Shown: positions 1 to 64,000 of the stretch, piece after piece
Numbering within the stretch: position 1 is the first letter of the stretch
Layout of the letters: every line of letters begins with the position of its first letter
Source of the DNA: Planctomycetota bacterium
Lineage (GTDB): Bacteria > Planctomycetota > UBA8742 > UBA2392
Direction of reading: 5' to 3'
NCBI GenBank assembly: GCA_022071975.1
Contig: JAJVIO010000014.1
Coordinates: 1 to 64,000, forward strand
DNA: 64,000 bases
Program-made: the position numbers and the translations under genes
The notes under the pieces: model-generated
Told to the model about the DNA's origin: nothing
Database searches by the model: none
What the model saw: the letters and a program-made list of their open reading frames with translations, nothing else

Positions 1-178
1 GGCAGGAGGCAGGAGGCAGGAGGCAGGAGGCAGGAGGCAGGAGGCAGGAGGCAGGAGGCAGGAGGCAGGAAGCAGGAGGCAGGACGCAGGAGGCAGGACG
101 CAGGAGGCAGGACGCAGGAGGTAGGAGGCAGGTGGCAGGTGGCAGTTGGCAGGTGGCAGTTAGCAGGTGGCAGGGAAG
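1..178. repeat. GGCAGGA heptamer array (left arm)
   Basis: About 18 to 25 head-to-tail copies of a 7-bp unit, GGCAGGA, nearly perfect from 1 to 70 and decaying (GGCAGGAC, GGTAGGAGGCAGGT, GGCAGTTGGCAGGT) towards 178. It runs directly into the Shine-Dalgarno region of the four-helix-bundle gene. The reverse-complement version of the same unit lies just after that gene at 602-633, so the two arrays face each other across the gene. The array is cut by the window edge. Confidence 0.95.
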
Positions 179-186
179 AGACGATC

Positions 187-579
187 GTGGCCTCCAACGA
201 CGAGAAGGGATTTCGCGGCCTGAAGGTTTGGCAGAAGGGTATGGATGCCGTCGATGCAATCTACGACGTCACGAGGCGGTATCCGCGCGAAGAGCTCTAT
301 GCCCTGACCACGCAAACCAGACGGGCCGCACAGTCGGTGCCCATGAACATCGCCGAAGGGTACCGACGTAAGAAGCATCTGCCGGACTACATGAAGTTCC
401 TCCGCTACGCGGATGGCTCCGCAGCGGAAGTGGAAACTGCGATCGAGATTGCTGAGCGGCAGAGTTACCTGGCACCCGAACTGGCGGCTGGAATCATCGC
501 TCAGTATCAGGAGATTGGACGCATGCTCGGCGGATTGATCCGCAGAATCGAACAAGACGGAGGAGCCAACGAGGACTGA
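187..579 (+). CDS. four-helix-bundle protein, S23/IVP family (TIGR02436-like)
   Basis: About 130 residues, the usual length of this family. Visible hallmarks are an N-terminal GLKVWQKGMD helix, then TTQTRRAAQSVPMNIAEG and a final helix with EIGRMLGGLIRRIE. Family members were first seen inside 23S rRNA intervening sequences and resemble the Avd accessory protein of diversity-generating retroelements; their biochemical role is unknown, though a small basic nucleic-acid-binding helical bundle is likely. I chose GTG at 187 because AGGGAAGAG sits at a good distance upstream, whereas the in-frame ATG at 139 would translate repeat DNA (WQLAGGR). The gene is boxed in by inverted heptamer arms (1-178 and 602-633). 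No reverse transcriptase or rRNA gene is nearby. Confidence 0.85.
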   Translation: MASNDEKGFRGLKVWQKGMDAVDAIYDVTRRYPREELYALTTQTRRAAQSVPMNIAEGYRRKKHLPDYMKFLRYADGSAAEVETAIEIAERQSYLAPELAAGIIAQYQEIGRMLGGLIRRIEQDGGANED

Positions 580-601
580 TCGATTGCAGGAGGTCCATTT
601 G

Positions 602-633
602 CTGCCTCCTGCCTCCAGTCTCCTGCCTCCTGG
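602..633. repeat. heptamer array, reversed (right arm)
   Basis: Units of CTGCCTC/CCTGCCT run for about 32 bp, 22 bp after the stop codon of the four-helix-bundle gene, in the opposite orientation to the array at 1-178. Shorter and more degenerate than the left arm. Confidence 0.85.
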
Positions 634-683
634 CTGTACGATTCTTTGATACTTTTGATGTTCTAACTATTTTTCTTTCATTC

Positions 684-712
684 TTGTCGTCGTTTTTTAC
701 GTGGCGTATTGT
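684..712 (+). promoter_or_regulatory. predicted sigma70-type promoter for hcp / T6SS operon
   Basis: TTGTCG (684-689), 17-bp spacer, TATTGT (707-712), in an AT-rich island (636-780) that stands out from the GC-rich surroundings. Predicted start about 719, giving a leader of about 78 nt before hcp, whose ribosome site CAGGAGA lies at 783-789. Prediction by eye only. Confidence 0.45.
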
Positions 713-796
713 TTGGGTGTCGCCAATGGGGCGCAAGGAATCGAGAAAACAAACATTCTGTAAGATTCAGGCTGAGTAACTACCAGGAGATCAGAC

Positions 797-1279
797 ATGG
801 CCAGCATGAAAGTGTTCATGAAGATTGACGGGATGCCGGGCAGCAGCGCGGATGCCAACCACGGCGACTGGTGTGACGTGCGCGGCTTCAGCCACGCCAT
901 GGAATACCCCTTCGACATGCGCGAGAACAAGGGTCGCGGCGAGCCCGTCCACGGCGCTTGCAGCGTGACCAAGGAAATCGACAAGGCCTCGCCCAAGATC
1001 TTCGAAGCGCTGGCCAAGAAGAAGAAGGTCAAGCAGGTCGAGATCGAATTCTGGCGCGACAACCCGAGCGAAGGTGGCAGCGAGAAGTACTTCACCATCC
1101 TCCTCAAGGACTGCCGCGTTGTGAAAGCCCGCCCCTTCATGCCCAGCCAGGGCGAAGGCGCCGCGGACGCCATGCCGCACATGGAAGAGGTCGGTTTCGC
1201 CTACCGCCAGATCGAGTGGACCTGGCTCTCCGGCGGACAGGTGCCCACCACCTTCGACTTCGGCAACCCGGACGCGTAG
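797..1279 (+). CDS. hcp: T6SS tube protein Hcp (TssD)
   Basis: 160 residues, the standard Hcp length. Hcp hexamers stack into the inner tube that carries VgrG and effectors when the contractile sheath fires; it is both structural and secreted. The family pattern is visible: MKIDGMPGSS at the start, the HAMEYPFD segment, a central KEIDKASPKIFEAL helix, then KYFTILLKDCRV and a closing WTWLSGG strand. First gene of the operon, preceded by an AT-rich promoter region and a good ribosome site, and followed by a GC hairpin (1290-1315) that would let hcp be expressed above the downstream genes. No effector domain is fused to it. Confidence 0.96.
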   Translation: MASMKVFMKIDGMPGSSADANHGDWCDVRGFSHAMEYPFDMRENKGRGEPVHGACSVTKEIDKASPKIFEALAKKKKVKQVEIEFWRDNPSEGGSEKYFTILLKDCRVVKARPFMPSQGEGAADAMPHMEEVGFAYRQIEWTWLSGGQVPTTFDFGNPDA

Positions 1280-1289
1280 TCCGCGCCAG

Positions 1290-1315
1290 AGAGGGGGCGG
1301 AACACCGCCCCCTCT
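1290..1315 (+). terminator. GC-rich hairpin after hcp (partial terminator or mRNA stabiliser)
   Basis: GAGGGGGCGG / CCGCCCCCTC arms around an AACA loop, 11 bp with flanks, no T-run. Placed 10 nt after the hcp stop. Because tssE-G lie downstream without an obvious promoter, attenuation or 3'-end protection of hcp mRNA is more likely than full termination. Confidence 0.6.
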
Positions 1316-1322
1316 CCGGCTG

Positions 1323-1455
1323 CTGGAGGCAGGAGGCGGGAAGCAGCAACCGCAACTGCACTTTCTTGGTCCCTTAACTGGAGGCTGGAGGAAGAGTCAG
1401 AACTTGGAGGCAGATTGCTTCTCCTGCCTCCTGCTTCCTGCCTCCTCCCTCCTGA
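1323..1455. repeat. heptamer-arm inverted element, no cargo (hcp-tssE gap)
   Basis: Left arm units GGAGGCAGGAGGCGG (1323-1344) and GGAGGCTGGAGGAAG (1379-1413) face the right arm CTCCTGCCTCCTGCTTCCTG (1420-1455). The centre holds no reading frame. The right arm ends in CCTGAA only 6 nt before the GTG start of tssE, so the element forms the whole translation-initiation region of that gene. Confidence 0.85.
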
Positions 1456-1461
1456 AAAGCC

Positions 1462-1878
1462 GTGTTCCAGAAGCGCACCTTGTTTGAGAGGTTGAAGAAC
1501 CCGGAAGGCACCGCGGCCCGCACCCTGGAAGAAGACACCACGGCGCAACTGCGGTCGATCCTCCGCAACCTCGAGCGCATCCTGAACGCGCGGGTGGGCC
1601 AGGCTCCGGCCCAGATGGACTTCGGCATCCCGTCGCCCAGCGAGATCGCGCAGGGCTACCCGGAGTCTCTGACGACGATGCAGAAGACCATCCGCCAGTG
1701 CATCGAACGCTACGAGCCCAGGCTGCGCGACGTGCAGGTGATGCAGATCGAAAGCGACGACTTCCGGCTGGCCGTGCGCTTCCAGGTGACCGCGCGCCTG
1801 GCCACCACCAAGGAAGGACGCCAGGTCAGCTTTGACACGCTGATGGACCCGTCAGGACACGTGAATCTGAATGCATAG
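1462..1878 (+). CDS. tssE: T6SS baseplate wedge protein TssE (gp25-like)
   Basis: 138 residues with the gp25/GPW fold pattern: a TLFERLKNP N-terminus, a helix RSILRNLERILNAR, the IPSPSEIAQGYPES stretch, TIRQCIERYEPRL, and a final pair of strands (VQVMQIE, LAVRFQVTARL). TssE is a baseplate component related to phage T4 gp25 that helps start sheath assembly. The start is GTG at 1462; no Shine-Dalgarno is visible because the preceding 40 bases are heptamer-repeat DNA. Translation may therefore be leader-independent or weak. Followed by another heptamer element before tssF. Confidence 0.9.
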   Translation: MFQKRTLFERLKNPEGTAARTLEEDTTAQLRSILRNLERILNARVGQAPAQMDFGIPSPSEIAQGYPESLTTMQKTIRQCIERYEPRLRDVQVMQIESDDFRLAVRFQVTARLATTKEGRQVSFDTLMDPSGHVNLNA

Positions 1879-1880
1879 CG

Positions 1881-2030
1881 ACCAGGCGGCAGGCGGCAGG
1901 AGGCAGGAAGCAGGCGAAGCCTGCACTACCTCAGGACTGTGAAACGAAGAGATTGGAGGCAGGACGCAGGCAGCTGGAAACGATTCGGAGGCAGTACCTG
2001 CTTCCTGCATCCTGCCTCCTGCATCCTGAA
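1881..2030. repeat. heptamer-arm inverted element, no cargo (tssE-tssF gap)
   Basis: Left arm ACCAGGCGGCAGGCGGCAGG (from 1881) starts 2 nt after the tssE stop and continues with GGAGGCAGGACGCAGG (1953-1972). The right arm, CCTGCTTCCTGCATCCTGCC and on to 2030, ends with CCTGAA 5 nt before the GTG start of tssF. It is a second insertion of the same family within one operon. Confidence 0.85.
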
Positions 2031-2035
2031 ACAGC

Positions 2036-3775
2036 GTGTTCAACAAGTACTACCAGGACGAGTTGGTTTTCCTGCGCGACATGGGGCGCGAGTTTTCCGC
2101 CGCGAATCCCGAGGCCGCGCGCTTCCTCGCCGAGCCGGGCAGCGACCCGGACGTCGAGCGCATGCTGGAAGGTTTCGCGTTCCTGGCCGCCAAGCTGCGC
2201 CAGAAACTGGATGACGAGCTGCCCGAGTTCACGCACTCGCTGACCGAGATGCTCTGGCCGCATTACCTGCGACCGATCCCCAGCACCACCATCATGCAGT
2301 TCGAGCACGCCAACCGCGACACCGCCGAGCTCAAAACCCTGCCCGCCGGCATCGAGATCGACTCCGTGCCCGTGGACGGCACCCGCTGCCGCTTCCGCAC
2401 CAGCAGCGCGCTCGACCTGCTGCCGCTCGAACTCACCGAGGTCCAGCTGCGCCGTGAGGCCCCGGCCCGCCTGCGCCTGCAGCTCAAGGTGCCCGACAAG
2501 CTGGGCCTGGGGCGCGCCGGCCTCAAAACCCTGCGCCTGCACCTGGCCGGCGAGCCCGCTGTGACCCGCGCCCTGTACGTCTCGCTGCTGCGCCACGTGC
2601 GCCGCGTGGTGGTCAGCAAGGGTGATGACAGCGCGCGCTACGAGCTGCCGGCTTCCGCGATCCGCGCCGTCGGCTTCCGCGAAGACGAGGCCCTGCTGGG
2701 CGGCCCCGGACCCAGCTTCCCCGGCTTCCGCCTGCTGCAGGAGTACTTCACCGCGCCGGCCAAGTTCATGTTCATTGATCTCGAGCGCCTGGACGGCACG
2801 GCGAACTTCGGCCTGGAAAGCCGCTTCACCATAGATTTCGAGTTTGCACGCCTGCCGGACAACATGCCGCCCGTCAGCCGCGCCAACCTGCAGCTGAACT
2901 GCGTGCCCGCCGTGAACCTGTTCAAGCACGACGCCGACCCGGTCCGCCTCCAGCGCGGCCGCACCGAGTACGCCGTGCGCCCCATGGGCGACGACCCGCG
3001 CCATTACGAAGTGCACTCGATCGACCGCGTGTACGGCCTTGAGGTGGGCACGGCGCAGGAGCGCGTCTTCAACCCGCAGTTCCGCCTGGCGCGCAGCGGG
3101 CGCCGCGACGAGCTGTTCTATCACGCGCGCCGCCGCGAGGCCGTGGCCGGCACCGGCAGCGAAATGCTGATCACCTTCCTGGACCCGGAAGACCCCGCGG
3201 CCCGGCCGAACATCGAGACGGTGACGCTCGACCTCACCTGCACCAACGCGCAGCTGCCCAGCCGGCTGGACGCGGGCGACGTGTCGGTGAAAACCGGCAA
3301 CGCGCCGCTGTTCGCGAAGTACCGCAACATCTCGCGCCCCACCGCCAGCGTGCCGCCGCCCCTGAGCGGCGACCTGCACTGGCGGCTGATCGCGCACCTG
3401 TCGCTGAACTACATGTCGCTGCTGAGCGCCGAGGCGCTGCGCAGCGTGATCGGACTCTATAACTTCAGGGCCCGCATTGACCGCCAGACCGAGCAGGCCC
3501 ACGCCAGGCTGCTGGACGGCATCAAGGGCGCCCACGGCGTGCCGAGCTCGATGCTGGTGGACGGCATGCCGGTGCGCGGCCTGGACGTCGAATTGAACGT
3601 AGACGAAGAGCTGCTGGGCGGCGAAGGCGAAACCTTCCTGCTGGGCAGCGTGCTGAACGAATTTTTCGCGCAATACGTGTCGCTGAACGCTTTCAGCAGG
3701 CTCAAGGTGAAGGGCGCGAAACGGGGAGAGGTGTTCCAATGGCCGGCACGGATTGGCAAACGCGCCATCCTGTAA
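2036..3775 (+). CDS. tssF: T6SS baseplate protein TssF (VasA/ImpG)
   Basis: 579 residues, close to the usual length. The N-terminus is diagnostic: YYQDELVFLRDMGREFSAANP, then ERMLEGFAFLAAKLRQKLDD and LTEMLWPHYLRPIPSTTIMQ. TssF joins TssG, TssE and TssK in the wedge that surrounds VgrG and recruits the sheath. GTG start at 2036 abuts heptamer-repeat DNA with no clear ribosome site. The last 37 bp overlap tssG, which implies translational coupling. Confidence 0.95.
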   Translation: MFNKYYQDELVFLRDMGREFSAANPEAARFLAEPGSDPDVERMLEGFAFLAAKLRQKLDDELPEFTHSLTEMLWPHYLRPIPSTTIMQFEHANRDTAELKTLPAGIEIDSVPVDGTRCRFRTSSALDLLPLELTEVQLRREAPARLRLQLKVPDKLGLGRAGLKTLRLHLAGEPAVTRALYVSLLRHVRRVVVSKGDDSARYELPASAIRAVGFREDEALLGGPGPSFPGFRLLQEYFTAPAKFMFIDLERLDGTANFGLESRFTIDFEFARLPDNMPPVSRANLQLNCVPAVNLFKHDADPVRLQRGRTEYAVRPMGDDPRHYEVHSIDRVYGLEVGTAQERVFNPQFRLARSGRRDELFYHARRREAVAGTGSEMLITFLDPEDPAARPNIETVTLDLTCTNAQLPSRLDAGDVSVKTGNAPLFAKYRNISRPTASVPPPLSGDLHWRLIAHLSLNYMSLLSAEALRSVIGLYNFRARIDRQTEQAHARLLDGIKGAHGVPSSMLVDGMPVRGLDVELNVDEELLGGEGETFLLGSVLNEFFAQYVSLNAFSRLKVKGAKRGEVFQWPARIGKRAIL

Positions 3776-4767
3776 CGGAGCTGCTCCAGGACGGGAACCA
3801 GTTCTCGTTCTATGAAGCGATCCGCATGCTTCACGGCCTGCACCGTGACGCGCCCAAGCTCGGCCACCAGGGCCCGCCGGAGCATGAGCGCGTGCGCATC
3901 CGCCCGCTGCTCAGCCTGACCTTCCCGCCCGCCGACATCGCCCGCGTAGAGAAGCTCGAGCAGCCGGACGGCAGCGAGCGCATCCGGCTGGATGTCACCT
4001 TCATGGGCCTGTACGGGGCAAGCAGCCCGCTGCCCAGCTTTTACACAGAAGACCTGATCCGGCTCGAGAACGAAGACAGCCTGCTGCGCGGCTTCCTGGA
4101 CCTGTTTCATCACCGCCTGTTCAGCCTGCTGTTCCGCGTCTGGGAAAAGTACCGCCACACCGTGCAGTACGACGCCGGCGGCAGCGACTACTACTCAAGC
4201 CGCCTGCTCACCATGGTCGGCGCCGCCGCCGAGCTGCTGCCCGAAGACGAAAGCACCCGCCCCGGGCGCCTGCTGGCCTACGCCGGCCTGCTGACCCAGC
4301 AGCCGCGCAGCGCCGCCAGCCTGAATGCTCTGCTGGGCGAGCATTTCCCTGAGGTGCAGGTCGAAATCGACCAGTGCCGCGGGCGCTGGCTCGACATCAG
4401 CCACGGCGAGTTGAACCGCCTGGGCGTGCGCAACAGCGCGCTGGGCCGTGACGTCAGCCTTGGCTCAAAGGTGTATGACTGCGCCGGGAATTTCGGCATC
4501 AACCTCGGGCCCATGGACTTCGACACCTGGGTAGAGTTCCTGCCCGACGGCCGCAACATCGCGCAGCTGCGCGAGCTGACGGACCTGTTCAACGGCGACT
4601 GCCTCACCTATGAAGTCACCCTGCTGCTGCGCGGCGAAACCATGAAACGCGCGCAGCTCTCGAGCAACCACACGCGCCTGGGCTGGTCCAGCTGGCTGGG
4701 CGAAAACGCATCAGAGGACCGCACTGTCACCTTCAAGTTCAAAGGATGGAAACATGGTCGAGGTTGA
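3739..4767 (+). CDS. tssG: T6SS baseplate protein TssG (VasB/ImpH)
   Basis: 342 residues, within the family range. Typical features: N-terminal segment with NQFSFYEAIRMLHGL and RIRPLLSLTFPPADI, the FMGLYGASSPLPSFYTEDL block characteristic of the family, and a C-terminal ending in RLGWSSWLG. TssG clamps the TssF dimer in the baseplate wedge. Starts inside the end of tssF and overlaps the start of clpV by 14 bp, so tssF-tssG-clpV form one tight translational unit. A GGAGAGGTGTTCC-like ribosome site (GGGGAGAGG, 3723-3731) precedes the ATG. Confidence 0.94.
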   Translation: MAGTDWQTRHPVTELLQDGNQFSFYEAIRMLHGLHRDAPKLGHQGPPEHERVRIRPLLSLTFPPADIARVEKLEQPDGSERIRLDVTFMGLYGASSPLPSFYTEDLIRLENEDSLLRGFLDLFHHRLFSLLFRVWEKYRHTVQYDAGGSDYYSSRLLTMVGAAAELLPEDESTRPGRLLAYAGLLTQQPRSAASLNALLGEHFPEVQVEIDQCRGRWLDISHGELNRLGVRNSALGRDVSLGSKVYDCAGNFGINLGPMDFDTWVEFLPDGRNIAQLRELTDLFNGDCLTYEVTLLLRGETMKRAQLSSNHTRLGWSSWLGENASEDRTVTFKFKGWKHGRG

Positions 4768-7522
4768 TCTCAAACGTCTGGTTGGCCGCCTGAACCGCTT
4801 CTGCACCCGCGCGCTGGAAGCCGCGGCGGGCAACTGCGTCTCACGCACCAACTACGAGGTCACGGTTGAGCATCTGCTGCAGGCGCTGCTGGAGGATCCC
4901 AACGCCGACATCCAGCAGGCGCTGCAGAAATTCGAGATCGACCCCGGCCGCGTCAACAAGGCGCTGACCCGCGACCTCGACAACCTCAAGACCGGCAACG
5001 CCGGGCGCCCGGTGTTCAGCCCGCTGCTGACCACCTGGTTCCAGAACGCCTGGCTGATCGCGAGCATCGAGCACAACCAGGCCGAGATCCGCTCCGCCAA
5101 CCTGCTGCAGGCCCTGCTGGCCAACCCGGCGCGCCTCGCCTCGGGCGAGTACATCGACCTGGTCACCGAGGTCCCGCAGGCGGAACTGGCCAAGAACCTG
5201 TCCGAGATCCTCAGCGCCTCGCGCGAAACGGCCGCCGCCGCGGGCGTGGCCGCCAGCCCGGGCGGCATGCCCGGCGCCGAGCCCAGCCGCGAAGGCACTG
5301 CCCTGCAGCGCTTCTGCCAGAACTTCACCGAGCGCGCCCGCGCCGGCGAGCTTGACCCGGTGTTCGGCCGCGACCACGAGATCCGCCAGATGATCGACAT
5401 CCTGGCGCGGCGCCGCAAAAACAACCCGATCTGCGTCGGCGAGCCGGGCGTGGGCAAGAGCGCCGTGGTGGAAGGCCTGGCGATGCGCATCGTGCAGGGC
5501 GACGTTCCCGAGGTGCTGCAGAACTGCGATATCGTGGGCCTCGACATCGGCCTGCTGCAGGCGGGCGCGAGCGTGAAGGGCGAGTTCGAGAAGCGCCTGA
5601 AGGGCGTGATCGACGAGATCAAGGCCAGCCCCAAGCCGCTGATTCTCTTCATTGATGAAGCGCATACGCTGATCGGCGCGGGCGGCGCCGCCGGCACCGG
5701 CGACGCGGGCCAGTTGCTGAAGCCGGCCCTGGCGCGCGGCGAATTGCGCACCGTGGCCGCCACCACCTGGTCCGAATACAAGAAGTACTTCGAAAAAGAC
5801 GCGGCGCTGGCCCGCCGCTTCCAGCTGGTGAAGCTGGATGAGCCCGGGCCAGAGCTCGCCACCACCATGTTGCGCGGCCTGCGCGCCAGCTACGAGAAAG
5901 CCCACAGGGTGGTGATCCGCGACGAGGCCATGGTGGCCGCGGCGCAGCTCGGCTCGCGCTACATCGCGGGGCGACAGCAGCCGGACAAGGGCATCGACCT
6001 GATCGACACCGCCGCCGCGCGCGTGAAGGTGGCGCTGATCAGCAAGCCCGCCGAGCTGCAGGACCTGGAGCGCAGCGTGGAGACCGACCTGCGCACACTG
6101 AACGCGCTGAAGCGCGACCAGGAAACCGGCGGCATCGCCGACCCGGAGCTGATGAAGGAAATCGACCAGCGCATCGCCGCCACGCGCGACAAGGCCAAGG
6201 CCCTGACCGAGCGCTGGCTGAAAGAGCGCGACGCCGCTCACAAGGTAATCGCCATCCGCACCAAGCTGAACGAGCTCGCCGCCAGGGCCGCGGGTGAAAC
6301 AGTGGAAGCAGCAGGGAGCCCCGGCCGTAAGCCCGGGGGCAATGCGAAACAAGAGCCGCAAGCGCAAGCGCGCGGTCCGGAAAGCGCAAAGGAAGCGAAG
6401 CCCGAAGAGCCCGCGATCCAGCTGCCCGACGACCACGACGCTCTCAAGCAGATGTTCGATAAGGAACTCAACGCCCTGCGCGCCATGCAGGGCACCGACC
6501 CGCTGGTTCCCGTGGAAGTCACCAGCGAGGTGGTGGCCAAGGTGGTCGGCGACTGGACCGGCATCCCCGTCGGCAACATGGTCAAGGACCAGGCCGCGCA
6601 GCTGCTGACCATGGAAGGCGAGCTGACCAAGCGTGTAAAGGGCCAGGACCACGTGATGAAGGCCATCGCCACCGGCATCCGCGCCAACAAGGCGGGCCTG
6701 GGCAACCCGCACGCGCCGATCGGCGTGTTCCTGTTCGTCGGCCCCAGCGGCGTCGGCAAGACCGAGACCGCGCTGGCCGTGGCCGACCTGCTTTTCGGCG
6801 GCGAGCGCTTCATGACCACCATCAACATGTCCGAGTACCAGGAAAAGCACACCGTAAGCCGCCTGATCGGCAGCCCGCCCGGTTACGTCGGCTACGGCGA
6901 AGGCGGCCAGCTGACCGAAGCCGTGCGCCAGCGCCCCTACAGCGTGGTGCTGCTGGACGAAGTCGAGAAGGCCGACCTAGAGGTGATGAACCTGTTCTAC
7001 CAGGTGTTCGACAAGGGCATGCTCAACGACGGCGAAGGCCGCGAAATCGACTTCAAGAACACCGTGATCTTCCTGACCAGCAACCTCGCCACGGACATCA
7101 TCACAGAGGCCTGCAGCGACGGCGACCGGCCGGACATGGACGAGCTGGTAGGCATGATCCGCCCGCAGCTGAGCGCGCACTTCAAGCCGGCGCTGCTGGC
7201 GCGCATGAGCATCCTGCCGTTCTACACGATCGACCAGTCGGCGATGAAGATGATCACCGACCTGAAGCTGAACAAGATCAGGCGCCAGCTGCACGACACG
7301 CACCACATGGAGCTGGTGTTCGCGCCCACGGTGACGGACGCCATCGCCGCGCGCTGCACGGAAGTGGAGACGGGTGCGCGCAACATCGACCACATCATCC
7401 GCGGCTCGCTGCTGCCGCAGATGAGCACGCAGTTGCTGCAGAAAATGAGCGAGGGCGACCTGCCGGCGCGGCTGAGCATCGGCATCGCCGACAACGGGTT
7501 GTTCTCGTTCGACTTTGCCTGA
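4754..7522 (+). CDS. clpV: T6SS sheath-disassembly AAA+ ATPase ClpV (TssH)
   Basis: 922 residues. Order: double Clp-N repeats (about 1-160), AAA+ module 1 with Walker A GEPGVGKS (about 229-236) and Walker B LILFIDEAHTLIGAGG, a middle coiled domain, AAA+ module 2 with GPSGVGKTETA (about 663-673) and VVLLDEVEKAD, and a ClpB-type D2 C-domain. ClpV unfolds contracted TssB/TssC sheath so the parts can be reused. Its place behind tssG identifies it as ClpV rather than housekeeping ClpB. A low-complexity stretch, about 520-555 (EAAGSPGRKPGGN, KEAKPEEPA), is an insertion in the middle domain. The first P-loop has Ser in place of the commoner Thr, which is a functional equivalent. Confidence 0.95.
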   Translation: MVEVDLKRLVGRLNRFCTRALEAAAGNCVSRTNYEVTVEHLLQALLEDPNADIQQALQKFEIDPGRVNKALTRDLDNLKTGNAGRPVFSPLLTTWFQNAWLIASIEHNQAEIRSANLLQALLANPARLASGEYIDLVTEVPQAELAKNLSEILSASRETAAAAGVAASPGGMPGAEPSREGTALQRFCQNFTERARAGELDPVFGRDHEIRQMIDILARRRKNNPICVGEPGVGKSAVVEGLAMRIVQGDVPEVLQNCDIVGLDIGLLQAGASVKGEFEKRLKGVIDEIKASPKPLILFIDEAHTLIGAGGAAGTGDAGQLLKPALARGELRTVAATTWSEYKKYFEKDAALARRFQLVKLDEPGPELATTMLRGLRASYEKAHRVVIRDEAMVAAAQLGSRYIAGRQQPDKGIDLIDTAAARVKVALISKPAELQDLERSVETDLRTLNALKRDQETGGIADPELMKEIDQRIAATRDKAKALTERWLKERDAAHKVIAIRTKLNELAARAAGETVEAAGSPGRKPGGNAKQEPQAQARGPESAKEAKPEEPAIQLPDDHDALKQMFDKELNALRAMQGTDPLVPVEVTSEVVAKVVGDWTGIPVGNMVKDQAAQLLTMEGELTKRVKGQDHVMKAIATGIRANKAGLGNPHAPIGVFLFVGPSGVGKTETALAVADLLFGGERFMTTINMSEYQEKHTVSRLIGSPPGYVGYGEGGQLTEAVRQRPYSVVLLDEVEKADLEVMNLFYQVFDKGMLNDGEGREIDFKNTVIFLTSNLATDIITEACSDGDRPDMDELVGMIRPQLSAHFKPALLARMSILPFYTIDQSAMKMITDLKLNKIRRQLHDTHHMELVFAPTVTDAIAARCTEVETGARNIDHIIRGSLLPQMSTQLLQKMSEGDLPARLSIGIADNGLFSFDFA

Positions 7523-7573
7523 AGAGTTTCGACCCGACGTCGCTCACGACGGGAATGAAAAGAGGACCGAGCC

Positions 7574-9931
7574 ATGCCAGAGATCGCGATCAGCCAGGTG
7601 ATGCAGTTCCACTCGGACGCCGTTGACGACGGCGACCTGATGGTGAGCGCGCTTGCCGGCACTGAAGCCATCAACAAGCCCTACGAATTCCACCTCGAGC
7701 TCGTCTCGGAGAAGGCCGACATCGACCTTGCCAAGCTGATCAAGGAGCCCGCCTGGATCGGCATCAAGCAGGGCGTGCAGCTGGCCGGCAGCGGCAAGCG
7801 CGCCAGCACCACGCTCAAGATCCACGGCGTGATCGAAAGCTTCGAGCAGGTGGGCAAAGAGATGGCCCTGGTGAAGTACCGCGCCGTGCTGGTGCCCAAG
7901 CTGAAGCGCCTGGCGCTGGCCCACCAGAGCCGCATCTTCCAGGACATCACCGTGCCCGACATGGTCAAGCAGATCTGCGACGACCACGAGGTCGAGATCG
8001 ACACCGGCAAGCTCGGCAGCTACGACAAGCGCGAGTACATCGTGCAGTACGAGGAGTCTGACCTCGACTTCATCCACCGCTGGCTCGAGCACGAGGGCAT
8101 TTTCTACTACTTCGTCCAGGACGAATCCCACGAGAAGCTGGTGCTGGCCGACACGCCTGAAGGCTACGGCGCGCTGCAGAGCAACGAGGCCTACGCCTAC
8201 CGCCCCCGCACCTCGGGCAAGGGCCGCGTCGAGGGCGGCGACTCGGAGGAAGCCGGCGACGACTGGTTCAAGGAGGAAGTCGTCAGCCTGCTGTCCTGCA
8301 CCGTCAACCAGCTGCCCAAGGAAGTGGTGCTGAACGACTACAACTGGCGCGACCCCGACACCCGGCTGGAGTGCACCGAGCAGGTCAGCAAGGACGGCAA
8401 AGGCACCGTCTACGAATACAACAACCACTACCAGACCACCGACCAGGGCAAGAAGCTGGCCAAGGTGCGCGCCGAGGAAATCAACTCGCGCGAGAAGCTG
8501 TTCCGCGGCAGCTCGGATGTGCGCGGCTTCCGCGCCGGCATGGTGTTCGAGCTGAAAGAGCACTTCGTCAAGGAGTTCAACCAGGAGTACCTGCTGGTCG
8601 AGGTTTCCCACGCCGCCAGCCAGTCCATCTCGCTGGACAGCGGCCAGGCCTCGGGCGCAACATACGAGAACAGCTTCCTGGCCATCCCCAAGAACAAGCA
8701 GTTCCGCCCCGCCAGCAGCACGCCCTGGCCCAGCATCAAGGGCGTGATGCACGGCATCATCGACGGCGGCGACGACTCCACCCCCTACGCCCAGATCGAC
8801 GACAAGGGGCGCTACAAGGTCAAGCTGCCGCTCGACCGCGGCGACTCCCAGGCCGGCAGCGCCTCGCGCTGGGTGCGCAAGGCCGAGAACTACGCCGGCC
8901 CCGGCCAGGGCATGCACTTCCCGCTGCTGAAGGGCGCCGAGGTGCTGATCACCCACGTAGACGGCGACCCGGACCGCCCCATCATCTCGGCCAGCATCTT
9001 CAACGAGAAGAACACATCGGTGGTCAACAACAACAACGTGGTCGAAAACCGCCTGCACACGCCGGCCGGCCACGAGGTGATCCTGGACGACACCCAGGGC
9101 GCCGGCGGCATCAAGATCTTCACCACCGACCAGAAAAACTCGATCAAGATGGACGCCACCGGCGGCAGCGAAGCGATCTCGATCAAGTGCAACGTGACGG
9201 GCGCGATCATCCGCATGGGCAAGAGCCAGGGAGAGTCCTCGGGCGCCAAGGCCACGTCCTCAGACGGCGTCTATATCTCCACCAGCGGCGAGCTGAACCT
9301 GTTCTCCACCGGTTCCAACGTCAACATCGAGAGCTCCGCCAACTTCAACCAGGAGTGCGGCGGCAACGCCGTCATCCACATCGCCGGCACCAAGCAGGAA
9401 ACCGTGGACGGCACCAGCAACTGGAAAGTCTCCGGCCACAGCGCGGCCTATACCTACGGCGACTGGTTCACCTTCAACGCGGCCGCCAAGGTTGCCACCA
9501 GCGTGGGCGCCACGGCCACGGCACAGGTGGGCGCCGAGGCCAAGGTGGCCTACGCCCTGTCGGCCAGCTGCGTGCGCGGCGACGGCATCGCGGCCACCTG
9601 GGGCGCCAGCCTGAAGTACGACAAGAGCAAGAGCTTCACCATCGGCTCCGACGTGTGGGGCCTGTTCATCAAGTCGAAGATCGAGCAGAAGGCGCTGACC
9701 GCCATCAACCTGGATTCCGCGGGCACGGTCATGATCGAGGCCGGCACCAAGCTCACGCTCAAGTGCGGCGGCAGCAAGATCGAGCTGACGCCGGCCGGCA
9801 TCAAGCTGCAGAACGGCGGCTCGCGCCAGACCATGAACAGCAGCCTGGCGCGCCTGAAGGCCGCCAGCATCGAGGTCAAGGCTACCGGCTCCTTGAACTG
9901 CAAGGGCACGCCGGGCGGACAGTACAAGTAA
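7574..9931 (+). CDS. vgrG: T6SS spike protein VgrG (TssI)
   Basis: 785 residues. N-terminal gp27-like part with NKPYEFHLELVSEKADI and the family signature YDKREYIVQYEESDLDFIHR then WLEHEGIFYYF; a gp5 OB-fold part with DDKGRYKVKLPLDRG and RWVRKAENYAGPGQGMHFPL; and a long beta-helix C-terminus. It forms the trimeric spike on top of the Hcp tube and carries PAAR-like tips and effectors. The C-terminal 200 residues look like glycine/alanine-rich beta-helix; I see no catalytic extension, so it is probably not an evolved VgrG. Ribosome site AGAGGA at 7559-7564. It begins the tip-loading module that follows. Confidence 0.95.
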   Translation: MPEIAISQVMQFHSDAVDDGDLMVSALAGTEAINKPYEFHLELVSEKADIDLAKLIKEPAWIGIKQGVQLAGSGKRASTTLKIHGVIESFEQVGKEMALVKYRAVLVPKLKRLALAHQSRIFQDITVPDMVKQICDDHEVEIDTGKLGSYDKREYIVQYEESDLDFIHRWLEHEGIFYYFVQDESHEKLVLADTPEGYGALQSNEAYAYRPRTSGKGRVEGGDSEEAGDDWFKEEVVSLLSCTVNQLPKEVVLNDYNWRDPDTRLECTEQVSKDGKGTVYEYNNHYQTTDQGKKLAKVRAEEINSREKLFRGSSDVRGFRAGMVFELKEHFVKEFNQEYLLVEVSHAASQSISLDSGQASGATYENSFLAIPKNKQFRPASSTPWPSIKGVMHGIIDGGDDSTPYAQIDDKGRYKVKLPLDRGDSQAGSASRWVRKAENYAGPGQGMHFPLLKGAEVLITHVDGDPDRPIISASIFNEKNTSVVNNNNVVENRLHTPAGHEVILDDTQGAGGIKIFTTDQKNSIKMDATGGSEAISIKCNVTGAIIRMGKSQGESSGAKATSSDGVYISTSGELNLFSTGSNVNIESSANFNQECGGNAVIHIAGTKQETVDGTSNWKVSGHSAAYTYGDWFTFNAAAKVATSVGATATAQVGAEAKVAYALSASCVRGDGIAATWGASLKYDKSKSFTIGSDVWGLFIKSKIEQKALTAINLDSAGTVMIEAGTKLTLKCGGSKIELTPAGIKLQNGGSRQTMNSSLARLKAASIEVKATGSLNCKGTPGGQYK

Positions 9932-9941
9932 GGAAGCAGCC

Positions 9942-12212
9942 GTGGAGATCCGCAACCGCACGCCCTATGCCTTCGCGCCCCTGATGGGCCGGGTCAACTT
10001 CCCGGCCCACACGGCCACGCTGACCGTGAAGGCCGGCTTCCGCATCGTGCCGGGCGGCATCGTCGAGCCGCTGGACAAGCAGCCGGACCTCGAGGGCGAC
10101 GTGCCCAGCGCCGCCGCGCGCCCGGAGTGCCTGTACGCCGCCGACCTGGCCCAGTTCAAGCCCAGGGCCGACCTGCTGCTGCGCGCCGTGTGCCACACCC
10201 CGGGCCAGAAGGGCCTGACGGCCTGCAACGTGCGCTTCCGTGTCGGTGATTGGCAGAAAGAGCTGGCGGTGATCGGCAACCGCCATTGGGAGAAGGGCCT
10301 GGTCTTCAGCAAGATGAGCGAGCCCGAGCTGTTCACCCGCGTGGAGCTGACCTGGGGCAATGCCTTCGGCGGCGAGAAGTTCGCATTAAACCCGGCCGGC
10401 AAGGGCCGCAAGGACGGCCTGCTGCCGAACGTCGAGTATCCCGACGAGCTGATCAAGAGCCCCGGCAACCAGCCCACGCCCGCCGGCTTCGGCCCCATTG
10501 ACCGCACCTGGAAGCAGCGCAACAGCAAGCTCGGCACCTGCGACAAGAAGTGGCTGAAAGAGCGCTGGCCGGCCTTCCCCAAGGACTTCGACTGGACGCA
10601 CTTCAACGCGGCCCCCGAAGACCAGCAGCTGGAAGGCTTCCTGCGCGGCGACGAGGAAATCGAGCTGCTGAACATGCACCCGCAGCATGCGCGGCTCACC
10701 ACCCGGCTGCCCGGCCTGCGCGTGCGCGTGCTGCTGCGCGAGGGCGAGCCGGCCGCCGTGCGCGAAGTGCCCATGAACCTCGACACCCTGTACGTGGACG
10801 CCGAGAAGCTTGAGCTGATCCTGACCTGGCGCGGCGTCGCGAACGTAAGCGACTCCGATTGGGAAGAGTGCCGCGAAATCCTGATCGCCCAGGAACCGCT
10901 CGGCGAAAACCGCGAGCTGGAGCAGCTGCTGCCCCTGTTCGAGGAGCCCGGCGAAGAGGCCGAAGTCGAGGAAGCCGAAGAGCCCGAAGTCCCGCGCGAG
11001 CAGAAGATCAAGATCGTCGAAGACCAGATCAAGCGCGCCGAGCAGCTCGCCCTCGAGCAGGAACGCGCCGTCTTCGCCCAGGTGCAGAAACAGCTGGGCG
11101 CCGATGAGGCCAAAAAACTGATCGGCGGCGCCAAGGCCGAGGTCTCCAGCCTCGAGGCCCTGGTCAACAAGTACATGAGCGGCCAGGTTGCCAAGGACGC
11201 GGTCAAGGGCTCCGACTTCAGCCCGGCCGCGCTGGACCCGCGCAAGGACCCGGAGCTGGCCAAAGCCATCAAGGCGCTGGACAAGCCGGTGCCGCAGCCG
11301 CCCGCCGACAAGACCGGCCTGAGCGCCATGCTGAAATCCGGCGAGGCCGGCGGCGGCGACTTCAGCGGCGCGGACGCATCGGGCGAAGACCTGAGCGGCG
11401 CCGACCTGCGCGACACCTACTTCAACGGCGCCAACCTGGCCGGCGCGAAGCTGGCGGGCGCGAAGCTGAACGGCGCGTCCCTGATGGACGCCAACCTGGA
11501 AGGCGCGGACCTGTCCGAGGCCGACCTGTCCGAGGCCGACCTCACCGGCGCCAACCTGGCCGGCGCGAAGCTGACCGGCGCGATCCTGAACGAAGCCGTG
11601 CTGATCAACGCCCAGGCGCCGAACGCGAGCTTCGACGGCGCCCAGGGCGCATCGGTGCTGATGCTCGGCCTGAAGGCCGCGGGCGCCAGCTTCAAGGGCG
11701 CCGCGCTTGCCGAGGCCGTGTTCAGCAACGCCACGCTCGAGCAGGCCGACTTCAGCGGCGCGCAGCTCAAGGACGCCGCCTTTGACGGCGTGCTGGGCGC
11801 CGGCGCGAATTTCGAGGCCGCACAACTGGCCGGCTTCCGCGGTGGCGAGGCTTCGGACTTCACGGGCGCGAACTTCCAGAAGGCGCAGGCCGAGGGTTGC
11901 GTGTTCGAGCGCAGCACGCTGATTGAGGCCGACTTCCGTGGCGCCAACCTGAAGGCCGCCCAGTTCATGTTCAGCGACCTGACCGGCGCCAAGCTGTACG
12001 GCGCCGACCTGGCCGGCAGCATGCTGCGCAAGGCCAAGCTGGCCAAGGCCGAAGCCGGCAATGCCAACTTCTTCCAGGCGCAGCTGGAGGCCGCCGACCT
12101 CAGCAACGCCTCGCTGGTTGCCAGCAATTTCTACGAAGCCGAGTTCCTGGACGCGAAAACCGAAGGCGCTGACTTCGCGGGCGCCAACCTGAAAATGACG
12201 AAGCTGGCCTGA
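9942..12212 (+). CDS. DUF2169 + pentapeptide-repeat T6SS accessory protein
   Basis: 756 residues in three parts. Residues about 1-300 are DUF2169 (RNRTPYAFAPLMGRVNF, LVVKA-type strands, ELTWGNAFGGEKF, NPAGKG), a domain found next to vgrG and proposed to be a loading adaptor. Residues about 320-420 are acidic then helical (EEPGEEAEVEEAEEPE; IKRAEQLALEQERAVFAQVQ), likely coiled coil. Residues about 465-750 are pentapeptide repeats of the A(D/N)LxG type, predicted to form a right-handed square beta-helix. GTG start 10 nt after vgrG with AAGGAAG upstream. Its last base overlaps the next ATG. Adaptor function is inferred from context. Confidence 0.85.
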   Translation: MEIRNRTPYAFAPLMGRVNFPAHTATLTVKAGFRIVPGGIVEPLDKQPDLEGDVPSAAARPECLYAADLAQFKPRADLLLRAVCHTPGQKGLTACNVRFRVGDWQKELAVIGNRHWEKGLVFSKMSEPELFTRVELTWGNAFGGEKFALNPAGKGRKDGLLPNVEYPDELIKSPGNQPTPAGFGPIDRTWKQRNSKLGTCDKKWLKERWPAFPKDFDWTHFNAAPEDQQLEGFLRGDEEIELLNMHPQHARLTTRLPGLRVRVLLREGEPAAVREVPMNLDTLYVDAEKLELILTWRGVANVSDSDWEECREILIAQEPLGENRELEQLLPLFEEPGEEAEVEEAEEPEVPREQKIKIVEDQIKRAEQLALEQERAVFAQVQKQLGADEAKKLIGGAKAEVSSLEALVNKYMSGQVAKDAVKGSDFSPAALDPRKDPELAKAIKALDKPVPQPPADKTGLSAMLKSGEAGGGDFSGADASGEDLSGADLRDTYFNGANLAGAKLAGAKLNGASLMDANLEGADLSEADLSEADLTGANLAGAKLTGAILNEAVLINAQAPNASFDGAQGASVLMLGLKAAGASFKGAALAEAVFSNATLEQADFSGAQLKDAAFDGVLGAGANFEAAQLAGFRGGEASDFTGANFQKAQAEGCVFERSTLIEADFRGANLKAAQFMFSDLTGAKLYGADLAGSMLRKAKLAKAEAGNANFFQAQLEAADLSNASLVASNFYEAEFLDAKTEGADFAGANLKMTKLA

Positions 12213-14128
12213 TGACACCCCTGACCCAACAACAGCTGCTGCAGAAAGCCAAAGCCGGTGAGCCCCTGCAGGATTGCCTGCTCGAGGGCGGCGACCTCGG
12301 CGGCGCCGACCTGCACGGCCTGAACCTCGCGGGCCTGACCCTGGTGGGCGTGCGCCTGGCGGGCGCCAACCTGGCGGGCGCGGACCTGTCGGGCCTGCGT
12401 GCCAGCAATTGCGACTTCACCCAGGCGAAGCTGGATGACGCGAACCTGTCCGGCGCGATCATCGACCCGGCCTGCAGGCTCGACGGCGCCAGCCTGCTGC
12501 GCGCCAACCTGTCCGAGGCGGGCGCGGCGTTTGCCTCGCTGCAGCGCGCCGACCTGCGCGACGCCAACCTGGGCAACTGCATGCTGAACGGCGCCAACCT
12601 GGCCGCCGCGAAACTGGCCGATTGCAACGCCGAGGGCGCGGGCTTCGACGGCGCTGACCTTTCGGGCACGGACTTCAGCGGCGCCAAGCTGCGCGATGCC
12701 TCGCTGATCAAGGCCGCACTCGAGGGCGCGAACTTCAGCCGCGCGGACCTGACCGGCGCCCTGCTGGCCTACGCAGACCTGAAGCAAGCCAACTTCGAGG
12801 GCTCGCTGCTGGAAGGCGTGCTGGCCGACAACGCGGACCTGGCCGGTGTTTCCGGCCTGCCCGCCGTCGTGCACGCCTCGTTCCGCGACGCCAACCTGGC
12901 GGGCGTGGATTTCTCCGGCCGTGACATCGCCGGCAGCGCCTTCGTGCGCGCGAACCTGTCGGGTGCGAAGCTGAAGGATGTGAAGGCCGAAGGGGCGGAT
13001 TTCAGCAACACCGACCTCGCGGGCGTCGAGCTCACGGGCGGCGAGTTCCCCCACTGCCTGTTCACCGAGGCGAAGCTGGCCGGCGCGAAGCTGGCGGGCT
13101 GCCCCCTGCCCGGTGCCGCCTTCGACGGCTGCGACCTGGCGGGCCAGGATTTCAGCGGCTGCGACCTGTCGGGCGCGATTTTCACCGGCGCCACGGTAAA
13201 GGGTTTCGTGCTGCGCGACGCCACGCTGCACGGCGCGCTGTTCGATGAACTGGAGTTGGAAGGCTTCGACTTCAGCGGCCTCGACCTGCACGAGGCGGAC
13301 TTCGCCGGCTCAAGGCTGAAGGGCGCGCGCTTCAAGGGCGCCAACCTGGAAGGCTGCGACTTCGCCCAGGCCGACGCCGCCAACGCCGACTTCAGCGGCG
13401 CGAACCTGAAGGCCGCCACCTTCATCCAGGCCGACCTGACCGGCGCGCGTTTTAACGACGCGCAGCTGGATGAAACCGTGCTGTCCGAGGCGAAGCTGGC
13501 TGGCGCGTCGTTCCGGGGTGCCGCGCTGAAGGGCGTCAGCCTGGCCGAAACCGACCTGCGCGAAGTGGGCATCGCGGGCGGCAACTTCAGCCAGTGCGAG
13601 TTGCGCAAGGCCAACCTGAACGGCCTGAACCTCGAGGGCGCCAGCTTCCCGTTGTGCGACTTCGAAGAGGCCGACCTGGCCGGCGTCAACTTCGCGGGCG
13701 GCGACCTGACCCAGGCCGCCTTCAAGGCCGCGAAGCTGGAGAAGACCAACTTCCGCGGCGCCAAGCTGGTGGGCGCCAGCTTCGAGAACGCGAACGCCGC
13801 CGGCGCCGTGTTCTCGGGCGCGAACCTGCACATGGCTGCGTTCCCCGGCGCCAACGCCGAAGGCGCGCTGTTCGACGGCGCGGACATCCGCGAGACGTTC
13901 CTCGATAAGCTGAACGCGCGGCAGGCGAAGTTCAACAAGGCCGTCGCCCACTACGCCATGTTCATACACGCCAACCTGCAACTGGCCGACTTCAGCGGCG
14001 CCGACCTGCTGGGGGCGGACCTGCACGGCGCCCTGGAAGACGGCGCGCGCTGGGACAAGGCCAACCTGAAGCAGGTCAAACGCACCGATGCCGACAAGCT
14101 AGAGGCCGAAAACTGGAAGCCCAAGTAG
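12212..14128 (+). CDS. giant pentapeptide-repeat protein in T6SS tip module
   Basis: 638 residues, almost all written in a five-residue rhythm (A-D/N-L-x-G, A-x-F-x-G) from about residue 25 to 620, with a short N-terminal helix (TQQQLLQKAKAGEPLQ). A run this long predicts a beta-helix rod more than 100 A long. The central cysteines (GCDLAGQDFSGCDLSG) punctuate the repeats. Overlaps the DUF2169 gene by one base (TGATG) and is followed 14 bp later by the DUF3540 gene. Similar repeat proteins sit beside DUF2169/DUF3540/DUF4150 genes in other T6SS clusters; whether they are cargo, scaffold or immunity is not known. No catalytic domain is visible. Confidence 0.88.
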   Translation: MTPLTQQQLLQKAKAGEPLQDCLLEGGDLGGADLHGLNLAGLTLVGVRLAGANLAGADLSGLRASNCDFTQAKLDDANLSGAIIDPACRLDGASLLRANLSEAGAAFASLQRADLRDANLGNCMLNGANLAAAKLADCNAEGAGFDGADLSGTDFSGAKLRDASLIKAALEGANFSRADLTGALLAYADLKQANFEGSLLEGVLADNADLAGVSGLPAVVHASFRDANLAGVDFSGRDIAGSAFVRANLSGAKLKDVKAEGADFSNTDLAGVELTGGEFPHCLFTEAKLAGAKLAGCPLPGAAFDGCDLAGQDFSGCDLSGAIFTGATVKGFVLRDATLHGALFDELELEGFDFSGLDLHEADFAGSRLKGARFKGANLEGCDFAQADAANADFSGANLKAATFIQADLTGARFNDAQLDETVLSEAKLAGASFRGAALKGVSLAETDLREVGIAGGNFSQCELRKANLNGLNLEGASFPLCDFEEADLAGVNFAGGDLTQAAFKAAKLEKTNFRGAKLVGASFENANAAGAVFSGANLHMAAFPGANAEGALFDGADIRETFLDKLNARQAKFNKAVAHYAMFIHANLQLADFSGADLLGADLHGALEDGARWDKANLKQVKRTDADKLEAENWKPK

Positions 14129-14142
14129 ACAGGAGACCAGCC

Positions 14143-14655
14143 ATGATCGAGACCATGCAAAGCGTGAAGCCGGGCCCCGCAACCGTGCTGCAGACCCAGG
14201 GCGCGCGCCTGCGCGTGCTGCGCGACGGCCACGAAGTGGAAGCACTCAACGCCCTGGCCTTCCCCTACGCGCCGGGGCAGGGCGACGTGGTGCTGGTGAT
14301 CGGCGAAGAGCCCGCCTACGTGATCGGCGTGTTGCAGACTACAGGTGACATGAAGCTGCACTTCCCCGCCAACGTGCACATGCACGCCAAGGGCGCCTTC
14401 CAGTTCAGCAGCGGCGAGCGCATCGAGCTGCAGGCCCCGGAAGCCAAAGTCACGGCCGGCAAGTGGGAAGTGGTCGCCCGCACCCTCAGCGAGAAAGTGC
14501 ACAACGCGGTGCGCTGGGTGAAAGACCTGGCCAGCCTGAAGGCCGGGCGCCGCAAGGTCAGCGTCGAGGGCGCGAACATCGAACGCGCCGAGCGCCACCT
14601 GCTGAAAGCAAAGAAGGAAGTACGGGTGAACGGCGAACGCATTCACCTGGGCTAG
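14143..14655 (+). CDS. DUF3540 T6SS-associated protein
   Basis: 170 residues. N-terminal OB-like part (PATVLQTQGARLRVLRDGHEVEA; YAPGQGDVVLVIGEEPAYVIGVL) and a beta-rich remainder (FQFSSGERIELQAPEAKVTA; VSVEGANIERAERHLL) that resembles the VgrG beta-helix. DUF3540 genes regularly accompany DUF2169 and DUF4150 genes downstream of vgrG. It is probably part of the spike-tip or cargo-loading assembly; no biochemical role is established. Ribosome site AGGAGA 5' of the ATG. Confidence 0.8.
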   Translation: MIETMQSVKPGPATVLQTQGARLRVLRDGHEVEALNALAFPYAPGQGDVVLVIGEEPAYVIGVLQTTGDMKLHFPANVHMHAKGAFQFSSGERIELQAPEAKVTAGKWEVVARTLSEKVHNAVRWVKDLASLKAGRRKVSVEGANIERAERHLLKAKKEVRVNGERIHLG

Positions 14656-14693
14656 GCCGCAAGTTCGCTCACGCAACTGACAGCGAGGACGAC

Positions 14694-15104
14694 ATGTTTC
14701 CAGCATCGACCAAAATGGCCGGCAACTGCCTGGGTGTGCCCGACGTGTGCAAGGTGCCCGCGCCGCCCGCACCGCCCGTACCGACGCCCTTTCCCAACAT
14801 GGGCATGGTGATGCAGGCCGGCAGCGGCGTTTCGACCAAGATCAAGATCGAGAACCAGCCCGCCATCCTGCTGAACACCAAGATCCCCATGTCCTCGGGC
14901 GACGAGGCCGGAACCCTGGGCGGCATGATCAGCAACAAGTTCAAGGGCGAGGTGATCTTCAAGAAGGGCAGCATGAAGGTGAAGTTCGAGGGCAAGGGCG
15001 TTTGCCACATTACCAGCATCACCTCACACAACGGCACGAACGCCAATATGCCCGCCGGCGCGCAGATCGCCCCCAGCCAGGTCATGGTGCTTGTCGCCCC
15101 ATAG
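14694..15104 (+). CDS. PAAR-like DUF4150 spike-tip protein
   Basis: 136 residues from the ATG at 14694; upstream frame is DUF3540 sequence in another phase. Pro-rich N-terminal segment (KVPAPPAPPVPTPFPN) and a central SSGDEAGTLGGMISNKFKGE are typical of DUF4150, a PAAR-like family that caps the VgrG trimer. Unlike many relatives it ends right after the tip domain with no C-terminal toxin. Last gene of the T6SS cluster, followed by a terminator-like hairpin. Confidence 0.86.
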   Translation: MFPASTKMAGNCLGVPDVCKVPAPPAPPVPTPFPNMGMVMQAGSGVSTKIKIENQPAILLNTKIPMSSGDEAGTLGGMISNKFKGEVIFKKGSMKVKFEGKGVCHITSITSHNGTNANMPAGAQIAPSQVMVLVAP

Positions 15105-15142
15105 ACGGCGGGGCGCGCAAACGTACCGTTCTGATCCCGGAA

Positions 15143-15171
15143 AGGGACTGCTCGCGCCGCGGGCAGTCCCT
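15143..15171 (+). terminator. hairpin ending the T6SS operon
   Basis: GGGACTGC / GCAGTCCC stem with flanking A-T pairs and a GC loop, about 40 nt after the DUF4150 stop. There is no T-run after it. Position at the boundary between the T6SS operon and the serine dehydratase gene supports termination. Confidence 0.6.
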
Positions 15172-15202
15172 GCATTCGAGAACCCTTAGGCGTTCCGAAG
15201 AC

Positions 15203-15234
15203 GGGGACAGACCCCGACTTCGGGGACAGTCCCC
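15203..15234. repeat. two GGGGACAGTCCCC palindromes upstream of serine dehydratase
   Basis: Units at 15203-15215 (one mismatch) and 15222-15234 (perfect), separated by 6 bp. The second ends 3 nt before the start codon of the next gene. The same 13-bp palindrome occurs as inverted pairs at 59074-59103 and 59278-59309. Confidence 0.85.
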
Positions 15235-15237
15235 ACC

Positions 15238-16473
15238 ATGGAATCACTTCGCGAGCTCTACCGCATCGGCGCAGGCCCCTCCGCCAGCCACACCATGGGC
15301 CCCAAGCGCGCCGCCGAGATCTTCCTGCAGCGCACACAAGACGCCGCCTCCTGGCGCGTCGGCCTGTACGCCAGCCTCGCCGCCACCGGCAAGGGCCACC
15401 TGACCGACGTCGCCATCCAGCAGGTGTTCAACGGCCGTGACTTCAAGATCGACTGGAAGGCGCGTGAGCGCCTGCCGCTGCATCCGAACGGGATGCTGTG
15501 GGAAGCCTTTAACAACGCCGGAGAGCGCGTGGCCCAGTGGCAGGTCTACAGCGTCGGCGGCGGCGCCCTGCAGGAAGAGGGCAGCGCTCCCCCACCGGAC
15601 CTGTACGTGCGCCGCAGCATGAAAGAGTTCCTGCAATGGGCGCGCGAGACCAACATGCCGCTCTGGAAGCTGGTGGAAGAACGCGAAGGCCCCGGCATCT
15701 GGGACTACCTGGCCGAATGCTGGAAAAAGATGCAGGAGGCCATCGAGCGCGGCCTTGAGGCCCACGGCGTGCTGCCCGGCAGCCTGAAGCTGCGCCGCAA
15801 GGCGCATCGCCACTATGAGCAGGCCAAGGGCCGCCCCGGCCCACTGCAGCGCACCGGCCTGTTGACCGCCTACGCGCTGGCGGTCAGCGAAGAGAACGCC
15901 AGCGGCGGCACGGTGGTGACAGCGCCCACCTGCGGCGCCTGCGGCGTGCTGCCCGCGGTGCTGCGCTACTTAAAGGAAGTGCTGAACCTGGACGACCGCA
16001 AAATCCTGCGCGCCATGGCCACGGCCGGTCTGGTCGGCAACCTGGTCAAGACCAACGCCAGCATCAGCGGCGCGGCGGTAGGCTGCCAGGGCGAAGTCGG
16101 CACCGCCTGCAGCATGGCGGCGGCGGCGGCCGCGCAGCTGATGGGCGGCAGCCCGGCGCAGATCGAGTACGCGGCGGAAATGGGCATCGAGCACCATCTC
16201 GGGTTAACCTGCGACCCGGTGGCCGGGCTGGTGCAGATACCCTGCATCGAGCGCAACGCCGTGGGCGCCATGCGCGCCGTGGACTGCGCCGACTACGCCC
16301 TGCTCAGCGACGGCGAACACGAGATCCCCTTCGACACGGTCGTGAAGACGATGAAGGCCACCGGCGAAGACCTGCAGGAGCGCTATCGTGAAACCAGCGA
16401 AGGCGGCCTCGCGCGCCTGCACGTGCCGGCGGGGGTGGACCCTGCGCTGCTGGAAGGCAACCACTGCGGGTAA
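15238..16473 (+). CDS. sdaA: L-serine dehydratase (ammonia-lyase), iron-sulfur type, fused alpha/beta
   Basis: 411 residues. Converts L-serine to pyruvate and ammonia using a [4Fe-4S] cluster. The N-terminal part has [19 protein letters not shown] (beta-domain signature). The C-terminal alpha domain has [30 protein letters not shown] and [18 protein letters not shown], which supply the cluster cysteines. The enzyme is single-chain, as in E. coli SdaA but about 40 residues shorter. ATG 15238 is immediately preceded by GGGGACAGTCCCC repeats and has no obvious ribosome site; a later start would lose the conserved N-terminus. It is not linked to the T6SS. Confidence 0.93.
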
Positions 16474-16620
16474 TCGCTGCAACGGCAAACATCAAAAGGC
16501 TCAAAAAGCCCTTGGAGTACGGGGTTTCGGCTCTGAAAATTGACCACTCAGTCATGGCGATTTTTATTGTCACATCGGGCACAGCTTCCTAGCGTGCTCC
16601 ACTTCTTCGGGGCTTGAGAG

Positions 16621-17052
16621 GTGCTGGGTTTGAAAGGGTCCTACGTTCACCTGAGGCTCGGGCTTATCCTGGCCAGCGAGAAGCAGGCGGCCCTGGTCGC
16701 CCAGCCGCTGGCGGAAGCCACGCAGGTAAGGCTCGAACGCTTCGAGCACGCCCACGAAGCCCTGGACTTCGCGCGCAAGAAGCGCCCCCACGTCGTGATC
16801 GCCGACTTTGAGCGCTTCGGCGCCGCGGGCATCTACGGCCTGGCTGACCTGATGGCCGAGGCCGACGCGCCGGTAATCCTGATCGTGCGCGACGTCAGCG
16901 AATGGGAGCAGGAGCAGTTCAAAAAGCTCGGCGTGTTCCATGTGTTTGAAGGGAACTTCCGACTCAGCGAGTTGACTGACAAAGTCACCCTGGCGCTCAA
17001 GCGCCGCTGGCGCATCGGAAGCAGCGATCGCCTGCCGGTCGTTTCGGTCTGA
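16621..17052 (+). CDS. receiver-like (CheY-fold) protein, degenerate
   Basis: 143 residues with an alternating strand/helix pattern like a response-regulator receiver: LGLILASEKQAALVAQPL, PHVVIADFERFG, APVILIVRDVSEWE. An Asp sits where the phospho-acceptor is expected (about residue 61), but the paired acidic residues at the first strand are missing and the usual Lys-Pro near the end is replaced (VFEGNFRLSE). It may be a pseudo-receiver. GTG start; an upstream or internal start is possible. It stands alone between the serine dehydratase and a palindrome-bearing gap. Confidence 0.6.
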   Translation: MLGLKGSYVHLRLGLILASEKQAALVAQPLAEATQVRLERFEHAHEALDFARKKRPHVVIADFERFGAAGIYGLADLMAEADAPVILIVRDVSEWEQEQFKKLGVFHVFEGNFRLSELTDKVTLALKRRWRIGSSDRLPVVSV

Positions 17053-17365
17053 GGCAAACGCGCCCGCGACCCCCGCTCATAAGTTCTACCCGAGTCTTGC
17101 AGTTCAGCCGGCGTCTCTCCGGATAGCCCCCGGCGCAGCGCAGCGCAGCCGGGGGTACCGGTTCGTCAATGTGCATGAGCCGCGGAGCGGCGGCTCCGGT
17201 GGGAAGGGCGATCGACCGCGAGGCATGCGAATCAGTCCCGGTCCGTGGCGCTCCCTGGCGACCTGGCGTTTTGTCTTGCTATCCGGCGTTCCACCTTCGT
17301 CGGCCCCGTGGAATGTCGCGGGCACTGTTACGATCTCTCGGGTCCAACTAACGAAGGAGAGAGCG
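17053..17365. other. intergenic gap with terminator-like palindrome
   Basis: 313 bp without a supported gene. CCCCCGGC (17127-17134) and GCCGGGGG (17148-17155) enclose a GCAGC-rich loop and probably end the preceding gene. Open frames here show no family features and no good start site. An AAGGAGAGA ribosome site at 17353-17361 belongs to the next gene. Confidence 0.6.
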
Positions 17366-17845
17366 ATGAACCGTGCACAACGCAAAGCCCGCCTGAAGGC
17401 CCTGAAACAGCGCATGAAAGAAGCGCGCAGGGCGGAGCAGATGCCCGACGCGGGCGGCAGCGAAACTCCCGCCCCTGAGATCAGCCTGCCGGCCAACGAA
17501 ACCGCCGAACAGCTCGAGCAGGCTCGCGCGCTGGTGGCCGAGGCCGCCGCGCTCAGCGAACCGGAGGCGATGCGCATGCTGGCCGACGCGGCCCGCCTGG
17601 TTCACAACGTGGTGCGCACCACGGACGCCGCCCTGCAGCAGGTGCCGGAAACCTGGAGGCAGGAGGCCGCGCAGATTGTGATGGCGCGTCCTGAGGCGTC
17701 GGACGTCCCCGCGCAGAAGCGCCCGCGCCGGGGCGCCGATCCTGTGGTGACGCTGATGCGTGTGGGCCTGCAGGCCTCCAGCCTGCTGGCGCGCATCATC
17801 AACAAGCTGCACCCGGGCATCGGCCGCCAGAAACGCGCGGCGTAG
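17366..17845 (+). CDS. hypothetical protein, basic N-terminus and helical core
   Basis: 159 residues; family not recognised. The start is well supported by AAGGAGAGA 5 nt upstream. The first 25 residues are strongly basic (NRAQRKARLKALKQRMKEARR), followed by a Pro/Ala/Glu linker, an acidic-alanine helical region (EQLEQARALVAEAAALSEPEAM) and a basic tail (KRPRRGA, GRQKRAA). No signal peptide or membrane span. The basic ends suggest nucleic-acid or acidic-partner binding, but that is only a composition-based guess. Confidence 0.6.
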   Translation: MNRAQRKARLKALKQRMKEARRAEQMPDAGGSETPAPEISLPANETAEQLEQARALVAEAAALSEPEAMRMLADAARLVHNVVRTTDAALQQVPETWRQEAAQIVMARPEASDVPAQKRPRRGADPVVTLMRVGLQASSLLARIINKLHPGIGRQKRAA

Positions 17846-18277
17846 TGATGGCGGTTGGTTGGGTAGCGCCGACAATCCTGTCGGCGGTCGCGTCGTTTTT
17901 CGGCGCGACAGTTTCGGTGTGGGATCGCCTGGCAGGCCCGACAGGATTGCCGGGCCCACCCACACTCTCCAGCCAATCCCAGTTGCGCCCGGCACTGAAC
18001 AGCTGGACGCTCCATGCCATGAATCACTCAATGAATTTCGTGGTGGCAAAGGGCGGAAGACCACTGCACTGACATACCCGTGGTTGTCTCCGTGGCGTTG
18101 CGGAAGCAACACCGGGTGCTGGTTCGAAAGTGCTACAAAGCAAGAGCTTGCGATTAGTGACAGTCGGCGATAGGCTTTTGCCGCTCAAAGGAAACTGCAG
18201 ATTTGATTCGAAAGCTGGATCGGCCCGCGGACAGGCCGCGGGGCGCGTCGTCATAAAGACCAGATGCGGGGGAGATC
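17846..18277. other. intergenic gap with inverted 'CAATCCTGTCGG' repeat
   Basis: 432 bp with no supported gene. The segment GCGCCGACAATCCTGTCGGC (near 17868) is matched in reverse by CCCGACAGGATTGCCGGGC (near 17937), forming a long imperfect inverted repeat of about 35 bp arms. CAATCCTG and its reverse CAGGATTG recur at 39400, 48334 and 48864. The downstream half (18070-18260) is lower in GC and presumably holds the promoter of the Calx-beta gene; a small CCCGCGG/CCGCGGG hairpin lies near 18225-18241. I found no convincing promoter hexamers or riboswitch. Confidence 0.55.
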
Positions 18278-20422
18278 ATGCGGGTTATTCAGAGCGTACT
18301 CGTTGTTTTGGTCGCGATGCTGGCCAGTGCTGTGGCTGCGCAGACCGCACCTACGGCAGCTCCGACTACCGGCTCTGCATTCCAGGCCAGCGGCACGGGC
18401 GGCATCGATTTTGAGCTTACCATCGCTCCGGGTGCTGCACTCGCCAACGCCGACATCGACCTTACAGACGCCGACAATCCTACAGGCAACCAGACACTGA
18501 CCCTGAACTCTGTTACGCCCAACCCCGGAACACCTGCCGGCGTTACACCGCCCTCCGCCCCGCAATCGGGCACTGCTGGAGCCGCGCTTACTATCTCCTG
18601 GACCGGTACTGTGACCGCCAGCAATACACCAGGCAACTACGACTTCACCATCGACTTCCAGGATGACGAAGGCACGCCCAATGTTGTGCAACGCGTGATC
18701 CGCATCATCATCACTGACGCGGTGCCGCAGGGCGCGCAGGGCGCCAACGCCGCGTCGGGCGACGGCTCCGGCGGCAGCCCGTTTGCGCCCGTCAACCAGG
18801 TCATCGGCGGCACGCTGAGCCTGGCTCTTGCGGACATCACCGACGCCAACACCGGCCAGACGCTGATCGTCAACAGCGTCACGCCGGGAGGCGGCAACCC
18901 CTCGGGCGCCATCACCATCACCAACAACAGCCCCGGCGCTGGCGGAACGCTCACGCTGACCGCCACGGCGGCCGCTGCCCTTACCGTCAATGACGTCGGC
19001 ACTTTCGACTTTGCCGTCAGCGTGTCGGACCAGGGCGCCAACACCAACGTGGTGTTCAACCTCAGGGTCGTTGTGGATGCACCGGAAATCACGGTAACCT
19101 CGACCGGCACGCCCCTTGAGCAGGGAACCGTGACCGCCACCTACACCGTCACCTGCACGCCGGCACCGGGCGCGAACCTCACCGTCAACTTCCAGATGAG
19201 CGGCACCGCCGCTGTCGCAAGCAGCACGGATTACGACCTGTCCAGCGCCCAGACATTGACCTACACCACCGGCCCCACCGGCACCATCGTGGTGCCGGCC
19301 GCCGGCGCCGCCACCATCACTCTCACCCCCGTGGACGACGCCGCCGCCGAGAACGCCGAGACCGCGATCCTTACGGCCACGGCGGGCACCGGCTACACCG
19401 TCGGCACGCCGTCCAACGCGACACTGACCATCACTGACAACGACTCGCTGAGCATCAGCGTGGCCGCAACCGGTTCTCCCAGTGAGACCGGCCCTGCCGC
19501 CGCCACCTACACCTTCACGGCCTCCCAGAACGTCCCGTCGGACACCACCATCAACTTCCAGATGAGCGGCACCGCCGCCACCACCGGCGACTACAACCTG
19601 ACCAGCGGCGGCACCCTGGGCTACACGGCCCCCAACGGCACGATCGTGATGACCACCGGAACCAACAGCATCACGGTCACCCTCACCCCGATCGACGATG
19701 CGGCCGTGGAAGGAACCGAAACAGCTATCCTCACGATTCAATCCGGAACCGGCTACACCGTCGGCGCGCCAAGTTCCGCGACCGCAAACATCGCTGATAA
19801 CGACGCCGCCCCGGCGGCGGGCTCGATGTCCACCTCCCCGAGCAACCCCGGCGCGCAGAACGCTTCGCCCGGCAGCTCGCGCACGGCAATGGTCTTCCGT
19901 ATCACCGAAACCGGCGGCGGATCGGCCTTTGTCGTCACCAGCGCCACCGTTGACATCGGCACCAACGGCGCGGCCGCGATCGCGGCGGTCTCTTCCGTTT
20001 CGCTGTACCGCTCGGGCGTCGGCACCCCGCTGCAGACCATCACCAACGGTGGAGGCGGCTGGGGCGTGGCCGGCAACATCATCACTGTCAGCTTCACCGG
20101 CCTCAGCTCGTCGGTTTCGGCCGGCAGCACCGGCGACTTCGCGGTGGTTATCAGCTTCGCGGGCGGCACGGTCCCGACGCCGAATCCGACCTACTCGGCT
20201 TCGATCGCGCCGGCGGACGTGAACGGTAGCACCTCCATGAGCGGCGCCACGGTGACCGGCGGCACGGTAACGCTGGTTGACCAGATTCCGTCCGACCCGC
20301 TGGATGAAGACGATGACGATGACAGCTGCAACCTCGCCACGCGGGGCGGGCCGGCATGGCCGCTGCTGCTGGCGGGATTGTTCGTGGGGCTTGTGGCGCT
20401 GCGTCGCCGCAAGATGGCATAA
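18278..20422 (+). CDS. secreted Calx-beta repeat protein with C-terminal sorting tail
   Basis: 714 residues. Signal peptide MRVIQSVLVVLVAMLASAVAAQ; N-terminal Thr/Ala-rich beta domains; two clear Calx-beta repeats (about 270-395 and 400-515), each with DYDLSS or DYNLTS, a VTLTPIDDAA-type strand and closing LTITDND or ANIADND; then a further beta domain. The C-terminus is a tripartite sorting tail: acidic DEDDDDDSCN with Cys, hydrophobic span (AWPLLLAGLFVGLVAL), basic RRRK, reminiscent of MYXO-CTERM and related cysteine-type signals. A surface-anchored adhesin-like protein is the likely role. Ribosome site GGGGGAGA at 18268-18275. Confidence 0.85.
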   Translation: MRVIQSVLVVLVAMLASAVAAQTAPTAAPTTGSAFQASGTGGIDFELTIAPGAALANADIDLTDADNPTGNQTLTLNSVTPNPGTPAGVTPPSAPQSGTAGAALTISWTGTVTASNTPGNYDFTIDFQDDEGTPNVVQRVIRIIITDAVPQGAQGANAASGDGSGGSPFAPVNQVIGGTLSLALADITDANTGQTLIVNSVTPGGGNPSGAITITNNSPGAGGTLTLTATAAAALTVNDVGTFDFAVSVSDQGANTNVVFNLRVVVDAPEITVTSTGTPLEQGTVTATYTVTCTPAPGANLTVNFQMSGTAAVASSTDYDLSSAQTLTYTTGPTGTIVVPAAGAATITLTPVDDAAAENAETAILTATAGTGYTVGTPSNATLTITDNDSLSISVAATGSPSETGPAAATYTFTASQNVPSDTTINFQMSGTAATTGDYNLTSGGTLGYTAPNGTIVMTTGTNSITVTLTPIDDAAVEGTETAILTIQSGTGYTVGAPSSATANIADNDAAPAAGSMSTSPSNPGAQNASPGSSRTAMVFRITETGGGSAFVVTSATVDIGTNGAAAIAAVSSVSLYRSGVGTPLQTITNGGGGWGVAGNIITVSFTGLSSSVSAGSTGDFAVVISFAGGTVPTPNPTYSASIAPADVNGSTSMSGATVTGGTVTLVDQIPSDPLDEDDDDDSCNLATRGGPAWPLLLAGLFVGLVALRRRKMA

Positions 20423-20438
20423 GGGCTGGTCCGGGTAG

Positions 20439-20462
20439 CGGGTCAACGGCGCAGTTGACCCG
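20439..20462 (+). terminator. hairpin after the Calx-beta gene
   Basis: CGGGTCAAC / GTTGACCCG, 9-bp perfect stem around GGCGCA, 17 nt after the stop codon; followed by GGGGGAATT, no T-run. Confidence 0.5.
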
Positions 20463-20482
20463 GGGGAATTCGACGGACTATC

Positions 20483-20511
20483 TTGTTGATTGCGTATCCT
20501 GTACCTAACCT
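20483..20511 (+). promoter_or_regulatory. possible promoter for the TPR lipoprotein / pilus genes
   Basis: TTGTTG (20483-20488), 17-bp spacer, TAACCT (20506-20511). If used, transcription starts near 20518, so the ATG at 20515 could not be the start codon; GTG 20557 behind AAGGAATCGGGGG would then be favoured. Confidence 0.35.
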
Positions 20512-20514
20512 CGT

Positions 20515-21363
20515 ATGGCGAAAGCACGTAGAATGAGCAAGGAATCGGGGGGCGTGGTGAAGACGACGAAGAAACTCGGAATGGCCGCGGGCCTTCTGGC
20601 GATGTGTGTAATGACTGCCTGCGCGAGCGGCAAATCGATCAAGCAGGGTGCTGACGAGTTCAGCATTCCCGCTGACAAGTACTACGAAGCCCTGCAGCTG
20701 CAGGACGACGCCATGTACTTCGAGTCGATCCGCGCCTGGTCGGAAGTGCTGGAGAGCGAACCGCGCTTCGCCCAGGGCCACTTCAACATCGGGCTGATCT
20801 ACGACAAGCTCAACATGGTGCCCGAAGCCATTGAGCACTACGAGCTCGCCGTGCAGGCCGCGGAAGACTCCCGCGAAATGATCGGCGGCGACAACCCGGC
20901 CCTCGAGGACGGCGGCAACATCACGGCATCCATCGCGCTCTACAACCTGCACCTCGGCGCGGCGTACCTGCGCGGCGGCCTGAAGGATGAGGCGATCGAG
21001 GCCCTCAAGAAGTCGATCAAGGACGACCAGTTCAACCCGACGGCGCACTACAACATCGCGGCCGCCTACATGGCGCGCAACGACTTCGAGACGGCGCTGA
21101 TCCACGCCGACATCGCCGTGGACCTGATCTCCAAGCCGGACGGGAAGCGCGCCAGCGGGATCGCCACGGATGTAGACATGACGCAGCTCGGCAACTACCT
21201 GCTGCGCCAGGCGCGCTGCCACCTCGCGCGCCAGGAGTGGGACAAGGCCAAGGCCTGCCTCGAGCGCGCCAGGACGCAGTGCAAGTTCGACATCCCGGTA
21301 GACATGCAGAAGCAGCTGGACGAGGCCGCCGCGGCCAAGCCGGCTGAAGAAGGCAACGAGTAG
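20515..21363 (+). CDS. TPR-containing lipoprotein
   Basis: Up to 282 residues. A hydrophobic segment ending in lipobox VMTAC marks it as a lipoprotein. Tetratricopeptide motifs follow (ARGHFNIGLIYDKLNMVPEAIEHYELAV type; GAAYLRGGLKDEAIEALKKSI; YNIAAAYMARNDFETALIHADIAV). The ATG at 20515 gives the longest product; ATG 20533 or GTG 20557 (with AAGGA upstream and giving a compact MKTTKKLGMAAGLLAMC-type signal) are better starts for a lipoprotein. It directly precedes pilB by 60 bp; it could be a pilotin/PilF-like assembly factor, which is inference from position and TPR content. Confidence 0.8.
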   Translation: MAKARRMSKESGGVVKTTKKLGMAAGLLAMCVMTACASGKSIKQGADEFSIPADKYYEALQLQDDAMYFESIRAWSEVLESEPRFAQGHFNIGLIYDKLNMVPEAIEHYELAVQAAEDSREMIGGDNPALEDGGNITASIALYNLHLGAAYLRGGLKDEAIEALKKSIKDDQFNPTAHYNIAAAYMARNDFETALIHADIAVDLISKPDGKRASGIATDVDMTQLGNYLLRQARCHLARQEWDKAKACLERARTQCKFDIPVDMQKQLDEAAAAKPAEEGNE

Positions 21364-21423
21364 GCAGTCACCAGGCGGGCAGCCAGGCGGCCCCGGGCCG
21401 CCTATCGCGAGGAGTGCATTTGA

Positions 21424-23352
21424 ATGGCGGGTACGCCCCAGAATCCAGCGAATACGGGCCAATCGCGCAAGCCCACCACTGGTGTCCGCTACGTACGCAG
21501 TGTCGCCGTCGCCGGCCAGACGTCAACGCCGGGCGGTGACCCTGCCCCCGCGGGCGCGCCCGCCGGCAACGGCATGTCCAAGCGGCCGCCGGCTGTAAGC
21601 GCGGCGCGTCCGTTGCCATCGCGGGTCGGGCCGGGCGGCAAGCGCAAGCGCCTGGGCGAGCTGCTGCTCGAAGCCAACGTCATCGACGAAGACCAGCTTG
21701 AGCACGCGCTGAAGATCCACCGCCAGACCGGCAAACAGCTCGGTCGCGTGCTGGTGGACACCAACCTGGTCGAAGAAAACGAGCTGATCAAGTACCTCGC
21801 CGTCAACCTCGGCGTGGACTGGGTCAACCTCTCCGACGAAAACCTCAAGATCGAAAGCGACGCCGTACTGCTGATCCAGGAGCGCCAGGCAAGGCGTTTC
21901 AACCTGATCGCCTTCAAGCTCGAGGACGACAAGGAAACCCTGCACGTCGCGATGGCCAACCCGGCCGACGTGATCGCCGTTGACACCATCAAGTCGCTGA
22001 CCGGCAAGAGCGTGAAGGTGTACATCGGCTCGCGCATCGCGATCGCCGACGCCATCGACAAGCATTACGCGCAGCAGTACAGCCTCGACCAGATGGGCGA
22101 AGACCTCAAGAGCGTCGACGCCGAACTGGTCGAGGACATGGACGACGACCTCGGCCTCGACCACGACGCCGTGGACGCCGCCAGCAACGCCCCGGTGGTG
22201 AAGTACGTCAACGCCACGCTGATGGAAGCCGTCAAGCAGAGGGCTTCCGACATCCACTTCGAGCCCTTCGAGCGCGAAGTGGCGGTGCGCTTCCGCATCG
22301 ACGGCGCGCTGCGCGAAGTGACGGCGCCGCCCAAGCGCCTGATGAACGCGGTGGTCAGCCGCATCAAGATCATCAGCGGCCTCGACATCGCCGAGCGTAG
22401 ATTACCGCAGGACGGTCGCTGCAAGCTGAAACTCGGCGACCGCGTGGTGGACATGCGCGTCTCGACCCTGCCGGTGGTGCACGGCGAGAAGGTCGTGATG
22501 CGAATCCTGGACAAGTCCGCCACGTCCATGGACATCGACAGCCTCGGCTTCGATCCGATGACGCTCAAGGAAATGAAGCGCGTGCTGCAGACGCCGCACG
22601 GCGTGATCGTGCTGACCGGGCCCACCGGCTCGGGCAAGACCACCACGCTATACTCCTTCCTCAAGCACATCTATTCGCCCGAGATCAACATCGTCACGGT
22701 CGAAGACCCGGTCGAGTACCAGCTGCCCGGCGTGAACCAGGTGCAGGTGCGCGCCAACATCGGCATGACCTTCGCCGCCGCGCTCCGAAGCATCCTGCGT
22801 CAGGACCCGGACGTGGTGATGATCGGCGAGATGCGCGACCAGGAAACCCTGGAAATCGCGGTGCGCGCGGCACTCACCGGCCACCTTGTGTTCAGCACCA
22901 TCCACACCAACACGGCCGTGGCTACCGTCACTCGTATGGCGGACATGGGGCTGGCGCGCTACATGATCACCAGCGCGCTGATCTGCGCGATCTCGCAGCG
23001 CCTGATCCGCATGATCTGCCCGAAGTGCAAAGAGCAATACACGCCCAGCGAGGCGCTGCAGAACCAGCTTGCCCAGAGCTTCCGCCAGCCCAGCGTCGAA
23101 ATCGACCTGTGGCGCGGCAAGGGTTGCACGTTCTGCAACAACTCGGGCTACAAGGGCCGTCTGGCTGTGCACGAGTACATGACCATGACGCCCAAGCTGC
23201 GCGAAATGATCATCGCCCAGCGCCCCGAGAACGAACTGGAAGAAGAGTGCCAGCGCATGGGCCAGCGCACGCTCCGCCAGAGCTGTTTCATGAAGTTGCT
23301 GGACGGGTTGACCACGGTGGAAGAAGCCGTCAGCCTGTTCTACGAGGATTAG
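21424..23352 (+). CDS. pilB: type IV pilus assembly ATPase PilB (GspE/PulE family)
   Basis: 642 residues. A low-complexity N-terminus, then an MshEN-type domain (about 75-220: KRLGELLLEANVIDEDQLEHAL), then the secretion ATPase: Walker A GPTGSGKTTTLYS (about 399-411), Asp box VTVEDPVEYQLPG, Walker B DPDVVMIGEMRD, His box GHLVFSTIHTN and the two zinc-binding pairs CPKC and CTFC. Powers pilin polymerisation at the inner membrane. MshEN domains bind c-di-GMP in relatives, so second-messenger control is plausible. Followed by pilT and pilC; no pilin or prepilin peptidase gene is in the window. Confidence 0.95.
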   Translation: MAGTPQNPANTGQSRKPTTGVRYVRSVAVAGQTSTPGGDPAPAGAPAGNGMSKRPPAVSAARPLPSRVGPGGKRKRLGELLLEANVIDEDQLEHALKIHRQTGKQLGRVLVDTNLVEENELIKYLAVNLGVDWVNLSDENLKIESDAVLLIQERQARRFNLIAFKLEDDKETLHVAMANPADVIAVDTIKSLTGKSVKVYIGSRIAIADAIDKHYAQQYSLDQMGEDLKSVDAELVEDMDDDLGLDHDAVDAASNAPVVKYVNATLMEAVKQRASDIHFEPFEREVAVRFRIDGALREVTAPPKRLMNAVVSRIKIISGLDIAERRLPQDGRCKLKLGDRVVDMRVSTLPVVHGEKVVMRILDKSATSMDIDSLGFDPMTLKEMKRVLQTPHGVIVLTGPTGSGKTTTLYSFLKHIYSPEINIVTVEDPVEYQLPGVNQVQVRANIGMTFAAALRSILRQDPDVVMIGEMRDQETLEIAVRAALTGHLVFSTIHTNTAVATVTRMADMGLARYMITSALICAISQRLIRMICPKCKEQYTPSEALQNQLAQSFRQPSVEIDLWRGKGCTFCNNSGYKGRLAVHEYMTMTPKLREMIIAQRPENELEEECQRMGQRTLRQSCFMKLLDGLTTVEEAVSLFYED

Positions 23353-23396
23353 TCGAAGATGCGCCTAGCGAGGCGCGCTGAAGGGTTGATGGTTTC

Positions 23397-23475
23397 AAGG
23401 CGCGAGGCGGGAGGCGTGAGGCGGGAAGAACTGCTGTTGCCCATGCCGCACGCCTCACGCCTCACGCCGCTTGCC
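23397..23475. repeat. GAGGCGT-type heptamer inverted element (pilB-pilT gap)
   Basis: Left arm AAGGCGCGAGGCGGGAGGCG (23397-23426) faces right arm CGCACGCCTCACGCCTCACG (23448-23475) across a 21-bp centre. The unit is GAGGCGT/GAGGCGG, i.e. again about 7 bp but different in sequence from the GGCAGGA family. The right arm is followed by CCTGAACAGAAGG, whose AGAAGGA is the ribosome site of pilT. Confidence 0.85.
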
Positions 23476-23491
23476 TGAACAGAAGGATCGC

Positions 23492-24634
<1,143 letters not shown>

Positions 24635-24710
24635 TGGGCGATTTCGGCTGTTCGCTGCCGGGAAATCAGCTATACTTCAAGCTAATTCTGTTCCCTTCTG
24701 AGGCAGCCTT

Positions 24711-25979
24711 ATGCCGCTGTACACTGTCACGGCCCGTGATGCGTCCGGGCGAACCATCAGCCAGGTGAAAGACGCGCCTTCCGTCGGCGACCTCGTCGCG
24801 GAGTTGCGCCGTTCCGGGCTGACCGTCATCGGCGTGAAGTCGGAAGGCGGCGCAGGCCCGTCCGGCCCCATGTCGGCGCCCACGGAGGCCCAGGCCGTTG
24901 CCAAGTCCCAGGGCAGCATCTTCGCCAAGAAGGTGAAGGTCTCGGACATGGCGGCCTTCTGCCGCCAGATGTCCACCATGTTGCGCGCCGGTTTGTCGCT
25001 GCTCGACTCGCTGGAAACCATCGCCAACGAAACCGAGAACCCGGTTTTCAAGTCGGCCCTGCAGGCGGTGATGACGGACGTTGAGGCGGGCTCGAAGCTC
25101 TCGGACGGCTTCAAGAAGCACCCCAACGTGTTCAACGCGCTGATGTGCAGCATGGTGGAGGCCGGCGAAGTGTCCGGCTCGCTGGACACCATCCTTGAGC
25201 AGCTGGGCACGTTCTTCAAGCGCCGCCACAAGCTTCAAAGCCAGATCAAGTCCGCCACCGCCTACCCGAAGTTCGTGGGCGGCTTTTTCGTGCTGATCGT
25301 GGCGGGCATCTTCACCTTCCTGGTGCCGCAGTTCTCCAAGCTGTTCGAGCAGTTCGGCGCCGACCTGCCGTTCCTGACCAAGGTGCTGATCGCCGTCTCG
25401 GATGCCATCGTGCATTACTGGTGGATCACGCTGCCGGCCCTCGGCGGCGCGATCGCGGCCTTCATCTTCTGGCGCCGCACGCCCCAGGGCGCCGCGAACT
25501 GGGACCGCTTCATTCTCAAGACGCCGCTGTTCGGCCCGCTGGTGCTGAAGTCCGGCGTGTCGCGCTTCACCATGACGCTCTCGACGCTGGTCAAGAACGG
25601 CATCACCCTCGACCAGTCGCTGGAAATCACCAGCAAGACCCTGGGCAACATTGTGCTGGAGCAGGCGATCATCGACGCCCGCCAGAAGCTGATCCAGGGT
25701 TACAGCCTGTTCCAGGCGCTCAGTGAATCCGGCATCTTCCCCGGCCTGATGACCAAGATGGTGAAGGTCGGTGAAGACTCCGGTGCGCTGCCGGACATGC
25801 TCAGCGACGTGACCGAATATTACGAAGACGAAGTGTCGTCCCAGGTGCAGGCCATCACCTCGATGATTGAGCCCGCGCTGATCGTCGGCCTGGGCGCCGT
25901 GGTGCTGGTGGTGATCCTCGGCATCTACCTGCCGATCTTCGGCCTGTCCAAGGCGGCCGCCAAGGGCGCCGCGAAGTAG
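24711..25979 (+). CDS. pilC: type IV pilus inner-membrane platform protein PilC (GspF family)
   Basis: 422 residues. An N-terminal extension (YTVTARDASGRTISQVKDAPS), then two T2SF domains (about 85-205 and 290-410), each with the F(C/T)xxxxTxxxxG pattern (FCRQMSTMLRAGLSLLDSLETI; FTMTLSTLVKNGITLDQSLEI) and paired hydrophobic spans. PilC couples PilB/PilT rotation to the pilin fibre. TATACT at 24671-24676 upstream could be an additional promoter -10 but the matching -35 is poor. Ends at a strong hairpin (25997-26024). Confidence 0.94.
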   Translation: MPLYTVTARDASGRTISQVKDAPSVGDLVAELRRSGLTVIGVKSEGGAGPSGPMSAPTEAQAVAKSQGSIFAKKVKVSDMAAFCRQMSTMLRAGLSLLDSLETIANETENPVFKSALQAVMTDVEAGSKLSDGFKKHPNVFNALMCSMVEAGEVSGSLDTILEQLGTFFKRRHKLQSQIKSATAYPKFVGGFFVLIVAGIFTFLVPQFSKLFEQFGADLPFLTKVLIAVSDAIVHYWWITLPALGGAIAAFIFWRRTPQGAANWDRFILKTPLFGPLVLKSGVSRFTMTLSTLVKNGITLDQSLEITSKTLGNIVLEQAIIDARQKLIQGYSLFQALSESGIFPGLMTKMVKVGEDSGALPDMLSDVTEYYEDEVSSQVQAITSMIEPALIVGLGAVVLVVILGIYLPIFGLSKAAAKGAAK

Positions 25980-25996
25980 GCTTCCGCAGCCATCTC

Positions 25997-26024
25997 GAAC
26001 GGGCCGGGTACTCCCGGCCCGTTC
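25997..26024 (+). terminator. terminator of the pilus operon
   Basis: GAACGGGCCGGG / CCCGGCCCGTTC, 12-bp perfect stem with a TACT loop, 17 nt after the pilC stop, followed by TGCATTT. Confidence 0.8.
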
Positions 26025-26160
26025 TGCATTTGCGGTGATTACCGGAAATTCCTGAAGCCCGCTGCCCCGGTCAACCGATAGGGCCCGAGGACGCCTGCGC
26101 CGCTGCGTTGCATCGGCGGGCGTCTGTACCGCCTAACGCCCGTCAAAGCCGGAGGTCGAC

Positions 26161-27360
26161 ATGAACGCGCTTCGAATCTTCTGCCTGCTGCTGGTTGCGG
26201 CCTTTGCGCTGCCGCTGCTGGCCCAGGACTCCTTCACCCCCTACGTCGCCAAGGTCACCGGCGAATCGGTCCGCCTGCGCTCCGGCGCGAGCCTGGCCCA
26301 CCCGCCCGTGTGCGTCATGAACGACGGCGACGAGCTTACCGTGGTCGGCGAAAAGGACGGCTGGGCCACCGTGCAGCTGCCCGCCTCCGCCCCCTGCTGG
26401 ATCTCGGCCGACTTCGTCAAGCCCGGCGCTGACGGCAAAGACTGGGTGGTCAACGGCGACAAGGTCAACCTGCGCGTCAGCCCCGACACCAAGTACTTCC
26501 CCGTCGGCCAGGCGGAAAAGGGCCAGCTGCTGACGGCCGTGATCAACGGCGAAACCGGCAAGCCCATGAGCGAAAACGGCTACGTCCGCGTGGTGCCGCC
26601 CGCCAACGCCCACGGCGCGATCTCGCTGGAGCTGGTCACCAAGGTGAAGAACGTGGCGCCCGAAAAGGCCGCCGAAATCGTGAAGGAAACGCCGAAGGAA
26701 GCCGCGCCGGCCAACCCGGAGGGCAGCCTGATCCCCAAGGCCGAAGACAAGCCGGTGGCCGACAAGCCCAAAGAAGAACCCAAGCGCGAGCCCACGAAGG
26801 AAGAGCTTGAGGACGAACGCAAGACCTTCCGTGAACTCGAGAAGCTGCTCGACGACGAGCTCAAGAAGCCCGCGGCCGAAGTGAAGCTGACCGAGATCCG
26901 CAAGATGTTCGAGCAGTTCCGCGAGTTCGCGCTGGACAAGAACATCAGCGACAAAGCCGGCCTGTACATCGAGAAGATCGACCTGACGGTGAAGCTGATC
27001 GACGCCGAGATCAAGCGCCTCGCCGAGGAAGAAGCCAGGCGCAAGGCCGAGATCGAGCGCATCCACAAGGAAGCCACCGAGAAACCCAAAGAAGCCGAGC
27101 AGCCCAAGGGCCCGGTCGAATACCTGGTGACCGGCACCGTGGGCAGCACCGGCAAGACCGCCAAGACCCCGGCCAGCCACCGCCTGTTCGACGAGAACGG
27201 CAAGGTGCTTTACGACCTGCGCTGGGACAAGGGCGACCTCAGCAAGCTGAGCGGCAGCAAGGTCGGCGTGGTCGGCACCATCAAGAGCTACGAGGGCTGG
27301 CCCCACAAGGTGATCGTGATCGAGCGCATCGACGTGCTCGACGACAGCGAAGAGAAGTAA
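26161..27360 (+). CDS. secreted SH3-domain protein with coiled coil
   Basis: 399 residues. Signal peptide MNALRIFCLLLVAAFALPLLAQ. Two bacterial SH3-type domains (about 25-90: VTGESVRLRSGAS..HPPVCVMNDGDELTVV; about 98-160: VNGDKVNLRVSPDTKYFPVG), then a long charged Lys/Glu/Pro region predicted helical (about 180-315) and a C-terminal beta domain (about 320-395: EYLVTGTVGSTGKTA; KVGVVGTIKSYEG). Ribosome site GGAGG at 26150-26154. Cell-envelope or wall binding is likely for the SH3 part; the overall role is unknown. It is followed by a classic terminator and converges with the cyclase gene. Confidence 0.8.
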   Translation: MNALRIFCLLLVAAFALPLLAQDSFTPYVAKVTGESVRLRSGASLAHPPVCVMNDGDELTVVGEKDGWATVQLPASAPCWISADFVKPGADGKDWVVNGDKVNLRVSPDTKYFPVGQAEKGQLLTAVINGETGKPMSENGYVRVVPPANAHGAISLELVTKVKNVAPEKAAEIVKETPKEAAPANPEGSLIPKAEDKPVADKPKEEPKREPTKEELEDERKTFRELEKLLDDELKKPAAEVKLTEIRKMFEQFREFALDKNISDKAGLYIEKIDLTVKLIDAEIKRLAEEEARRKAEIERIHKEATEKPKEAEQPKGPVEYLVTGTVGSTGKTAKTPASHRLFDENGKVLYDLRWDKGDLSKLSGSKVGVVGTIKSYEGWPHKVIVIERIDVLDDSEEK

Positions 27361-27375
27361 GCGCTGCGAAACCAC

Positions 27376-27410
27376 AGACGCCCGGCCGTTGCGCCGGGCG
27401 TCTTTCATTT
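27376..27410 (+). terminator. rho-independent terminator of SH3 gene
   Basis: AGACGCCCGGC / GCCGGGCGTCT stem, CGTTGC loop, then TTCATTT. It ends at the stop codon of the convergent cyclase gene. Confidence 0.9.
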
Positions 27411-28056
27411 AACCGGGCTCGTACTCAAGCTCCCAGGCCTGCGGCGTGCCCAGCGGCGTGGCTTTCGCCTTCACCAGCTTCAGACCGGCGGCTTTGACCG
27501 CCGCGTGGAAGCCGTCCGAGCACTGGATGCTCCAGTGCCGGCCCAGGTCTTCGCCCAGCTTGCAGGCCACGTTGACTTCGCTGCCGTAGACGTCCTGGTC
27601 GCCGAACTTCAATACCTTCCCGTAGCCCAGGCCGATGCTCAGCAGCAGCTTCTCGGCGTCGTCGCGGTCGCGGTTGTAGGCGTAGCTGGCCTGCTGCATG
27701 GCGAGCGCGCACTTGAGCGCCGCTTCCGGCCGGCGGAACAGCACCATCATGCTGTCGCCTTCGACCTTCAGCAGCAAGCCGCTGTGGGCCTCGATGATCG
27801 GGATGTAGATGCGGAACGACTCGAAGATCACCTGCAGGAAGTGCGTCACGCCGAAGCTGGCGACGTGGCGGGAAAAGCCCGCCAGGTCGGTGTACATGAC
27901 GGCCCAGGTCTCGCCGTACAGGTCCCAGATCTGGGCGTCGATGGCCGCGCGGTCTGAGCCCGTGTCGGCCCGCTCAGCCAGCAGCTTGTTCAGCCGCGCC
28001 TGCATGGCCGGGTAGGTGACGCAGTGCGACGTCGGCAACAGAACGTGATTGAGCAT
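27409..28056 (-). CDS. class III adenylate/guanylate cyclase-like protein
   Basis: 215 residues from the ATG at 28056. The catalytic domain is short and stands alone: AVMYTDLAGFSRHVASFG supplies the first metal Asp, KVEGDSMMVLFRRP the second Asp and turn, and YGSEVNVACKLGED corresponds to the purine/transition-state region. No sensory domain, membrane span or HAMP is present. It may make cAMP, or be a degenerate regulator; substrate-determining residues are not clear to me. A TTG 54 bp upstream would extend it without adding conserved sequence. It lies 57 bp downstream of uppS on the same strand. Confidence 0.8.
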   Translation of the reverse strand: MLNHVLLPTSHCVTYPAMQARLNKLLAERADTGSDRAAIDAQIWDLYGETWAVMYTDLAGFSRHVASFGVTHFLQVIFESFRIYIPIIEAHSGLLLKVEGDSMMVLFRRPEAALKCALAMQQASYAYNRDRDDAEKLLLSIGLGYGKVLKFGDQDVYGSEVNVACKLGEDLGRHWSIQCSDGFHAAVKAAGLKLVKAKATPLGTPQAWELEYEPG

Positions 28057-28113
28057 GGCTGACCCCGCGGGAAGTCCCCCTACGGTGCCGCGAAGTTCAA
28101 CGCCTTGCAAGAA

Positions 28114-28851
28114 CTACCCCGCCGCGGACTGGGATTCCGCGCGCTTCTTCAGCCCGCCAAAGCGGCGTTCGCGGCCGCCGAAGTCGCGCAGGGCCGCGTG
28201 CAGGTGCTCTTCGCGGAAGTCGGGCCACAGGGTGTCGGTGACGTACAGCTCGGCGTAGCTGATCTGCCACAGCAGGAAGTTGCTGAGCCGCATCTCGCCC
28301 GCCGTGCGGATCACCAGGTCGGGCTCCGGCATGTCGGGCTGGTACAGGTGCGCGGTGATGGCCGCTTCGTCGATCTGCTCGGCCTTCTGCTCGCCGCGCT
28401 CGACCTTCAGGGCCAGCTTGCGCATGGCATCGGCCAGTTCAGCGCGCCCGCCGTAACTCAGGGCCAGGCACAGCAGCGTGCCGGTGTTGCGGCTGGTCAG
28501 CTCGGTTGTCTTCTCGAGTTCCTTGCGAACATCCTTGGGCAGGCGCTCGAGGCGGCCGATGGCGCCAAAGCGCATGTTGTTGCGCATCAGCGTGTCGCGC
28601 TCCTTGACCAGGAAGCGCTTCAGCATGCGCATCAGGAACTCGATCTCAAGGCGCGGGCGCTTCCAGTTCTCTTCGGAGAACGCGTACAGCGTCAGTTGTC
28701 CCACGCCCAGCCGCGCGCACTCTTCGCTGATCGCGCGCACGCTGTCGATGCCGGCCTGGTGCCCCTTCACGCGACGCATACCGCGGGCCTCGGCCCAGCG
28801 GCCGTTGCCGTCCATGATGATCGCGATGTGCGCGGGAACGGGGAGGTTCAT
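28114..28851 (-). CDS. uppS: isoprenyl transferase (undecaprenyl diphosphate synthase)
   Basis: 245 residues, the standard length. Makes the C55 lipid carrier for peptidoglycan and surface polysaccharide by adding isopentenyl units in cis. Clear motifs: AIIMDGNGRWAEARG with catalytic Asp and P-loop Arg, GHQAGIDSVRAI, LTLYAFSEENWKRP, and C-terminal LVIRTAGEMRLSNFLLWQISYAELY. Usually the last block reads RTSGExRLSNF; here Ala replaces Ser, a mild change. Heads a minus-strand pair with the cyclase gene. Confidence 0.95.
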   Translation of the reverse strand: MNLPVPAHIAIIMDGNGRWAEARGMRRVKGHQAGIDSVRAISEECARLGVGQLTLYAFSEENWKRPRLEIEFLMRMLKRFLVKERDTLMRNNMRFGAIGRLERLPKDVRKELEKTTELTSRNTGTLLCLALSYGGRAELADAMRKLALKVERGEQKAEQIDEAAITAHLYQPDMPEPDLVIRTAGEMRLSNFLLWQISYAELYVTDTLWPDFREEHLHAALRDFGGRERRFGGLKKRAESQSAAG

Positions 28852-28920
28852 TTAACTCTCTGGCGCAAAGTACCCGCGGTAATGGTATTGAGATCACGAG
28901 TAGAAGGCAAGGGTTGTTGG

Positions 28921-29101
28921 TCAGGAGGCAGTTTTCAGGAGGCAGGAGGCAGGATGCAGGAGGCAGGAGGCAGGAGGCAGAAGGCAGGAGGCAGGCGGCA
29001 GGAAGTAGGAAGCGGACGATAGTTCGCAGGGGAAGTCATCAGAATGCCCGCAGGGGCGTCAGCTTTTCCTGCATCCTGCATCCAGCCTCCTGCCTCCTGA
29101 A
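28921..29101. repeat. heptamer-arm inverted element, no cargo (uppS-GNAT gap)
   Basis: Left arm of about 92 bp begins TCAGGAGGCAG and runs through more than ten GGCAGGA units to 29012; the centre is 54 bp without a gene; the right arm (29067-29101) reads CCTGCATCCTGCATCC and on, ending CTGCCTCCTGA. The tips TCAGGAGGCAG and CTGCCTCCTGA are exact reverse complements. The right tip ends 1-2 nt from the stop codon of the GNAT gene. Confidence 0.9.
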
Positions 29102-29575
29102 CTACAGCTTCTTCTTCAGGCTGATCGCCCGCGGCCGATATCCCAGCTTCTCGTACATCTTCGCGGCGGCCGGGTTGTGGGCCATCACCTGCAGCCCGAT
29201 CAGGGATTGGCCGCCGGCCTGCAGCAGCTCGACCACGGCCGCGTGCAGGGCGGTGGCCACGCCGCGGCGGCGGAACTGGGGCAGTACGGAGAGGTCGAAA
29301 ATCCAGGGGTCCACGCGCTGCGTGAAGAAATCAGTCTGTTGGCCCAGCCAGCAATGGCCGGCGTACTTGCCGTCGATTTCAGCCACCAGCACGGTGTTGC
29401 GGCGCGCGTCGTGTGGCGCGAAGTGTTTCAAGAGCCACTGGTGATGACGCTTGAACTCCTCTTCGTCAACCGGCTCGTCGGGCGGGATGGAGTCGCGAAA
29501 GGTGCGGTAGTTCAGCGCCGCAAAGCTGCGGGCATCACGCAGGTGATCGTAGTGACGGATGCGAATCTCACCCAT
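29102..29575 (-). CDS. GNAT-family N-acetyltransferase
   Basis: 157 residues. Acetyl-CoA-binding motif visible as LSVLPQFRRRGVATALHAAVVELLQAGG (motif A, about 95-122) and a C-terminal NPAAAKMYEKLGYRPR (motif B). N-terminal MGEIRIRHYDHLRDARSFAALN fits the fold. Substrate unknown. Its stop codon touches the heptamer element on one side, while the nuclease/direct-repeat region starts about 60 bp beyond its start. Confidence 0.88.
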   Translation of the reverse strand: MGEIRIRHYDHLRDARSFAALNYRTFRDSIPPDEPVDEEEFKRHHQWLLKHFAPHDARRNTVLVAEIDGKYAGHCWLGQQTDFFTQRVDPWIFDLSVLPQFRRRGVATALHAAVVELLQAGGQSLIGLQVMAHNPAAAKMYEKLGYRPRAISLKKKL

Positions 29576-29635
29576 AACGCCGCCCCAGAATCAGGCAGCA
29601 AGCTTGGCATCGGATCAGGGCCGCTGCAACGTCCG

Positions 29636-29720
29636 CATACTTCGCGGCCAAGCGGATCGAGCACTTCAATAAGCTATGGCCTGCCATACGTAGCGGCCCT
29701 CTTTACGCGCGAGCGGAAAG
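29636..29720. repeat. 85-bp direct repeat, copy 1
   Basis: Identical to 30047-30131 except for one base (TTTACGCG here, TTTCCGCG there). It starts CATACTTCGCGGCCAAGCGG and ends GCGAGCGGAAAG, 2 bp before the stop codon of the GIY-YIG gene. Both copies are in the same orientation, 411 bp apart. Confidence 0.95.
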
Positions 29721-29722
29721 GC

Positions 29723-29965
29723 TTACAAGAAGTGTCGCTTGGCAAATGCGTTTCCGGATCCCGTCTTCAGGTACTTCTCGAATTCTCGGGCTCTCTGCTC
29801 ATCCGCGAACCGCAACACGACTACATACTCCCAAGGCATCCATTTGGACGTGTGCTTGGAGCCTCCGCTGTTGTGTTCCTTCAGGCGGCGCTGGATGTCA
29901 TCTGTTATGCCAAAGTAGATGCGGTCGGGGTGGGATACGCTGCGAATGATGTAAACGTACCACAT
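29723..29965 (-). CDS. small GIY-YIG nuclease-domain protein
   Basis: 80 residues from the ATG at 29965, which has an excellent AAGGAGGA ribosome site. The single domain shows WYVYIIRS (GIY part), IYFGITDDIQRRLKEHN (YIG part with catalytic Arg) and a closing FEKYLKTGSGNAFAKRH with the conserved Glu. This is the stand-alone GIY-YIG (UPF0213/YhbQ-like) family, whose members nick or cut DNA; biological roles are mostly unknown. The gene nearly fills the space between two 85-bp direct repeats beside tRNA-Ala, which suggests a mobile or site-specific unit. Confidence 0.88.
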   Translation of the reverse strand: MWYVYIIRSVSHPDRIYFGITDDIQRRLKEHNSGGSKHTSKWMPWEYVVVLRFADEQRAREFEKYLKTGSGNAFAKRHFL

Positions 29966-30046
29966 GGTCGACCAGTCCTCCTTCGCCAAGGGTTGCTGCG
30001 CAACGTCCGCTTGCCAACGCACTGCGTTGGCGCGGATGGAGGACAC

Positions 30047-30131
30047 CATACTTCGCGGCCAAGCGGATCGAGCACTTCAATAAGCTATGGCCTGCCATAC
30101 GTAGCGGCCCTCTTTCCGCGCGAGCGGAAAG
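30047..30131. repeat. 85-bp direct repeat, copy 2, with hairpin
   Basis: Second copy of the 29636 repeat. Here the last part joins a hairpin, CGGCCCTCTTTCCGC / GCGGAAAGAGGGCCG (15-bp stem, GCGA loop, about 30103-30137). The first 14 bases (CATACTTCGCGGCC) recur inverted at 30134-30147, so this copy is a closed palindromic unit of about 100 bp whereas copy 1 is cut short. Confidence 0.93.
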
Positions 30132-30145
30132 AGGGCCGCGAAGTA

Positions 30146-30171
30146 TGGTGGACCGGAGGGGAGTCGAACCC
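30146..30171 (-). repeat. duplicated 3' end of tRNA-Ala (att-like)
   Basis: 26 bp identical to the 3' end (T-loop, acceptor strand and CCA) of the intact tRNA-Ala at 30300-30325. The rest of the tRNA is absent. A repeated tRNA 3' end is the standard footprint of integrase-mediated insertion, though no integrase is present; the copies are 154 bp apart. Confidence 0.9.
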
Positions 30172-30299
30172 GCAAACAGTCCGGTGGACTGTTTGCGACG
30201 CGAAGTAGCCCGGCCAAAGCCCGCCCATAGGCGGGCGACGCCGGGCGTAAACGAAGCGGTCGCGCGAGTTAGCTGCTTCGCGCGACCGCTCTTGATTCC
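30172..30299. other. hairpin-dense spacer between tRNA-end copies
   Basis: Three strong stems in 128 bp: CGCAAACAGTCC/GGACTGTTTGCG with a 3-nt loop (30171-30197), GCCCGCC/GGCGGGC with a CATA loop (near 30219-30236), and AGCGGTCGCGCGA/TCGCGCGACCGCT (near 30257-30292). The last may terminate tRNA-Ala transcription (minus strand). No gene. Confidence 0.75.
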
Positions 30300-30375
<76 letters not shown>

Positions 30376-30489
30376 ATGGTTGTCAGCGCCTTGGCGCGGC
30401 GGGAAAGGTACTTCTACTTCATCTAAAGCACAACAGGCAGTCTCGCCGTTTTCTCTCCAACGGCCCGGGGTTTCTGCTAACGTCCGCCC

Positions 30490-31622
30490 ATGCGCCGCTT
30501 TGCGCCCTACCTGCTCGTGATCGCCGCCGCGCTGCTGACCAGCCTGCTGCTGCCGGCCCCCGAGCGCGCCGTGCAGGCCGACGCCGGCGAGATCGCCCGC
30601 GCCACCGGCATCCGCGTGCTGGGCGCCACCCGGGGCTACGCCACGACCGCGCTGTGGCTGCGCGCCGGCGACGCCTACCGCCGCGGCGACCTGTACGAAA
30701 CCCTCGCCACCTACCAGCTGATCCGCGAGCTGCAGCCACGCAACCCGGCCGTCTACAGCTACCTGGCCTGGAACCAGGCCTACAACATCTCGACCCAGTT
30801 CCCCGAGCGCGAGCGCCGCGAAGAATGGGTAATCCGCGGCCTGCGCACCCTGCACGAGGGCCAGCAGCGCCTGCCCGGCGACGCCAGCCTGCGACTGGAT
30901 GAATGGAACTTCGTGCTCAACCGCTCGATCGGCTACCCGCGGGCAATCCTCGCCACCGAGCGCGAACGGCTGCGCGAAGCCGATCCCGCCTGGGCCGAAA
31001 TTACCGGCGTAGCACTGAGGCTGCACGCCGATCTCAGCCCCGCGGACCAGGCCGTGCTGGATGACTTCCTTGAAAACATCGGCCTGCAGCTGAGCCTGTT
31101 CGACCTGGCCGACGACTACTCTTCGCTGTCTGAGGCCGATCGCAACCGCCTTCTGGACCCGGGTTTCGAGGCGCTGTCGCCCGCCGAGCAGGGCGAGCTG
31201 GGCGAAGCCTTCCGCCCCCTGGAGCGCGTCCAGATGCGCGCCTTGTTCAGCCTCAGTCCCGACGTGCTGGCGTTCATGGCGCTGGCCCACTGGTGCCGGC
31301 TGCACGCCATGGTGCTCGTGATCACGCCTGCCTTGGAGAATCAACCGCACGGGCTGGCCGTCGAAGGGGCGCTGCTGAACAGCCTACGCATGGCCGCGCG
31401 CAGGCTGCCGCCAACCCTGGCGCCTGAGGCCCGGCAAGATTTTGAGCGGCGATATAAGGAAGCAGTTGCACAAGCGTTCGTCTCGGGTATAGAGAACGCC
31501 CTCCGGATTGGCGGGCAAAGTGCCGCACTGGAGTTTTTGGACGACGTAAGAATCAACTTCGCGGGCCAGCCCGAGCTGCTGCCCCCGGAGGCGATAGACC
31601 GAGCGCACCAGGAGATTCTGAA

Positions 31623-31626
<4 letters not shown>
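30490..31626 (+). CDS. hypothetical membrane-anchored protein upstream of hppA
   Basis: 378 residues, family not recognised. One N-terminal hydrophobic helix (YLLVIAAALLTSLLLP) acts as a signal anchor; the rest is helical with TPR-like pacing (LWLRAGDAYRRGDLYETLATYQLIRELQPRNPAVYSYLAWNQAY). Its TGA overlaps the ATG of hppA (ATGA), so the two are coupled. Function unknown; a scaffold role near the inner membrane is only a guess. Confidence 0.75.
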
Positions 31627-34544
<2,918 letters not shown>

Positions 34545-34558
34545 CGCGGCCTGATCCA

Positions 34559-34591
34559 AGCCGGACGCCCTCGGGCGTCCGGTTTGCTTTT
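34559..34591 (+). terminator. rho-independent terminator of hppA
   Basis: CCGGACGCCC / GGGCGTCCGG stem (34561-34582) with a TC loop, followed by TTTGCTTTT. Confidence 0.9.
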
Positions 34592-34623
34592 GCCAGCGTT
34601 GCGCTGGCCTCTATGCTGGTTGC

Positions 34624-35703
34624 ATGCTGCGACTGCTCTGCCTGCTCTGCCTGTGTTGCGCGCCCCTGTGGGCTGTCGCGCCCGAACGCGGCAGCGACCT
34701 CACGCTCGAGTCCGCGGCGCTGGAGATCAAGCTGCTGCCCGGCGACCAGGCCGAAGTCGCCTGCCGCATCACCCTGGCCAACCCGGGCACGGCCGGCGAG
34801 TTCGAGCTTTCGCTGCCCGACGACTTCATCCCCGCCAGGCAGCACGAGGCGTTCACCCTGCAGGTAGACGGCAAGGCCCACGCGCCCACGGGGCATGAAT
34901 CCCGCGCGTTCCGCTGGAAGCTGCGCGTCGAGGCCGGCGCGCGACACACACTGGCCTGGTCCTACAGCTGCGGCACCACGCTGCTGCCGCAAGCCCATCC
35001 GCTCGGCCGCCGCGAGTTGCGCGTGCGGCTCAGCCACCTGCGCGGTTACGCCGCGCTGCCGGAGTCCGTGCCCGTCAGCGTTACCTTCACGGGACTTCCG
35101 CCGGAGTTGTTCGGCCAGACCGCGGACGCCCCGCTGAAGCTCCAGCACGGCGGCGGCGCGCAGATTGACGACTTCAGTTTCAGCTGGTTCGCCGCCACGA
35201 TCGCCGGGAAAACCGCTACCCTGACCGCGCTGCGCGACGGCTACAGCGAGCCGCAACGCACGGCCGAGAACCGCGCCTGGACCGCCACCCTCGCCGACCT
35301 GGCCGACGTGCAATCCCTGGCCGGTGATCACGCCGCTTTGGCCGCCACCTGTGAAACGCTGGCGAAGCTCGAGCGCGACTCCGGAAAGGCCATCACCCAC
35401 TGCGGCCCCGGCGCGCAGTGGCGTCGCTACGTGCCCTGGGAGCTGCGCCGCCTGGCTGCCCTGGAGGCTGCGGGAGCCGACGCCAAGGCCTGCGCGCAGG
35501 CCGCCAAGGCCGTGATGGCGCCGCGCTGGGCGACCTACCTGGAGGCACGCGGCAAGCCTCGGCCATTTGACCACTTCGACTTCGTGAAGTTCGGCAACTA
35601 CTGGGACTACGACTGGCCCCGCACCCGCGAGCTGTACGCACGCGCGCTGGAGATTCTTGGGGAAGCAGACGCAGCGAAGGCCGTTAAAGAGGTCAGGGAT
35701 TGA
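34624..35703 (+). CDS. hypothetical secreted protein
   Basis: 359 residues, family not recognised. Signal peptide MLRLLCLLCLCCAPLWA; residues about 20-200 look like a beta-sandwich (LTLESAALEIKLLPGDQAEV; TLANPGTAGEFELSLPDDF; HTLAWSYSCGTTLLP), similar in feel to DUF4424-like or wall-associated domains; the C-terminal 150 residues are helical with TPR-like spacing (ALAATCETLAKLERDSG; LYARALEILGEADAAKAV). Ends 2 bp before the next gene, so it is probably co-transcribed with the TPR-peptidase. Confidence 0.72.
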   Translation: MLRLLCLLCLCCAPLWAVAPERGSDLTLESAALEIKLLPGDQAEVACRITLANPGTAGEFELSLPDDFIPARQHEAFTLQVDGKAHAPTGHESRAFRWKLRVEAGARHTLAWSYSCGTTLLPQAHPLGRRELRVRLSHLRGYAALPESVPVSVTFTGLPPELFGQTADAPLKLQHGGGAQIDDFSFSWFAATIAGKTATLTALRDGYSEPQRTAENRAWTATLADLADVQSLAGDHAALAATCETLAKLERDSGKAITHCGPGAQWRRYVPWELRRLAALEAAGADAKACAQAAKAVMAPRWATYLEARGKPRPFDHFDFVKFGNYWDYDWPRTRELYARALEILGEADAAKAVKEVRD

Positions 35704-35705
35704 GC

Positions 35706-37361
35706 ATGCTGACCCGCACCCTGCTTCTCTCGCTGCTGCTGGCCGCGCCGCTGTTTGCCGACGCCGAGGCCGACTACCAGGCGCTGCTGGATGCCTTCAA
35801 GGCCAAGCGCTACGCCGAGACGCTGGAGAAGGCCGAGAAATTCACGGCCGACCACGCCGACTACAAGTACGCCGACGCCGCCCACTACATGGGCGGCAAC
35901 GCGGGCCTGAACGGCGGCGACTACACCCGCGGCGAAGCGCTGTACCGCGCGCTGCTGGAGAAGCACCCGGGCAGCCGCCACGCGGGCAAGGCGCGCAACG
36001 AGCTGGTCACGCTGTTGGACGCCGCGCGCCGGCTGGACGACTGCATCACCCAGTGCGAGGCCAACCTGAAGGCCGAGCCCGAGGGCGCAAACCGCGACCG
36101 CTGGACCTACATGATCGGCCAGAGCCGCTTCCGCCTGTGGCAATTCGAACAGGCGGAGAAAGACCTGAAGGCGTTCCAGAAGCAGTTCCCGGATTCAAAG
36201 CTGCAGAACTCGGCCGTCTACTACCTTGAGCGCATCAACCCGAAACTCGAGATCGACAAGCACGGTGTGGTGGGCGGCTACAGCGGCAAGTACGTCGATG
36301 ACGTGCGCTTCCAGGCGGCGCTCAAACGCATGCCGGGCGAGGTGGCCGACGCCTGGAAAATCCTGAAGCAGACCCTGGGCGTTGACCTCAAGGGCGCGCA
36401 GGTGGTGTTCGAGTTCCGCGACAAGGGCTTCGCGCGCGACACCAACCGCGCCGTCACCGAGACCATCGCCGTCGACTACAAGCCCTACACACGCATCATC
36501 TTCTACACCGAGCACGTGGTGGTCAGCGCCGAGGACCACCGCAGCCGCATCGTCCACGAACTCAAGCACGCGGCCTTCCGCGACGTGATGGGCCAGGCCT
36601 ACCTCGACCTGCCCAAGTGGGTGCGCGAGGGGCTGGCCGTCTACGGCGCCGAACAGCTGGAGGACCGGCTGGCCGCTATCGTCGGCGGCGAGACTTTCTC
36701 CGGCCGGGACCCGCGCAAGCTGCTGGACGGCATCGACGACGCCGACCACGACACCAACGATTACCTGGAAGACGCGGCCGCGTTCCTGTGGCTGGAAGGC
36801 CGCAAAAAGGGCGCCGTGCACGCGTTCTGCCGGCGCCTGCTGAAGGGCGAGGATTACGGCAAGCTGTACGCCGAGCTCTCGGGTCTGCCCCTGCGCGAGG
36901 CGCTGGACGCCGCAGCCGCCTTCACGCTCGAACTGGTGGAGAAGCGCCTGGGCGACGCCGAAGAAGAGTTCATCCGCATCCGCGACGAAGACTTCCGCAG
37001 CGGCGGCAAGGCCGAGTGGGTGAACGACAAAGGCGCCGAGCAATACCGCGCCTGGTTGAAGGCGAACCCGGACCACCCCCTGGCCGCCAACTGCCGCTAC
37101 CGGCTGGGCAAGGCGCTGATCAACGCCGGCAAGTATGAGGAAGGCCGCGAGTGCCTGCGCAATGTGCTTGAGCTCGACCAGGTGCGCAGCTCGATCTGCG
37201 ACGACGCGCAATACTGGATCGCCGTCAGCTACGAGCGCGAGGGCGAAGCCGAGCTCGCCAAGCAGGCCTGGGGCGTGCTGCTGCGCGACTACAGCTGGTC
37301 GCGCGCCGCCATCGAGCGCAAGGACACCCACCAGGCCGCCGGCCCCGAGCAGGAAAAGTAA
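35706..37361 (+). CDS. secreted TPR protein with MA-like zinc metallopeptidase core
   Basis: 551 residues. Signal peptide MLTRTLLLSLLLAAPLFA. N-terminal TPR array (about 18-175), then a peptidase-MA-like domain (about 255-400) with the zinc site HELKH (HExxH) and the downstream WVREGLAVYGAE, whose Glu is the expected third ligand, then C-terminal TPRs (about 430-540: NCRYRLGKALINAGKYEEGRECL). A gluzincin protease held between two TPR scaffolds, facing the periplasm or surface. The start ATG is 2 bp after the preceding stop. Confidence 0.82.
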   Translation: MLTRTLLLSLLLAAPLFADAEADYQALLDAFKAKRYAETLEKAEKFTADHADYKYADAAHYMGGNAGLNGGDYTRGEALYRALLEKHPGSRHAGKARNELVTLLDAARRLDDCITQCEANLKAEPEGANRDRWTYMIGQSRFRLWQFEQAEKDLKAFQKQFPDSKLQNSAVYYLERINPKLEIDKHGVVGGYSGKYVDDVRFQAALKRMPGEVADAWKILKQTLGVDLKGAQVVFEFRDKGFARDTNRAVTETIAVDYKPYTRIIFYTEHVVVSAEDHRSRIVHELKHAAFRDVMGQAYLDLPKWVREGLAVYGAEQLEDRLAAIVGGETFSGRDPRKLLDGIDDADHDTNDYLEDAAAFLWLEGRKKGAVHAFCRRLLKGEDYGKLYAELSGLPLREALDAAAAFTLELVEKRLGDAEEEFIRIRDEDFRSGGKAEWVNDKGAEQYRAWLKANPDHPLAANCRYRLGKALINAGKYEEGRECLRNVLELDQVRSSICDDAQYWIAVSYEREGEAELAKQAWGVLLRDYSWSRAAIERKDTHQAAGPEQEK

Positions 37362-37388
37362 AGGCGCGCGATTGCCGCAGGGCGCAGG

Positions 37389-37431
37389 CCTCTGACCTCT
37401 AACCTCTAACCTCTGACCTCCGACCTCTGAC
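37389..37431. repeat. CTCTGAC heptamer array (single arm)
   Basis: Six head-to-tail units CTCTGAC, CTCTAAC, CTCTAAC, CTCTGAC, CTCCGAC, CTCTGAC upstream of uvrC. The same unit forms inverted arms at 40654-40736. No convincing partner arm near this copy. Confidence 0.85.
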
Positions 37432-37463
37432 ACATCCGCCCGGCGCGGTGTATCAATAGAGCA

Positions 37464-39389
37464 ATGGCTGAAGACGACTCACTGCTCGAGCGGCAGATCT
37501 ACGCCGCGCCCCATGAGCCGGGCTGCTACCTGTTCAAGGACGCCCGCGGCAAGGTGCTGTACGTCGGCAAGGCCATCGACCTCGGCAACCGCGTGCGCGC
37601 CTACCTGCGCCCGGACGCCGACGGCCGCGCGCACATACCCTTCCTGATGCGCAAGGCGCAGAGCGTCGAGTTCATCGTGGTGGGCAACGAGAAAGAGGCG
37701 CTGGTCCTTGAGAACAACCTGATCAAGCGTTTCCGGCCGCACTACAACATCCAGCTTGCCAGCGACGACCGCACGTTTGTCAGCGTGCGCATCGATATGC
37801 GGCACGACTTCCCGCGCGCCACCATCGTGCACAAGTACAAGCACGACGGCGCCACCTACATCGGCCCGTACTCCAGCGCCAGCAAGCTGTACAAGACGCT
37901 CGAGGTTCTCAAGCGCCTCTACCCGTTGCGCCTGTGCAGCGATCACGTGATGGCCAACCGCTCGCGCCCCTGCGTGTACCACGAGATCGGCGTGTGCAGA
38001 GCGCCCTGCGTGGCGGGCATGATCAACAAGGAAGACTACGCTGAAATCCTGAAGGGCTTCATCCGCGTGCTCAACGGCCAGGACCCGGGCGTGGTCAAGC
38101 TGCTTGAGCAGCAGATGAACGAGGCCGCCGCCGAGCTGAAGTTCGAAAAAGCCGCCGAGCTGCGCGACACCATGCTCGCCGTGCAGGAGACCACCATGCG
38201 CCAGCGCGCGCAGGTGGGCCTGACCAAGGCCGTGCACCGCGACGTGCACGGCATTCACCGCGAGGCGGATCGGCTCAGCATCGCCACGCTGATGTACCGC
38301 GACGGCAAGCTGGAGGACTCGGCCACCCGCGAGTTCCAGAGCCTGCTGCCCGACGACGAGGTGCTGAGCCAGTTCCTGATGCAGTTCTATGAGCGCGCCT
38401 CGTTCGTGCCCGACGAGATCGTGGTGCCCATCGAGCTGGAGGGCATGGATGCGCTGGCGGCCTGGATCTCCGACCGCGCCGAGCGCCGCGTGCAGATCAG
38501 CTGCCCGCAGCGCGGCGAGCGCGCCAAGCAGGCCGAGATGGCCAGCATCAACGCCCGCCACGCCATGAAGGTGCGCGCCGAGACAGAGCAGCGCAACAAG
38601 CAGCTGCTGTCCGCCCTGCAGGAAGCGGCCGGGCTGGAACGCACGCCCGTGCGCATGGAGTGCTTTGACATCAGCCACGGCGGCGGCAAGGACACCGTGG
38701 CCTCGGGCGTGTGTTTCATCGACGGCGAGCCCGCCAAGGGCCAGTACCGCAAGTACAAGATCAAGACCCACGACCGCAACGACGACTTCGCCAGCATGGA
38801 GGAAGTGCTGCGCCGCCGCCTGCGCCGCGGCATGGAAGAGGGCAACCTGCCGGATTTGATCGTGATCGACGGCGGCCCCGGCCAGCTCAACCGCGTGCAG
38901 CAGGTGTTCGACGAGCTGAACGTGGTGGGCATCGACCTGGTCTCGCTGGCCAAGTCGCGCGACAAGAAACGCCCCGGCTGGGAAACCGCCTGGGGAGAGG
39001 ACGCCCAGCGCACGGCCGAGCGCATCTTCCTGCCCGGGCGCGAAGAGCCGATCACGCTGGACCAGCGCAGCCCCGCGCTGTACCTGCTGATGCGGATACG
39101 GGACGAGGCGCACCGCTTCGCGATCACGTTCCACCGGCAGCTGCGCGGCAAGTCGCAGATCAGCAGCAGCCTGGATTCGGTGCCGGGCGTCGGGCCGAAG
39201 AAGAAGAAAGCGCTGATCCGCAAGTTCGGCTCGCCGCGCGGCGTGAAGCTGGCGGCGCTGGAAGAGCTGAAGCAGGTGGAAGGCATCAACGAGAAGCTGG
39301 CCCAGGCCATCTTCGATCATTTCGAGCAGGACCGCGCCGAGCTGCTGGCACGCGAAGAAGCCAAACGCGCCAAGGCCGCCGAGAAATAG
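37464..39389 (+). CDS. uvrC: excinuclease ABC subunit C (UvrC)
   Basis: 641 residues. Makes the 3' and 5' incisions in nucleotide excision repair. Order: GIY-YIG nuclease (about 12-95: GCYLFKDARGKVLYVGKAIDL), Cys-rich linker (CSDHVMANRSRPCVYHEIGVCRAPC), UVR helix for UvrB binding (about 212-245: EAAAELKFEKAAELRD), RNase-H-like nuclease (about 390-550: RMECFDISHGGG, PDLIVIDGGPGQL), and C-terminal helix-hairpin-helix pair (DSVPGVGPKKKKALIRKFGS). Its partner uvrB is at 54167, not adjacent. Heptamer DNA lies upstream, palindromic repeat downstream. Confidence 0.97.
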   Translation: MAEDDSLLERQIYAAPHEPGCYLFKDARGKVLYVGKAIDLGNRVRAYLRPDADGRAHIPFLMRKAQSVEFIVVGNEKEALVLENNLIKRFRPHYNIQLASDDRTFVSVRIDMRHDFPRATIVHKYKHDGATYIGPYSSASKLYKTLEVLKRLYPLRLCSDHVMANRSRPCVYHEIGVCRAPCVAGMINKEDYAEILKGFIRVLNGQDPGVVKLLEQQMNEAAAELKFEKAAELRDTMLAVQETTMRQRAQVGLTKAVHRDVHGIHREADRLSIATLMYRDGKLEDSATREFQSLLPDDEVLSQFLMQFYERASFVPDEIVVPIELEGMDALAAWISDRAERRVQISCPQRGERAKQAEMASINARHAMKVRAETEQRNKQLLSALQEAAGLERTPVRMECFDISHGGGKDTVASGVCFIDGEPAKGQYRKYKIKTHDRNDDFASMEEVLRRRLRRGMEEGNLPDLIVIDGGPGQLNRVQQVFDELNVVGIDLVSLAKSRDKKRPGWETAWGEDAQRTAERIFLPGREEPITLDQRSPALYLLMRIRDEAHRFAITFHRQLRGKSQISSSLDSVPGVGPKKKKALIRKFGSPRGVKLAALEELKQVEGINEKLAQAIFDHFEQDRAELLAREEAKRAKAAEK

Positions 39390-39392
39390 CGT

Positions 39393-39427
39393 GACACAGG
39401 CAATCCTGCGCGGCACAGGCAATCATG
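39393..39427. repeat. tandem 'ACACAGGCAATCCTG' flank repeats
   Basis: GACACAGGCAATCCTG (39393-39408) and GGCACAGGCAATCATG (39412-39427) start 4 nt after the uvrC stop. The same 16-mer marks the left flank of the second palindrome copy (48326-48341) and occurs inverted at 48864-48879; ATTGCCTG at about 39796-39803 is a possible inverted partner here. Confidence 0.75.
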
Positions 39428-39480
39428 CGGGGTTGGGTAGATTCGATGCAGACTTCGACGTACTGGACCTGTCGGCAGTT

Positions 39481-39724
39481 AGGCGCGGAGCGCCTTCACA
39501 GTGGAAGCCCCCACCGAATGCGCAGCATTCGGTGGGGGTTTGGTACCAACCCATGTTTTGAGGCGCGGGGCGCCGACACACTCGCGGCGCTTGCCGCGAG
39601 AACCGTTCGGCCGCAAGCGGCCGTTGTGCCGGCGCTCCGCGCCTCTCAACTTGCTCCACCGAAAACCCCCACCGAACGCCGTGGGCGTTCGGTGGGGGCT
39701 TCCGTTGTGCCGGCGCTCCGCGCC
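39481..39724. repeat. nested palindromic element, copy 1
   Basis: 244 bp. Outer arms AGGCGCGGAGCGCC (39481-39494) and GGCGCTCCGCGCC (39712-39724). Inside are two triloop hairpins, CCCCCACCGAATGC-GCA-GCATTCGGTGGGGG (39508-39538) and the AACGCC/GGCGTT version with loop GTG (39666-39698). The centre has a second arm pair (GGCGCGGGGCGCCGACACA, 39562-39580; TGTGCCGGCGCTCCGCGCC, 39626-39643) plus small stems CTCGCGGC/GCCGCGAG and CGGCCGC/GCGGCCG. No credible gene. Confidence 0.93.
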
Positions 39725-39834
39725 GAAAAGCTTAAGCATTCCCGGTGCTTCATCCCCTCGCAGCATCGGGCAAGGCTGCTGGTGCAGCAGGGCGGCATTG
39801 CCTGAACGCGCGCGCCGCTGCACTATCTGCGGCG

Positions 39835-40602
39835 ATGACGCCCATCCTGTTGATCTGCATCCTGTCCGTGTTCGCCTACTTCACCAAGGGCGTGACCGGC
39901 GCGGCCAGCGCGATCGTGTTCAACGCAGGCCTGCTGACGGCGCTGGCGCTGGGTTTTTCCGGCGGGCTCAGCCTGCTTGACGGGCTGTACTGGATTGCCA
40001 TCGCGGACGTGTTCTCCAGCGCGTTGCTGGCAGTGTTCCTTTGGCGCGGCATCAGGCTGGAGCGCTTCACGCTGCTGCTGCTGGCGGGCATGGTGCCGGT
40101 CACGATTGCCTTCACGCTTCTGCTGCCGCGGCTGGACCTGAACCGCCTGTCTGTGCTGCTGGCGCTGGCCGTGGTGGGCGCCGGCCTCTACCTGGCCCTG
40201 CGCCCTGATCATCCACCCGCCAGCCTGCGCTCTGTCAATCGCTGGGCATTGCCCACCGGCGCCCTGGCCGGCGTGCTGAGCGGCCTGTTCGGCATGGGCG
40301 GGCCGGTAGTGTTCATCCTGCTCAGCCGCGCCAGTGACGACCCCGGCGCGTTCCGCAACCGCACGGTGATCATCACAAACGTGGCGGGCATCTCCCGGTT
40401 GCTCGTGTTGTCGACTACGGGTGTGCTGACCACGACACATCTCGCCTGGTTCGGCTGGGCGATGCCGGTAATCGTGGGTGCGACACTGCTTGGCATCTGG
40501 GCGCACAAGCGGCTCAAGCCGCGGCCCTTCCGCATCGTGCTGGGCGGGCTGGTGACGCTGGCCGGCATCGGCGGACTGCTGCGCTTTGCGCTGGAGGGCT
40601 AG
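39835..40602 (+). CDS. TauE/SafE-family sulfite/organosulfonate exporter-like permease
   Basis: 255 residues, eight predicted membrane helices in two halves, each opening with the family's Gly-rich pattern (FAYFTKGVTGAASAIVFNAGLL near residue 12; LAGVLSGLFGMGGPVVFILL near residue 148). The family exports sulfur oxyanions or related acids; the substrate here is unknown. ATG at 39835; no clear ribosome site. Lies between palindrome copy 1 and a heptamer element, monocistronic. Confidence 0.85.
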   Translation: MTPILLICILSVFAYFTKGVTGAASAIVFNAGLLTALALGFSGGLSLLDGLYWIAIADVFSSALLAVFLWRGIRLERFTLLLLAGMVPVTIAFTLLLPRLDLNRLSVLLALAVVGAGLYLALRPDHPPASLRSVNRWALPTGALAGVLSGLFGMGGPVVFILLSRASDDPGAFRNRTVIITNVAGISRLLVLSTTGVLTTTHLAWFGWAMPVIVGATLLGIWAHKRLKPRPFRIVLGGLVTLAGIGGLLRFALEG

Positions 40603-40653
40603 AGCAACCAGGTGATTCGGCCGTTGTTGCGCCATCCAGGCGTTCTGCCTGGT

Positions 40654-40736
40654 GCGAGAGGTCAGAGGCCGAAGGTCAGAGGCCAGGGCAAACCACCTGA
40701 AGCGGCTTCCCTGTCCTCTGACCTCTAACCTCTCGC
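40654..40736. repeat. CTCTGAC-type heptamer inverted element (no cargo)
   Basis: Left arm GCGAGAGGTCAGAGG (to 40684) and right arm CCTCTGACCTCTAACCTCTCGC in reverse (40715-40736) share tips GCGAGAGGT/ACCTCTCGC across a 30-bp centre. Lies in the convergent gap between the TauE-like gene and the RND pump gene. Confidence 0.88.
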
Positions 40737-40808
40737 AATGCCGACCGGGTTGCGGAGTCGCTACGACGACCTCCGGGTTCTCCATTCAACGCGCCTCGAA
40801 AGCGCGGT

Positions 40809-43800
40809 CTAGTCGAACGATGGCACCGGCTCCGGTTCCAGTTGCGGCATGGGTTTTGGCTCCGGCTGCTTCTGCTGCGGGCCGGGGCCGTTCGGCGTCT
40901 GTTTCTGGTCGTCGGACAACTCGTCGGCGCTGCCGAACACGCGGTTGAAGAAGCGTCGGTACCAGCCCGACCAACCGTCCGTCAGCAGATACGCGGCCGG
41001 CACCAGCACCAGCGTCAGCACCGTCGCGATCATCAGGCCGAAGATCACGGCGGTCGCCAGCGGCGCCCACCAGGCCGCCGACTCGCCTCCCACCACGAAC
41101 TTGAACTGCCGGAAGTCGAAGCTGAACTGCAGCGCCATGGGCAGCAGGCCCAGGCCGGTGGTGATGGCAGTCAGCAGCACCGGTCGCAGGCGCGTCTTGC
41201 CGGCCTCGACGATGGCGTCGTGCAGGGCCAGCCCGTGCAGGGTGCGCAACTGGTTGATGTAGTCGATCAGCACGATCGCATTGTTCACCACCACGCCGGC
41301 CAGCGACACCACGGCCACGCCGGTCATGATGATGCCGAAGGGCTGCGCCAGCACCAGCAGGCTGAGCATCACGCCCATCAGCGACATGATCACGCTGCTC
41401 AGGATGATGCCGGCCTGCAGCACGCCGTTGAACTGCAGCACCAGGATGAACATGATCACCAGCAGCGCGACGACGAACGCCTCGGTCAGGAAGGTGGCGG
41501 CCTCCTGCTGGTCTTCGTTCTCGCCGGTGAAGCGCGCCTCGAAGCCCGCGGGCATGCTCGCCTTCTCCAGCGCGATCTTCGCCTCGATCTCCTGCAACAG
41601 CAGTTGGGCCTGGTAGCCGTCCGCCACGTCTGCGGAAACGGTCAGCACGCGCTGGCCGCCCTTGCGGCGCACGGTACCCGCGCCGCCCACGTACTCCCAG
41701 CTGCAGACGGTGGAAAGCGGAATCGCGTTGCCGAACGCGTCGCTGATGCGGATCGAGTCCAGCACCGCCGGGTCGTTCCGGCGGTCCTCGGGCAGGCGAA
41801 CCAGGATGTCGCGTTCTTCACGGCCGTCGTCGTAGCCGCCGATGCGCTGGCCGGCGATCAGCATCTTCACGAAGTTGCCGATCCACTGGGTGTTGAGCCC
41901 CAGCAGAGCCGCCTTCTGGCGGTCCACGCGCACCCGCAGCTCGGGCTTGCCGGTGCGCAGGTCGTCGCGCAGGTCGATCACGCCGGGCACGCCCTCCACG
42001 ATGCGGCGCACGGCCTTGACCGCGGCCGGCAACTGCGCTTCGTCGGCAACGCTGACTTCCACGTTGATGGGCGGGCCAGTGGGCGGGCCCATGGACTGGC
42101 GCTTGATCTCGAACTGGGCGCCCGGCAGGTCCACGATCAGCGGGCGCAGCTTCTCGAGGTATTCAGCTGGGCTGCCCACGCGGTCGGCCTGGTCCTTGAA
42201 GCTGATGGTGACGCGCGCCAGGTGTGTGGCGTCCGCGCCGCCCTCCATGGGGTTGCCCACGCCCGTTCCGCCGACCGTGGTCTCGATGCCCTTGATGTCG
42301 GGGCTCTGCGGCAGGCGCGACTCGACCACTTTTGCCAGCGCGTCGGTCTTCTGCAGGCTGGTGCCCTCGGGCGCGGTGATGTTCACGAAGGCCAGCTTGG
42401 GCTCAACTTCCGGGAACAGCTCCACGCCGTGGCCCATGGCGCCGTAGGTCATGGTGATCAGCACCAGCAGCAGCGTCGCGATGCCGATGGCGGTCTTGGG
42501 GAAGCGCAGCGCCAGGCGCAGGAAGCGCTCGTAGTTCACGATCACCTGCTTGCCCGTGCCCTCGGCTTTCCTGCCCAGCACGCTCTGGGTCGGCTTGCGG
42601 AAGCGCATCAGCGCCGCCGCCACGGTCGGGTTGATCACCAGCGCCACGAACAGGCTGGCCAGCAGCGTGATGATCACCGTGATGGGCAGGAACTTCATGA
42701 ACTCGCCCATGATGCCCGGCCAGAACACCATGGGCAGGAACGCCCCCACGGTGGTGGCGGTACTGGCGATCACCGGCCAGGCCACCTCGGTGGTGCCGTC
42801 CATGGCGGCCTGGATCGGCGTTTTGCCCATGCCGATGTGCCGGAAGATGTTTTCGACGATCACGATGGCGTTGTCCACCAGCATGCCCTGGGCCAGGATC
42901 AGGCTGAACAGCACCACCATGTTCAGCGTCACGCCCATGGCCTGCAGGATCGAGAAGCTCATCAGCATGCTGAGCGGAATCGCCAGCGACACGAACAGCG
43001 CGTTGCGCAGGCCCATCGCGAAGAAGATCACCAGCAGCACCAGCACCAGGCCCGACAGGATGTTGTTCTCCAGGTCGCTGATCATGTTGCGGATGTTGTC
43101 CGACTCGTCCGTCAGCACCGCGTAGTCCACGCCGGACGGGAACTCGTTCTTCGCCTGCTTCATCCCGTACTTCACCGCCTCGGTGATCGGCAGGATGTCC
43201 GCGCCCGCGCGCTTCTGGATGCTGAGCTGCACCGCCGGCCGCCCGTCGCGGCGGGCGTAGCTGATGGGGTCCTTGTAACTGAGGTAGGCGCGCGCGACGT
43301 CCCGCAGGTAGACGGGACGGCCGTCCACGGTGTGGATCACCAGGGACTCGACGTCGTCAGGCGTTTTGAACTCGCCGGGGATGCGCACGGAGGGCTTGAC
43401 GCTGCCGGTGTCCACGCTGCCCGCGGAGACGTCAACGTTCTCTCCGCGCAGCTTGGCGATCAGGTCGTTGACCGGGAGCTTGTAGCCCTCGAGCTTTTCC
43501 GGGTCGATCTCGATCTCGATCTGCGGCTCAATGCCGCCGCTGATCTCGACGTTCAGGACGCCGGGCAGGCCCTCGATGCGGTCCTCCAGTTCTTCGGCGA
43601 TGTGCTCAAGCACCGGCACCTCGGCGCCGAACAGCGTGACGATCATGATCGGGAACTCCGAGAAGCTGAGCTCCGAGATGTTTTCGTCCTCGACGTCGGC
43701 CGGGAATTCGGTCTTCGCGATGTCGTACTTCTCGCGCACCTTCTGCAGCGCGTCTTCCACGGGGATGTCCGGGTCGAACTCGCAGGTGGTGATGCTGGCG

Positions 43801-44060
43801 CCTTCCACGCTGACGCTGGTCAGCTCGGTCAGCCCTTTCAGGTTCTTGAGCTGGCGCTCCAGCGGGATGGTGATCGAGCTTTCGACGTCTTCCGGGCTCG
43901 CTTCCGGCCACGGCACCATCACGGTCACCAGCGGCACCTTGATGTCCGGGGTGCTTTCACGCGGGACGGTCAGGTAGCTGAAGGTGCCAAGCAGCGTGAT
44001 GCCGAACATCAGCACCACCACGGCCACCCGGTGTTTCACCGAGAAGTCGGTAATGATCAT
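40809..44060 (-). CDS. RND-family efflux transporter, inner-membrane subunit
   Basis: 1083 residues, AcrB-like (HAE1/CusA class). Twelve membrane helices and two large periplasmic loops. N-terminal ITDFSVKHRVAVVVLMFGI and PRESTPDIKVPLVTVMVPWP; the helix-4 proton-relay motif is LVDNAIVIVENI, i.e. one Asp where AcrB has two, as in many uncharacterised RND pumps. C-terminal tail of about 30 residues is Pro/Gln/Glu-rich. Drug or metal specificity cannot be read. Overlaps the adaptor gene by 4 bp (TetR-adaptor-pump operon). No outer-membrane channel gene is present. Confidence 0.94.
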   Translation of the reverse strand: MIITDFSVKHRVAVVVLMFGITLLGTFSYLTVPRESTPDIKVPLVTVMVPWPEASPEDVESSITIPLERQLKNLKGLTELTSVSVEGASITTCEFDPDIPVEDALQKVREKYDIAKTEFPADVEDENISELSFSEFPIMIVTLFGAEVPVLEHIAEELEDRIEGLPGVLNVEISGGIEPQIEIEIDPEKLEGYKLPVNDLIAKLRGENVDVSAGSVDTGSVKPSVRIPGEFKTPDDVESLVIHTVDGRPVYLRDVARAYLSYKDPISYARRDGRPAVQLSIQKRAGADILPITEAVKYGMKQAKNEFPSGVDYAVLTDESDNIRNMISDLENNILSGLVLVLLVIFFAMGLRNALFVSLAIPLSMLMSFSILQAMGVTLNMVVLFSLILAQGMLVDNAIVIVENIFRHIGMGKTPIQAAMDGTTEVAWPVIASTATTVGAFLPMVFWPGIMGEFMKFLPITVIITLLASLFVALVINPTVAAALMRFRKPTQSVLGRKAEGTGKQVIVNYERFLRLALRFPKTAIGIATLLLVLITMTYGAMGHGVELFPEVEPKLAFVNITAPEGTSLQKTDALAKVVESRLPQSPDIKGIETTVGGTGVGNPMEGGADATHLARVTISFKDQADRVGSPAEYLEKLRPLIVDLPGAQFEIKRQSMGPPTGPPINVEVSVADEAQLPAAVKAVRRIVEGVPGVIDLRDDLRTGKPELRVRVDRQKAALLGLNTQWIGNFVKMLIAGQRIGGYDDGREERDILVRLPEDRRNDPAVLDSIRISDAFGNAIPLSTVCSWEYVGGAGTVRRKGGQRVLTVSADVADGYQAQLLLQEIEAKIALEKASMPAGFEARFTGENEDQQEAATFLTEAFVVALLVIMFILVLQFNGVLQAGIILSSVIMSLMGVMLSLLVLAQPFGIIMTGVAVVSLAGVVVNNAIVLIDYINQLRTLHGLALHDAIVEAGKTRLRPVLLTAITTGLGLLPMALQFSFDFRQFKFVVGGESAAWWAPLATAVIFGLMIATVLTLVLVPAAYLLTDGWSGWYRRFFNRVFGSADELSDDQKQTPNGPGPQQKQPEPKPMPQLEPEPVPSFD

Positions 44061-45259
44061 GGCGTGGACTCCTGCTTCAGCACGTAGGGGTCCTGCTCGG
44101 TCCAGGAGACTTCATCGCCGTCGGCCAGCATCTGCGCGCCGAAGGTCACCACGCGCATGCCCGCCTTCAGCTTGTCGCCGCGCACCTCGACCCACTGCAG
44201 GTTCATCTGGCCAAGCTCAATGTCCGCCAGTTCCTGCACCCGGCTGCCGCCCGAGGCTGGCAGCACGAACAGCGACTTCTTCGTGCCGCTCAGGCGCACC
44301 GCGCTCAGCGGAACCACCAGCGCGTCCGGGCTGCTGTAGATCGTTACGCTGACTGTGCCGAAGATGCCGGCCGGCAGGGCCAGGTCGGCGTTGTCCAGCT
44401 CCAGGTCCACGGTGAAGCTGTGTGTGAGCGGGTGGGCCACGGTGTCGATGCGGGTGATGGTTCCCTTGCGCACCATGCGGCGGCCCTGCGCGTCCTTGAG
44501 CGAGTTCAGCGCGATGTCCAGCGTCGCGCCCTGCGTCAGCGCCTGGCGGTGAGCCTCGGGAATCTCCAGCTCGGCGACCAGGCGGTCCATCACGGCAACA
44601 CGCCCGATCAGCTCGCCGGAGTGAACGAACTCGCCCTGCATGCGGGTGCGCTCGGTCAGGATGCCCTGGACCGGGTTACACACGTAGGTGTCCTCGATCA
44701 TGCCCAGCACTCGCTCCGCGGCGGCCCGCGCCATGCTACAGCGAGTGCGCGCGGCATCGAGCTGTGAGCCGGTTGACTGCGGGTATTCCTCGGTGCGCTT
44801 CAGGTCGCGCACGGCCTGGTCGTAGCTTTCCTGCGCTTCGCGGAAGCTCTGCAGCAGCTGGCTGTCGTCGATGCGAGCAAAGCACTCGAAGCCCTGCAGG
44901 TGGGCAAGGTTGCGGAACACCACCTGCTCCTGCGTGGGCTGGCTGCCCTCGGGCTGGGCGGCCAGGAACTCGCTGACTTCCAGCCAGCGGCGCTGCGGCA
45001 GCTTCGAGGCCGGGATGGTGTCCCCCCTGTCATAGGCCAGATTGCGGATCACGCCCTGGGCCGCGGCGCGCAACTCCAGTTCCTCCTTGGGGCGCACAAC
45101 CACCGGCAGCTTGATCTGCACCGCCAGAGGCTGCGGCTTCACCAGCCGCACCACCACGTTGCGCGACGGTTTGGCGTCGCTGACCTCCGGTGGCGCGCTC
45201 GCGCCGCATGCGGCCAGCAGCAGGGGCAGCGCCAGCAAACTCACGATTCTCGTCCTCAT
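44057..45259 (-). CDS. RND periplasmic adaptor lipoprotein (HlyD/MFP family)
   Basis: 400 residues from ATG 45259. Signal and lipobox MRTRIVSLLALPLLLAAC. Then the barrel-sandwich segment (EELELRAAAQGVIRNLAYDRGDTIPA), a long helical hairpin (about 120-200: SFREAQESYDQAVRDLKRTEE), the second lipoyl half (GILTERTRMQGEFVHSGELIG) and beta-barrel/membrane-proximal domains (DALVVPLSAVRLSGTKKSLFVL). Bridges the pump to an outer-membrane channel. Its ATG overlaps the TGA of the repressor gene. Confidence 0.93.
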   Translation of the reverse strand: MRTRIVSLLALPLLLAACGASAPPEVSDAKPSRNVVVRLVKPQPLAVQIKLPVVVRPKEELELRAAAQGVIRNLAYDRGDTIPASKLPQRRWLEVSEFLAAQPEGSQPTQEQVVFRNLAHLQGFECFARIDDSQLLQSFREAQESYDQAVRDLKRTEEYPQSTGSQLDAARTRCSMARAAAERVLGMIEDTYVCNPVQGILTERTRMQGEFVHSGELIGRVAVMDRLVAELEIPEAHRQALTQGATLDIALNSLKDAQGRRMVRKGTITRIDTVAHPLTHSFTVDLELDNADLALPAGIFGTVSVTIYSSPDALVVPLSAVRLSGTKKSLFVLPASGGSRVQELADIELGQMNLQWVEVRGDKLKAGMRVVTFGAQMLADGDEVSWTEQDPYVLKQESTP

Positions 45260-45867
45260 ACATCGCTCTCTTCGTTGAATGCGGCCGCGCCGTGCAGAAC
45301 CAGCGTGGCCATGTCTTCCGCGACTGTCCTGGCGCAGCCCTCGAATTTCGGGCACTGCACCACCTTCATCAGTTCCTGCATCAGCAGCGCCCAGTAGGCC
45401 TTCACGGTGACCTCGGCCGCGCGCGGGGACATGCCCATGGAGGCGAGCTGCTGGTGCCACTCGCGCGCGACGCAAGAGTCGTACTCTTCGGCATGGCGTA
45501 TCAGCTCTTTCAGGCTGCTGCGCCCGAACCAGAGAGAGAAGGCAAACGCCAGGGTGTTTCGGTGCTGCTGGGCAAGGTCCAGCATTTCGCGGGTGTAGGC
45601 TTCCAGCAGCCCGCGAACTTCGCCGGCTTGCTGGAAGACGCGGCTGCGCATTTCCGTGGCGGCCTGCAGGAAATCTTCCACCACGGCGCGGGCCAGGCCT
45701 TCCTTGTTTCCGAAGTGGTAATACAGGGCGGGCTTGGTGACGCCCGAGGCCTCCACGATTTCGCGCACACTGACGGCGTCGTAGCCGCGAGACGCGAACA
45801 GCCCGGCCGCCTGGCGCAGTATGACGAGTCTCGTGTCTGCGTCGGTTGTGGAAGAACTGCCGCCCAT
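45256..45867 (-). CDS. TetR/AcrR-family transcriptional repressor
   Basis: 203 residues from ATG 45867. N-terminal DNA-binding helix-turn-helix: LVILRQAAGLFASRGYDAVSVREIVEASGVTKPALYYHFGNKEGLARAV, textbook TetR. C-terminal ligand domain about 60-200. First gene of the efflux operon; its product most likely binds the ACCGTTCGGT sites at 45882-45923 and represses itself and the pump. The upstream frame extends past the promoter and is not used, because the predicted start of transcription lies within a few bases of this ATG. Confidence 0.94.
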   Translation of the reverse strand: MGGSSSTTDADTRLVILRQAAGLFASRGYDAVSVREIVEASGVTKPALYYHFGNKEGLARAVVEDFLQAATEMRSRVFQQAGEVRGLLEAYTREMLDLAQQHRNTLAFAFSLWFGRSSLKELIRHAEEYDSCVAREWHQQLASMGMSPRAAEVTVKAYWALLMQELMKVVQCPKFEGCARTVAEDMATLVLHGAAAFNEESDV

Positions 45868-45876
45868 GGCTGGCCT

Positions 45877-45923
45877 TATATACCGTTCGGTAAGTATGTA
45901 AACAAGCAAACTAACCGAACGGT
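45877..45923 (-). promoter_or_regulatory. efflux operon promoter with paired TetR operators
   Basis: On the minus strand TTGTTT (45900-45905), 17-bp spacer, TATATA (45877-45882). ACCGTTCGGT at 45882-45891 lies in the spacer next to the -10, and its inverse ACCGAACGGT at 45914-45923 lies just upstream of the -35. Each is itself an ACCG-WW-CGGT palindrome of the AcrR/TetR operator type, 32 bp apart centre to centre (about three helical turns, same face). Predicted start is near 45870, so the repressor mRNA has almost no leader. Confidence 0.8.
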
Positions 45924-45957
45924 CACTTGCTTCCCGGAATTTCAAAAAGTCGCGGAC

Positions 45958-45986
45958 TTGCAGCCTGCCCGCCGGCGGGCTATAGT
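45958..45986 (+). promoter_or_regulatory. promoter of rpsU
   Basis: TTGCAG (45958-45963), 17-bp spacer, TATAGT (45981-45986): near-consensus. Predicted start about 45993, leader of about 84 nt. Divergent from the efflux promoter, 35 bp apart. Confidence 0.75.
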
Positions 45987-46076
45987 TTCCTCCCCGACTT
46001 TGAGCGGGATTTTGTCTTCTATTGCAGGCGCGTCGCCGCAAGGCGGCCTAAACTGAAGCGAGAGTTCAGGTTAAGT

Positions 46077-46274
46077 ATGGTCAAGATCAAGGCACGCAGT
46101 TCGGAATCCGTAGATCAGTTGCTTCGCCGGTTCAAGAAGGCCTGCGAAAAAGAAGGCCTGACCCGCGCCATGAAGCGCGTTTCACACTACGAGAAGCCGA
46201 GCGTCACCCGTGCCCGCAAGAAGCGCCAGGGCCTCAAGCGCAAGCTGCAGGCTACCTTCATGTCGCAGATCTAA
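46077..46274 (+). CDS. rpsU: 30S ribosomal protein S21
   Basis: 65 residues. Small, highly basic protein of the 30S platform near the anti-Shine-Dalgarno. VKIKARSSESVDQLLRRFKKACEKEGL and MKRVSHYEKPSVTRARKKR are characteristic. ATG 46077; longer upstream frame is noncoding leader. Only 2 nt separate its stop from the GTG of the ABC ATPase, an unusual pairing that may put transporter expression under the rpsU promoter. Confidence 0.95.
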   Translation: MVKIKARSSESVDQLLRRFKKACEKEGLTRAMKRVSHYEKPSVTRARKKRQGLKRKLQATFMSQI

Positions 46275-46276
46275 CC

Positions 46277-47128
46277 GTGCCAGCGGTTGAAATCTCCAAC
46301 CTCAGCAAGACCTTTCGTGACTTCTTCGGCCGTCGACGCGTGCAAGCGCTCGACGGCCTTTCGCTTAACGTAAACGCCGGCGAAGTCTTCGGCCTGCTGG
46401 GCCCCAACGGCAGCGGCAAGTCCACCACGTTCAAGATTGCCGTCGGCCTGCTACGCCCCTCAAGCGGCGGCGTGACGATCGCCGGCGCGAAGCCGGGCAG
46501 CCTGGCGGCCCGCAAGGCCACCGGCTTCCTGCCGGAAGACAGCACGCTGCTGCCCTTCCTGACCGCGCTGGAAACCCTCAAGCTGCACGGGGCGCTCGCC
46601 GGCCTGACGCGCAAACAGGCCGCCGACAAAGCCCACGAACTGCTCGAGCGCCTGAGCCTGAAAGACGCCGCCAAGCGCCGTGTGAAGGGCTTCAGCAAGG
46701 GCATGCAGCGCCGCCTTGGCATCGCCTGCGTGCTGATCGCGGACCCGGATGTGTTCATATTGGACGAGCCCACCAGCGGCCTGGACCCGTTAGGCGCCGT
46801 GCAGGTCAAAGAGCTGATCGGCGAGTTGCGCAAGCAGGGCAAGGCTATCCTGATCTCGAGCCACCTGCTCGGCGAGCTCGAGAACGTGTGCGACCGCGTG
46901 GCCTTCCTGAGCAAGGGCCGGCTGCTGAGCGAGGGCACCCTGGAAGAGCTGCTGCGCGAGAAAGACGTGCACGAGCTGCGCCTCAGCCCGCCGACGCCGG
47001 AGGCCATCCGCGCCCTGGAGGAACTCGCCCGCGAGAAGGGCCTCAACGTGCTCAGTTCCCGCGCGCCCATGCGCACGCTGGAGGCCTTCTACCTCAAGAT
47101 GCTCGGCGACAAGGACCAGAAGCCATGA
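46277..47128 (+). CDS. ABC transporter ATP-binding protein
   Basis: 283 residues. Walker A GLLGPNGSGKSTTFK (about 39-53), Q-loop region TGFLPEDSTLLP, signature FSKGMQRRLG (about 135), Walker B PDVFILDEPTSGLDP, switch HLLGELENVCDRVAFL. ABC-2 exporter type with a C-terminal extension. GTG start. Overlaps the permease gene by 4 bp (ATGA). Confidence 0.94.
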   Translation: MPAVEISNLSKTFRDFFGRRRVQALDGLSLNVNAGEVFGLLGPNGSGKSTTFKIAVGLLRPSSGGVTIAGAKPGSLAARKATGFLPEDSTLLPFLTALETLKLHGALAGLTRKQAADKAHELLERLSLKDAAKRRVKGFSKGMQRRLGIACVLIADPDVFILDEPTSGLDPLGAVQVKELIGELRKQGKAILISSHLLGELENVCDRVAFLSKGRLLSEGTLEELLREKDVHELRLSPPTPEAIRALEELAREKGLNVLSSRAPMRTLEAFYLKMLGDKDQKP

Positions 47129-48324
47129 CCCTGCGCGTGCTGGCAATCGCCCGCGCCGCGCTGCTTGAGGCTTTGCGGGCGCGACTGGCGCCGCTGCTGG
47201 CGCTGGCGCTGCTGCTGGCCGTGCCGGCCCTGGCGCTGCTGTTCGGCGAAAGCGCCGACACGCGCGCCTGGCTGACGCGCAGCATCACCAGTGAAGGCCT
47301 GTGCGTGGTGTTCCCGCTGGCGGCGATCCTGGGCGGCGGCTTTCTGCTGAAGCCCGCCCTCAAGCGCGGCTGGAGCGTGCTGCCCGCCCGGCGCGGCGAG
47401 TATTTCACCGGCGCGGCACTGGCCGGGGCCGCGGTGCTGGTACTGGCCGCGGGCCTGTTCGCGCTGGGCGGCGTGCTCGCCAACCAGTGGCTGGACGGCG
47501 ACCTCACGGTCACCCGCAGCCCGGATTCCATCAGCAAACAGCGCCTCAAGGACGGCACGCTTCAGACCGCTGAAGGTAGCGCCGACATCACCACCTGGGC
47601 CAACCCGGCCTACGGCGAAGAGCTGGTGCTGCCCCTGCCCGAAACCTCGGTCGGCACGTTAAGCGGCACCGTCGAGTTCCAGCTGGTGTGGACGGCCGAG
47701 GCGCCACCGCGCGACCGCGCGCCGGTTGCAGTGTGGCTGCAGGCCGGGGGCGAGCGCAGGCCGCTGAAGACGCTCGTGCAGTCGCGCTACCGCGTGCAGT
47801 TCGAGGGCGCGTGGCCGGGAGAGGGCAGCCTGATCGTGCAACCCACGGACCCGGTGCTGATCGTCGGCACCTCGCCGGATCGCGTGCGCCTTGAACTTGA
47901 GCGCGCCAGCCCCTGGGGCAGCGTGACCCGCCTGTTCGTGCTTTCGTCCTGCGCGGCTCTGCTGTGCCTGCTGCTGGTGATGCTTGTGCGCTCGCTGGCC
48001 ACGGCGCCCACGGCCGTGCTGGCGGGCCTGCTGTTGTTCTCGACGCTGACCCTGCTGCCCAGCCTGGCGCCGACGACGCAAATGGCGCGCGACCGCCGGG
48101 CGGCGCTGGAGCGCGCCGGCGAGAAGTCCACGCTGGTGGAGCAACTGGAGGCAAAGGCCACCAGCCTGCCGGAGCTGTTTCCATCCGGGCTGTTCGATGA
48201 ATTCCTGGCCGCCCGCGTGGTGCCAGGCGATGCCTGGGCCGCGGCCGCCTGGCGACTGCTGGCGGGATTGGCGTTGTTGCCGGCAGGGGCGGCCCTGTTC
48301 CGGCTGCGGCAGATCGCGAAGTAG
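47125..48324 (+). CDS. ABC-2-type permease-like membrane protein
   Basis: 399 residues from ATG 47125. N-terminal helix (ARAALLEALRARLAPLLALALLLAVPALALLFG), further spans around 85, 105 and 285-320, and one near the C-terminus (LLAGLALLPAGAALF); between them a periplasmic domain of about 160 residues with beta character (ETSVGTLSGTVEFQLVWTAEA). Forms the membrane partner of the preceding ATPase. Substrate unknown; the sizeable extracytoplasmic domain is uncommon for the ABC-2 class. Confidence 0.85.
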   Translation: MTLRVLAIARAALLEALRARLAPLLALALLLAVPALALLFGESADTRAWLTRSITSEGLCVVFPLAAILGGGFLLKPALKRGWSVLPARRGEYFTGAALAGAAVLVLAAGLFALGGVLANQWLDGDLTVTRSPDSISKQRLKDGTLQTAEGSADITTWANPAYGEELVLPLPETSVGTLSGTVEFQLVWTAEAPPRDRAPVAVWLQAGGERRPLKTLVQSRYRVQFEGAWPGEGSLIVQPTDPVLIVGTSPDRVRLELERASPWGSVTRLFVLSSCAALLCLLLVMLVRSLATAPTAVLAGLLLFSTLTLLPSLAPTTQMARDRRAALERAGEKSTLVEQLEAKATSLPELFPSGLFDEFLAARVVPGDAWAAAAWRLLAGLALLPAGAALFRLRQIAK

Positions 48325-48404
48325 CGGCACAAGCAATCCTGCCCCATGCTGCGGAGTTGGGAAGTTCCGCGGAAGACTCCGACCTGCAGGATCCATTGGG
48401 AGTC

Positions 48405-48610
48405 AGGCGCGGAGCGCCGGCACAACGGCCGCTTGCGGCCGAATCGTTTGCGCACTGGGTGAACCTGCGAAACGCATGCATTTCGCAGGTCTCGCTGCTG
48501 AGCCGCGAGTGTATCGGCGCTCCGCGCCTCGCTACTCTCTTTGACGAATACCCCCCACCGAATGCCGGAGGCGTTCGGTGGGGGCTTCCACTGTGACGGC
48601 GCTCCGCGCC
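48405..48610. repeat. nested palindromic element, copy 2
   Basis: 206 bp. Outer arms AGGCGCGGAGCGCCGGCACA (48405-48424) and GACGGCGCTCCGCGCC (ending 48610). One CCCCCACCG hairpin only (48552-48584), 15-bp stem, loop GGA, with a T-G wobble where other copies have T-A or C-G. The left hairpin is missing and the centre is replaced by a stem ACCTGCGAAA/TTTCGCAGGT (48462-48490). No gene. Confidence 0.92.
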
Positions 48611-48690
48611 AAAGAGCTGACACGATGACGGCTTCGCTCAGCCCCGCTGTATCGGGCGATCCCGTCGGAGCCACTCATTGATCAGCGCGC

Positions 48691-48726
48691 CATGCAAAAC
48701 AGCGCCTTGCGGCGCTGTTTTGCATG
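48691..48726 (-). terminator. hairpin terminating tRNA-Ser
   Basis: CATGCAAAACAGCGCC / GGCGCTGTTTTGCATG, 16-bp perfect stem with a 4-nt loop, overlapping the last two bases of the tRNA CCA end. Contains TTTT on either strand and could act in both directions. Confidence 0.8.
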
Positions 48727-48812
48727 GCGGAGGGAGGGGGATTCGAACCCCCGGTACCTTGCGGTACACTCGCTTTCCAAGCGAGCACAATCGGCCACTC
48801 TGTCACCCCTCC
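48725..48812 (-). tRNA. tRNA-Ser (anticodon GGA)
   Basis: 88 nt with encoded CCA. Acceptor GGAGGGG/TCCCTCC, discriminator G, anticodon stem CTCGC/GCGAG with loop TTGGAAA (anticodon GGA), long variable arm TGTACCGCAAGGTACC typical of serine tRNAs, T arm GGGGGTTCGAATCCCCC. Confidence 0.97.
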
Positions 48813-48849
48813 GCGAGGGTGGGCAGCCCGCGGGCTGCCCACCCTCGCG
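48812..48849. repeat. perfect 38-bp palindrome 5' of tRNA-Ser
   Basis: CGCGAGGGTGGGCAGCCCG followed directly by its reverse complement; 19-bp arms with no loop. It starts at the first base of the tRNA (48812) and is followed by a second hairpin at 48856-48879. Confidence 0.93.
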
Positions 48850-49052
48850 TCCTTTGGCACAGGCAGGATTGCCTGTGCCGGGAAAGGGCCGCGAATCATA
48901 ACGCAGGGCGGATTCTGGGCAAGGCGGGTGCCGCAAGGCATGTTTTCCACAGACTTTCCGGAACCCTTCAATCGCCCGCCAACACCTTATTTCAAGCATA
49001 TTTGCGGGCCGTTGACCTTCCCAATGTCGCGCCGATTTGTATACTTTGAAAG

Positions 49053-49469
49053 ATGACGACCCGCCTGGTCAAACGGCCCAAGATCAGCCCCCAGCAAGCC
49101 TCCAAGGACCCGCTGGAACGGCTGCGCCAGAACGCGCGCAAGCCCGTGCTGCCCGTGCCGTTCGCCCAGGCCCTGACCGTGCTGCTCACCGAGCAAAAGC
49201 GCGTAAACCGCTCCCGCCTGCAGCGCATCCGCGCCGCATGGGAAATGGCCGTTGAGCAGATCAACGGCCTCAGCGAGGCCGCCAAACGCGCCGAAGTCCG
49301 CAACGTGGGCAAAACCGGCGCCGTGCACGTGGTCGTGGACAGCCCGGCACTGGCCCATGAACTCGGCGTGGTGTATCGCAACAGGCTGCTTGAGCTGATG
49401 CGCGAGCTGCTGGCCGGAAAAGACTCCGTCTCCGAGCTGGTGGTCAAGCCCCGCGGCGGCCGCAGGTAA
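49053..49469 (+). CDS. dciA: DciA-like DUF721 protein
   Basis: 138 residues. Basic N-terminus and a KH-like C-terminal part: RIRAAWEMAVEQINGLSEAAK, GAVHVVVDSPALAHELGVVYRNRLLELMREL. DUF721/DciA assists loading of the replicative helicase DnaB in bacteria lacking DnaC/DnaI. Position 27 bp upstream of gyrB is a recurrent arrangement in several phyla. An AAGG-like site is weak; ATG 49053 follows TTTGAAAG. Confidence 0.8.
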   Translation: MTTRLVKRPKISPQQASKDPLERLRQNARKPVLPVPFAQALTVLLTEQKRVNRSRLQRIRAAWEMAVEQINGLSEAAKRAEVRNVGKTGAVHVVVDSPALAHELGVVYRNRLLELMRELLAGKDSVSELVVKPRGGRR

Positions 49470-49496
49470 CACAATTCGCAGTGCACAGAGGAATCC

Positions 49497-52028
49497 ATGG
49501 CAGACGCAACCGCAACCAGGAACGACCAGTACACAGCCGACGACCTGATGAAGCTCGAGGGTCTCGACGGCATCCGCAAGCGCCCCGACATGTACATCGG
49601 CGGCCGCGACGTCAACGGACTGCACCACCTGGTCTATGAAATCGTCGCCAACTCGGTGGACGAAGCCCTGGCCGGGCGCTGCAACAACATCACCGTCGAG
49701 TTCAACCAGGACGGCAGCTGCACCGTCACCGACGACGGCCACGGCATCCCCGTCGGCATCAACAAGCAGACCGGAAAACCCGGCGTCGAGATGGTGCTGT
49801 CCGACCTGCACGCCGGCGGCAAGTTCGAGGGCAAGGCCTACAACACGGCCGGCGGCTTGCACGGCATCGGCCTGAAGGCCGTCAACGCCTGCTCCGACTG
49901 GACCAGGGTCGTGGTCTGGCAGGGCGGCAAGGAGCACCAGATTGACTTCGCGCGCGGCAACAAAACCAAAGACCTGCGCGTGAACGGCCCGGCCGACCGG
50001 ACCGGCACCAAGATCAGCTTCCTGCCCGACGCCACGATTTTCGACACCATCGAGTTCAAGTACGCGATGGTGGCGGCGCGCCTGCGCGAGCTGGCGTTCC
50101 TGGCCAAGGGCCTGAAAATCAACCTGCGCGACCACCGCGGCGAAGGCAAAGAAGAGATCTTCCACTTCAAGGAAGGCATCAAGGAATTCGTCGCCTGGCA
50201 CAACCGCAACAAGACCAAGATCAACGAAGAGGTCGTCTACGTCCACAAGACCGTCAACGAGGGCAAAGACGACGAAGTGGATGTCGAGGCCGCCTTCCAG
50301 TGGTGCGAGGGCGAAGGCGAGCTGCCGACCCACACCTACGGCAACTACATCAACAATCCCTTCGGCGGCACGCACCTCACCGGCTTCCGCAAGGGCCTCA
50401 CACGCGGGCTCACGCGCTACCTGAACCGCTACCTCGAGAAGAAGGGCAAAGACGTCAAGAAGATCACCATGCCCAGCGGCGACGACTACCGCGAAGGCCT
50501 GTACGCGGTGATCAGCGTGAAGGTCAAGAACCCGCAGTTCGAAGGCCAGACCAAGGTGCGCCTGCTGAACCGCGAAGTGGAAGGCGGCGTTGACGCCGTT
50601 GTGGCCGAGGCCATGGAGACGTTCCTCGAGGAGCACCCCAAATCCGCCGAGCGCATCTGCGAAAACAGCCTGCTCGCCGCCCGCGCCCGTGAGGCCGCGC
50701 GCAAGGCCCGCGAAGTGGTGCGCAAAGGCGCCCTGCAGACCGGCTTCCTGGCAAGCAAGCTGGCCGACTGCCTGACCCGCAAGCCCGACGAGGCCGAGCT
50801 GTACATCGTCGAGGGTGACTCGGCCGGCGGCTCCGCCAAGCAGGGCCGCGAGCGCACCTTCCAGGCGATCCTGCCCCTGCGCGGCAAGATCCTGAACGTG
50901 GAGAAGGCGACGCTGGCCAAGATGCTGCAGCACCAGGAAATCCAGAACCTGATCGCCAGCATCGGCACCGGCATCGGCTCGGAAGAGCCCAGCAAGGGCG
51001 GCTTCGATATCTCCAAGCTGCGTTACAAAAAGGTCATCATCATGACCGACGCCGACGTGGACGGCAGCCACATCCGCACCCTGCTGATGACCTTCTTCTA
51101 TCGCCAGCTGCCGCAGCTGATCGACGCCGGCAACATCTATGTGGCGCAGCCGCCGCTCTACAAGGTCACACGCAAGAAGAAGTCCGAGTACGTGCGCAGC
51201 GACCGCGAAATGAACGACACCCTGATGCGCATGGGCATCGAGGGCGCATCCATGCGCGTGCCCAAGGACATGGACATCGGCGCCGCCGGCCGCGAGTTCA
51301 GCGGCGCGCAGATGCGCAGCGAAATCTTCGAGCGCCTGATCAAGCTGGAAGAGCTGGCGGGCAAGGTAAGCAAGAAGGGCCTGAATCCCAACCGCTTCTA
51401 CGCCCAGTTCAACAGCGAAACCAAGACGCTGCCCACCACCGTGATCTTCAGCGAGGACAAGGCCCGCTACTTCCACGACCACCAGGAGATCGAACTCAAC
51501 AAGTTCATCGAAGGTCGCGTGAAGAAGGGTTTTGAGGTGCTCACGCCCGCAGAGATCGGCAACCGCGAGACCGAAATCGACAAGACCCTCGACCGCGAGA
51601 AAATCGAAGAACGCATCGAGATCGCCGAACTGGCCGAGCAGGCCGCCGAGATCATCAGCCAGCTCGAGGTCCGCGGCTTCCCGGCCTGGACCATCAACGG
51701 CCGGGAAAACCAGGCCGAGCAGTTCCTGCTGCGCTTCGAAGATGAAGAAGAGCGCCCGGCACTGAGCCTCAACGAGCTGTTGAACCAGGTGCGCGAGCAG
51801 GGCCGCAAGGGCATCAGCATCCAGCGCTACAAGGGCCTGGGCGAAATGAACGCCGACGAGCTGTGGGAAACCACCATGGACCCGGCCAACCGCGTGCTGC
51901 TGAAGGTAACCAAGGAAGACGCCGACGCCGCCGACGAGATGTTCACCATCCTGATGGGCGACCAGGTCGAGCCACGCAGGCAGTTCATCGAACGCCACGC
52001 GCTGGAGGTAAAGAACCTCGACATCTAG
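49497..52028 (+). CDS. gyrB: DNA gyrase subunit B
   Basis: 843 residues. GHKL ATPase (EIVANSVDEALAG, VTDDGHGIPVG, NTAGGLHGIGLKAVNA), transducer domain, then TOPRIM (LYIVEGDSAGGSAKQGRERT, IIMTDADVDGSHIRTLL) and C-terminal RYKGLGEMNADELWETTMDP. Holds the ATP-driven gate for negative supercoiling together with GyrA. A roughly 170-residue segment between TOPRIM and the tail (about 590-760) is normal for Gram-negative-type GyrB. ParE is less likely given the length and the dciA neighbour. gyrA is not in the window. Confidence 0.95.
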   Translation: MADATATRNDQYTADDLMKLEGLDGIRKRPDMYIGGRDVNGLHHLVYEIVANSVDEALAGRCNNITVEFNQDGSCTVTDDGHGIPVGINKQTGKPGVEMVLSDLHAGGKFEGKAYNTAGGLHGIGLKAVNACSDWTRVVVWQGGKEHQIDFARGNKTKDLRVNGPADRTGTKISFLPDATIFDTIEFKYAMVAARLRELAFLAKGLKINLRDHRGEGKEEIFHFKEGIKEFVAWHNRNKTKINEEVVYVHKTVNEGKDDEVDVEAAFQWCEGEGELPTHTYGNYINNPFGGTHLTGFRKGLTRGLTRYLNRYLEKKGKDVKKITMPSGDDYREGLYAVISVKVKNPQFEGQTKVRLLNREVEGGVDAVVAEAMETFLEEHPKSAERICENSLLAARAREAARKAREVVRKGALQTGFLASKLADCLTRKPDEAELYIVEGDSAGGSAKQGRERTFQAILPLRGKILNVEKATLAKMLQHQEIQNLIASIGTGIGSEEPSKGGFDISKLRYKKVIIMTDADVDGSHIRTLLMTFFYRQLPQLIDAGNIYVAQPPLYKVTRKKKSEYVRSDREMNDTLMRMGIEGASMRVPKDMDIGAAGREFSGAQMRSEIFERLIKLEELAGKVSKKGLNPNRFYAQFNSETKTLPTTVIFSEDKARYFHDHQEIELNKFIEGRVKKGFEVLTPAEIGNRETEIDKTLDREKIEERIEIAELAEQAAEIISQLEVRGFPAWTINGRENQAEQFLLRFEDEEERPALSLNELLNQVREQGRKGISIQRYKGLGEMNADELWETTMDPANRVLLKVTKEDADAADEMFTILMGDQVEPRRQFIERHALEVKNLDI

Positions 52029-52032
52029 CAAA

Positions 52033-52127
52033 GTGGCATTCGCTTCCAGCGAATGAGTGGCAGCGGCCTCCGGCCGCTGGCGCGCGCCGGAGGCGCGCGA
52101 GACTCATTCGCCGGAGGCGAATGCCAC
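52033..52127. repeat. tandem of four triloop hairpins after gyrB
   Basis: Four 19-nt hairpins, each 8-bp stem and 3-nt loop: CATTCGCT-TCC (52037-52055), CAGCGGCC-TCC (52061-52079), CGCGCGCC-GGA (52081-52099), CATTCGCC-GGA (52105-52123). The whole block is also enclosed by GTGGCATTCGC (52033-52043) and GCGAATGCCAC (52117-52127). It sits between the convergent stops of gyrB and the next gene and may terminate both. Confidence 0.93.
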
Positions 52128-52128
52128 G

Positions 52129-53289
52129 TTACTCCATCTCCCCCACCCACTGCTTCAGCGTTTTGCCGGAAGCGCCGACGTCGCAGGCCAGGTGCATGGT
52201 GTCCTGGTACTCGCCGGCCTTGATTTCTATGGGTTTCCAGCCTTCGTGCCAGCTCTGGCTGATGATCGTCATCAGCCGGTCCTTCGCCAGCACCATGCAC
52301 TCCTTGTAGATCTTCAGCTTCTCGAAATCGGGCTGGTGCACCACCGTCGCGCCGGTCTTGTCGCTCAGCCAGATCGACTTCTTGAACGGGATGTCCAGCA
52401 CGTTGCCCGTCACCACGCGCTCGCTGGCGGCTTCCTCGTCGTCGGCCTGGATGCTGGGCGGTTGCTGCTGGATGTAAATCTCGTTGAGGTCCACGCCGTT
52501 GTGGTTCCAGTAGGTGGTCTTCAGCTTGCGCAGGCTGCGGATCCGCACCACAGGCGAGCCCCAGGTCAGGGTGATTTCGCAGCTGGCTTCGTCGAACAGC
52601 TCCAGCGTCTTCTCGTTGTTCTTGCGCGCCCAGGCGAAGCACTCGACGCGCATGGTGCGCTGGAAGGGGTTGGGCTCGAGCACCTCGATCTTCGTCGCGA
52701 TGCTGGGGTACACCACGAACACTTCGGGGTGTGTCTTCTCGCCGGCCGCGTAGGACTTGTCCACCTCCAGCCCGATCGCCTCCGTTTCCACGCAGCCGCT
52801 GCTGCTGCCCATGGGCGAGAGTTCCAGCTTGTAGTCGCCCTTCAGCGCCTCGATGCGCAAGCGGCCGTGGATGGTTTTCTCGACGGGCACGCTGACCTTC
52901 AGCAGGTCGTTCTGGAACTCGCCGGAGACGCGCTCGACCACCTTGCCCAGGTTGACCTTGTCTTCCTTCTTGGTTTTGGATTTGCCCCACTTGGGGTGCT
53001 TGGCCTTGGACTTCGCGCCGTCGGTGACAGTGAACGTGCCACCACCCGCGGGCACCGAGGCCAGCACCAGCAGCTTGCCGGCCTTCTTGTCGAACCACGC
53101 CGGCACGTCTTTGCCGTCGGGCCCCTCCACGGCAAACTTCTCCCCCACCGTGGCATCCAGCGCAATCACCCGAACGGCCGTAGCCTGCGCGGAAGGGTTG
53201 TCGATCTTGAACTTCAGCGCCTCATCGCCATCAGCCACCAGCAGCGAAGGCAGCAGCAACAGAACCAGCAGGGACGTAAGAAACCGCAT
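52129..53289 (-). CDS. hypothetical secreted protein
   Basis: 386 residues from ATG 53289, with GGGAGGCG as ribosome site. Signal peptide MRFLTSLLVLLLLPSLLVA. Beta-rich throughout (LKFKIDNPSAQATAVRVIALD; FTVTDGAKSKAKHPKWGK; GDYKLELSPMGSSSG; EITLTWGSPVVRIRSLRKLKTTYW), with conserved-looking aromatic/charged strands but no family I recognise. The alternating strands could be a jelly-roll or carbohydrate-binding type fold. Likely periplasmic or surface. Confidence 0.75.
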   Translation of the reverse strand: MRFLTSLLVLLLLPSLLVADGDEALKFKIDNPSAQATAVRVIALDATVGEKFAVEGPDGKDVPAWFDKKAGKLLVLASVPAGGGTFTVTDGAKSKAKHPKWGKSKTKKEDKVNLGKVVERVSGEFQNDLLKVSVPVEKTIHGRLRIEALKGDYKLELSPMGSSSGCVETEAIGLEVDKSYAAGEKTHPEVFVVYPSIATKIEVLEPNPFQRTMRVECFAWARKNNEKTLELFDEASCEITLTWGSPVVRIRSLRKLKTTYWNHNGVDLNEIYIQQQPPSIQADDEEAASERVVTGNVLDIPFKKSIWLSDKTGATVVHQPDFEKLKIYKECMVLAKDRLMTIISQSWHEGWKPIEIKAGEYQDTMHLACDVGASGKTLKQWVGEME

Positions 53290-53333
53290 AACTTCGCCTC
53301 CCGGGGAGCGGCTTGAGATTCTAGCAACTGCCT

Positions 53334-53366
53334 GACGCGAAGATCGCGAAGAAGCGCGAAGAAAGG
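53334..53366. repeat. GCGAAGA-type inverted arm, left
   Basis: Begins GACGCGAAGATCGCGAAG and continues AAGCGCGAAGAAAGG. The first 18 bases recur exactly, inverted, at 54095-54112. Built from 7-9 bp GCGAAGA-like units. Confidence 0.9.
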
Positions 53367-53400
53367 CTTGCATCCTGCCGATGACTGATACGGAGGCTCC

Positions 53401-54054
53401 ATGCGCCACGTGATGATGATTCTGATCGGATTGTTCATTGCCGGCTGCCACCAGGAAGAGCCTGCACTCCGTTTCGTCGCCGCTGAGATTCAGCATCCGG
53501 CGACGCCTGCCCTGGACCTGGAACCAATACGGGCAGCGATCGAAGCCGCGAACAACAAGAACTATGTGCCAGAGGGCAATGCCCCCGACTGCCTGCCAAT
53601 TGATACGGTATGGCCCCTTGCCGGAAGCGACGAGCTCTTCATTGCCTACGAACGATGGTGGGGAGACATCCAGCCTGACGGCTGCCTGCTGATCGCCCGC
53701 GTGCGGGATGGCCAGGCCGACATACTGTGTGGTTTTGCCAGCGACCAGTGCTGCTTCCCGCTCCGGGTGCAGTCGCGGCCAGCCGTGAACGGCCAGGGCG
53801 TGTGGATCGAAGTCGAGCGCAGTACCCGTCGCGGCAGCCATTGGCTCGAAATCCACTCTTTCGACGGCCGGGACACTCGCGAGCTCTTTCGCGGCACGTC
53901 ATGGTCCTCAGAAATGGAACCGCCGACGCACTGCTATCCACGAATCAACGATGACCGGTGGCCGGACCTGCAACTGAGCTACTACGGGGCTTTGAAAACG
54001 TACACATGCCAGTTCACCTGGGATCCGCAGCAGTGTGTATTTCGGGAAGCCTGA
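53401..54054 (+). CDS. hypothetical lipoprotein carried between inverted arms
   Basis: 217 residues, family not recognised. Lipoprotein signal [16 protein letters not shown] with lipobox IAGC. The rest has several Cys ([30 protein letters not shown]) and reads like a beta-propeller or sandwich fragment ([37 protein letters not shown]). Its base composition is lower in GC and its codon use more mixed than the flanking gyrB and uvrB genes, and it sits exactly between inverted arms 53334-53366 and 54081-54112, which together suggest acquisition as cargo. Confidence 0.75.
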
Positions 54055-54080
54055 GGCTGCAAATCAACGCCTGTCCGTTG

Positions 54081-54112
54081 CCGTTCTTCGTGTCCTTCGC
54101 GATCTTCGCGTC
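54081..54112. repeat. GCGAAGA-type inverted arm, right
   Basis: CCGTTCTTCGTGTCCTTCGC and on to 54112; its reverse complement starts GACGCGAAGATCGCGAAG, identical for 18 bp to the left arm and similar over 32 bp. The pair is about 715 bp apart with only the lipoprotein gene inside. Confidence 0.9.
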
Positions 54113-54166
54113 ATCTACATTCCCGGGATTGCCAATCTGTGTCGCGGGCGTTGTTATGCTGCCGGC

Positions 54167-56371
54167 ATGCCGCAGATACCTTTCAAACTGGTTTCCAAGA
54201 ACTCGCCGGCCGGTGACCAGCCGGCTGCCATTGACTCTTTGGTGCGCGGGCTGAACGAGGGCGCGCCGTTCCAGACCCTGCTGGGCGTCACCGGCAGCGG
54301 CAAAACCTTCACCATGGCCAGCGTGATCGAGCGCGTGAACCGCCCCACGCTGGTGATGGCGCCCAACAAGACCCTGGCCGCCCAGCTGTTCAGCGAGTTC
54401 CGCAAGCTGTTCCCGGAAAACGCCGTCGAGTATTTCGTCAGCTACTACGACTACTACCAGCCGGAGGCCTACGTACCCCAGACCGACACCTACATCGAAA
54501 AAGACAGCGCTATCAATGAGCGCATCGACCGCCTACGGCACTCCGCCACGCGCAGCCTGCTCGACCGCCAGGACGTGCTGATCGTCGCCAGCGTCTCCTG
54601 CATCTACGGCCTCGGCTCGCCCGAGGCCTACCAGGGCGCGCTGCTGTACGCCGAAAAGGGCGTGCCCTTGCAGCGCAAAAAGGCCGTGCGCAAGCTGACC
54701 GAGATCGCCTACACCCGCAACGACTTCGACCTCAAGCGCGGCACCTACCGCGTGCGCGGCGAGGTGCTGGACATCTTCCCGGTGTATGAAGAAGACAAGG
54801 TGATCCGCATCGAGTTCTTCGGCGACGACCTGGAGTCGATCTGGGAAATCGACCCGCTAACCGGCGAAGTGCTGGGCGAGCTGGACAAGGTGACGATCTA
54901 CCCCGCCACCCACTACGTCACGCCGGAAAGCAAGCTGGACGCGGCCGTCGCCGACATCGAGAAAGAATGCGCAGAGCAGGTCGAGCTGTTCAAGACCCAG
55001 GGCAAGCTGCTGGAGGCCCAGCGCATCGAGCAGCGCACGCGCTATGACCTCGAGCTGATCCGCGAGATCGGCACATGCAAGGGCATCGAGAACTACTCAC
55101 GCCACTTCGAGCGCCGCGGGCCGGGCAGCACGCCCCCCACCCTGATGAACTACTTGCCCAAAAACGCGCTGATCATGATCGACGAATCCCACGTCACCGT
55201 ACCCCAGATCGGCGGCATGTACAAGGGCGACCGCGCGCGCAAGGACACACTGGTAGAGTTCGGCTTCCGCCTGCCCAGCGCCCGCGACAACCGGCCCCTG
55301 AAGTTCGAGGAGTTCGAGGCCGTGAAGCGCCAGACCGTGTTCGTCAGCGCCACGCCCGGGCCCTACGAGCTCGAGAAGTCGCTCGGCCACGTGGCGGAGC
55401 AGATCGTGCGCCCCACCGGCCTGATCGACCCGCCCATCGAGGTGCGCCCCGCCAAGGGCCAGATCGACGACGTGCTTGACCAGGTACGGCCGGTGATCGC
55501 ACGCGGCGAGCGCGTACTGGTCTGCACACTGACCAAGCGCATGGCCGAGGAGCTGTCGAACTACCTGGCCTCGCTGGACATCAAGGTGCGCTACCTGCAC
55601 GCCGACATCGACACCATCGAACGCATGGAGATTTTGAAAGACCTGCGCAAGGGCGAGTTCGACGTGCTGGTGGGCATCAACCTGCTGCGCGAGGGCCTGG
55701 ACCTGCCGGAAGTCAGCCTGCTGTGCATCCTGGACGCCGACCGCGAGGGCTACCTGCGCTCGCATCGCTCGCTGATCCAGATGGTCGGCCGCGCCGCACG
55801 CAACGTGAACGGCCGCGTGGTGATGTACGCCGACGAAGTCACCCAGAGCATGCAGACGGCGATTGAAGAAACCAACCGGCGCCGGCGCCTGCAACTGGAG
55901 TACAACAAGCAGCACAACATCACGCCGCAGACCATCATCAACGAGATCGACGAGGTGCTGAGCAGCATCTTCGAGGCCGACTACGTCACGGTGGAAGAGG
56001 AAGACGCCACGGTCACCCACTACGAGTGGCCGGGTGCTAAAAACAAGCGCGGCGGCGGCAAGCGCAAGGAACGCGGCCCCGTCACCGAGCGCGGCTCCAA
56101 CTTCGCCACGCGCCGCGCGCTGCAGGCCGCAGAAAAGGCCGGCGCGCTCGAAGGTCGCAAGAAACGCCTGGCGGACAAGTATCCCGAGATCAAGTCGGAA
56201 GAGCTGCCCAAGGGCGTGCAGCGCAAGGTGGACCCCGCCGATGTGCCCAAGCTGATCGCCGCGCTGGAGAAGGAAATGTACGAAGCCGCCAAGGCGCTCG
56301 ACTTCGAAACGGCGGCATTGCTGCGCGACGAAATCAAGGAATTGCAACGCATCGAGCTCGGCGTGCATTAG
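54167..56371 (+). CDS. uvrB: excinuclease ABC subunit B (UvrB)
   Basis: 734 residues from ATG 54167. Damage-verifying helicase of nucleotide excision repair. Walker [13 protein letters not shown] (about 39-50), beta-hairpin [24 protein letters not shown]-like [12 protein letters not shown], helicase motifs V/VI ([26 protein letters not shown]) and C-terminal UVR motif ([27 protein letters not shown]). A basic low-complexity insert ([14 protein letters not shown], about 625-640) precedes the UVR helix. Longer upstream frame belongs to the repeat arm region. Confidence 0.97.
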
Positions 56372-56456
56372 GAGCGCGGACGTCCCGTCCGCACGTGGCG
56401 CGGGCAGCCTGCCCGCGCCTGCGAGCTTAAGCACCACAATCATCGCCTTTGCCTTT
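56372..56456. other. two triloop hairpins after uvrB
   Basis: GCGGACG-TCC-CGTCCGC (56376-56392) and GCGCGGGCA-GCC-TGCCCGCGC (56398-56418), 4 to 26 nt after the uvrB stop. Either could end transcription; they use the same 3-nt-loop design as the other hairpins in the window. Confidence 0.8.
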
Positions 56457-56699
56457 AGGCGCGGAGCGCCGCCACAGCGGAAGCCCCCACCGAACGCCGT
56501 TGGCGTTCGGTGGGGGTATGCGTCGGAAGAAGTTTCCAAGGCGCGGAGCGCCGGCACAATGTCTCTTGCGCCGAAACGGCCTCGCGGCAAAAGCCGCGAG
56601 TGTGCCGGCGCTCCGCGCCTCCAAACATGGTTGCCGTTGTACCCCCACCGAATGCTTCGCATTCGGTGGGGGCTAACATTGTCGCGGCGCTCCGCGCCT
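56457..56699. repeat. nested palindromic element, copy 3
   Basis: 243 bp, the most complete copy. Outer arms AGGCGCGGAGCGCCGCCACA and GTCGCGGCGCTCCGCGCCT (ending 56699). Hairpins at 56484-56516 (AACGCC/GGCGTT stem, loop GTT) and 56642-56672 (AATGC/GCATT stem, loop TTC). Inner arms AGGCGCGGAGCGCCGGCACA (56539-56558) and TGTGCCGGCGCTCCGCGCCT (56601-56620) around CTCGCGGC-AAAA-GCCGCGAG. The following 150 bp (56700-56858) show nothing I can name. Confidence 0.93.
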
Positions 56700-56858
56700 G
56701 ACTGCGGATTGGTTCTTCGCGTAGCAGCCTGCCGCGAAGCGTCTTGATTGCGCGATACTGCGCAGCCTGTCTGCGCCTCGCAGTTGAAGTCAGCCCTCGG
56801 GCGGACAAGAATGTCCGTCCCACTGGTACAACAGACTGCTGCACTCGGGAAAAACGCC

Positions 56859-57248
56859 ATGCCCGCCGATCTTGCACTCACCATCCTGTACGTCGCTGAC
56901 CTGGCGAAAGCAGCTGCCTTCTACGACACCGTGTTTGGCTTCGAGAAGACGGTGGACGTGCCCGTGTACGTCGAGTACCGGCTGAACGCGGGTGCGCGGC
57001 TGGGTTTGATGCCGCAGGGCAACACGCGCCACTTCCTCGGCGAAGAACTCGGCGCGCGCAAGCCTGCTGACGGCTGCCCGCGCGCGGAGCTGTATCTGCA
57101 CGTCGCCGAACTTGGGACCGTGATCAAGCGACTACATGCGGCCGGCGCACAGTGCACATCACCGCTCGCGCCTCGCGACTGGGGCGACCGCGCGGCCTAC
57201 TTCATGGATCTGGATGGCTACGTGATTGCCGTGGCGGAACGCCTGTAG
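56859..57248 (+). CDS. VOC-family (glyoxalase/bleomycin-resistance fold) protein
   Basis: 129 residues from ATG 56859. Paired beta-alpha-beta-beta modules: LTILYVADLAKAAAFYDTVFGFEKT and ELYLHVAELGTVIKRLHAAGAQCTSP, ending AAYFMDLDGYVIAVAE. The fold covers dioxygenases, isomerases and resistance proteins that use a metal; the Glu of the last strand pattern (usually DPDGNxxE) is present as the final AE, while the first-strand His is replaced by Tyr, so activity is uncertain. Convergent and abutting the response-regulator gene. Confidence 0.85.
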   Translation: MPADLALTILYVADLAKAAAFYDTVFGFEKTVDVPVYVEYRLNAGARLGLMPQGNTRHFLGEELGARKPADGCPRAELYLHVAELGTVIKRLHAAGAQCTSPLAPRDWGDRAAYFMDLDGYVIAVAERL

Positions 57249-57968
57249 TCAGGCCTTGCGGCTGACGGCGAGCAGTTCCTTGACGGCGCCCAGGAACTCG
57301 CCGGTTTCGAAGGGGCGTTTCACCACGCGGTCGATCAGCGGCTTGATCGCCTTCCCCACCGGCTGGCGGCGGCCTTTCTCGACCATCAGCAGCACGCGCG
57401 AGCGCTTGCCCTGGTCGGTGTGGCGGAACGCCTCGATGAAGCCGGGGCCGTTGACGCCGGGCATCTGCCAGTCCACCACGGTCAGGTGCGGCTCGACCCA
57501 CACCGCCTTGTTCAGGCCCTCCGCGCCGTTCTCGGCCTCGAACACCACCATGCCTTCGCCCGTCAGCAGGCGGTTGATCTCCATGCGCAGGGTGGGCTCG
57601 TCGTCCACCAGCAGCACCCGCAACTCGTTTTCAGAGGGCGGTGGGTTGTCCTGCAACGCCAGTTTGCGCGCGCGCAGGATGGCGGGGCCCAGCTGGTCCT
57701 CGATGCCGGCCTCGGAGGCGTAGTGGTACAGGATCGCCACCGATGCATCGGCGGCAAACAGGTCGTCCACGCCGTGCAGGTAAGCGTTGATCTGGCCGAG
57801 GCAGCAATGCTCCATCTCGTGGATCGCGGCCAGCGCGCGGTGGTGCGCGCGGCCTTCCTGGTCAAGGATGCGCGCCACGACCGAAAGCTCGAGCCCGAGC
57901 GCAGTGAAGAACTTCGCGCCCGTCTGCGCCGGCCGGCTTTCGAGAAAGCGAATGATCTCGTTGCGCAT
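57249..57968 (-). CDS. response regulator with N-terminal helical domain
   Basis: 239 residues. N-terminal 110 residues all-helical with several His/Cys (HHRALAAIHEMEHCCLGQINAYLHG), a possible ligand- or metal-sensing bundle; C-terminal receiver about 118-235: VLLVDDEPTLRMEINRLL, phospho-acceptor in LTVVDWQMPGVNGPGF, switch region RVLLMVEKG, and VVKRPFETGEFLGAV with the conserved Lys. The domain order is reversed from usual (receiver last), so the front domain is the output or sensor. No histidine kinase is nearby. Confidence 0.82.
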   Translation of the reverse strand: MRNEIIRFLESRPAQTGAKFFTALGLELSVVARILDQEGRAHHRALAAIHEMEHCCLGQINAYLHGVDDLFAADASVAILYHYASEAGIEDQLGPAILRARKLALQDNPPPSENELRVLLVDDEPTLRMEINRLLTGEGMVVFEAENGAEGLNKAVWVEPHLTVVDWQMPGVNGPGFIEAFRHTDQGKRSRVLLMVEKGRRQPVGKAIKPLIDRVVKRPFETGEFLGAVKELLAVSRKA

Positions 57969-58084
57969 GGGCCTGACTATAGGACTGTGACGAAGATTGC
58001 CAGTAGGTTGAAAACCGGCAGGCCAGCGGCGCGAGTTGCGGCATGCCACCGTCGCCACGGCTTGACGGGCGGCGGCGCGCAGAC

Positions 58085-59074
58085 ATGCTTCGCCGCGTGT
58101 TCAGTGCCCTTACAACCGATGCGCAGGGTGTGGCCGCCGCCTTCGGCACGGCCTTCTGCTGGGCCATGACCGCGCTGTTCTTCAGCGCGGCATCAAGGCG
58201 CATCGGGCAGTTCCACGTGAACCAGATCCGGCTGGTGCAGGCCTGCATCCTGCTGACCCTGGCGTGCCTGGCGCTGGGCGCGTTCTCGGCCGCACCGCTG
58301 GTGCAGGTGGGTTTGCTGCTGCTTTCCGGCCTGGTGGGGTTCGCGCTGGGCGACGCGGCGCTGTTCCTGTCGCTGCAGATCATCGGCCCGCGGCGCGGCT
58401 CATTGATCATGGCGCTGGCGCCGGGCTTTGCGGCGCTGCTGATGGTGCCCCTGCTGGGCGAAACCCTGAGCTGGGTGGGCGTGGTCGGCATGGTGGTGAC
58501 CATCGCGGGCGTGATGTGGGTGGTGCTGGAGCGCGGCCAGCCCGGCGAGATCGTCGGCCACGCGGGCTGGGGCGTGTTCTGGGGCGTGCTGGGCGCTCTA
58601 GGCCAGGCCGGCGGGCTGATCCTGAGCAAGGCCGGCCTGGGCATGGCCAATCCTACCGGCCTGTTGAACGCGGCGGCCGGTATTGACACGTCAAATGTGC
58701 AGACCGTCAGCCCGCTGTTCGGCACGCTGCTGCGCGCGCTGGCCGGCACGGTCGTGCTGGTGGGCTACGGCATCGCCATCGGCCGTCTGCGAGAGACGCT
58801 GGGCAAGCTGAAAGACCGCAAGGCGCTGGGGCAGACTACCGCCGGCGCGGTGTTCGGCCCGTTCGTCGGCGTGACGCTGAGCCTGGCGGCAGTGGCCTGG
58901 ACCAACACGGCCGTGGCGGCCACAGTGATGGCGATTTCGCCGGTGCTGGTGATTCCCATCGTGCGTGTGGTCTACAAGCAGGCGGTAAGCTGGCGGGCAG
59001 TGGTAGGCGCGCTGGTGGCGTTCGCGGGCGTGGCGGTGCTGACGTTCCGTGAACAGATCGCGGAGAAGCTTTAG
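58085..59074 (+). CDS. EamA/DMT-family transporter
   Basis: 329 residues, ten predicted membrane helices as two EamA repeats (AAAFGTAFCWAMTALFFSAASRRIG near the start; VFGPFVGVTLSLAAVAWTNTAVAATVMAISPVLVIP in the second half). The central loop holds LSKAGLGMANPTGLLNAAAGIDTSN. Exports amino acids, metabolites or drugs in relatives; substrate unknown. ATG 58085, divergent from the response-regulator gene with 116 bp between starts. Its stop codon runs into GGGACTGTCCCC repeats. Confidence 0.88.
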   Translation: MLRRVFSALTTDAQGVAAAFGTAFCWAMTALFFSAASRRIGQFHVNQIRLVQACILLTLACLALGAFSAAPLVQVGLLLLSGLVGFALGDAALFLSLQIIGPRRGSLIMALAPGFAALLMVPLLGETLSWVGVVGMVVTIAGVMWVVLERGQPGEIVGHAGWGVFWGVLGALGQAGGLILSKAGLGMANPTGLLNAAAGIDTSNVQTVSPLFGTLLRALAGTVVLVGYGIAIGRLRETLGKLKDRKALGQTTAGAVFGPFVGVTLSLAAVAWTNTAVAATVMAISPVLVIPIVRVVYKQAVSWRAVVGALVAFAGVAVLTFREQIAEKL

Positions 59075-59309
59075 GGACTGTCCCCGAAGTTGGGGACTGT
59101 CCCTGTAGTCGAAGCAGAACCGGCGGGGGTAGCTGCTTCAACTAGCGAATTACCAATAACCAATTACCAATTACCAATTTTCAATGGCGCTCGAATGCGA
59201 GGTCATTGGTAATTGAAAATTGGTTATTGGTAATTTGCTGTTTAAACCGTGCGGAACGACAACTCCGGCTCGACTACGGGGACAGTCCCCAACTGCGGGG
59301 ACAGTCCCC
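59074..59309. repeat. composite inverted element: GGGGACTGTCCCC arms around AATTACC heptamer arms
   Basis: Outer left palindromes at 59074-59085 and 59092-59103, outer right at 59278-59290 and 59297-59309, with conserved flank GTAGTCG/CGACTAC making the two halves inverted copies over about 45 bp. Inside, AATTACCAATAACCAATTAC (59148-59185) faces its reverse (59205-59236), 7-bp unit ACCAATT, with an 18-bp centre. No gene; AT-rich core in a GC-rich genome. Confidence 0.9.
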
Positions 59310-59325
59310 TTTGTTGTCCCCTTCC

Positions 59326-60534
59326 CTATCGACTGTAAAGCGGCAGCAACTGGTACGGCACCTGCAGGATGCACAGGGCAAACGCCGTGGTGTAGGCTTC
59401 GCCGTAGCTCTGGCTGGGCCAGCCGCCGTTGTTGGCGGGGTTGCGCTTCTGCTCATCCAGCAGCAGGTCGCGCAGCTCGGGGTAGTATTCGTCGAAGTAC
59501 ACTTCTTCCGGCGCGTTCCACATGGCCTGGCAGGCGTAGAAGTGCGCGTAGTAGAAGTGGCTCACGTCCAGGCTGCCCTGGCCGCTCTTGCGACGGCCGA
59601 TGAAGTCGTCGAACTTGTACCGCAGCCAGCGCAGTCCGCCGTCGTAGACCTTGCCGATGTCGTGCTCTTTCCAGGTGGCGCCTTCGCTGTAGACGCCGAT
59701 GCCGTTCAGCGTGGTGACAGCCGCGGCGCACAGGGCGTAGCTGTCGCTGTTCCAGCCGGATGACAGCGAGTACTTGAAGGTGTAGCCCACGTGCTCTTCG
59801 CCGTTGTGCATGAACACGCGCTTCTCGGCGATGTCGTACATGTACTTGATGGCGTTCTGGATGGTCTCCTTCTTCACCTTGATGCCCGCGTCGCTGGCCG
59901 CGCGCAGGGCCTGGATGCAGCAGACCGTGGTGCTGCCTTCGTCCCAGGTCAGGTCGGTCGGCATGTAACCCCAGCCGCCGAAAGGCGTCTGGCCCAGCGA
60001 GATGCACTTCACCGCCAGCTCAAGCGATTTTTCCAGGCGCTTCTTTTCGTTCTCGTCTTCCACCGAGCCGTAGATCTGGGCCAGAAACAGCGTCGCGTAG
60101 CCGTGGCCGTGGATGCGGCTGCCGTCGTTGGTGCCGCTGAAGAAGCCGGTGTTGATGTCCTGGCAGCTAAGCAGGTACTCCATGGCCTTGCGGATATGGT
60201 TTGCATAGGGGCCCTTGGCCGGCGTGCTGCCCTGGGCGGCCAGCGCCAGCCCTGCCAGGCCGGTGATGGCGATCGCCACGTTTGATCCGCCGCCCTTGGT
60301 GAAGGCGCCGTTGGCGTCCTGCAGCTCGGCCAGGCGCTTGAGGCCCTTTTCCACGCCGCGCTTCAGGTCCTCATTGATGTAGTTCTTGTTCAGCATGCGC
60401 AGGGCGGGCGCCTCGGAGGGGTCAACCTCGGACGAGCCGCCCTCTTCCTCCTGCGCGATGCACAGGCCGGAAACCATCAGCAGAAGGGCGAGTGCCGCCG
60501 CGATGCGCTTGAACATGTTCATCATCGACCCCAT
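59326..60534 (-). CDS. secreted squalene-cyclase/prenyltransferase-fold protein
   Basis: 402 residues from ATG 60534 (ATG 60525 is also possible). Signal peptide around MFKRIAAALALLLMVSGLCIAQ. The body has repeated (alpha/alpha)6 barrel motifs of the prenyltransferase/squalene-oxidase type: GLKRLAELQDANGAFTKGG, AMEYLLSCQDINTGFFSG, GQTPFGGWGYMP..DEGSTTVCCIQALRAA, NNGGWPSQSYGEAYTTAFALCIL. The DXDD motif of true hopene cyclases is absent and the protein is exported, so it is not a sterol/hopanoid enzyme; ligand binding or a lyase-like role is possible. Confidence 0.85.
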   Translation of the reverse strand: MGSMMNMFKRIAAALALLLMVSGLCIAQEEEGGSSEVDPSEAPALRMLNKNYINEDLKRGVEKGLKRLAELQDANGAFTKGGGSNVAIAITGLAGLALAAQGSTPAKGPYANHIRKAMEYLLSCQDINTGFFSGTNDGSRIHGHGYATLFLAQIYGSVEDENEKKRLEKSLELAVKCISLGQTPFGGWGYMPTDLTWDEGSTTVCCIQALRAASDAGIKVKKETIQNAIKYMYDIAEKRVFMHNGEEHVGYTFKYSLSSGWNSDSYALCAAAVTTLNGIGVYSEGATWKEHDIGKVYDGGLRWLRYKFDDFIGRRKSGQGSLDVSHFYYAHFYACQAMWNAPEEVYFDEYYPELRDLLLDEQKRNPANNGGWPSQSYGEAYTTAFALCILQVPYQLLPLYSR

Positions 60535-60669
60535 AGCCGGTCCGAATGCTTCCTTACTATACGAATGAACGAGCCGCTCGGCCTGCAAAGTTCCCGGAAA
60601 AGCAGTGGCCTGCCCGCCCCAAGCCGAACCGGACCTGCCCTCCCGCCCGCTTTCTGCTAGTTTCCGGCC

Positions 60670-62058
60670 ATGCTGCCGCTGACCTTCCAGTCCGTGCCCT
60701 TTGACCCACCTCGCGGATGGAACGCCCTGCTGGAGTCAGCCACCCGCCAGCCCTGGGCCGCAGTGTTCGACAGCGCGGCGCCGGGCGAACTGGCAACCCA
60801 CAGCTTTGTCTCGTTTGCGCCTGTAATGCTGCTGCAGTGCACCGGCCAGTCGGCCGTCTGGCAGCGCGGCCGTCAGGCTTCGCGCCTGGAGGGCGACCCG
60901 CTGGAAGTTTTCCGGCGTGTGGAAGAGTTCACCCGCCAGGAGTGCCCCCTGCGAGAGCCCTGTGCGGCGCCTGGCTTCATCGGCGGCTGGGCCGGCCTGC
61001 TGGGCTACGACCTGCGCTGCTTCGTCGAGAGGCTGGCGCCGCCCAAGCCGGACGGCCCGCACTTTCCCGACCTGCAGGCCGGCTTTTACCCTTGGACGCT
61101 GGCCTTTGAACACGCCAGCGGCCGATGCGAGCTGCGCCTGTTGAACGGCGCGCCGGGCGGGCCGGAGGACCTCCACACACTGGCATCTGAGTTGACCAGC
61201 CTGTTCGGGCATCCGCCGCCTCAGCCAGCCGCCGTGTCGCTGGGTCAACCGCAGCTGAGCACCAGCCGTGATCAGTGGCTGCGCGCCGTGGAAGAAGTGC
61301 GTCGCAACATCTACGAGGGCGAGATCTACCAGGCCAACCTGACGCGCATGGTGCGCCGCGAAGGCAGCGCCGATGCGTCCGCGCTCTACGTCCGGCTGCG
61401 CGAGGCCAACCCGGCGCCCTTTGCGGGCTTTCTCGACTGCGGTGAGAGGCGCGCGATTCTCAGCAGCTCGCCGGAGCGCTTTCTGTCCGTGCGCGAAGGC
61501 GTGGTCGAAACCCGCCCCATCAAGGGCACCCGCGGCCGCAGCCAGGACCCCGCCGAGGACGCCCGCCTGCGGGAAGAGCTGCTGGCCTCGGTGAAAGACC
61601 GCGCCGAGCTGACGATGATCGTGGACCTCGAGCGCAACGACCTCGGCCGCGTGTGCAAGCCCGGCAGCGTGCGGGTTCCCAGCCTGATGCACGTGGAAAG
61701 CTACGCGCGCGTGCACCACCTCGAGGCCACCGTTCAGGGCAAGCTGCGCGACGACGTGGCGCCGGTCGACTGGATCCGCGCCACCTTCCCCGGCGGCAGC
61801 ATCAGCGGCGCGCCCAAGAAGCGCGCCCTGGAGATCATCCATGAGCTCGAGCCCGTGCGGCGCGGGCCCTACACCGGCAGCCTGTTCTGGCTCACGCCCG
61901 ACATGCGCCTTGAAAGCAACATCCTGATCCGCACCCTGCTGCTGGAGCCGACGGGCGTCAGCTACCACGTCGGCTGCGGCATCGTGGCCGACAGCGACCC
62001 GGCCGCTGAATGGCAAGAAACCCTGCACAAGGCCGCCGGCCTGGAGGCCGCCCTGTGA
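60670..62058 (+). CDS. pabB: aminodeoxychorismate synthase component I (PabB)
   Basis: 462 residues. Converts chorismate plus ammonia to 4-amino-4-deoxychorismate for folate. Chorismate-binding core: GEIYQANLTRMV, SSSPERFLSVREG, TRPIKGTRGR (the Lys of PIKGT marks PabB; anthranilate synthases have PIAGT), DLERNDLGRVCKPGSV and FPGGSISGAPKKRALEII, ending GCGIVADSDPAAEW. The glutaminase partner (pabA) is not adjacent. Overlaps the MFS gene by 4 bp (GTGA). Confidence 0.93.
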   Translation: MLPLTFQSVPFDPPRGWNALLESATRQPWAAVFDSAAPGELATHSFVSFAPVMLLQCTGQSAVWQRGRQASRLEGDPLEVFRRVEEFTRQECPLREPCAAPGFIGGWAGLLGYDLRCFVERLAPPKPDGPHFPDLQAGFYPWTLAFEHASGRCELRLLNGAPGGPEDLHTLASELTSLFGHPPPQPAAVSLGQPQLSTSRDQWLRAVEEVRRNIYEGEIYQANLTRMVRREGSADASALYVRLREANPAPFAGFLDCGERRAILSSSPERFLSVREGVVETRPIKGTRGRSQDPAEDARLREELLASVKDRAELTMIVDLERNDLGRVCKPGSVRVPSLMHVESYARVHHLEATVQGKLRDDVAPVDWIRATFPGGSISGAPKKRALEIIHELEPVRRGPYTGSLFWLTPDMRLESNILIRTLLLEPTGVSYHVGCGIVADSDPAAEWQETLHKAAGLEAAL

Positions 62059-63365
62059 AGGCCTTCCGCGACTACCTGCGCAACTTCGGCCTGCTGCAGC
62101 GCAACGTGTGGCTGTGGCTGTGGGCCGCGCTGGTGATGGGCATCGGCCGCCAGGTGTTCATGGTGCTGCGCAACCAGTACCTGGTGGACCTCGGCCTCGC
62201 CGACCAGCAGGTCACCAGCGTGCAGGGCTTCAACAGCCTGGGCGGGCTGCTGATCGCGCTGCCGGCCGTGGTGATCATCAGCCGCTTCCGCGCCAAGACG
62301 CTGCTGGCCTGCATCTGCGTGGCGAACGCGCTGGGTTTCGCGGCGCAAGGTCTGTTCGGCACGCTGGAAGTGTTCCAGGGTGCCGCGCTGGCGGCGGGAG
62401 TGGCCATGAGCCTGAACATGGCGCTGGGCGCGCCGTTCCTGATGCGCAACACCGGCATCAAGGAGCGCATCTTCGGCTTCGCGCTGCTGAGCACGATTTC
62501 GTGGCCGCTGTCGGGCTTTCTGGGTGCCTTACTTTCCGGCCTGCTGCAGCAGTGGTTCGCCGGATTCGGTGACGTCGCAATGCTGGGCGAGACCGTACCG
62601 GCGCAGCTGTTCGGCTATCGCGCGACGCTGCTGGTGGCGGCGGGTTTCGTGCTGTTTGCGCTGCTGCCGATCGCGCTGGTGCGTGAAGGCGCGCCCGACG
62701 GCGCGGGCAAAACGCTGCGCCAGATTCTGACCTTCCACGACAAGAAGAAGCTGCTGTGGCTGGGCCTGCCGGAGATGGTGATCGGCTTCGGCGCCGGGCT
62801 GACCATCCCGTTCTTCAACGTCTACTTCAAGAACGAGTGGGGCCTGACACCGCAGCAGATCGCGCCGGTGTTCATGGCCATGTTCGGCGTGCTGGTGGTG
62901 GGCTACCTGGCGACGCCGCCGCTGGTGCGGCGCTTCGGGCCGGTGAAGGTGATGATCGCCAGCCAGATCCTGAGCCTTCCGTTTTTCATCGAACTCGCGT
63001 TAGGGCATTACCTGTGGGCGGCCATTACCGCGTTTATTGCACGCCAGGTGCTGATGAACGGCAGCGACCCCATCTATAAGCAGTTCGCCCAGGAAGTCGC
63101 CGACGAGCGCGACCGCAACGCGGTGGCCGTGTGGGTGCATTCCTCGCGGCACATCTTTTTCACGATCGCCAACTTCGTCTCGGGCTACTTGATCGCCATG
63201 GATGACGGCCGCTTCCGCATCGTGATCGGCACGACCATCGTGTGCTACGTGGCCGCCATCGCCATCGAGCTGGCCGTGCTGCCCGGCCTGAACCGCGCCC
63301 GCCGCTTCAAGCTCGCGCTCAGCACACGCAGTGAACGCCTGACCACACCGCAGCTGCCGAGCTAG
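62055..63365 (+). CDS. MFS transporter
   Basis: 436 residues from GTG 62055. Twelve predicted helices, with GRQVFMVLRNQYLVDLGL near the start, SRFRAKTLLACICVANALGF in the first half and TIPFFNVYFKNEWGLTPQQIAPVFMAMFGVLVVGYLATPPLVRRFG in the second. Overlap with pabB shows coupling; the substrate is not evident. The C-terminal tail is short and basic. Confidence 0.88.
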   Translation: MKAFRDYLRNFGLLQRNVWLWLWAALVMGIGRQVFMVLRNQYLVDLGLADQQVTSVQGFNSLGGLLIALPAVVIISRFRAKTLLACICVANALGFAAQGLFGTLEVFQGAALAAGVAMSLNMALGAPFLMRNTGIKERIFGFALLSTISWPLSGFLGALLSGLLQQWFAGFGDVAMLGETVPAQLFGYRATLLVAAGFVLFALLPIALVREGAPDGAGKTLRQILTFHDKKKLLWLGLPEMVIGFGAGLTIPFFNVYFKNEWGLTPQQIAPVFMAMFGVLVVGYLATPPLVRRFGPVKVMIASQILSLPFFIELALGHYLWAAITAFIARQVLMNGSDPIYKQFAQEVADERDRNAVAVWVHSSRHIFFTIANFVSGYLIAMDDGRFRIVIGTTIVCYVAAIAIELAVLPGLNRARRFKLALSTRSERLTTPQLPS

Positions 63366-63408
63366 CTGTGGCTTGCCGGTTCCACCCCGCCCGCCTAGCA
63401 TGTGCGCA

Positions 63409-63467
63409 GTGAGTGGTCCGAGACGTCCCTCGGGGGGCGCCTCGGACTCCTCACGCGACGTGAGGAG
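63409..63467 (+). promoter_or_regulatory. rnc leader with alternative hairpins over the ribosome site
   Basis: GTGAG..TCCGAG (63409-63422) can pair with CTCGGA..CTCAC (63441-63454). Alternatively CCTCACG (63449-63455) pairs with CGTGAGG (63459-63465), loop CGA, which buries the GAGGAG ribosome site (63462-63467). The two share 63449-63454 and exclude each other. Confidence 0.5.
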
Positions 63468-63473
63468 AAGTGC

Positions 63474-64000
63474 ATGACCGCCGAATCGGCCGACCGGGCA
63501 CGCCCGGCTGCGACAACGCCGAAGCCCGCCAAGGGCAAATCCGACAGCGAGCGGCTGGTACGCGCGGCCGAGCTGCTGGGCTACGAGTTCAAGGACACTG
63601 ACCCGTTACGTCACGCGCTGACGCACAGCAGCGCGAAGTCAAGCAAGCACCCGAGCAACGAGCGCATGGAGTTCCTGGGCGACGCGGTGCTGGGCCTGAT
63701 CGTGAGCGAGATGCTGTACCGCATGTACCCCGATTTCCCGGAAGGCGAGCTGACCCGGGTGAAGTCGGTGGCGGTCAGCCGCGCCGTGCTGGCCGACCGG
63801 GTGCGCGAGATGGGCTTCGCGGAGCTGATGTACCTGGGCAAGGGCGTGCGGCGCGAAGGCGGCGCGCGGCTGCCCACCAGCATCCTGGCCAACCTGTACG
63901 AAGCGCTGCTCTGCGCGTTGTATGAAGAAGGCGGCCTGGAAGAAGCCCGCCGCTTCGTGGAGGCCGACCTGGGGCCGGTGATCCAGAGCATCACCAACCA
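63474..64000 (+). CDS. rnc: ribonuclease III (5' part, cut by window end)
   Basis: At least 175 residues visible. Processes double-stranded RNA, including rRNA precursors. RNase III signature NERMEFLGDAVLGLIVSE (about 61-78), then YPDFPEGELTRVKSVAVSRAVLA and TSILANLYEALLCALYEEGG. The position of the metal-binding Asp (ILADxxEA in most enzymes) is Asn here (codon AAC at 63891), while the partner Glu is kept. A lysine/alanine-rich N-terminal extension of about 25 residues precedes the domain. The double-stranded-RNA-binding domain would follow beyond the window. ATG 63474 sits 6 nt after GAGGAG. Confidence 0.94.
   Translation, partial: MTAESADRARPAATTPKPAKGKSDSERLVRAAELLGYEFKDTDPLRHALTHSSAKSSKHPSNERMEFLGDAVLGLIVSEMLYRMYPDFPEGELTRVKSVAVSRAVLADRVREMGFAELMYLGKGVRREGGARLPTSILANLYEALLCALYEEGGLEEARRFVEADLGPVIQSITN

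Follow-up and report, generated by a model that had tools for sequence, protein, structure and literature searches.

Inverted arrays of short repeats around S23 genes suggest a widespread family of bacterial mobile elements with gene-less derivatives

Proteins of the S23 family ('23S rRNA intervening sequence protein') are small, and in very many genomes their annotation reads 'four helix bundle protein', with no function assigned. Mobility of the intervening sequence (IVS) of 23S rRNA genes, which encodes such a protein, has been proposed since 1990, and the origin of the IVS has been open since the same year. The IVS of Coxiella burnetii is reported to have a terminal stem of 28 bp and, upstream of its S23 open reading frame, GACAGAT heptamers in tandem; the same paper regards it as a selfish element and cites earlier proposals of mobility (PMC4990558). 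Arrays of seven-nucleotide units have also been described apart from the IVS. Xanthomonas genomes contain inverted GGGAATC pairs (PMC4692102), and in the Nostoc trnL intron two classes of 7-nt units replace each other at one site (PMC4476775).

The window analysed here is a stretch of 64,000 nucleotides from a member of the Planctomycetota, the first position of which is the end of contig C15 in a 4.24-Mb draft genome (G000). The S23-type gene and the inverted GGCAGGA arrays that bracket it were located as given in the preliminary description of this DNA (Table 1), the outer end of the left array being out of view beyond the contig end. The open reading frame lies in frame 1, with a stop at 579 and a likely GTG start at 187. 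Its product matched PF05635 in a Pfam profile search (E=3e-32; 111 bits against a cut-off of 33.8) and also TIGR02436 (108 bits; cut-off 24). The element is situated upstream of hcp and not inside a 23S rRNA gene. Its left array is unusually long, with ∼25 copies compared to the usual 4–5 per arm. Two GGCAGGA units, with up to 3 mismatches allowed, are matched 76 times in the window versus 14±4 times in shuffled sequences, and none of 100 shuffles reached the observed number. The arrays are covered by no Rfam family, the only Rfam matches in the window being two tRNAs.

Table 1. Arms, S23 gene and gene-less elements located in the window.
Feature	Position	Strand	Basis or remark
Left arm: tandem GGCAGGA array, ∼25 copies	1..178	+	cut by contig end
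S23 gene (23S_rRNA_IVP, PF05635), GTG start inferred	187..579	+	ORF, Pfam, fold match to 2gsc, 2rld, Avd
Right arm: inverted GGCAGGA array, 5 units	599..635	-	repeat search and inverted-pair detector
Gene-less element, GGCAGGA arms, between hcp and tssE	1323..1456		congeners: other unit or nothing at site
Gene-less element, GGCAGGA arms, between tssE and tssF	1883..2030		full S23 element there in G006 and G014, nothing in G003
Gene-less element, GGCGTGA unit	23399..23468		matches arms of S23 element L010, same genome
Gene-less element, GGCAGGA arms	28921..29101		absent at orthologous G003 site
Gene-less element, AGAGGTC unit	40653..40737		de novo inverted-pair detection
Gene-less element, AATTACC unit, 26-nt loop	59144..59239		matches arms of S23 element L018, same genome

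Other features of the window include type VI secretion genes at 797–7522 (hcp, a gp25-like tssE, tssF, a further T6SS-like gene and a gene for a ClpV-like ATPase), 15-base tandem coding repeats at 11389–13189 (ACCTGACCGGCGCCA-like), which probably belong to a pentapeptide-repeat protein, and GGGGACAGTCCCC palindromes at 59273–59309 and 15141–15235. The latter are probably REP sequences, and the one at 15141 is absent in the related genome G002. Elsewhere in G000, Y1_Tnp genes and REP palindromes constitute a second, separate gene-plus-palindrome system; 15 of the 28 Y1_Tnp (RAYT-like) matches in this genome were read (L269–L283), and most of them are flanked by inverted REP-type palindromes, e.g. 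GGGGGCGCAAGCCCCC.

The arms are not peculiar to this locus. Eleven S23 genes are present in G000; of 60 related genomes, 33 have S23 genes, in up to 25 copies. Inverted arms around the same-phylum S23 matches scored above the 95th percentile of random positions in 73 of 82 cases, a few of the 82 being duplicate loci; the period is 7 in both arms of nearly all of these pairs and 8 in a few. Across bacteria, strong arms were present at 61 of 80 S23 loci versus 7 of 289 shifted controls, some of the latter being themselves strong period-7 pairs, at least one of them probably from a second S23 element in L152. The 80 loci come from named genomes of Planctomycetota, Pseudomonadota, Bacteroidota, Bacillota, Verrucomicrobiota, Acidobacteriota, Nitrospirota, Chloroflexota, Campylobacterota, Patescibacteria and others, and more than a dozen bacterial phyla show the layout. 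Of the 61 strong pairs, 60 have arms of equal period (7 in 48, 8 in 11 and 9 in one). Inverted arms also flank all ten S23 genes examined from cyanobacterial plasmids and all 13 from viral contigs, the weakest of these pairs being near the control level. Arms and S23 genes are therefore statistically linked, and what had been described as a local element belongs to a family spread over many phyla. Strong arms were missing at 19 of the 80 cross-phylum loci, and none were detected in the tested copies of a weak-scoring S23 subgroup (e.g. L042 in G032 and L046 in G020, genomes with 20–25 weak-scoring S23 genes).

From outer arm end to outer arm end the elements measure ∼480 bp (median; 428–598 bp from the 5th to the 95th percentile) and encode S23 alone. 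No transposase gene is present in the full element, in agreement with the preliminary description; S23, there regarded as cargo, is better viewed as the sole gene of the element. Nor is the element defined by GGCAGGA, since each S23 element has a repeat unit of its own, of 7 bases, sometimes 8 and once 9. Read from the outside inwards, the arms are G-rich in 98 of 110 elements; several members of a divergent S23 subfamily (L016, L017, L018, L041 and L065) have CCAAT-type arms, which are C-rich in this orientation. The best common core of the units is AG (G 94%, A 60%), the G signal coming partly from the rotation of units to fit; the core is nevertheless real, because column-permuted units are less informative (2.5 versus 2.95 bits). 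Five consecutive cores are the commonest arrangement, found in 104 of 220 arms of period 7 (modal array length 31 nt) and in 14 of 26 arms of period 8. The similarity between left and right arms goes beyond the common unit and holds at individual positions, so that the two can pair. The left array ends at a median of 14 nt 5' of the S23 start codon, and in 66 of 106 elements within −8 to 20 nt of it.

Units are the more alike the more similar their S23 proteins are (Mantel r 0.38 within the phylum and 0.24 for all elements, in neither case matched by any of 999 permutations). In the cross-phylum set by itself, which has few close pairs, the correlation is not significant. When two S23 proteins are at least 65% identical, the unit is nearly always common to both. 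This correlation is compatible with recognition of the unit by the protein, and co-inheritance of arms and gene alone could also yield it.

All three gene-less GGCAGGA arm pairs previously reported from the window proved to be real. The three further pairs with other units (Table 1) had been missed in the first reading and were recovered with a de novo detector of inverted period-7/8 pairs, which found none in shuffled sequence. Genome G000 has 30 arm pairs in 464 kb, two of the window pairs in this count being cross-pairings of neighbouring elements, and S23 lies inside five of the 30; G002 has 23 pairs in 480 kb, four of them with S23 inside. No arm pairs appeared in second-order Markov sequence. 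In both G000 and G002, the units of gene-less pairs agree with the arms of that genome's own S23 elements better than any of 500 random sets drawn from other genera or phyla. Gene-less copies thus share their ends with a gene-carrying element of the same genome, which is the general hallmark of MITEs, and the earlier interpretation as a full element plus gene-less derivatives is supported. Among six congeners, AATTACC arrays number 90 in G000, 55 in G002, 14 in G005 and none in the other three, and S23 genes with AATTACC arms were found in G000 and G002 only. As exceptions, no cognate S23 was found for the 14 arrays of G005 (an 80% complete draft) or for the GGCAGGA arrays of G002 (an 86% complete draft). 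Gene-less hairpins often sit directly 3' of stop codons.

Presence of the elements varies clearly between orthologous sites, at which filled, gene-less and empty versions were all encountered, although insertion and excision cannot always be told apart. Neither of the two outcomes named beforehand as contradicting the preliminary interpretation, arms unlinked to S23 genes and arms invariant in presence among relatives, was obtained. Plasmid C of Trichormus variabilis carries a 428-bp S23 element that is missing from at least six plasmids ∼97.5% identical to it. The empty version of the site reads AAAAAGTAATTAACAAAT, and TAA stands on both sides of the filled version; the same site holds a decayed S23 fragment and one arm in Nostoc C052 and a gene-less arm pair with a 19-nt loop in Brasilonema. 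Element L013 of G000 is missing in G001, G002 and G003, the G002 flank being 96% identical on one side. At the site of L010 the element is present in G000, G001 and G002; G003, G004 and G005 have an empty site there, and G052 carries an element that is missing in G021. What the relatives have between tssE and tssF ranges from a complete S23 element through gene-less pairs, with at least six different units, to nothing, and at one further site a full element in G002 corresponds to an internally deleted copy in G000. At L303 (G003:C153, ∼230–310) there is an inverted ACAGAGGACACAGAG hairpin, possibly a gene-less copy of period 8, where G002 has an S23 element.

Further plasmid sites show presence and absence, one of them between cmr2 and cmr3; the variation was also seen at the traM and cas6–cas4 sites, with no clean junction there. 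Several S23 elements reside inside CRISPR operons of cyanobacterial plasmids (L336, L340 and L366): in the type I-D operons of Anabaena sp. 90 and Pseudanabaena the element separates cas6 from cas4, and in the type III-B operon of Picosynechococcus PCC 7003 it separates cmr2 from cmr3.

Neither the element ends nor the empty sites revealed a target duplication of fixed length, and no consistent junction rule was found across the junctions compared. A 3-bp TAA is seen on both sides at one precise site, no duplication or small deletions elsewhere, and some sites have lost ∼8–40 target bases. In these respects the junctions appear to differ from those of a typical DDE transposon.

The structure model of the window S23 protein (pLDDT 94) is a four-helix bundle with 2gsc as the best PDB match (TM 0.84). 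The fold also matches 2rld as well as Avd, both alone (4dwl) and in the ribonucleoprotein of a diversity-generating retroelement, or DGR (8ube and 8ub8), supporting the relationship to Avd that had been noted before. The solved S23 structures 2gsc and 2rld contain five chains each. Among 131 S23 sequences, Gln30 and Glu68 (numbering of the window domain) are invariant and Glu44 is 97% conserved; these residues may be structural or catalytic, which leaves S23 itself a possible enzyme.

Five chains on the one hand and five cores per arm on the other are suggestive of a pentameric S23 that binds its own array. In the mechanism that we propose, S23 would form a ring of five subunits, each contacting one core of the array. 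A single strand would be the probable substrate of the ring, given that the cores occur at spacings of 7, 8 or 9, changes that on B-DNA would rotate them out of phase. It would mark or bring together both ends of the element, and would mobilise its own element and, in trans, the gene-less copies with the same unit. Both the binding of S23 to the arms and the cutting and joining chemistry of the element are steps that we infer. The earlier suggestion that S23 might be the trans-acting factor agrees with the correlation of the gene with arms and units, and it is to this correlation that the support extends. On balance, we consider it probable that these loci represent a family of mobile elements whose S23 ring recognises the arms and mobilises gene-less copies in trans. 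The wider proposal, in which the elements form a bacteria-wide class of transposable elements, with an S23 pentamer devoid of a known catalytic domain that recognises, in single-stranded form, the five cores of an array specific to the element and moves its own and gene-less copies, and with the 23S rRNA IVS and the cyanobacterial heptamer repeats as members, is put forward more tentatively, at slightly less than even chances.

The mover might instead be an unrelated recombinase of the host or of another element, such as a Y1/RAYT transposase, with S23 as a passenger or only a regulator. S23 indeed has no known catalytic domain, and Y1_Tnp matches are plentiful, with 28 in G000 and some in 43 of the 60 relatives. 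However, all 18 Y1 genes examined end in REP palindromes and none lies in heptamer arms, the complete genome G052 has an S23 element and neither a Y1 nor a reverse transcriptase match, and S23 is the one gene that is constant inside the arms across phyla. We regard an unrelated recombinase as unlikely. Considerably less probable is an Avd-like retroelement, in which S23 would partner a reverse transcriptase encoded elsewhere and the element would move through RNA. The fold shared with Avd would suit such a partnership, and the element RNA could fold on its arms; yet armed S23 elements are present in G052 and G031 (100% and 97% complete, respectively), where no reverse transcriptase match was found, and no reverse transcriptase was seen adjoining S23 in the annotated plasmid loci.

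It is equally conceivable that the system is not primarily mobile, S23 binding arrays of five cores in its leader RNA as well as in other transcripts, with the gene-less hairpins serving as terminators or regulon sites. The nearness of the left array to the start codon and the position of many hairpins directly after stop codons speak for such a role. Nevertheless, single sites whose flanks are near-identical either have or lack the whole arm-gene-arm block, and from one congener to another the unit at a given site gives way to a different one, which is unexpected for a fixed regulon; we accordingly give this explanation a low probability. Regulation and mobility are not mutually exclusive, and S23 of a mobile element could also repress its own translation, given where the left array ends. 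That the arrays are ordinary heptamer repeats which came to lie near S23 genes by chance or slippage is hardly credible. Heptamer repeats are common in bacteria (PMC4692102), but the shifted-position and Markov controls contradict this explanation, as does the finding that, in many phyla, S23 is flanked by a pair of inverted arms whose unit is specific to the element.

Should mobilisation by S23 be correct, one family would account for S23 genes, for the IVS and for much of the heptamer repeat content that has been puzzling in bacterial genomes; a type of mobile element without a known recombinase would be added to those described. It would further be predicted that each S23 binds its own unit, that five cores are optimal and that gene-less copies move only where the cognate S23 is present. 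No mobile element is known to us in which array ends of this kind go together with a protein outside the known recombinases; the IVS would be an already described special case. In a literature search of partial journal coverage, the Coxiella paper was the sole one to connect S23 with heptamer arms, and no paper joined the IVS, the Xanthomonas pairs and the Nostoc intron classes.

Among the known systems, REPINs and their RAYTs are similar in that gene-less palindromic copies are apparently mobilised in trans by a single-copy gene, with no target duplication of fixed length. The S23 elements differ from them in having no Y1/HUH transposase and in ending in multi-unit arrays, and in G000 RAYTs coexist with REPs of their own. 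MITEs of insertion sequences are likewise short gene-less elements with the terminal inverted repeats of a gene-carrying element, but the S23 parent has no DDE transposase and its units vary between elements. Avd of diversity-generating retroelements shares with S23 the fold and the five-chain assembly, whereas beside S23 we saw neither a reverse transcriptase nor a template or variable repeat. TRAP, the trp RNA-binding attenuation protein, is a ring that reads regularly spaced NAG triplets in RNA, one per subunit; as a ring protein with regularly spaced cores it offers an analogy, and only that, for the reading of a five-core array, being an 11-mer beta ring with a fold unrelated to S23. The heptanucleotide repeats of cyanobacteria and Xanthomonas are inverted 7-nt arrays as well, for which the link to S23 was not made (PMC4692102, PMC4476775); we infer that the GGGAATC pairs and the Nostoc trnL intron classes, by their appearance, are gene-less relatives of S23 elements. 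The 23S rRNA IVS resembles the present elements in that an S23 open reading frame lies between inverted or complementary termini. In contrast to the IVS, which resides inside 23S rRNA, the elements described here are located between protein genes, are multi-copy, are accompanied by gene-less derivatives and have each a unit of their own.

What the first reader, a model, noticed from the sequence alone, without database searches (positions are those of the whole stretch)
1323..2030. Two repeat elements form the start regions of tssE and tssF
Both elements end in CCTGAA 5 to 6 nt before GTG start codons (CTGAAAAGCC-GTGTTC, CTGAAACAGC-GTGTTC). Neither gene has a visible Shine-Dalgarno, since the needed positions are repeat DNA. 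So insertion either replaced the native leader or was tolerated because initiation works without one. Two hits in one operon suggest target preference, or duplication of the gap.
Basis: partly seen in the sequence, partly recalled or inferred. Interest (0 to 1): 0.6.

Follow-up and report, generated by a model that had tools for sequence, protein, structure and literature searches.

The report
Seven-base-repeat hairpins preceding gene starts
Two hairpins built of a repeated 7-base word fill the gaps before two secretion genes, and they belong to a widespread but little-noticed class of genetic element that seems to be tied to a small four-helix protein and keeps the length of its repeated word while freely changing the word itself.

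Summary
Elements A (about 1320-1456) and B (about 1883-2030) have arms of a GGAGGCA heptamer in inverted orientation. They end in CCTGAA exactly 5 nt before GTG 1462 (tssE) and GTG 2036 (tssF). An in-frame TGA inside each CCTGAA fixes the starts, and neither gene has a Shine-Dalgarno. The leader was replaced for tssE, since relatives keep GGAGGCCGCC-ATG. For tssF most relatives lack a Shine-Dalgarno too, and many genes of this genome do, so tolerance explains tssF. Gap duplication is not supported. Recurrence at the same gap is: relatives carry hairpins there with other heptamers (TAGGTTG, CAGGTTT, AAAATTC), or a full copy with an ORF. That ORF is the S23 protein (23S rRNA-intervening-sequence protein, PF05635), also found in the element at window 1-635. 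Of 124 S23 loci from many phyla, 96 have matching inverted arms, against 2.4% in swapped-flank controls. Period is 7 (73) or 8 (16). The unit varies freely; the period follows the S23 tree. Heptamer hairpins near starts (Xanthomonas, Nostoc, Beggiatoaceae) and S23 inside a heptamer-bearing 23S intervening sequence (Coxiella) are published; the general link was not found in the papers searched. Mobilisation by S23 and cleavage by RNase III are inferred.

The parts
1..635 (+). Full-size element: GGAGGCA array (1-174), S23 ORF, inverted CTGCCTC arm (602-632); cut by the contig start
   Evidence: homology with G002 resumes at 636
139..579 (+). S23 / 23S rRNA-intervening-sequence protein (PF05635, TIGR02436), four-helix bundle
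   Evidence: Pfam E 4.8e-32; NCBIfam TIGR02436 E 3.5e-31
797..1279 (+). hcp (T6SS tube protein)
1320..1456 (.). Element A: ORF-less heptamer-armed hairpin between hcp and tssE, ending CCTGAA
1453..1455 (+). TGA inside the element's terminal CCTGAA, in frame with tssE; rules out an upstream start
1462..1878 (+). tssE, GTG start, no Shine-Dalgarno; native GGAGGCCGCC leader lost
1883..2030 (.). Element B: ORF-less heptamer-armed hairpin between tssE and tssF, ending CCTGAA
2027..2029 (+). TGA inside the element's terminal CCTGAA, in frame with tssF
2036..3775 (+). tssF, GTG start, no Shine-Dalgarno
23398..23468 (.). Another ORF-less hairpin (GGCGTGA unit); G002 has a CAGGTTT-type hairpin in the same gap
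28934..29101 (.). Another GGAGGCA hairpin, flush with the stop codon of the minus-strand gene; shared with G002
59144..59239 (.). ORF-less hairpin of the AATTACC family; shared with G002

Best explanation
A and B are ORF-less members of a class of hairpin elements whose full-size form carries an S23 (23S rRNA-intervening-sequence protein) ORF between two inverted arms of tandem heptamers; one full-size form lies at window 1-635. Shown: the arms and folding; the tie of such arms to S23 ORFs across phyla; occurrence in stop-to-start gaps; related sites with the element, without it, or with a different repeat unit; loss of the native tssE leader; firm GTG starts. Inferred: they arrived as insertions, probably mobilised by S23 protein (or S23 plus host enzymes) acting in trans on the periodic arms. 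After arrival the arms change by slippage, arm-to-arm copying and nested insertion, so the site persists while the unit changes. In the hcp-tssE-tssF transcript each element is a roughly 75-79 kcal/mol hairpin, probably cut by RNase III as in 23S intervening sequences. That would separate the hcp message from tssE and tssF. tssE and tssF then start without a Shine-Dalgarno, as many genes here do.
For: S23 ORF inside the same arms at 1-635. In genus g2 (G006, G014) a complete S23 copy with GGAGGCA arms sits in the tssE-tssF gap and ends CCTGAACTGCC-GTGTTCAAC, like B. 96 of 124 S23 loci have inverted arms against 2.4% in swapped flanks; period 7 in 73, 8 in 16. Period follows the S23 tree: 9 changes against 14.9 shuffled, 0 of 500 as low. 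Unit is shared mainly by close S23 relatives: 46% of pairs at 60% identity or more, 4% in random pairs. 5' arm G-rich in 87 of 96. Nostoc plasmids show empty, S23-bearing and ORF-less states of one gap. Coxiella's 23S intervening sequence has S23, tandem heptamers and a 28-bp terminal stem, cut by RNase III (PMC4990558).
Against: No transposition has been seen, no consistent target-site duplication was defined, and S23 has no recognisable catalytic residues. The ORF-less elements share no core sequence. Many loci have different units in the two arms. At several sites G000 and G002 differ in unit inside the same outer boundaries, which fits change in place at least as well as new insertion. Nothing shows that S23 is expressed; in Coxiella it probably is not (PMC4990558). 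Stretches from S23-less planctomycetes had no heptamer arrays, but the sample is small: 0 in 186 kb against 4 (plus 2 of period 8) in 200 kb.
Confidence: 0.68

Rival explanations
1. Self-made simple-sequence repeats. Slippage in 7-nt steps plus template switching between hairpin arms creates and homogenises the hairpins wherever a small palindrome exists, and S23 is only a passenger.
For: Heptamers are the commonest long unit in many bacteria and polymerase footprint has been proposed as the reason (Mrazek 2007, as cited in PMC4679880 and PMC4692102). Copy number and unit change in place between G000 and G002.
Against: Arms bracket 77% of S23 ORFs, and the period (7 or 8) follows the S23 tree, also among Planctomycetota alone (p 0.018) and without Bacteroidota (p 0.004). 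A polymerase footprint does not predict this.
Confidence: 0.22
2. Conserved regulatory or processing hairpins of the T6SS operon, kept by selection, whose sequence drifts while the fold is kept.
For: Very stable folds; hairpins recur in the same gaps of relatives.
Against: G003, G009 and G012 have the operon with short gaps and no such hairpin in the tssE-tssF gap. The same hairpins occur at unrelated genes across the genome.
Confidence: 0.06
3. One insertion followed by duplication of the gap.
For: Same unit and same CCTGAA end in A and B.
Against: Cores unrelated; the end CCTGAA is shared with element 28934-29101 and with G006 and G014 elements, so it belongs to the family.
Confidence: 0.02
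4. Assembly artefact in repeat DNA.
For: The contig begins inside a heptamer array.
Against: Gap elements are under 150 nt, and comparable elements sit at the same places in independent genomes.
Confidence: 0.02

Closest known systems
[quoted passage not shown]
   Same: S23 ORF, tandem heptamers beside it, terminal inverted repeat of 28 bp, heptamer number varies between strains
   Different: Lies in 23S rRNA helix 45, unit GACAGAT; here the elements lie in protein-gene gaps and A and B lack the ORF
GGGAATC / GGGGA(C/T)T heptameric repeats of Xanthomonas and Nostoc (PMC4692102)
   Same: Heptamers, 70-75 convergent inverted pairs per Xanthomonas genome, C-rich strand 0-50 bp before ORFs, G-rich strand 0-50 bp after stops, same gaps in relatives
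   Different: Read there as G-quadruplex repeats of unknown role, not tied to mobile elements; S23 is not mentioned in the text
TAACTGA direct repeats of Beggiatoaceae (PMC4679880)
   Same: Heptamers a few nt before start codons; Shine-Dalgarno rare there (about 10% of repeat regions)
   Different: Mainly direct arrays of one unit; read as binding sites for a translational regulator
Cyanobacterial short tandemly repeated repetitive (STRR) heptanucleotides
   Same: Intergenic 7-nt tandem repeats in the group (Nostocales) that holds most plasmid S23 genes
   Different: Known here only from memory and from citing papers
MITEs and REPINs
   Same: Small, dispersed, palindromic, non-autonomous copies beside a coding copy
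   Different: Those have a conserved terminal sequence and a transposase; here only the period of the arms is conserved and no transposase is known

Membership tests
S23 / IVP protein family (for the ORF at 139-579) | Match to PF05635 and TIGR02436 over the curated cut-off | tested here: met
   110.8 bits against 33.8; 107.6 against 24; solved relatives 2gsc and 2rld
Heptamer-armed S23 element class (for A and B) | Inverted arms of tandem 7-nt units | tested here: met
Heptamer-armed S23 element class (for A and B) | S23 ORF between the arms | tested here: not met
   A and B have cores of about 70-80 nt and no ORF; filed only as ORF-less relatives
23S rRNA intervening sequence | Position inside a 23S rRNA gene | tested here: not met
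   Both lie between protein genes; no rRNA match in 1-2400
23S rRNA intervening sequence | Excision by RNase III | not testable with these tools
   A long stem is predicted; cutting is inferred from PMC4990558
MITE | Conserved terminal inverted repeats shared with an autonomous transposon | tested here: inconclusive
   Unit shared with the S23 element at 1-635, but sites with unlike units in the two arms are common and no transposase was found
MITE | Target-site duplication at empty versus filled sites | tested here: inconclusive
   One Nostoc pair (L193, L194) suggests 3 nt (TCA); the element there is composite

The most novel reading that the evidence does not exclude
A bacteria-wide class of mobile element in which the S23 four-helix-bundle protein recognises or builds termini by repeat period (7 or 8 nt) and not by sequence. 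23S intervening sequences, cyanobacterial and xanthomonad heptamer repeats and the hairpins here would all be its traces.
Probability: 0.3. Interest if true: 0.88.

Novelty: new variant of a known kind. Interest (0 to 1): 0.66.

Why it matters
Heptamer repeats near bacterial starts have been reported several times without an explanation, and the S23 protein has no known function. The data link the two. They give S23 a testable job (acting on period-7 or period-8 arms) and explain how such hairpins can come to form the start region of genes. If right, one element class accounts for rRNA intervening sequences, several 'mystery' repeats and rapid turnover of operon gaps.

Tried and rejected
Upstream alternative starts for tssE and tssF: excluded by in-frame TGA. 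Gap duplication: cores unrelated. Rfam hits (plant and animal microRNA models far below gathering score): chance matches to a long hairpin. A shared reverse transcriptase as mobiliser (by analogy with Avd): G000 has a single RVT_1 gene at C17, not near S23; left open. The first S23 profile was too broad for the genome scan, so a closer set was used. G002's arms around a non-S23 ORF upstream of hcp turned out to flank what looks like tssB, read by eye and not by a family search, and were not counted as an S23 element. An element-by-element SD statistic for the genome was not attempted because start calls are uncertain; the 39-gene background is approximate (23 of 39 with a motif at any early candidate start, 14.5 for random positions).

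Full report
Observation. The window starts inside an array of GGAGGCA heptamers (1-174). An S23 ORF follows (139-579; PF05635, E 4.8e-32) and then an inverted arm (602-632). hcp, tssE and tssF follow. Between hcp and tssE lies element A (about 1320-1456), between tssE and tssF element B (1883-2030). Each has a G-rich heptamer arm on the left and a complementary C-rich arm on the right, and each ends in CCTGAA five nucleotides before a GTG start. The arms are far beyond chance (47 matches against 0.45 expected; about 200 sites genome-wide against 0 reversed). The elements fold to -77.4 and -79.1 kcal/mol, z -5.3 and -6.3.

Starts and leaders. A TGA inside each CCTGAA is in frame with the downstream gene two codons before the GTG, and the N-termini are conserved in relatives, so GTG 1462 and GTG 2036 are the starts. 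Neither has a Shine-Dalgarno. For tssE the leader was lost: G002 and G011 keep GGAGGCCGCC-ATG. For tssF most relatives have none either. In this genome only 12 of 39 conserved genes have the motif at the first candidate start, so starting without one is ordinary.

The same gaps in relatives. The tssE-tssF gap was extracted from 16 genomes of the family. It has no such element in G003, G009 and G012 (38, 47 and about 55 nt), and 17 nt in G010 and G013. It holds an ORF-less hairpin in G000 (GGAGGCA), G002 (TAGGTTG), G005 (GGGCCTG-like), G011 (CAGGTTT) and G015 (AAAATTC), weaker ones in G001, G004 and G007, and a full S23 copy with GGAGGCA arms in G006 and G014. G000 and G002 are 91-95% identical and colinear over most of the window, with some diverged stretches, yet differ in unit at hcp-tssE, tssE-tssF and 23355-23492, and share the unit at 28934 and 59144. 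At 17 further G000 sites with GGAGGCA, the G002 gaps show contracted arrays (L013, L014, L015), a different unit inside identical boundaries (L005: CCAAG|...|TGATTCCTGAACC; L020: GAACGAA|...|TGATAGTACTCC), or a nested AATTACC element (L009). So positions persist while contents change.

The link to S23. In the first 40 loci most S23 ORFs had inverted short-period arms with a different unit at each locus. With 80 more from many phyla and cyanobacterial plasmids, 96 of 124 loci have arms scoring 14 or more, against 2.4% when up- and downstream flanks are swapped between loci; at 20 or more it is 44% against 0.3%. Period is 7 in 73, 8 in 16, other or none in 7. The unit is shared (6 of 7 letters or more) by 46% of pairs at 60% S23 identity or more and by 4% of random pairs. 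The period follows the S23 tree: 9 changes, shuffled mean 14.9, none of 500 as low. A second run with another shuffle seed gave 0.002 overall, 0.018 within Planctomycetota, 0.004 without Bacteroidota, and no signal within 13 Bacteroidota. The left arm is G-rich in 87 of 96. The 80 multi-phyla loci are the nearest to the query set, so they are not a random sample of S23.

Insertion states. In Nostoc plasmids the gap after a TraM-like gene is 52 nt in C057 (L191, L192), holds an S23 element with GGGAACA arms in N. edaphicum and C052 (L185, L186), and an ORF-less hairpin in ATCC 53789 (L190). Another ORF-less insertion (L193) has its empty counterpart in L194. In Anabaena sp. 90 an S23 element lies between cas6 and cas4, its right arm falling inside the annotated start of cas4; Dolichospermum UHCC 0315A, 98.9% identical in the aligned parts, lacks it. 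These show gain or loss of whole elements, though not the mechanism.

Known work. Heptamer inverted pairs near ORF ends in Xanthomonas (PMC4692102), TAACTGA heptamers before starts in Beggiatoaceae with few Shine-Dalgarno sequences (PMC4679880), and the Coxiella 23S intervening sequence with S23, heptamers, a terminal stem and RNase III excision (PMC4990558) are described. Searches of the held library found no paper that links S23 genes in general with heptamer arms; most subscription papers are not in it.

Verdict. A and B are best read as ORF-less relatives of S23 elements that replaced or abut the start regions of tssE and tssF. Movement by S23 and cutting by RNase III remain inference. The main rival is slippage plus arm copying without S23, which surely acts too but does not explain the tie to S23 or the period's inheritance.

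Noticed in passing
window 59144-59239; L051, L052 (G000:C30): An AT-rich AATTACC hairpin family with its own divergent S23 subfamily; a 33-nt end (about ATTGGTTATTGGTAATTTGCTGTT) recurs at some 20 places in G002.
   Followed up: partly
L187:1983-2351 (Anabaena sp. 90 plasmid pANA02): S23 element between cas6 and cas4 of a type I-D CRISPR operon; Pseudanabaena galeata also has an S23 gene among its cas genes.
   Followed up: partly
L083:19250-19950 (G002): A gene that looks like tssB upstream of hcp in G002 is bracketed on both sides by GTTGTCA heptamer hairpins.
   Followed up: no
window 40651-40730: AGAGGTC heptamer hairpin between convergent genes; G002 has a different CCGCGAAG-type repeat there.
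   Followed up: no
window 37389-37431: Six copies of CCTCTGA between co-directional genes, seemingly a single arm.
   Followed up: no
window 11389-13189: Period-15 and period-30 tandem repeats that look like coding pentapeptide repeats.
   Followed up: no
G000:C17:66204-66872: The only reverse transcriptase (RVT_1) match in the genome.
   Followed up: no
L009 / L205, L012: Nested hairpins: elements of one heptamer family sit inside another.
   Followed up: partly
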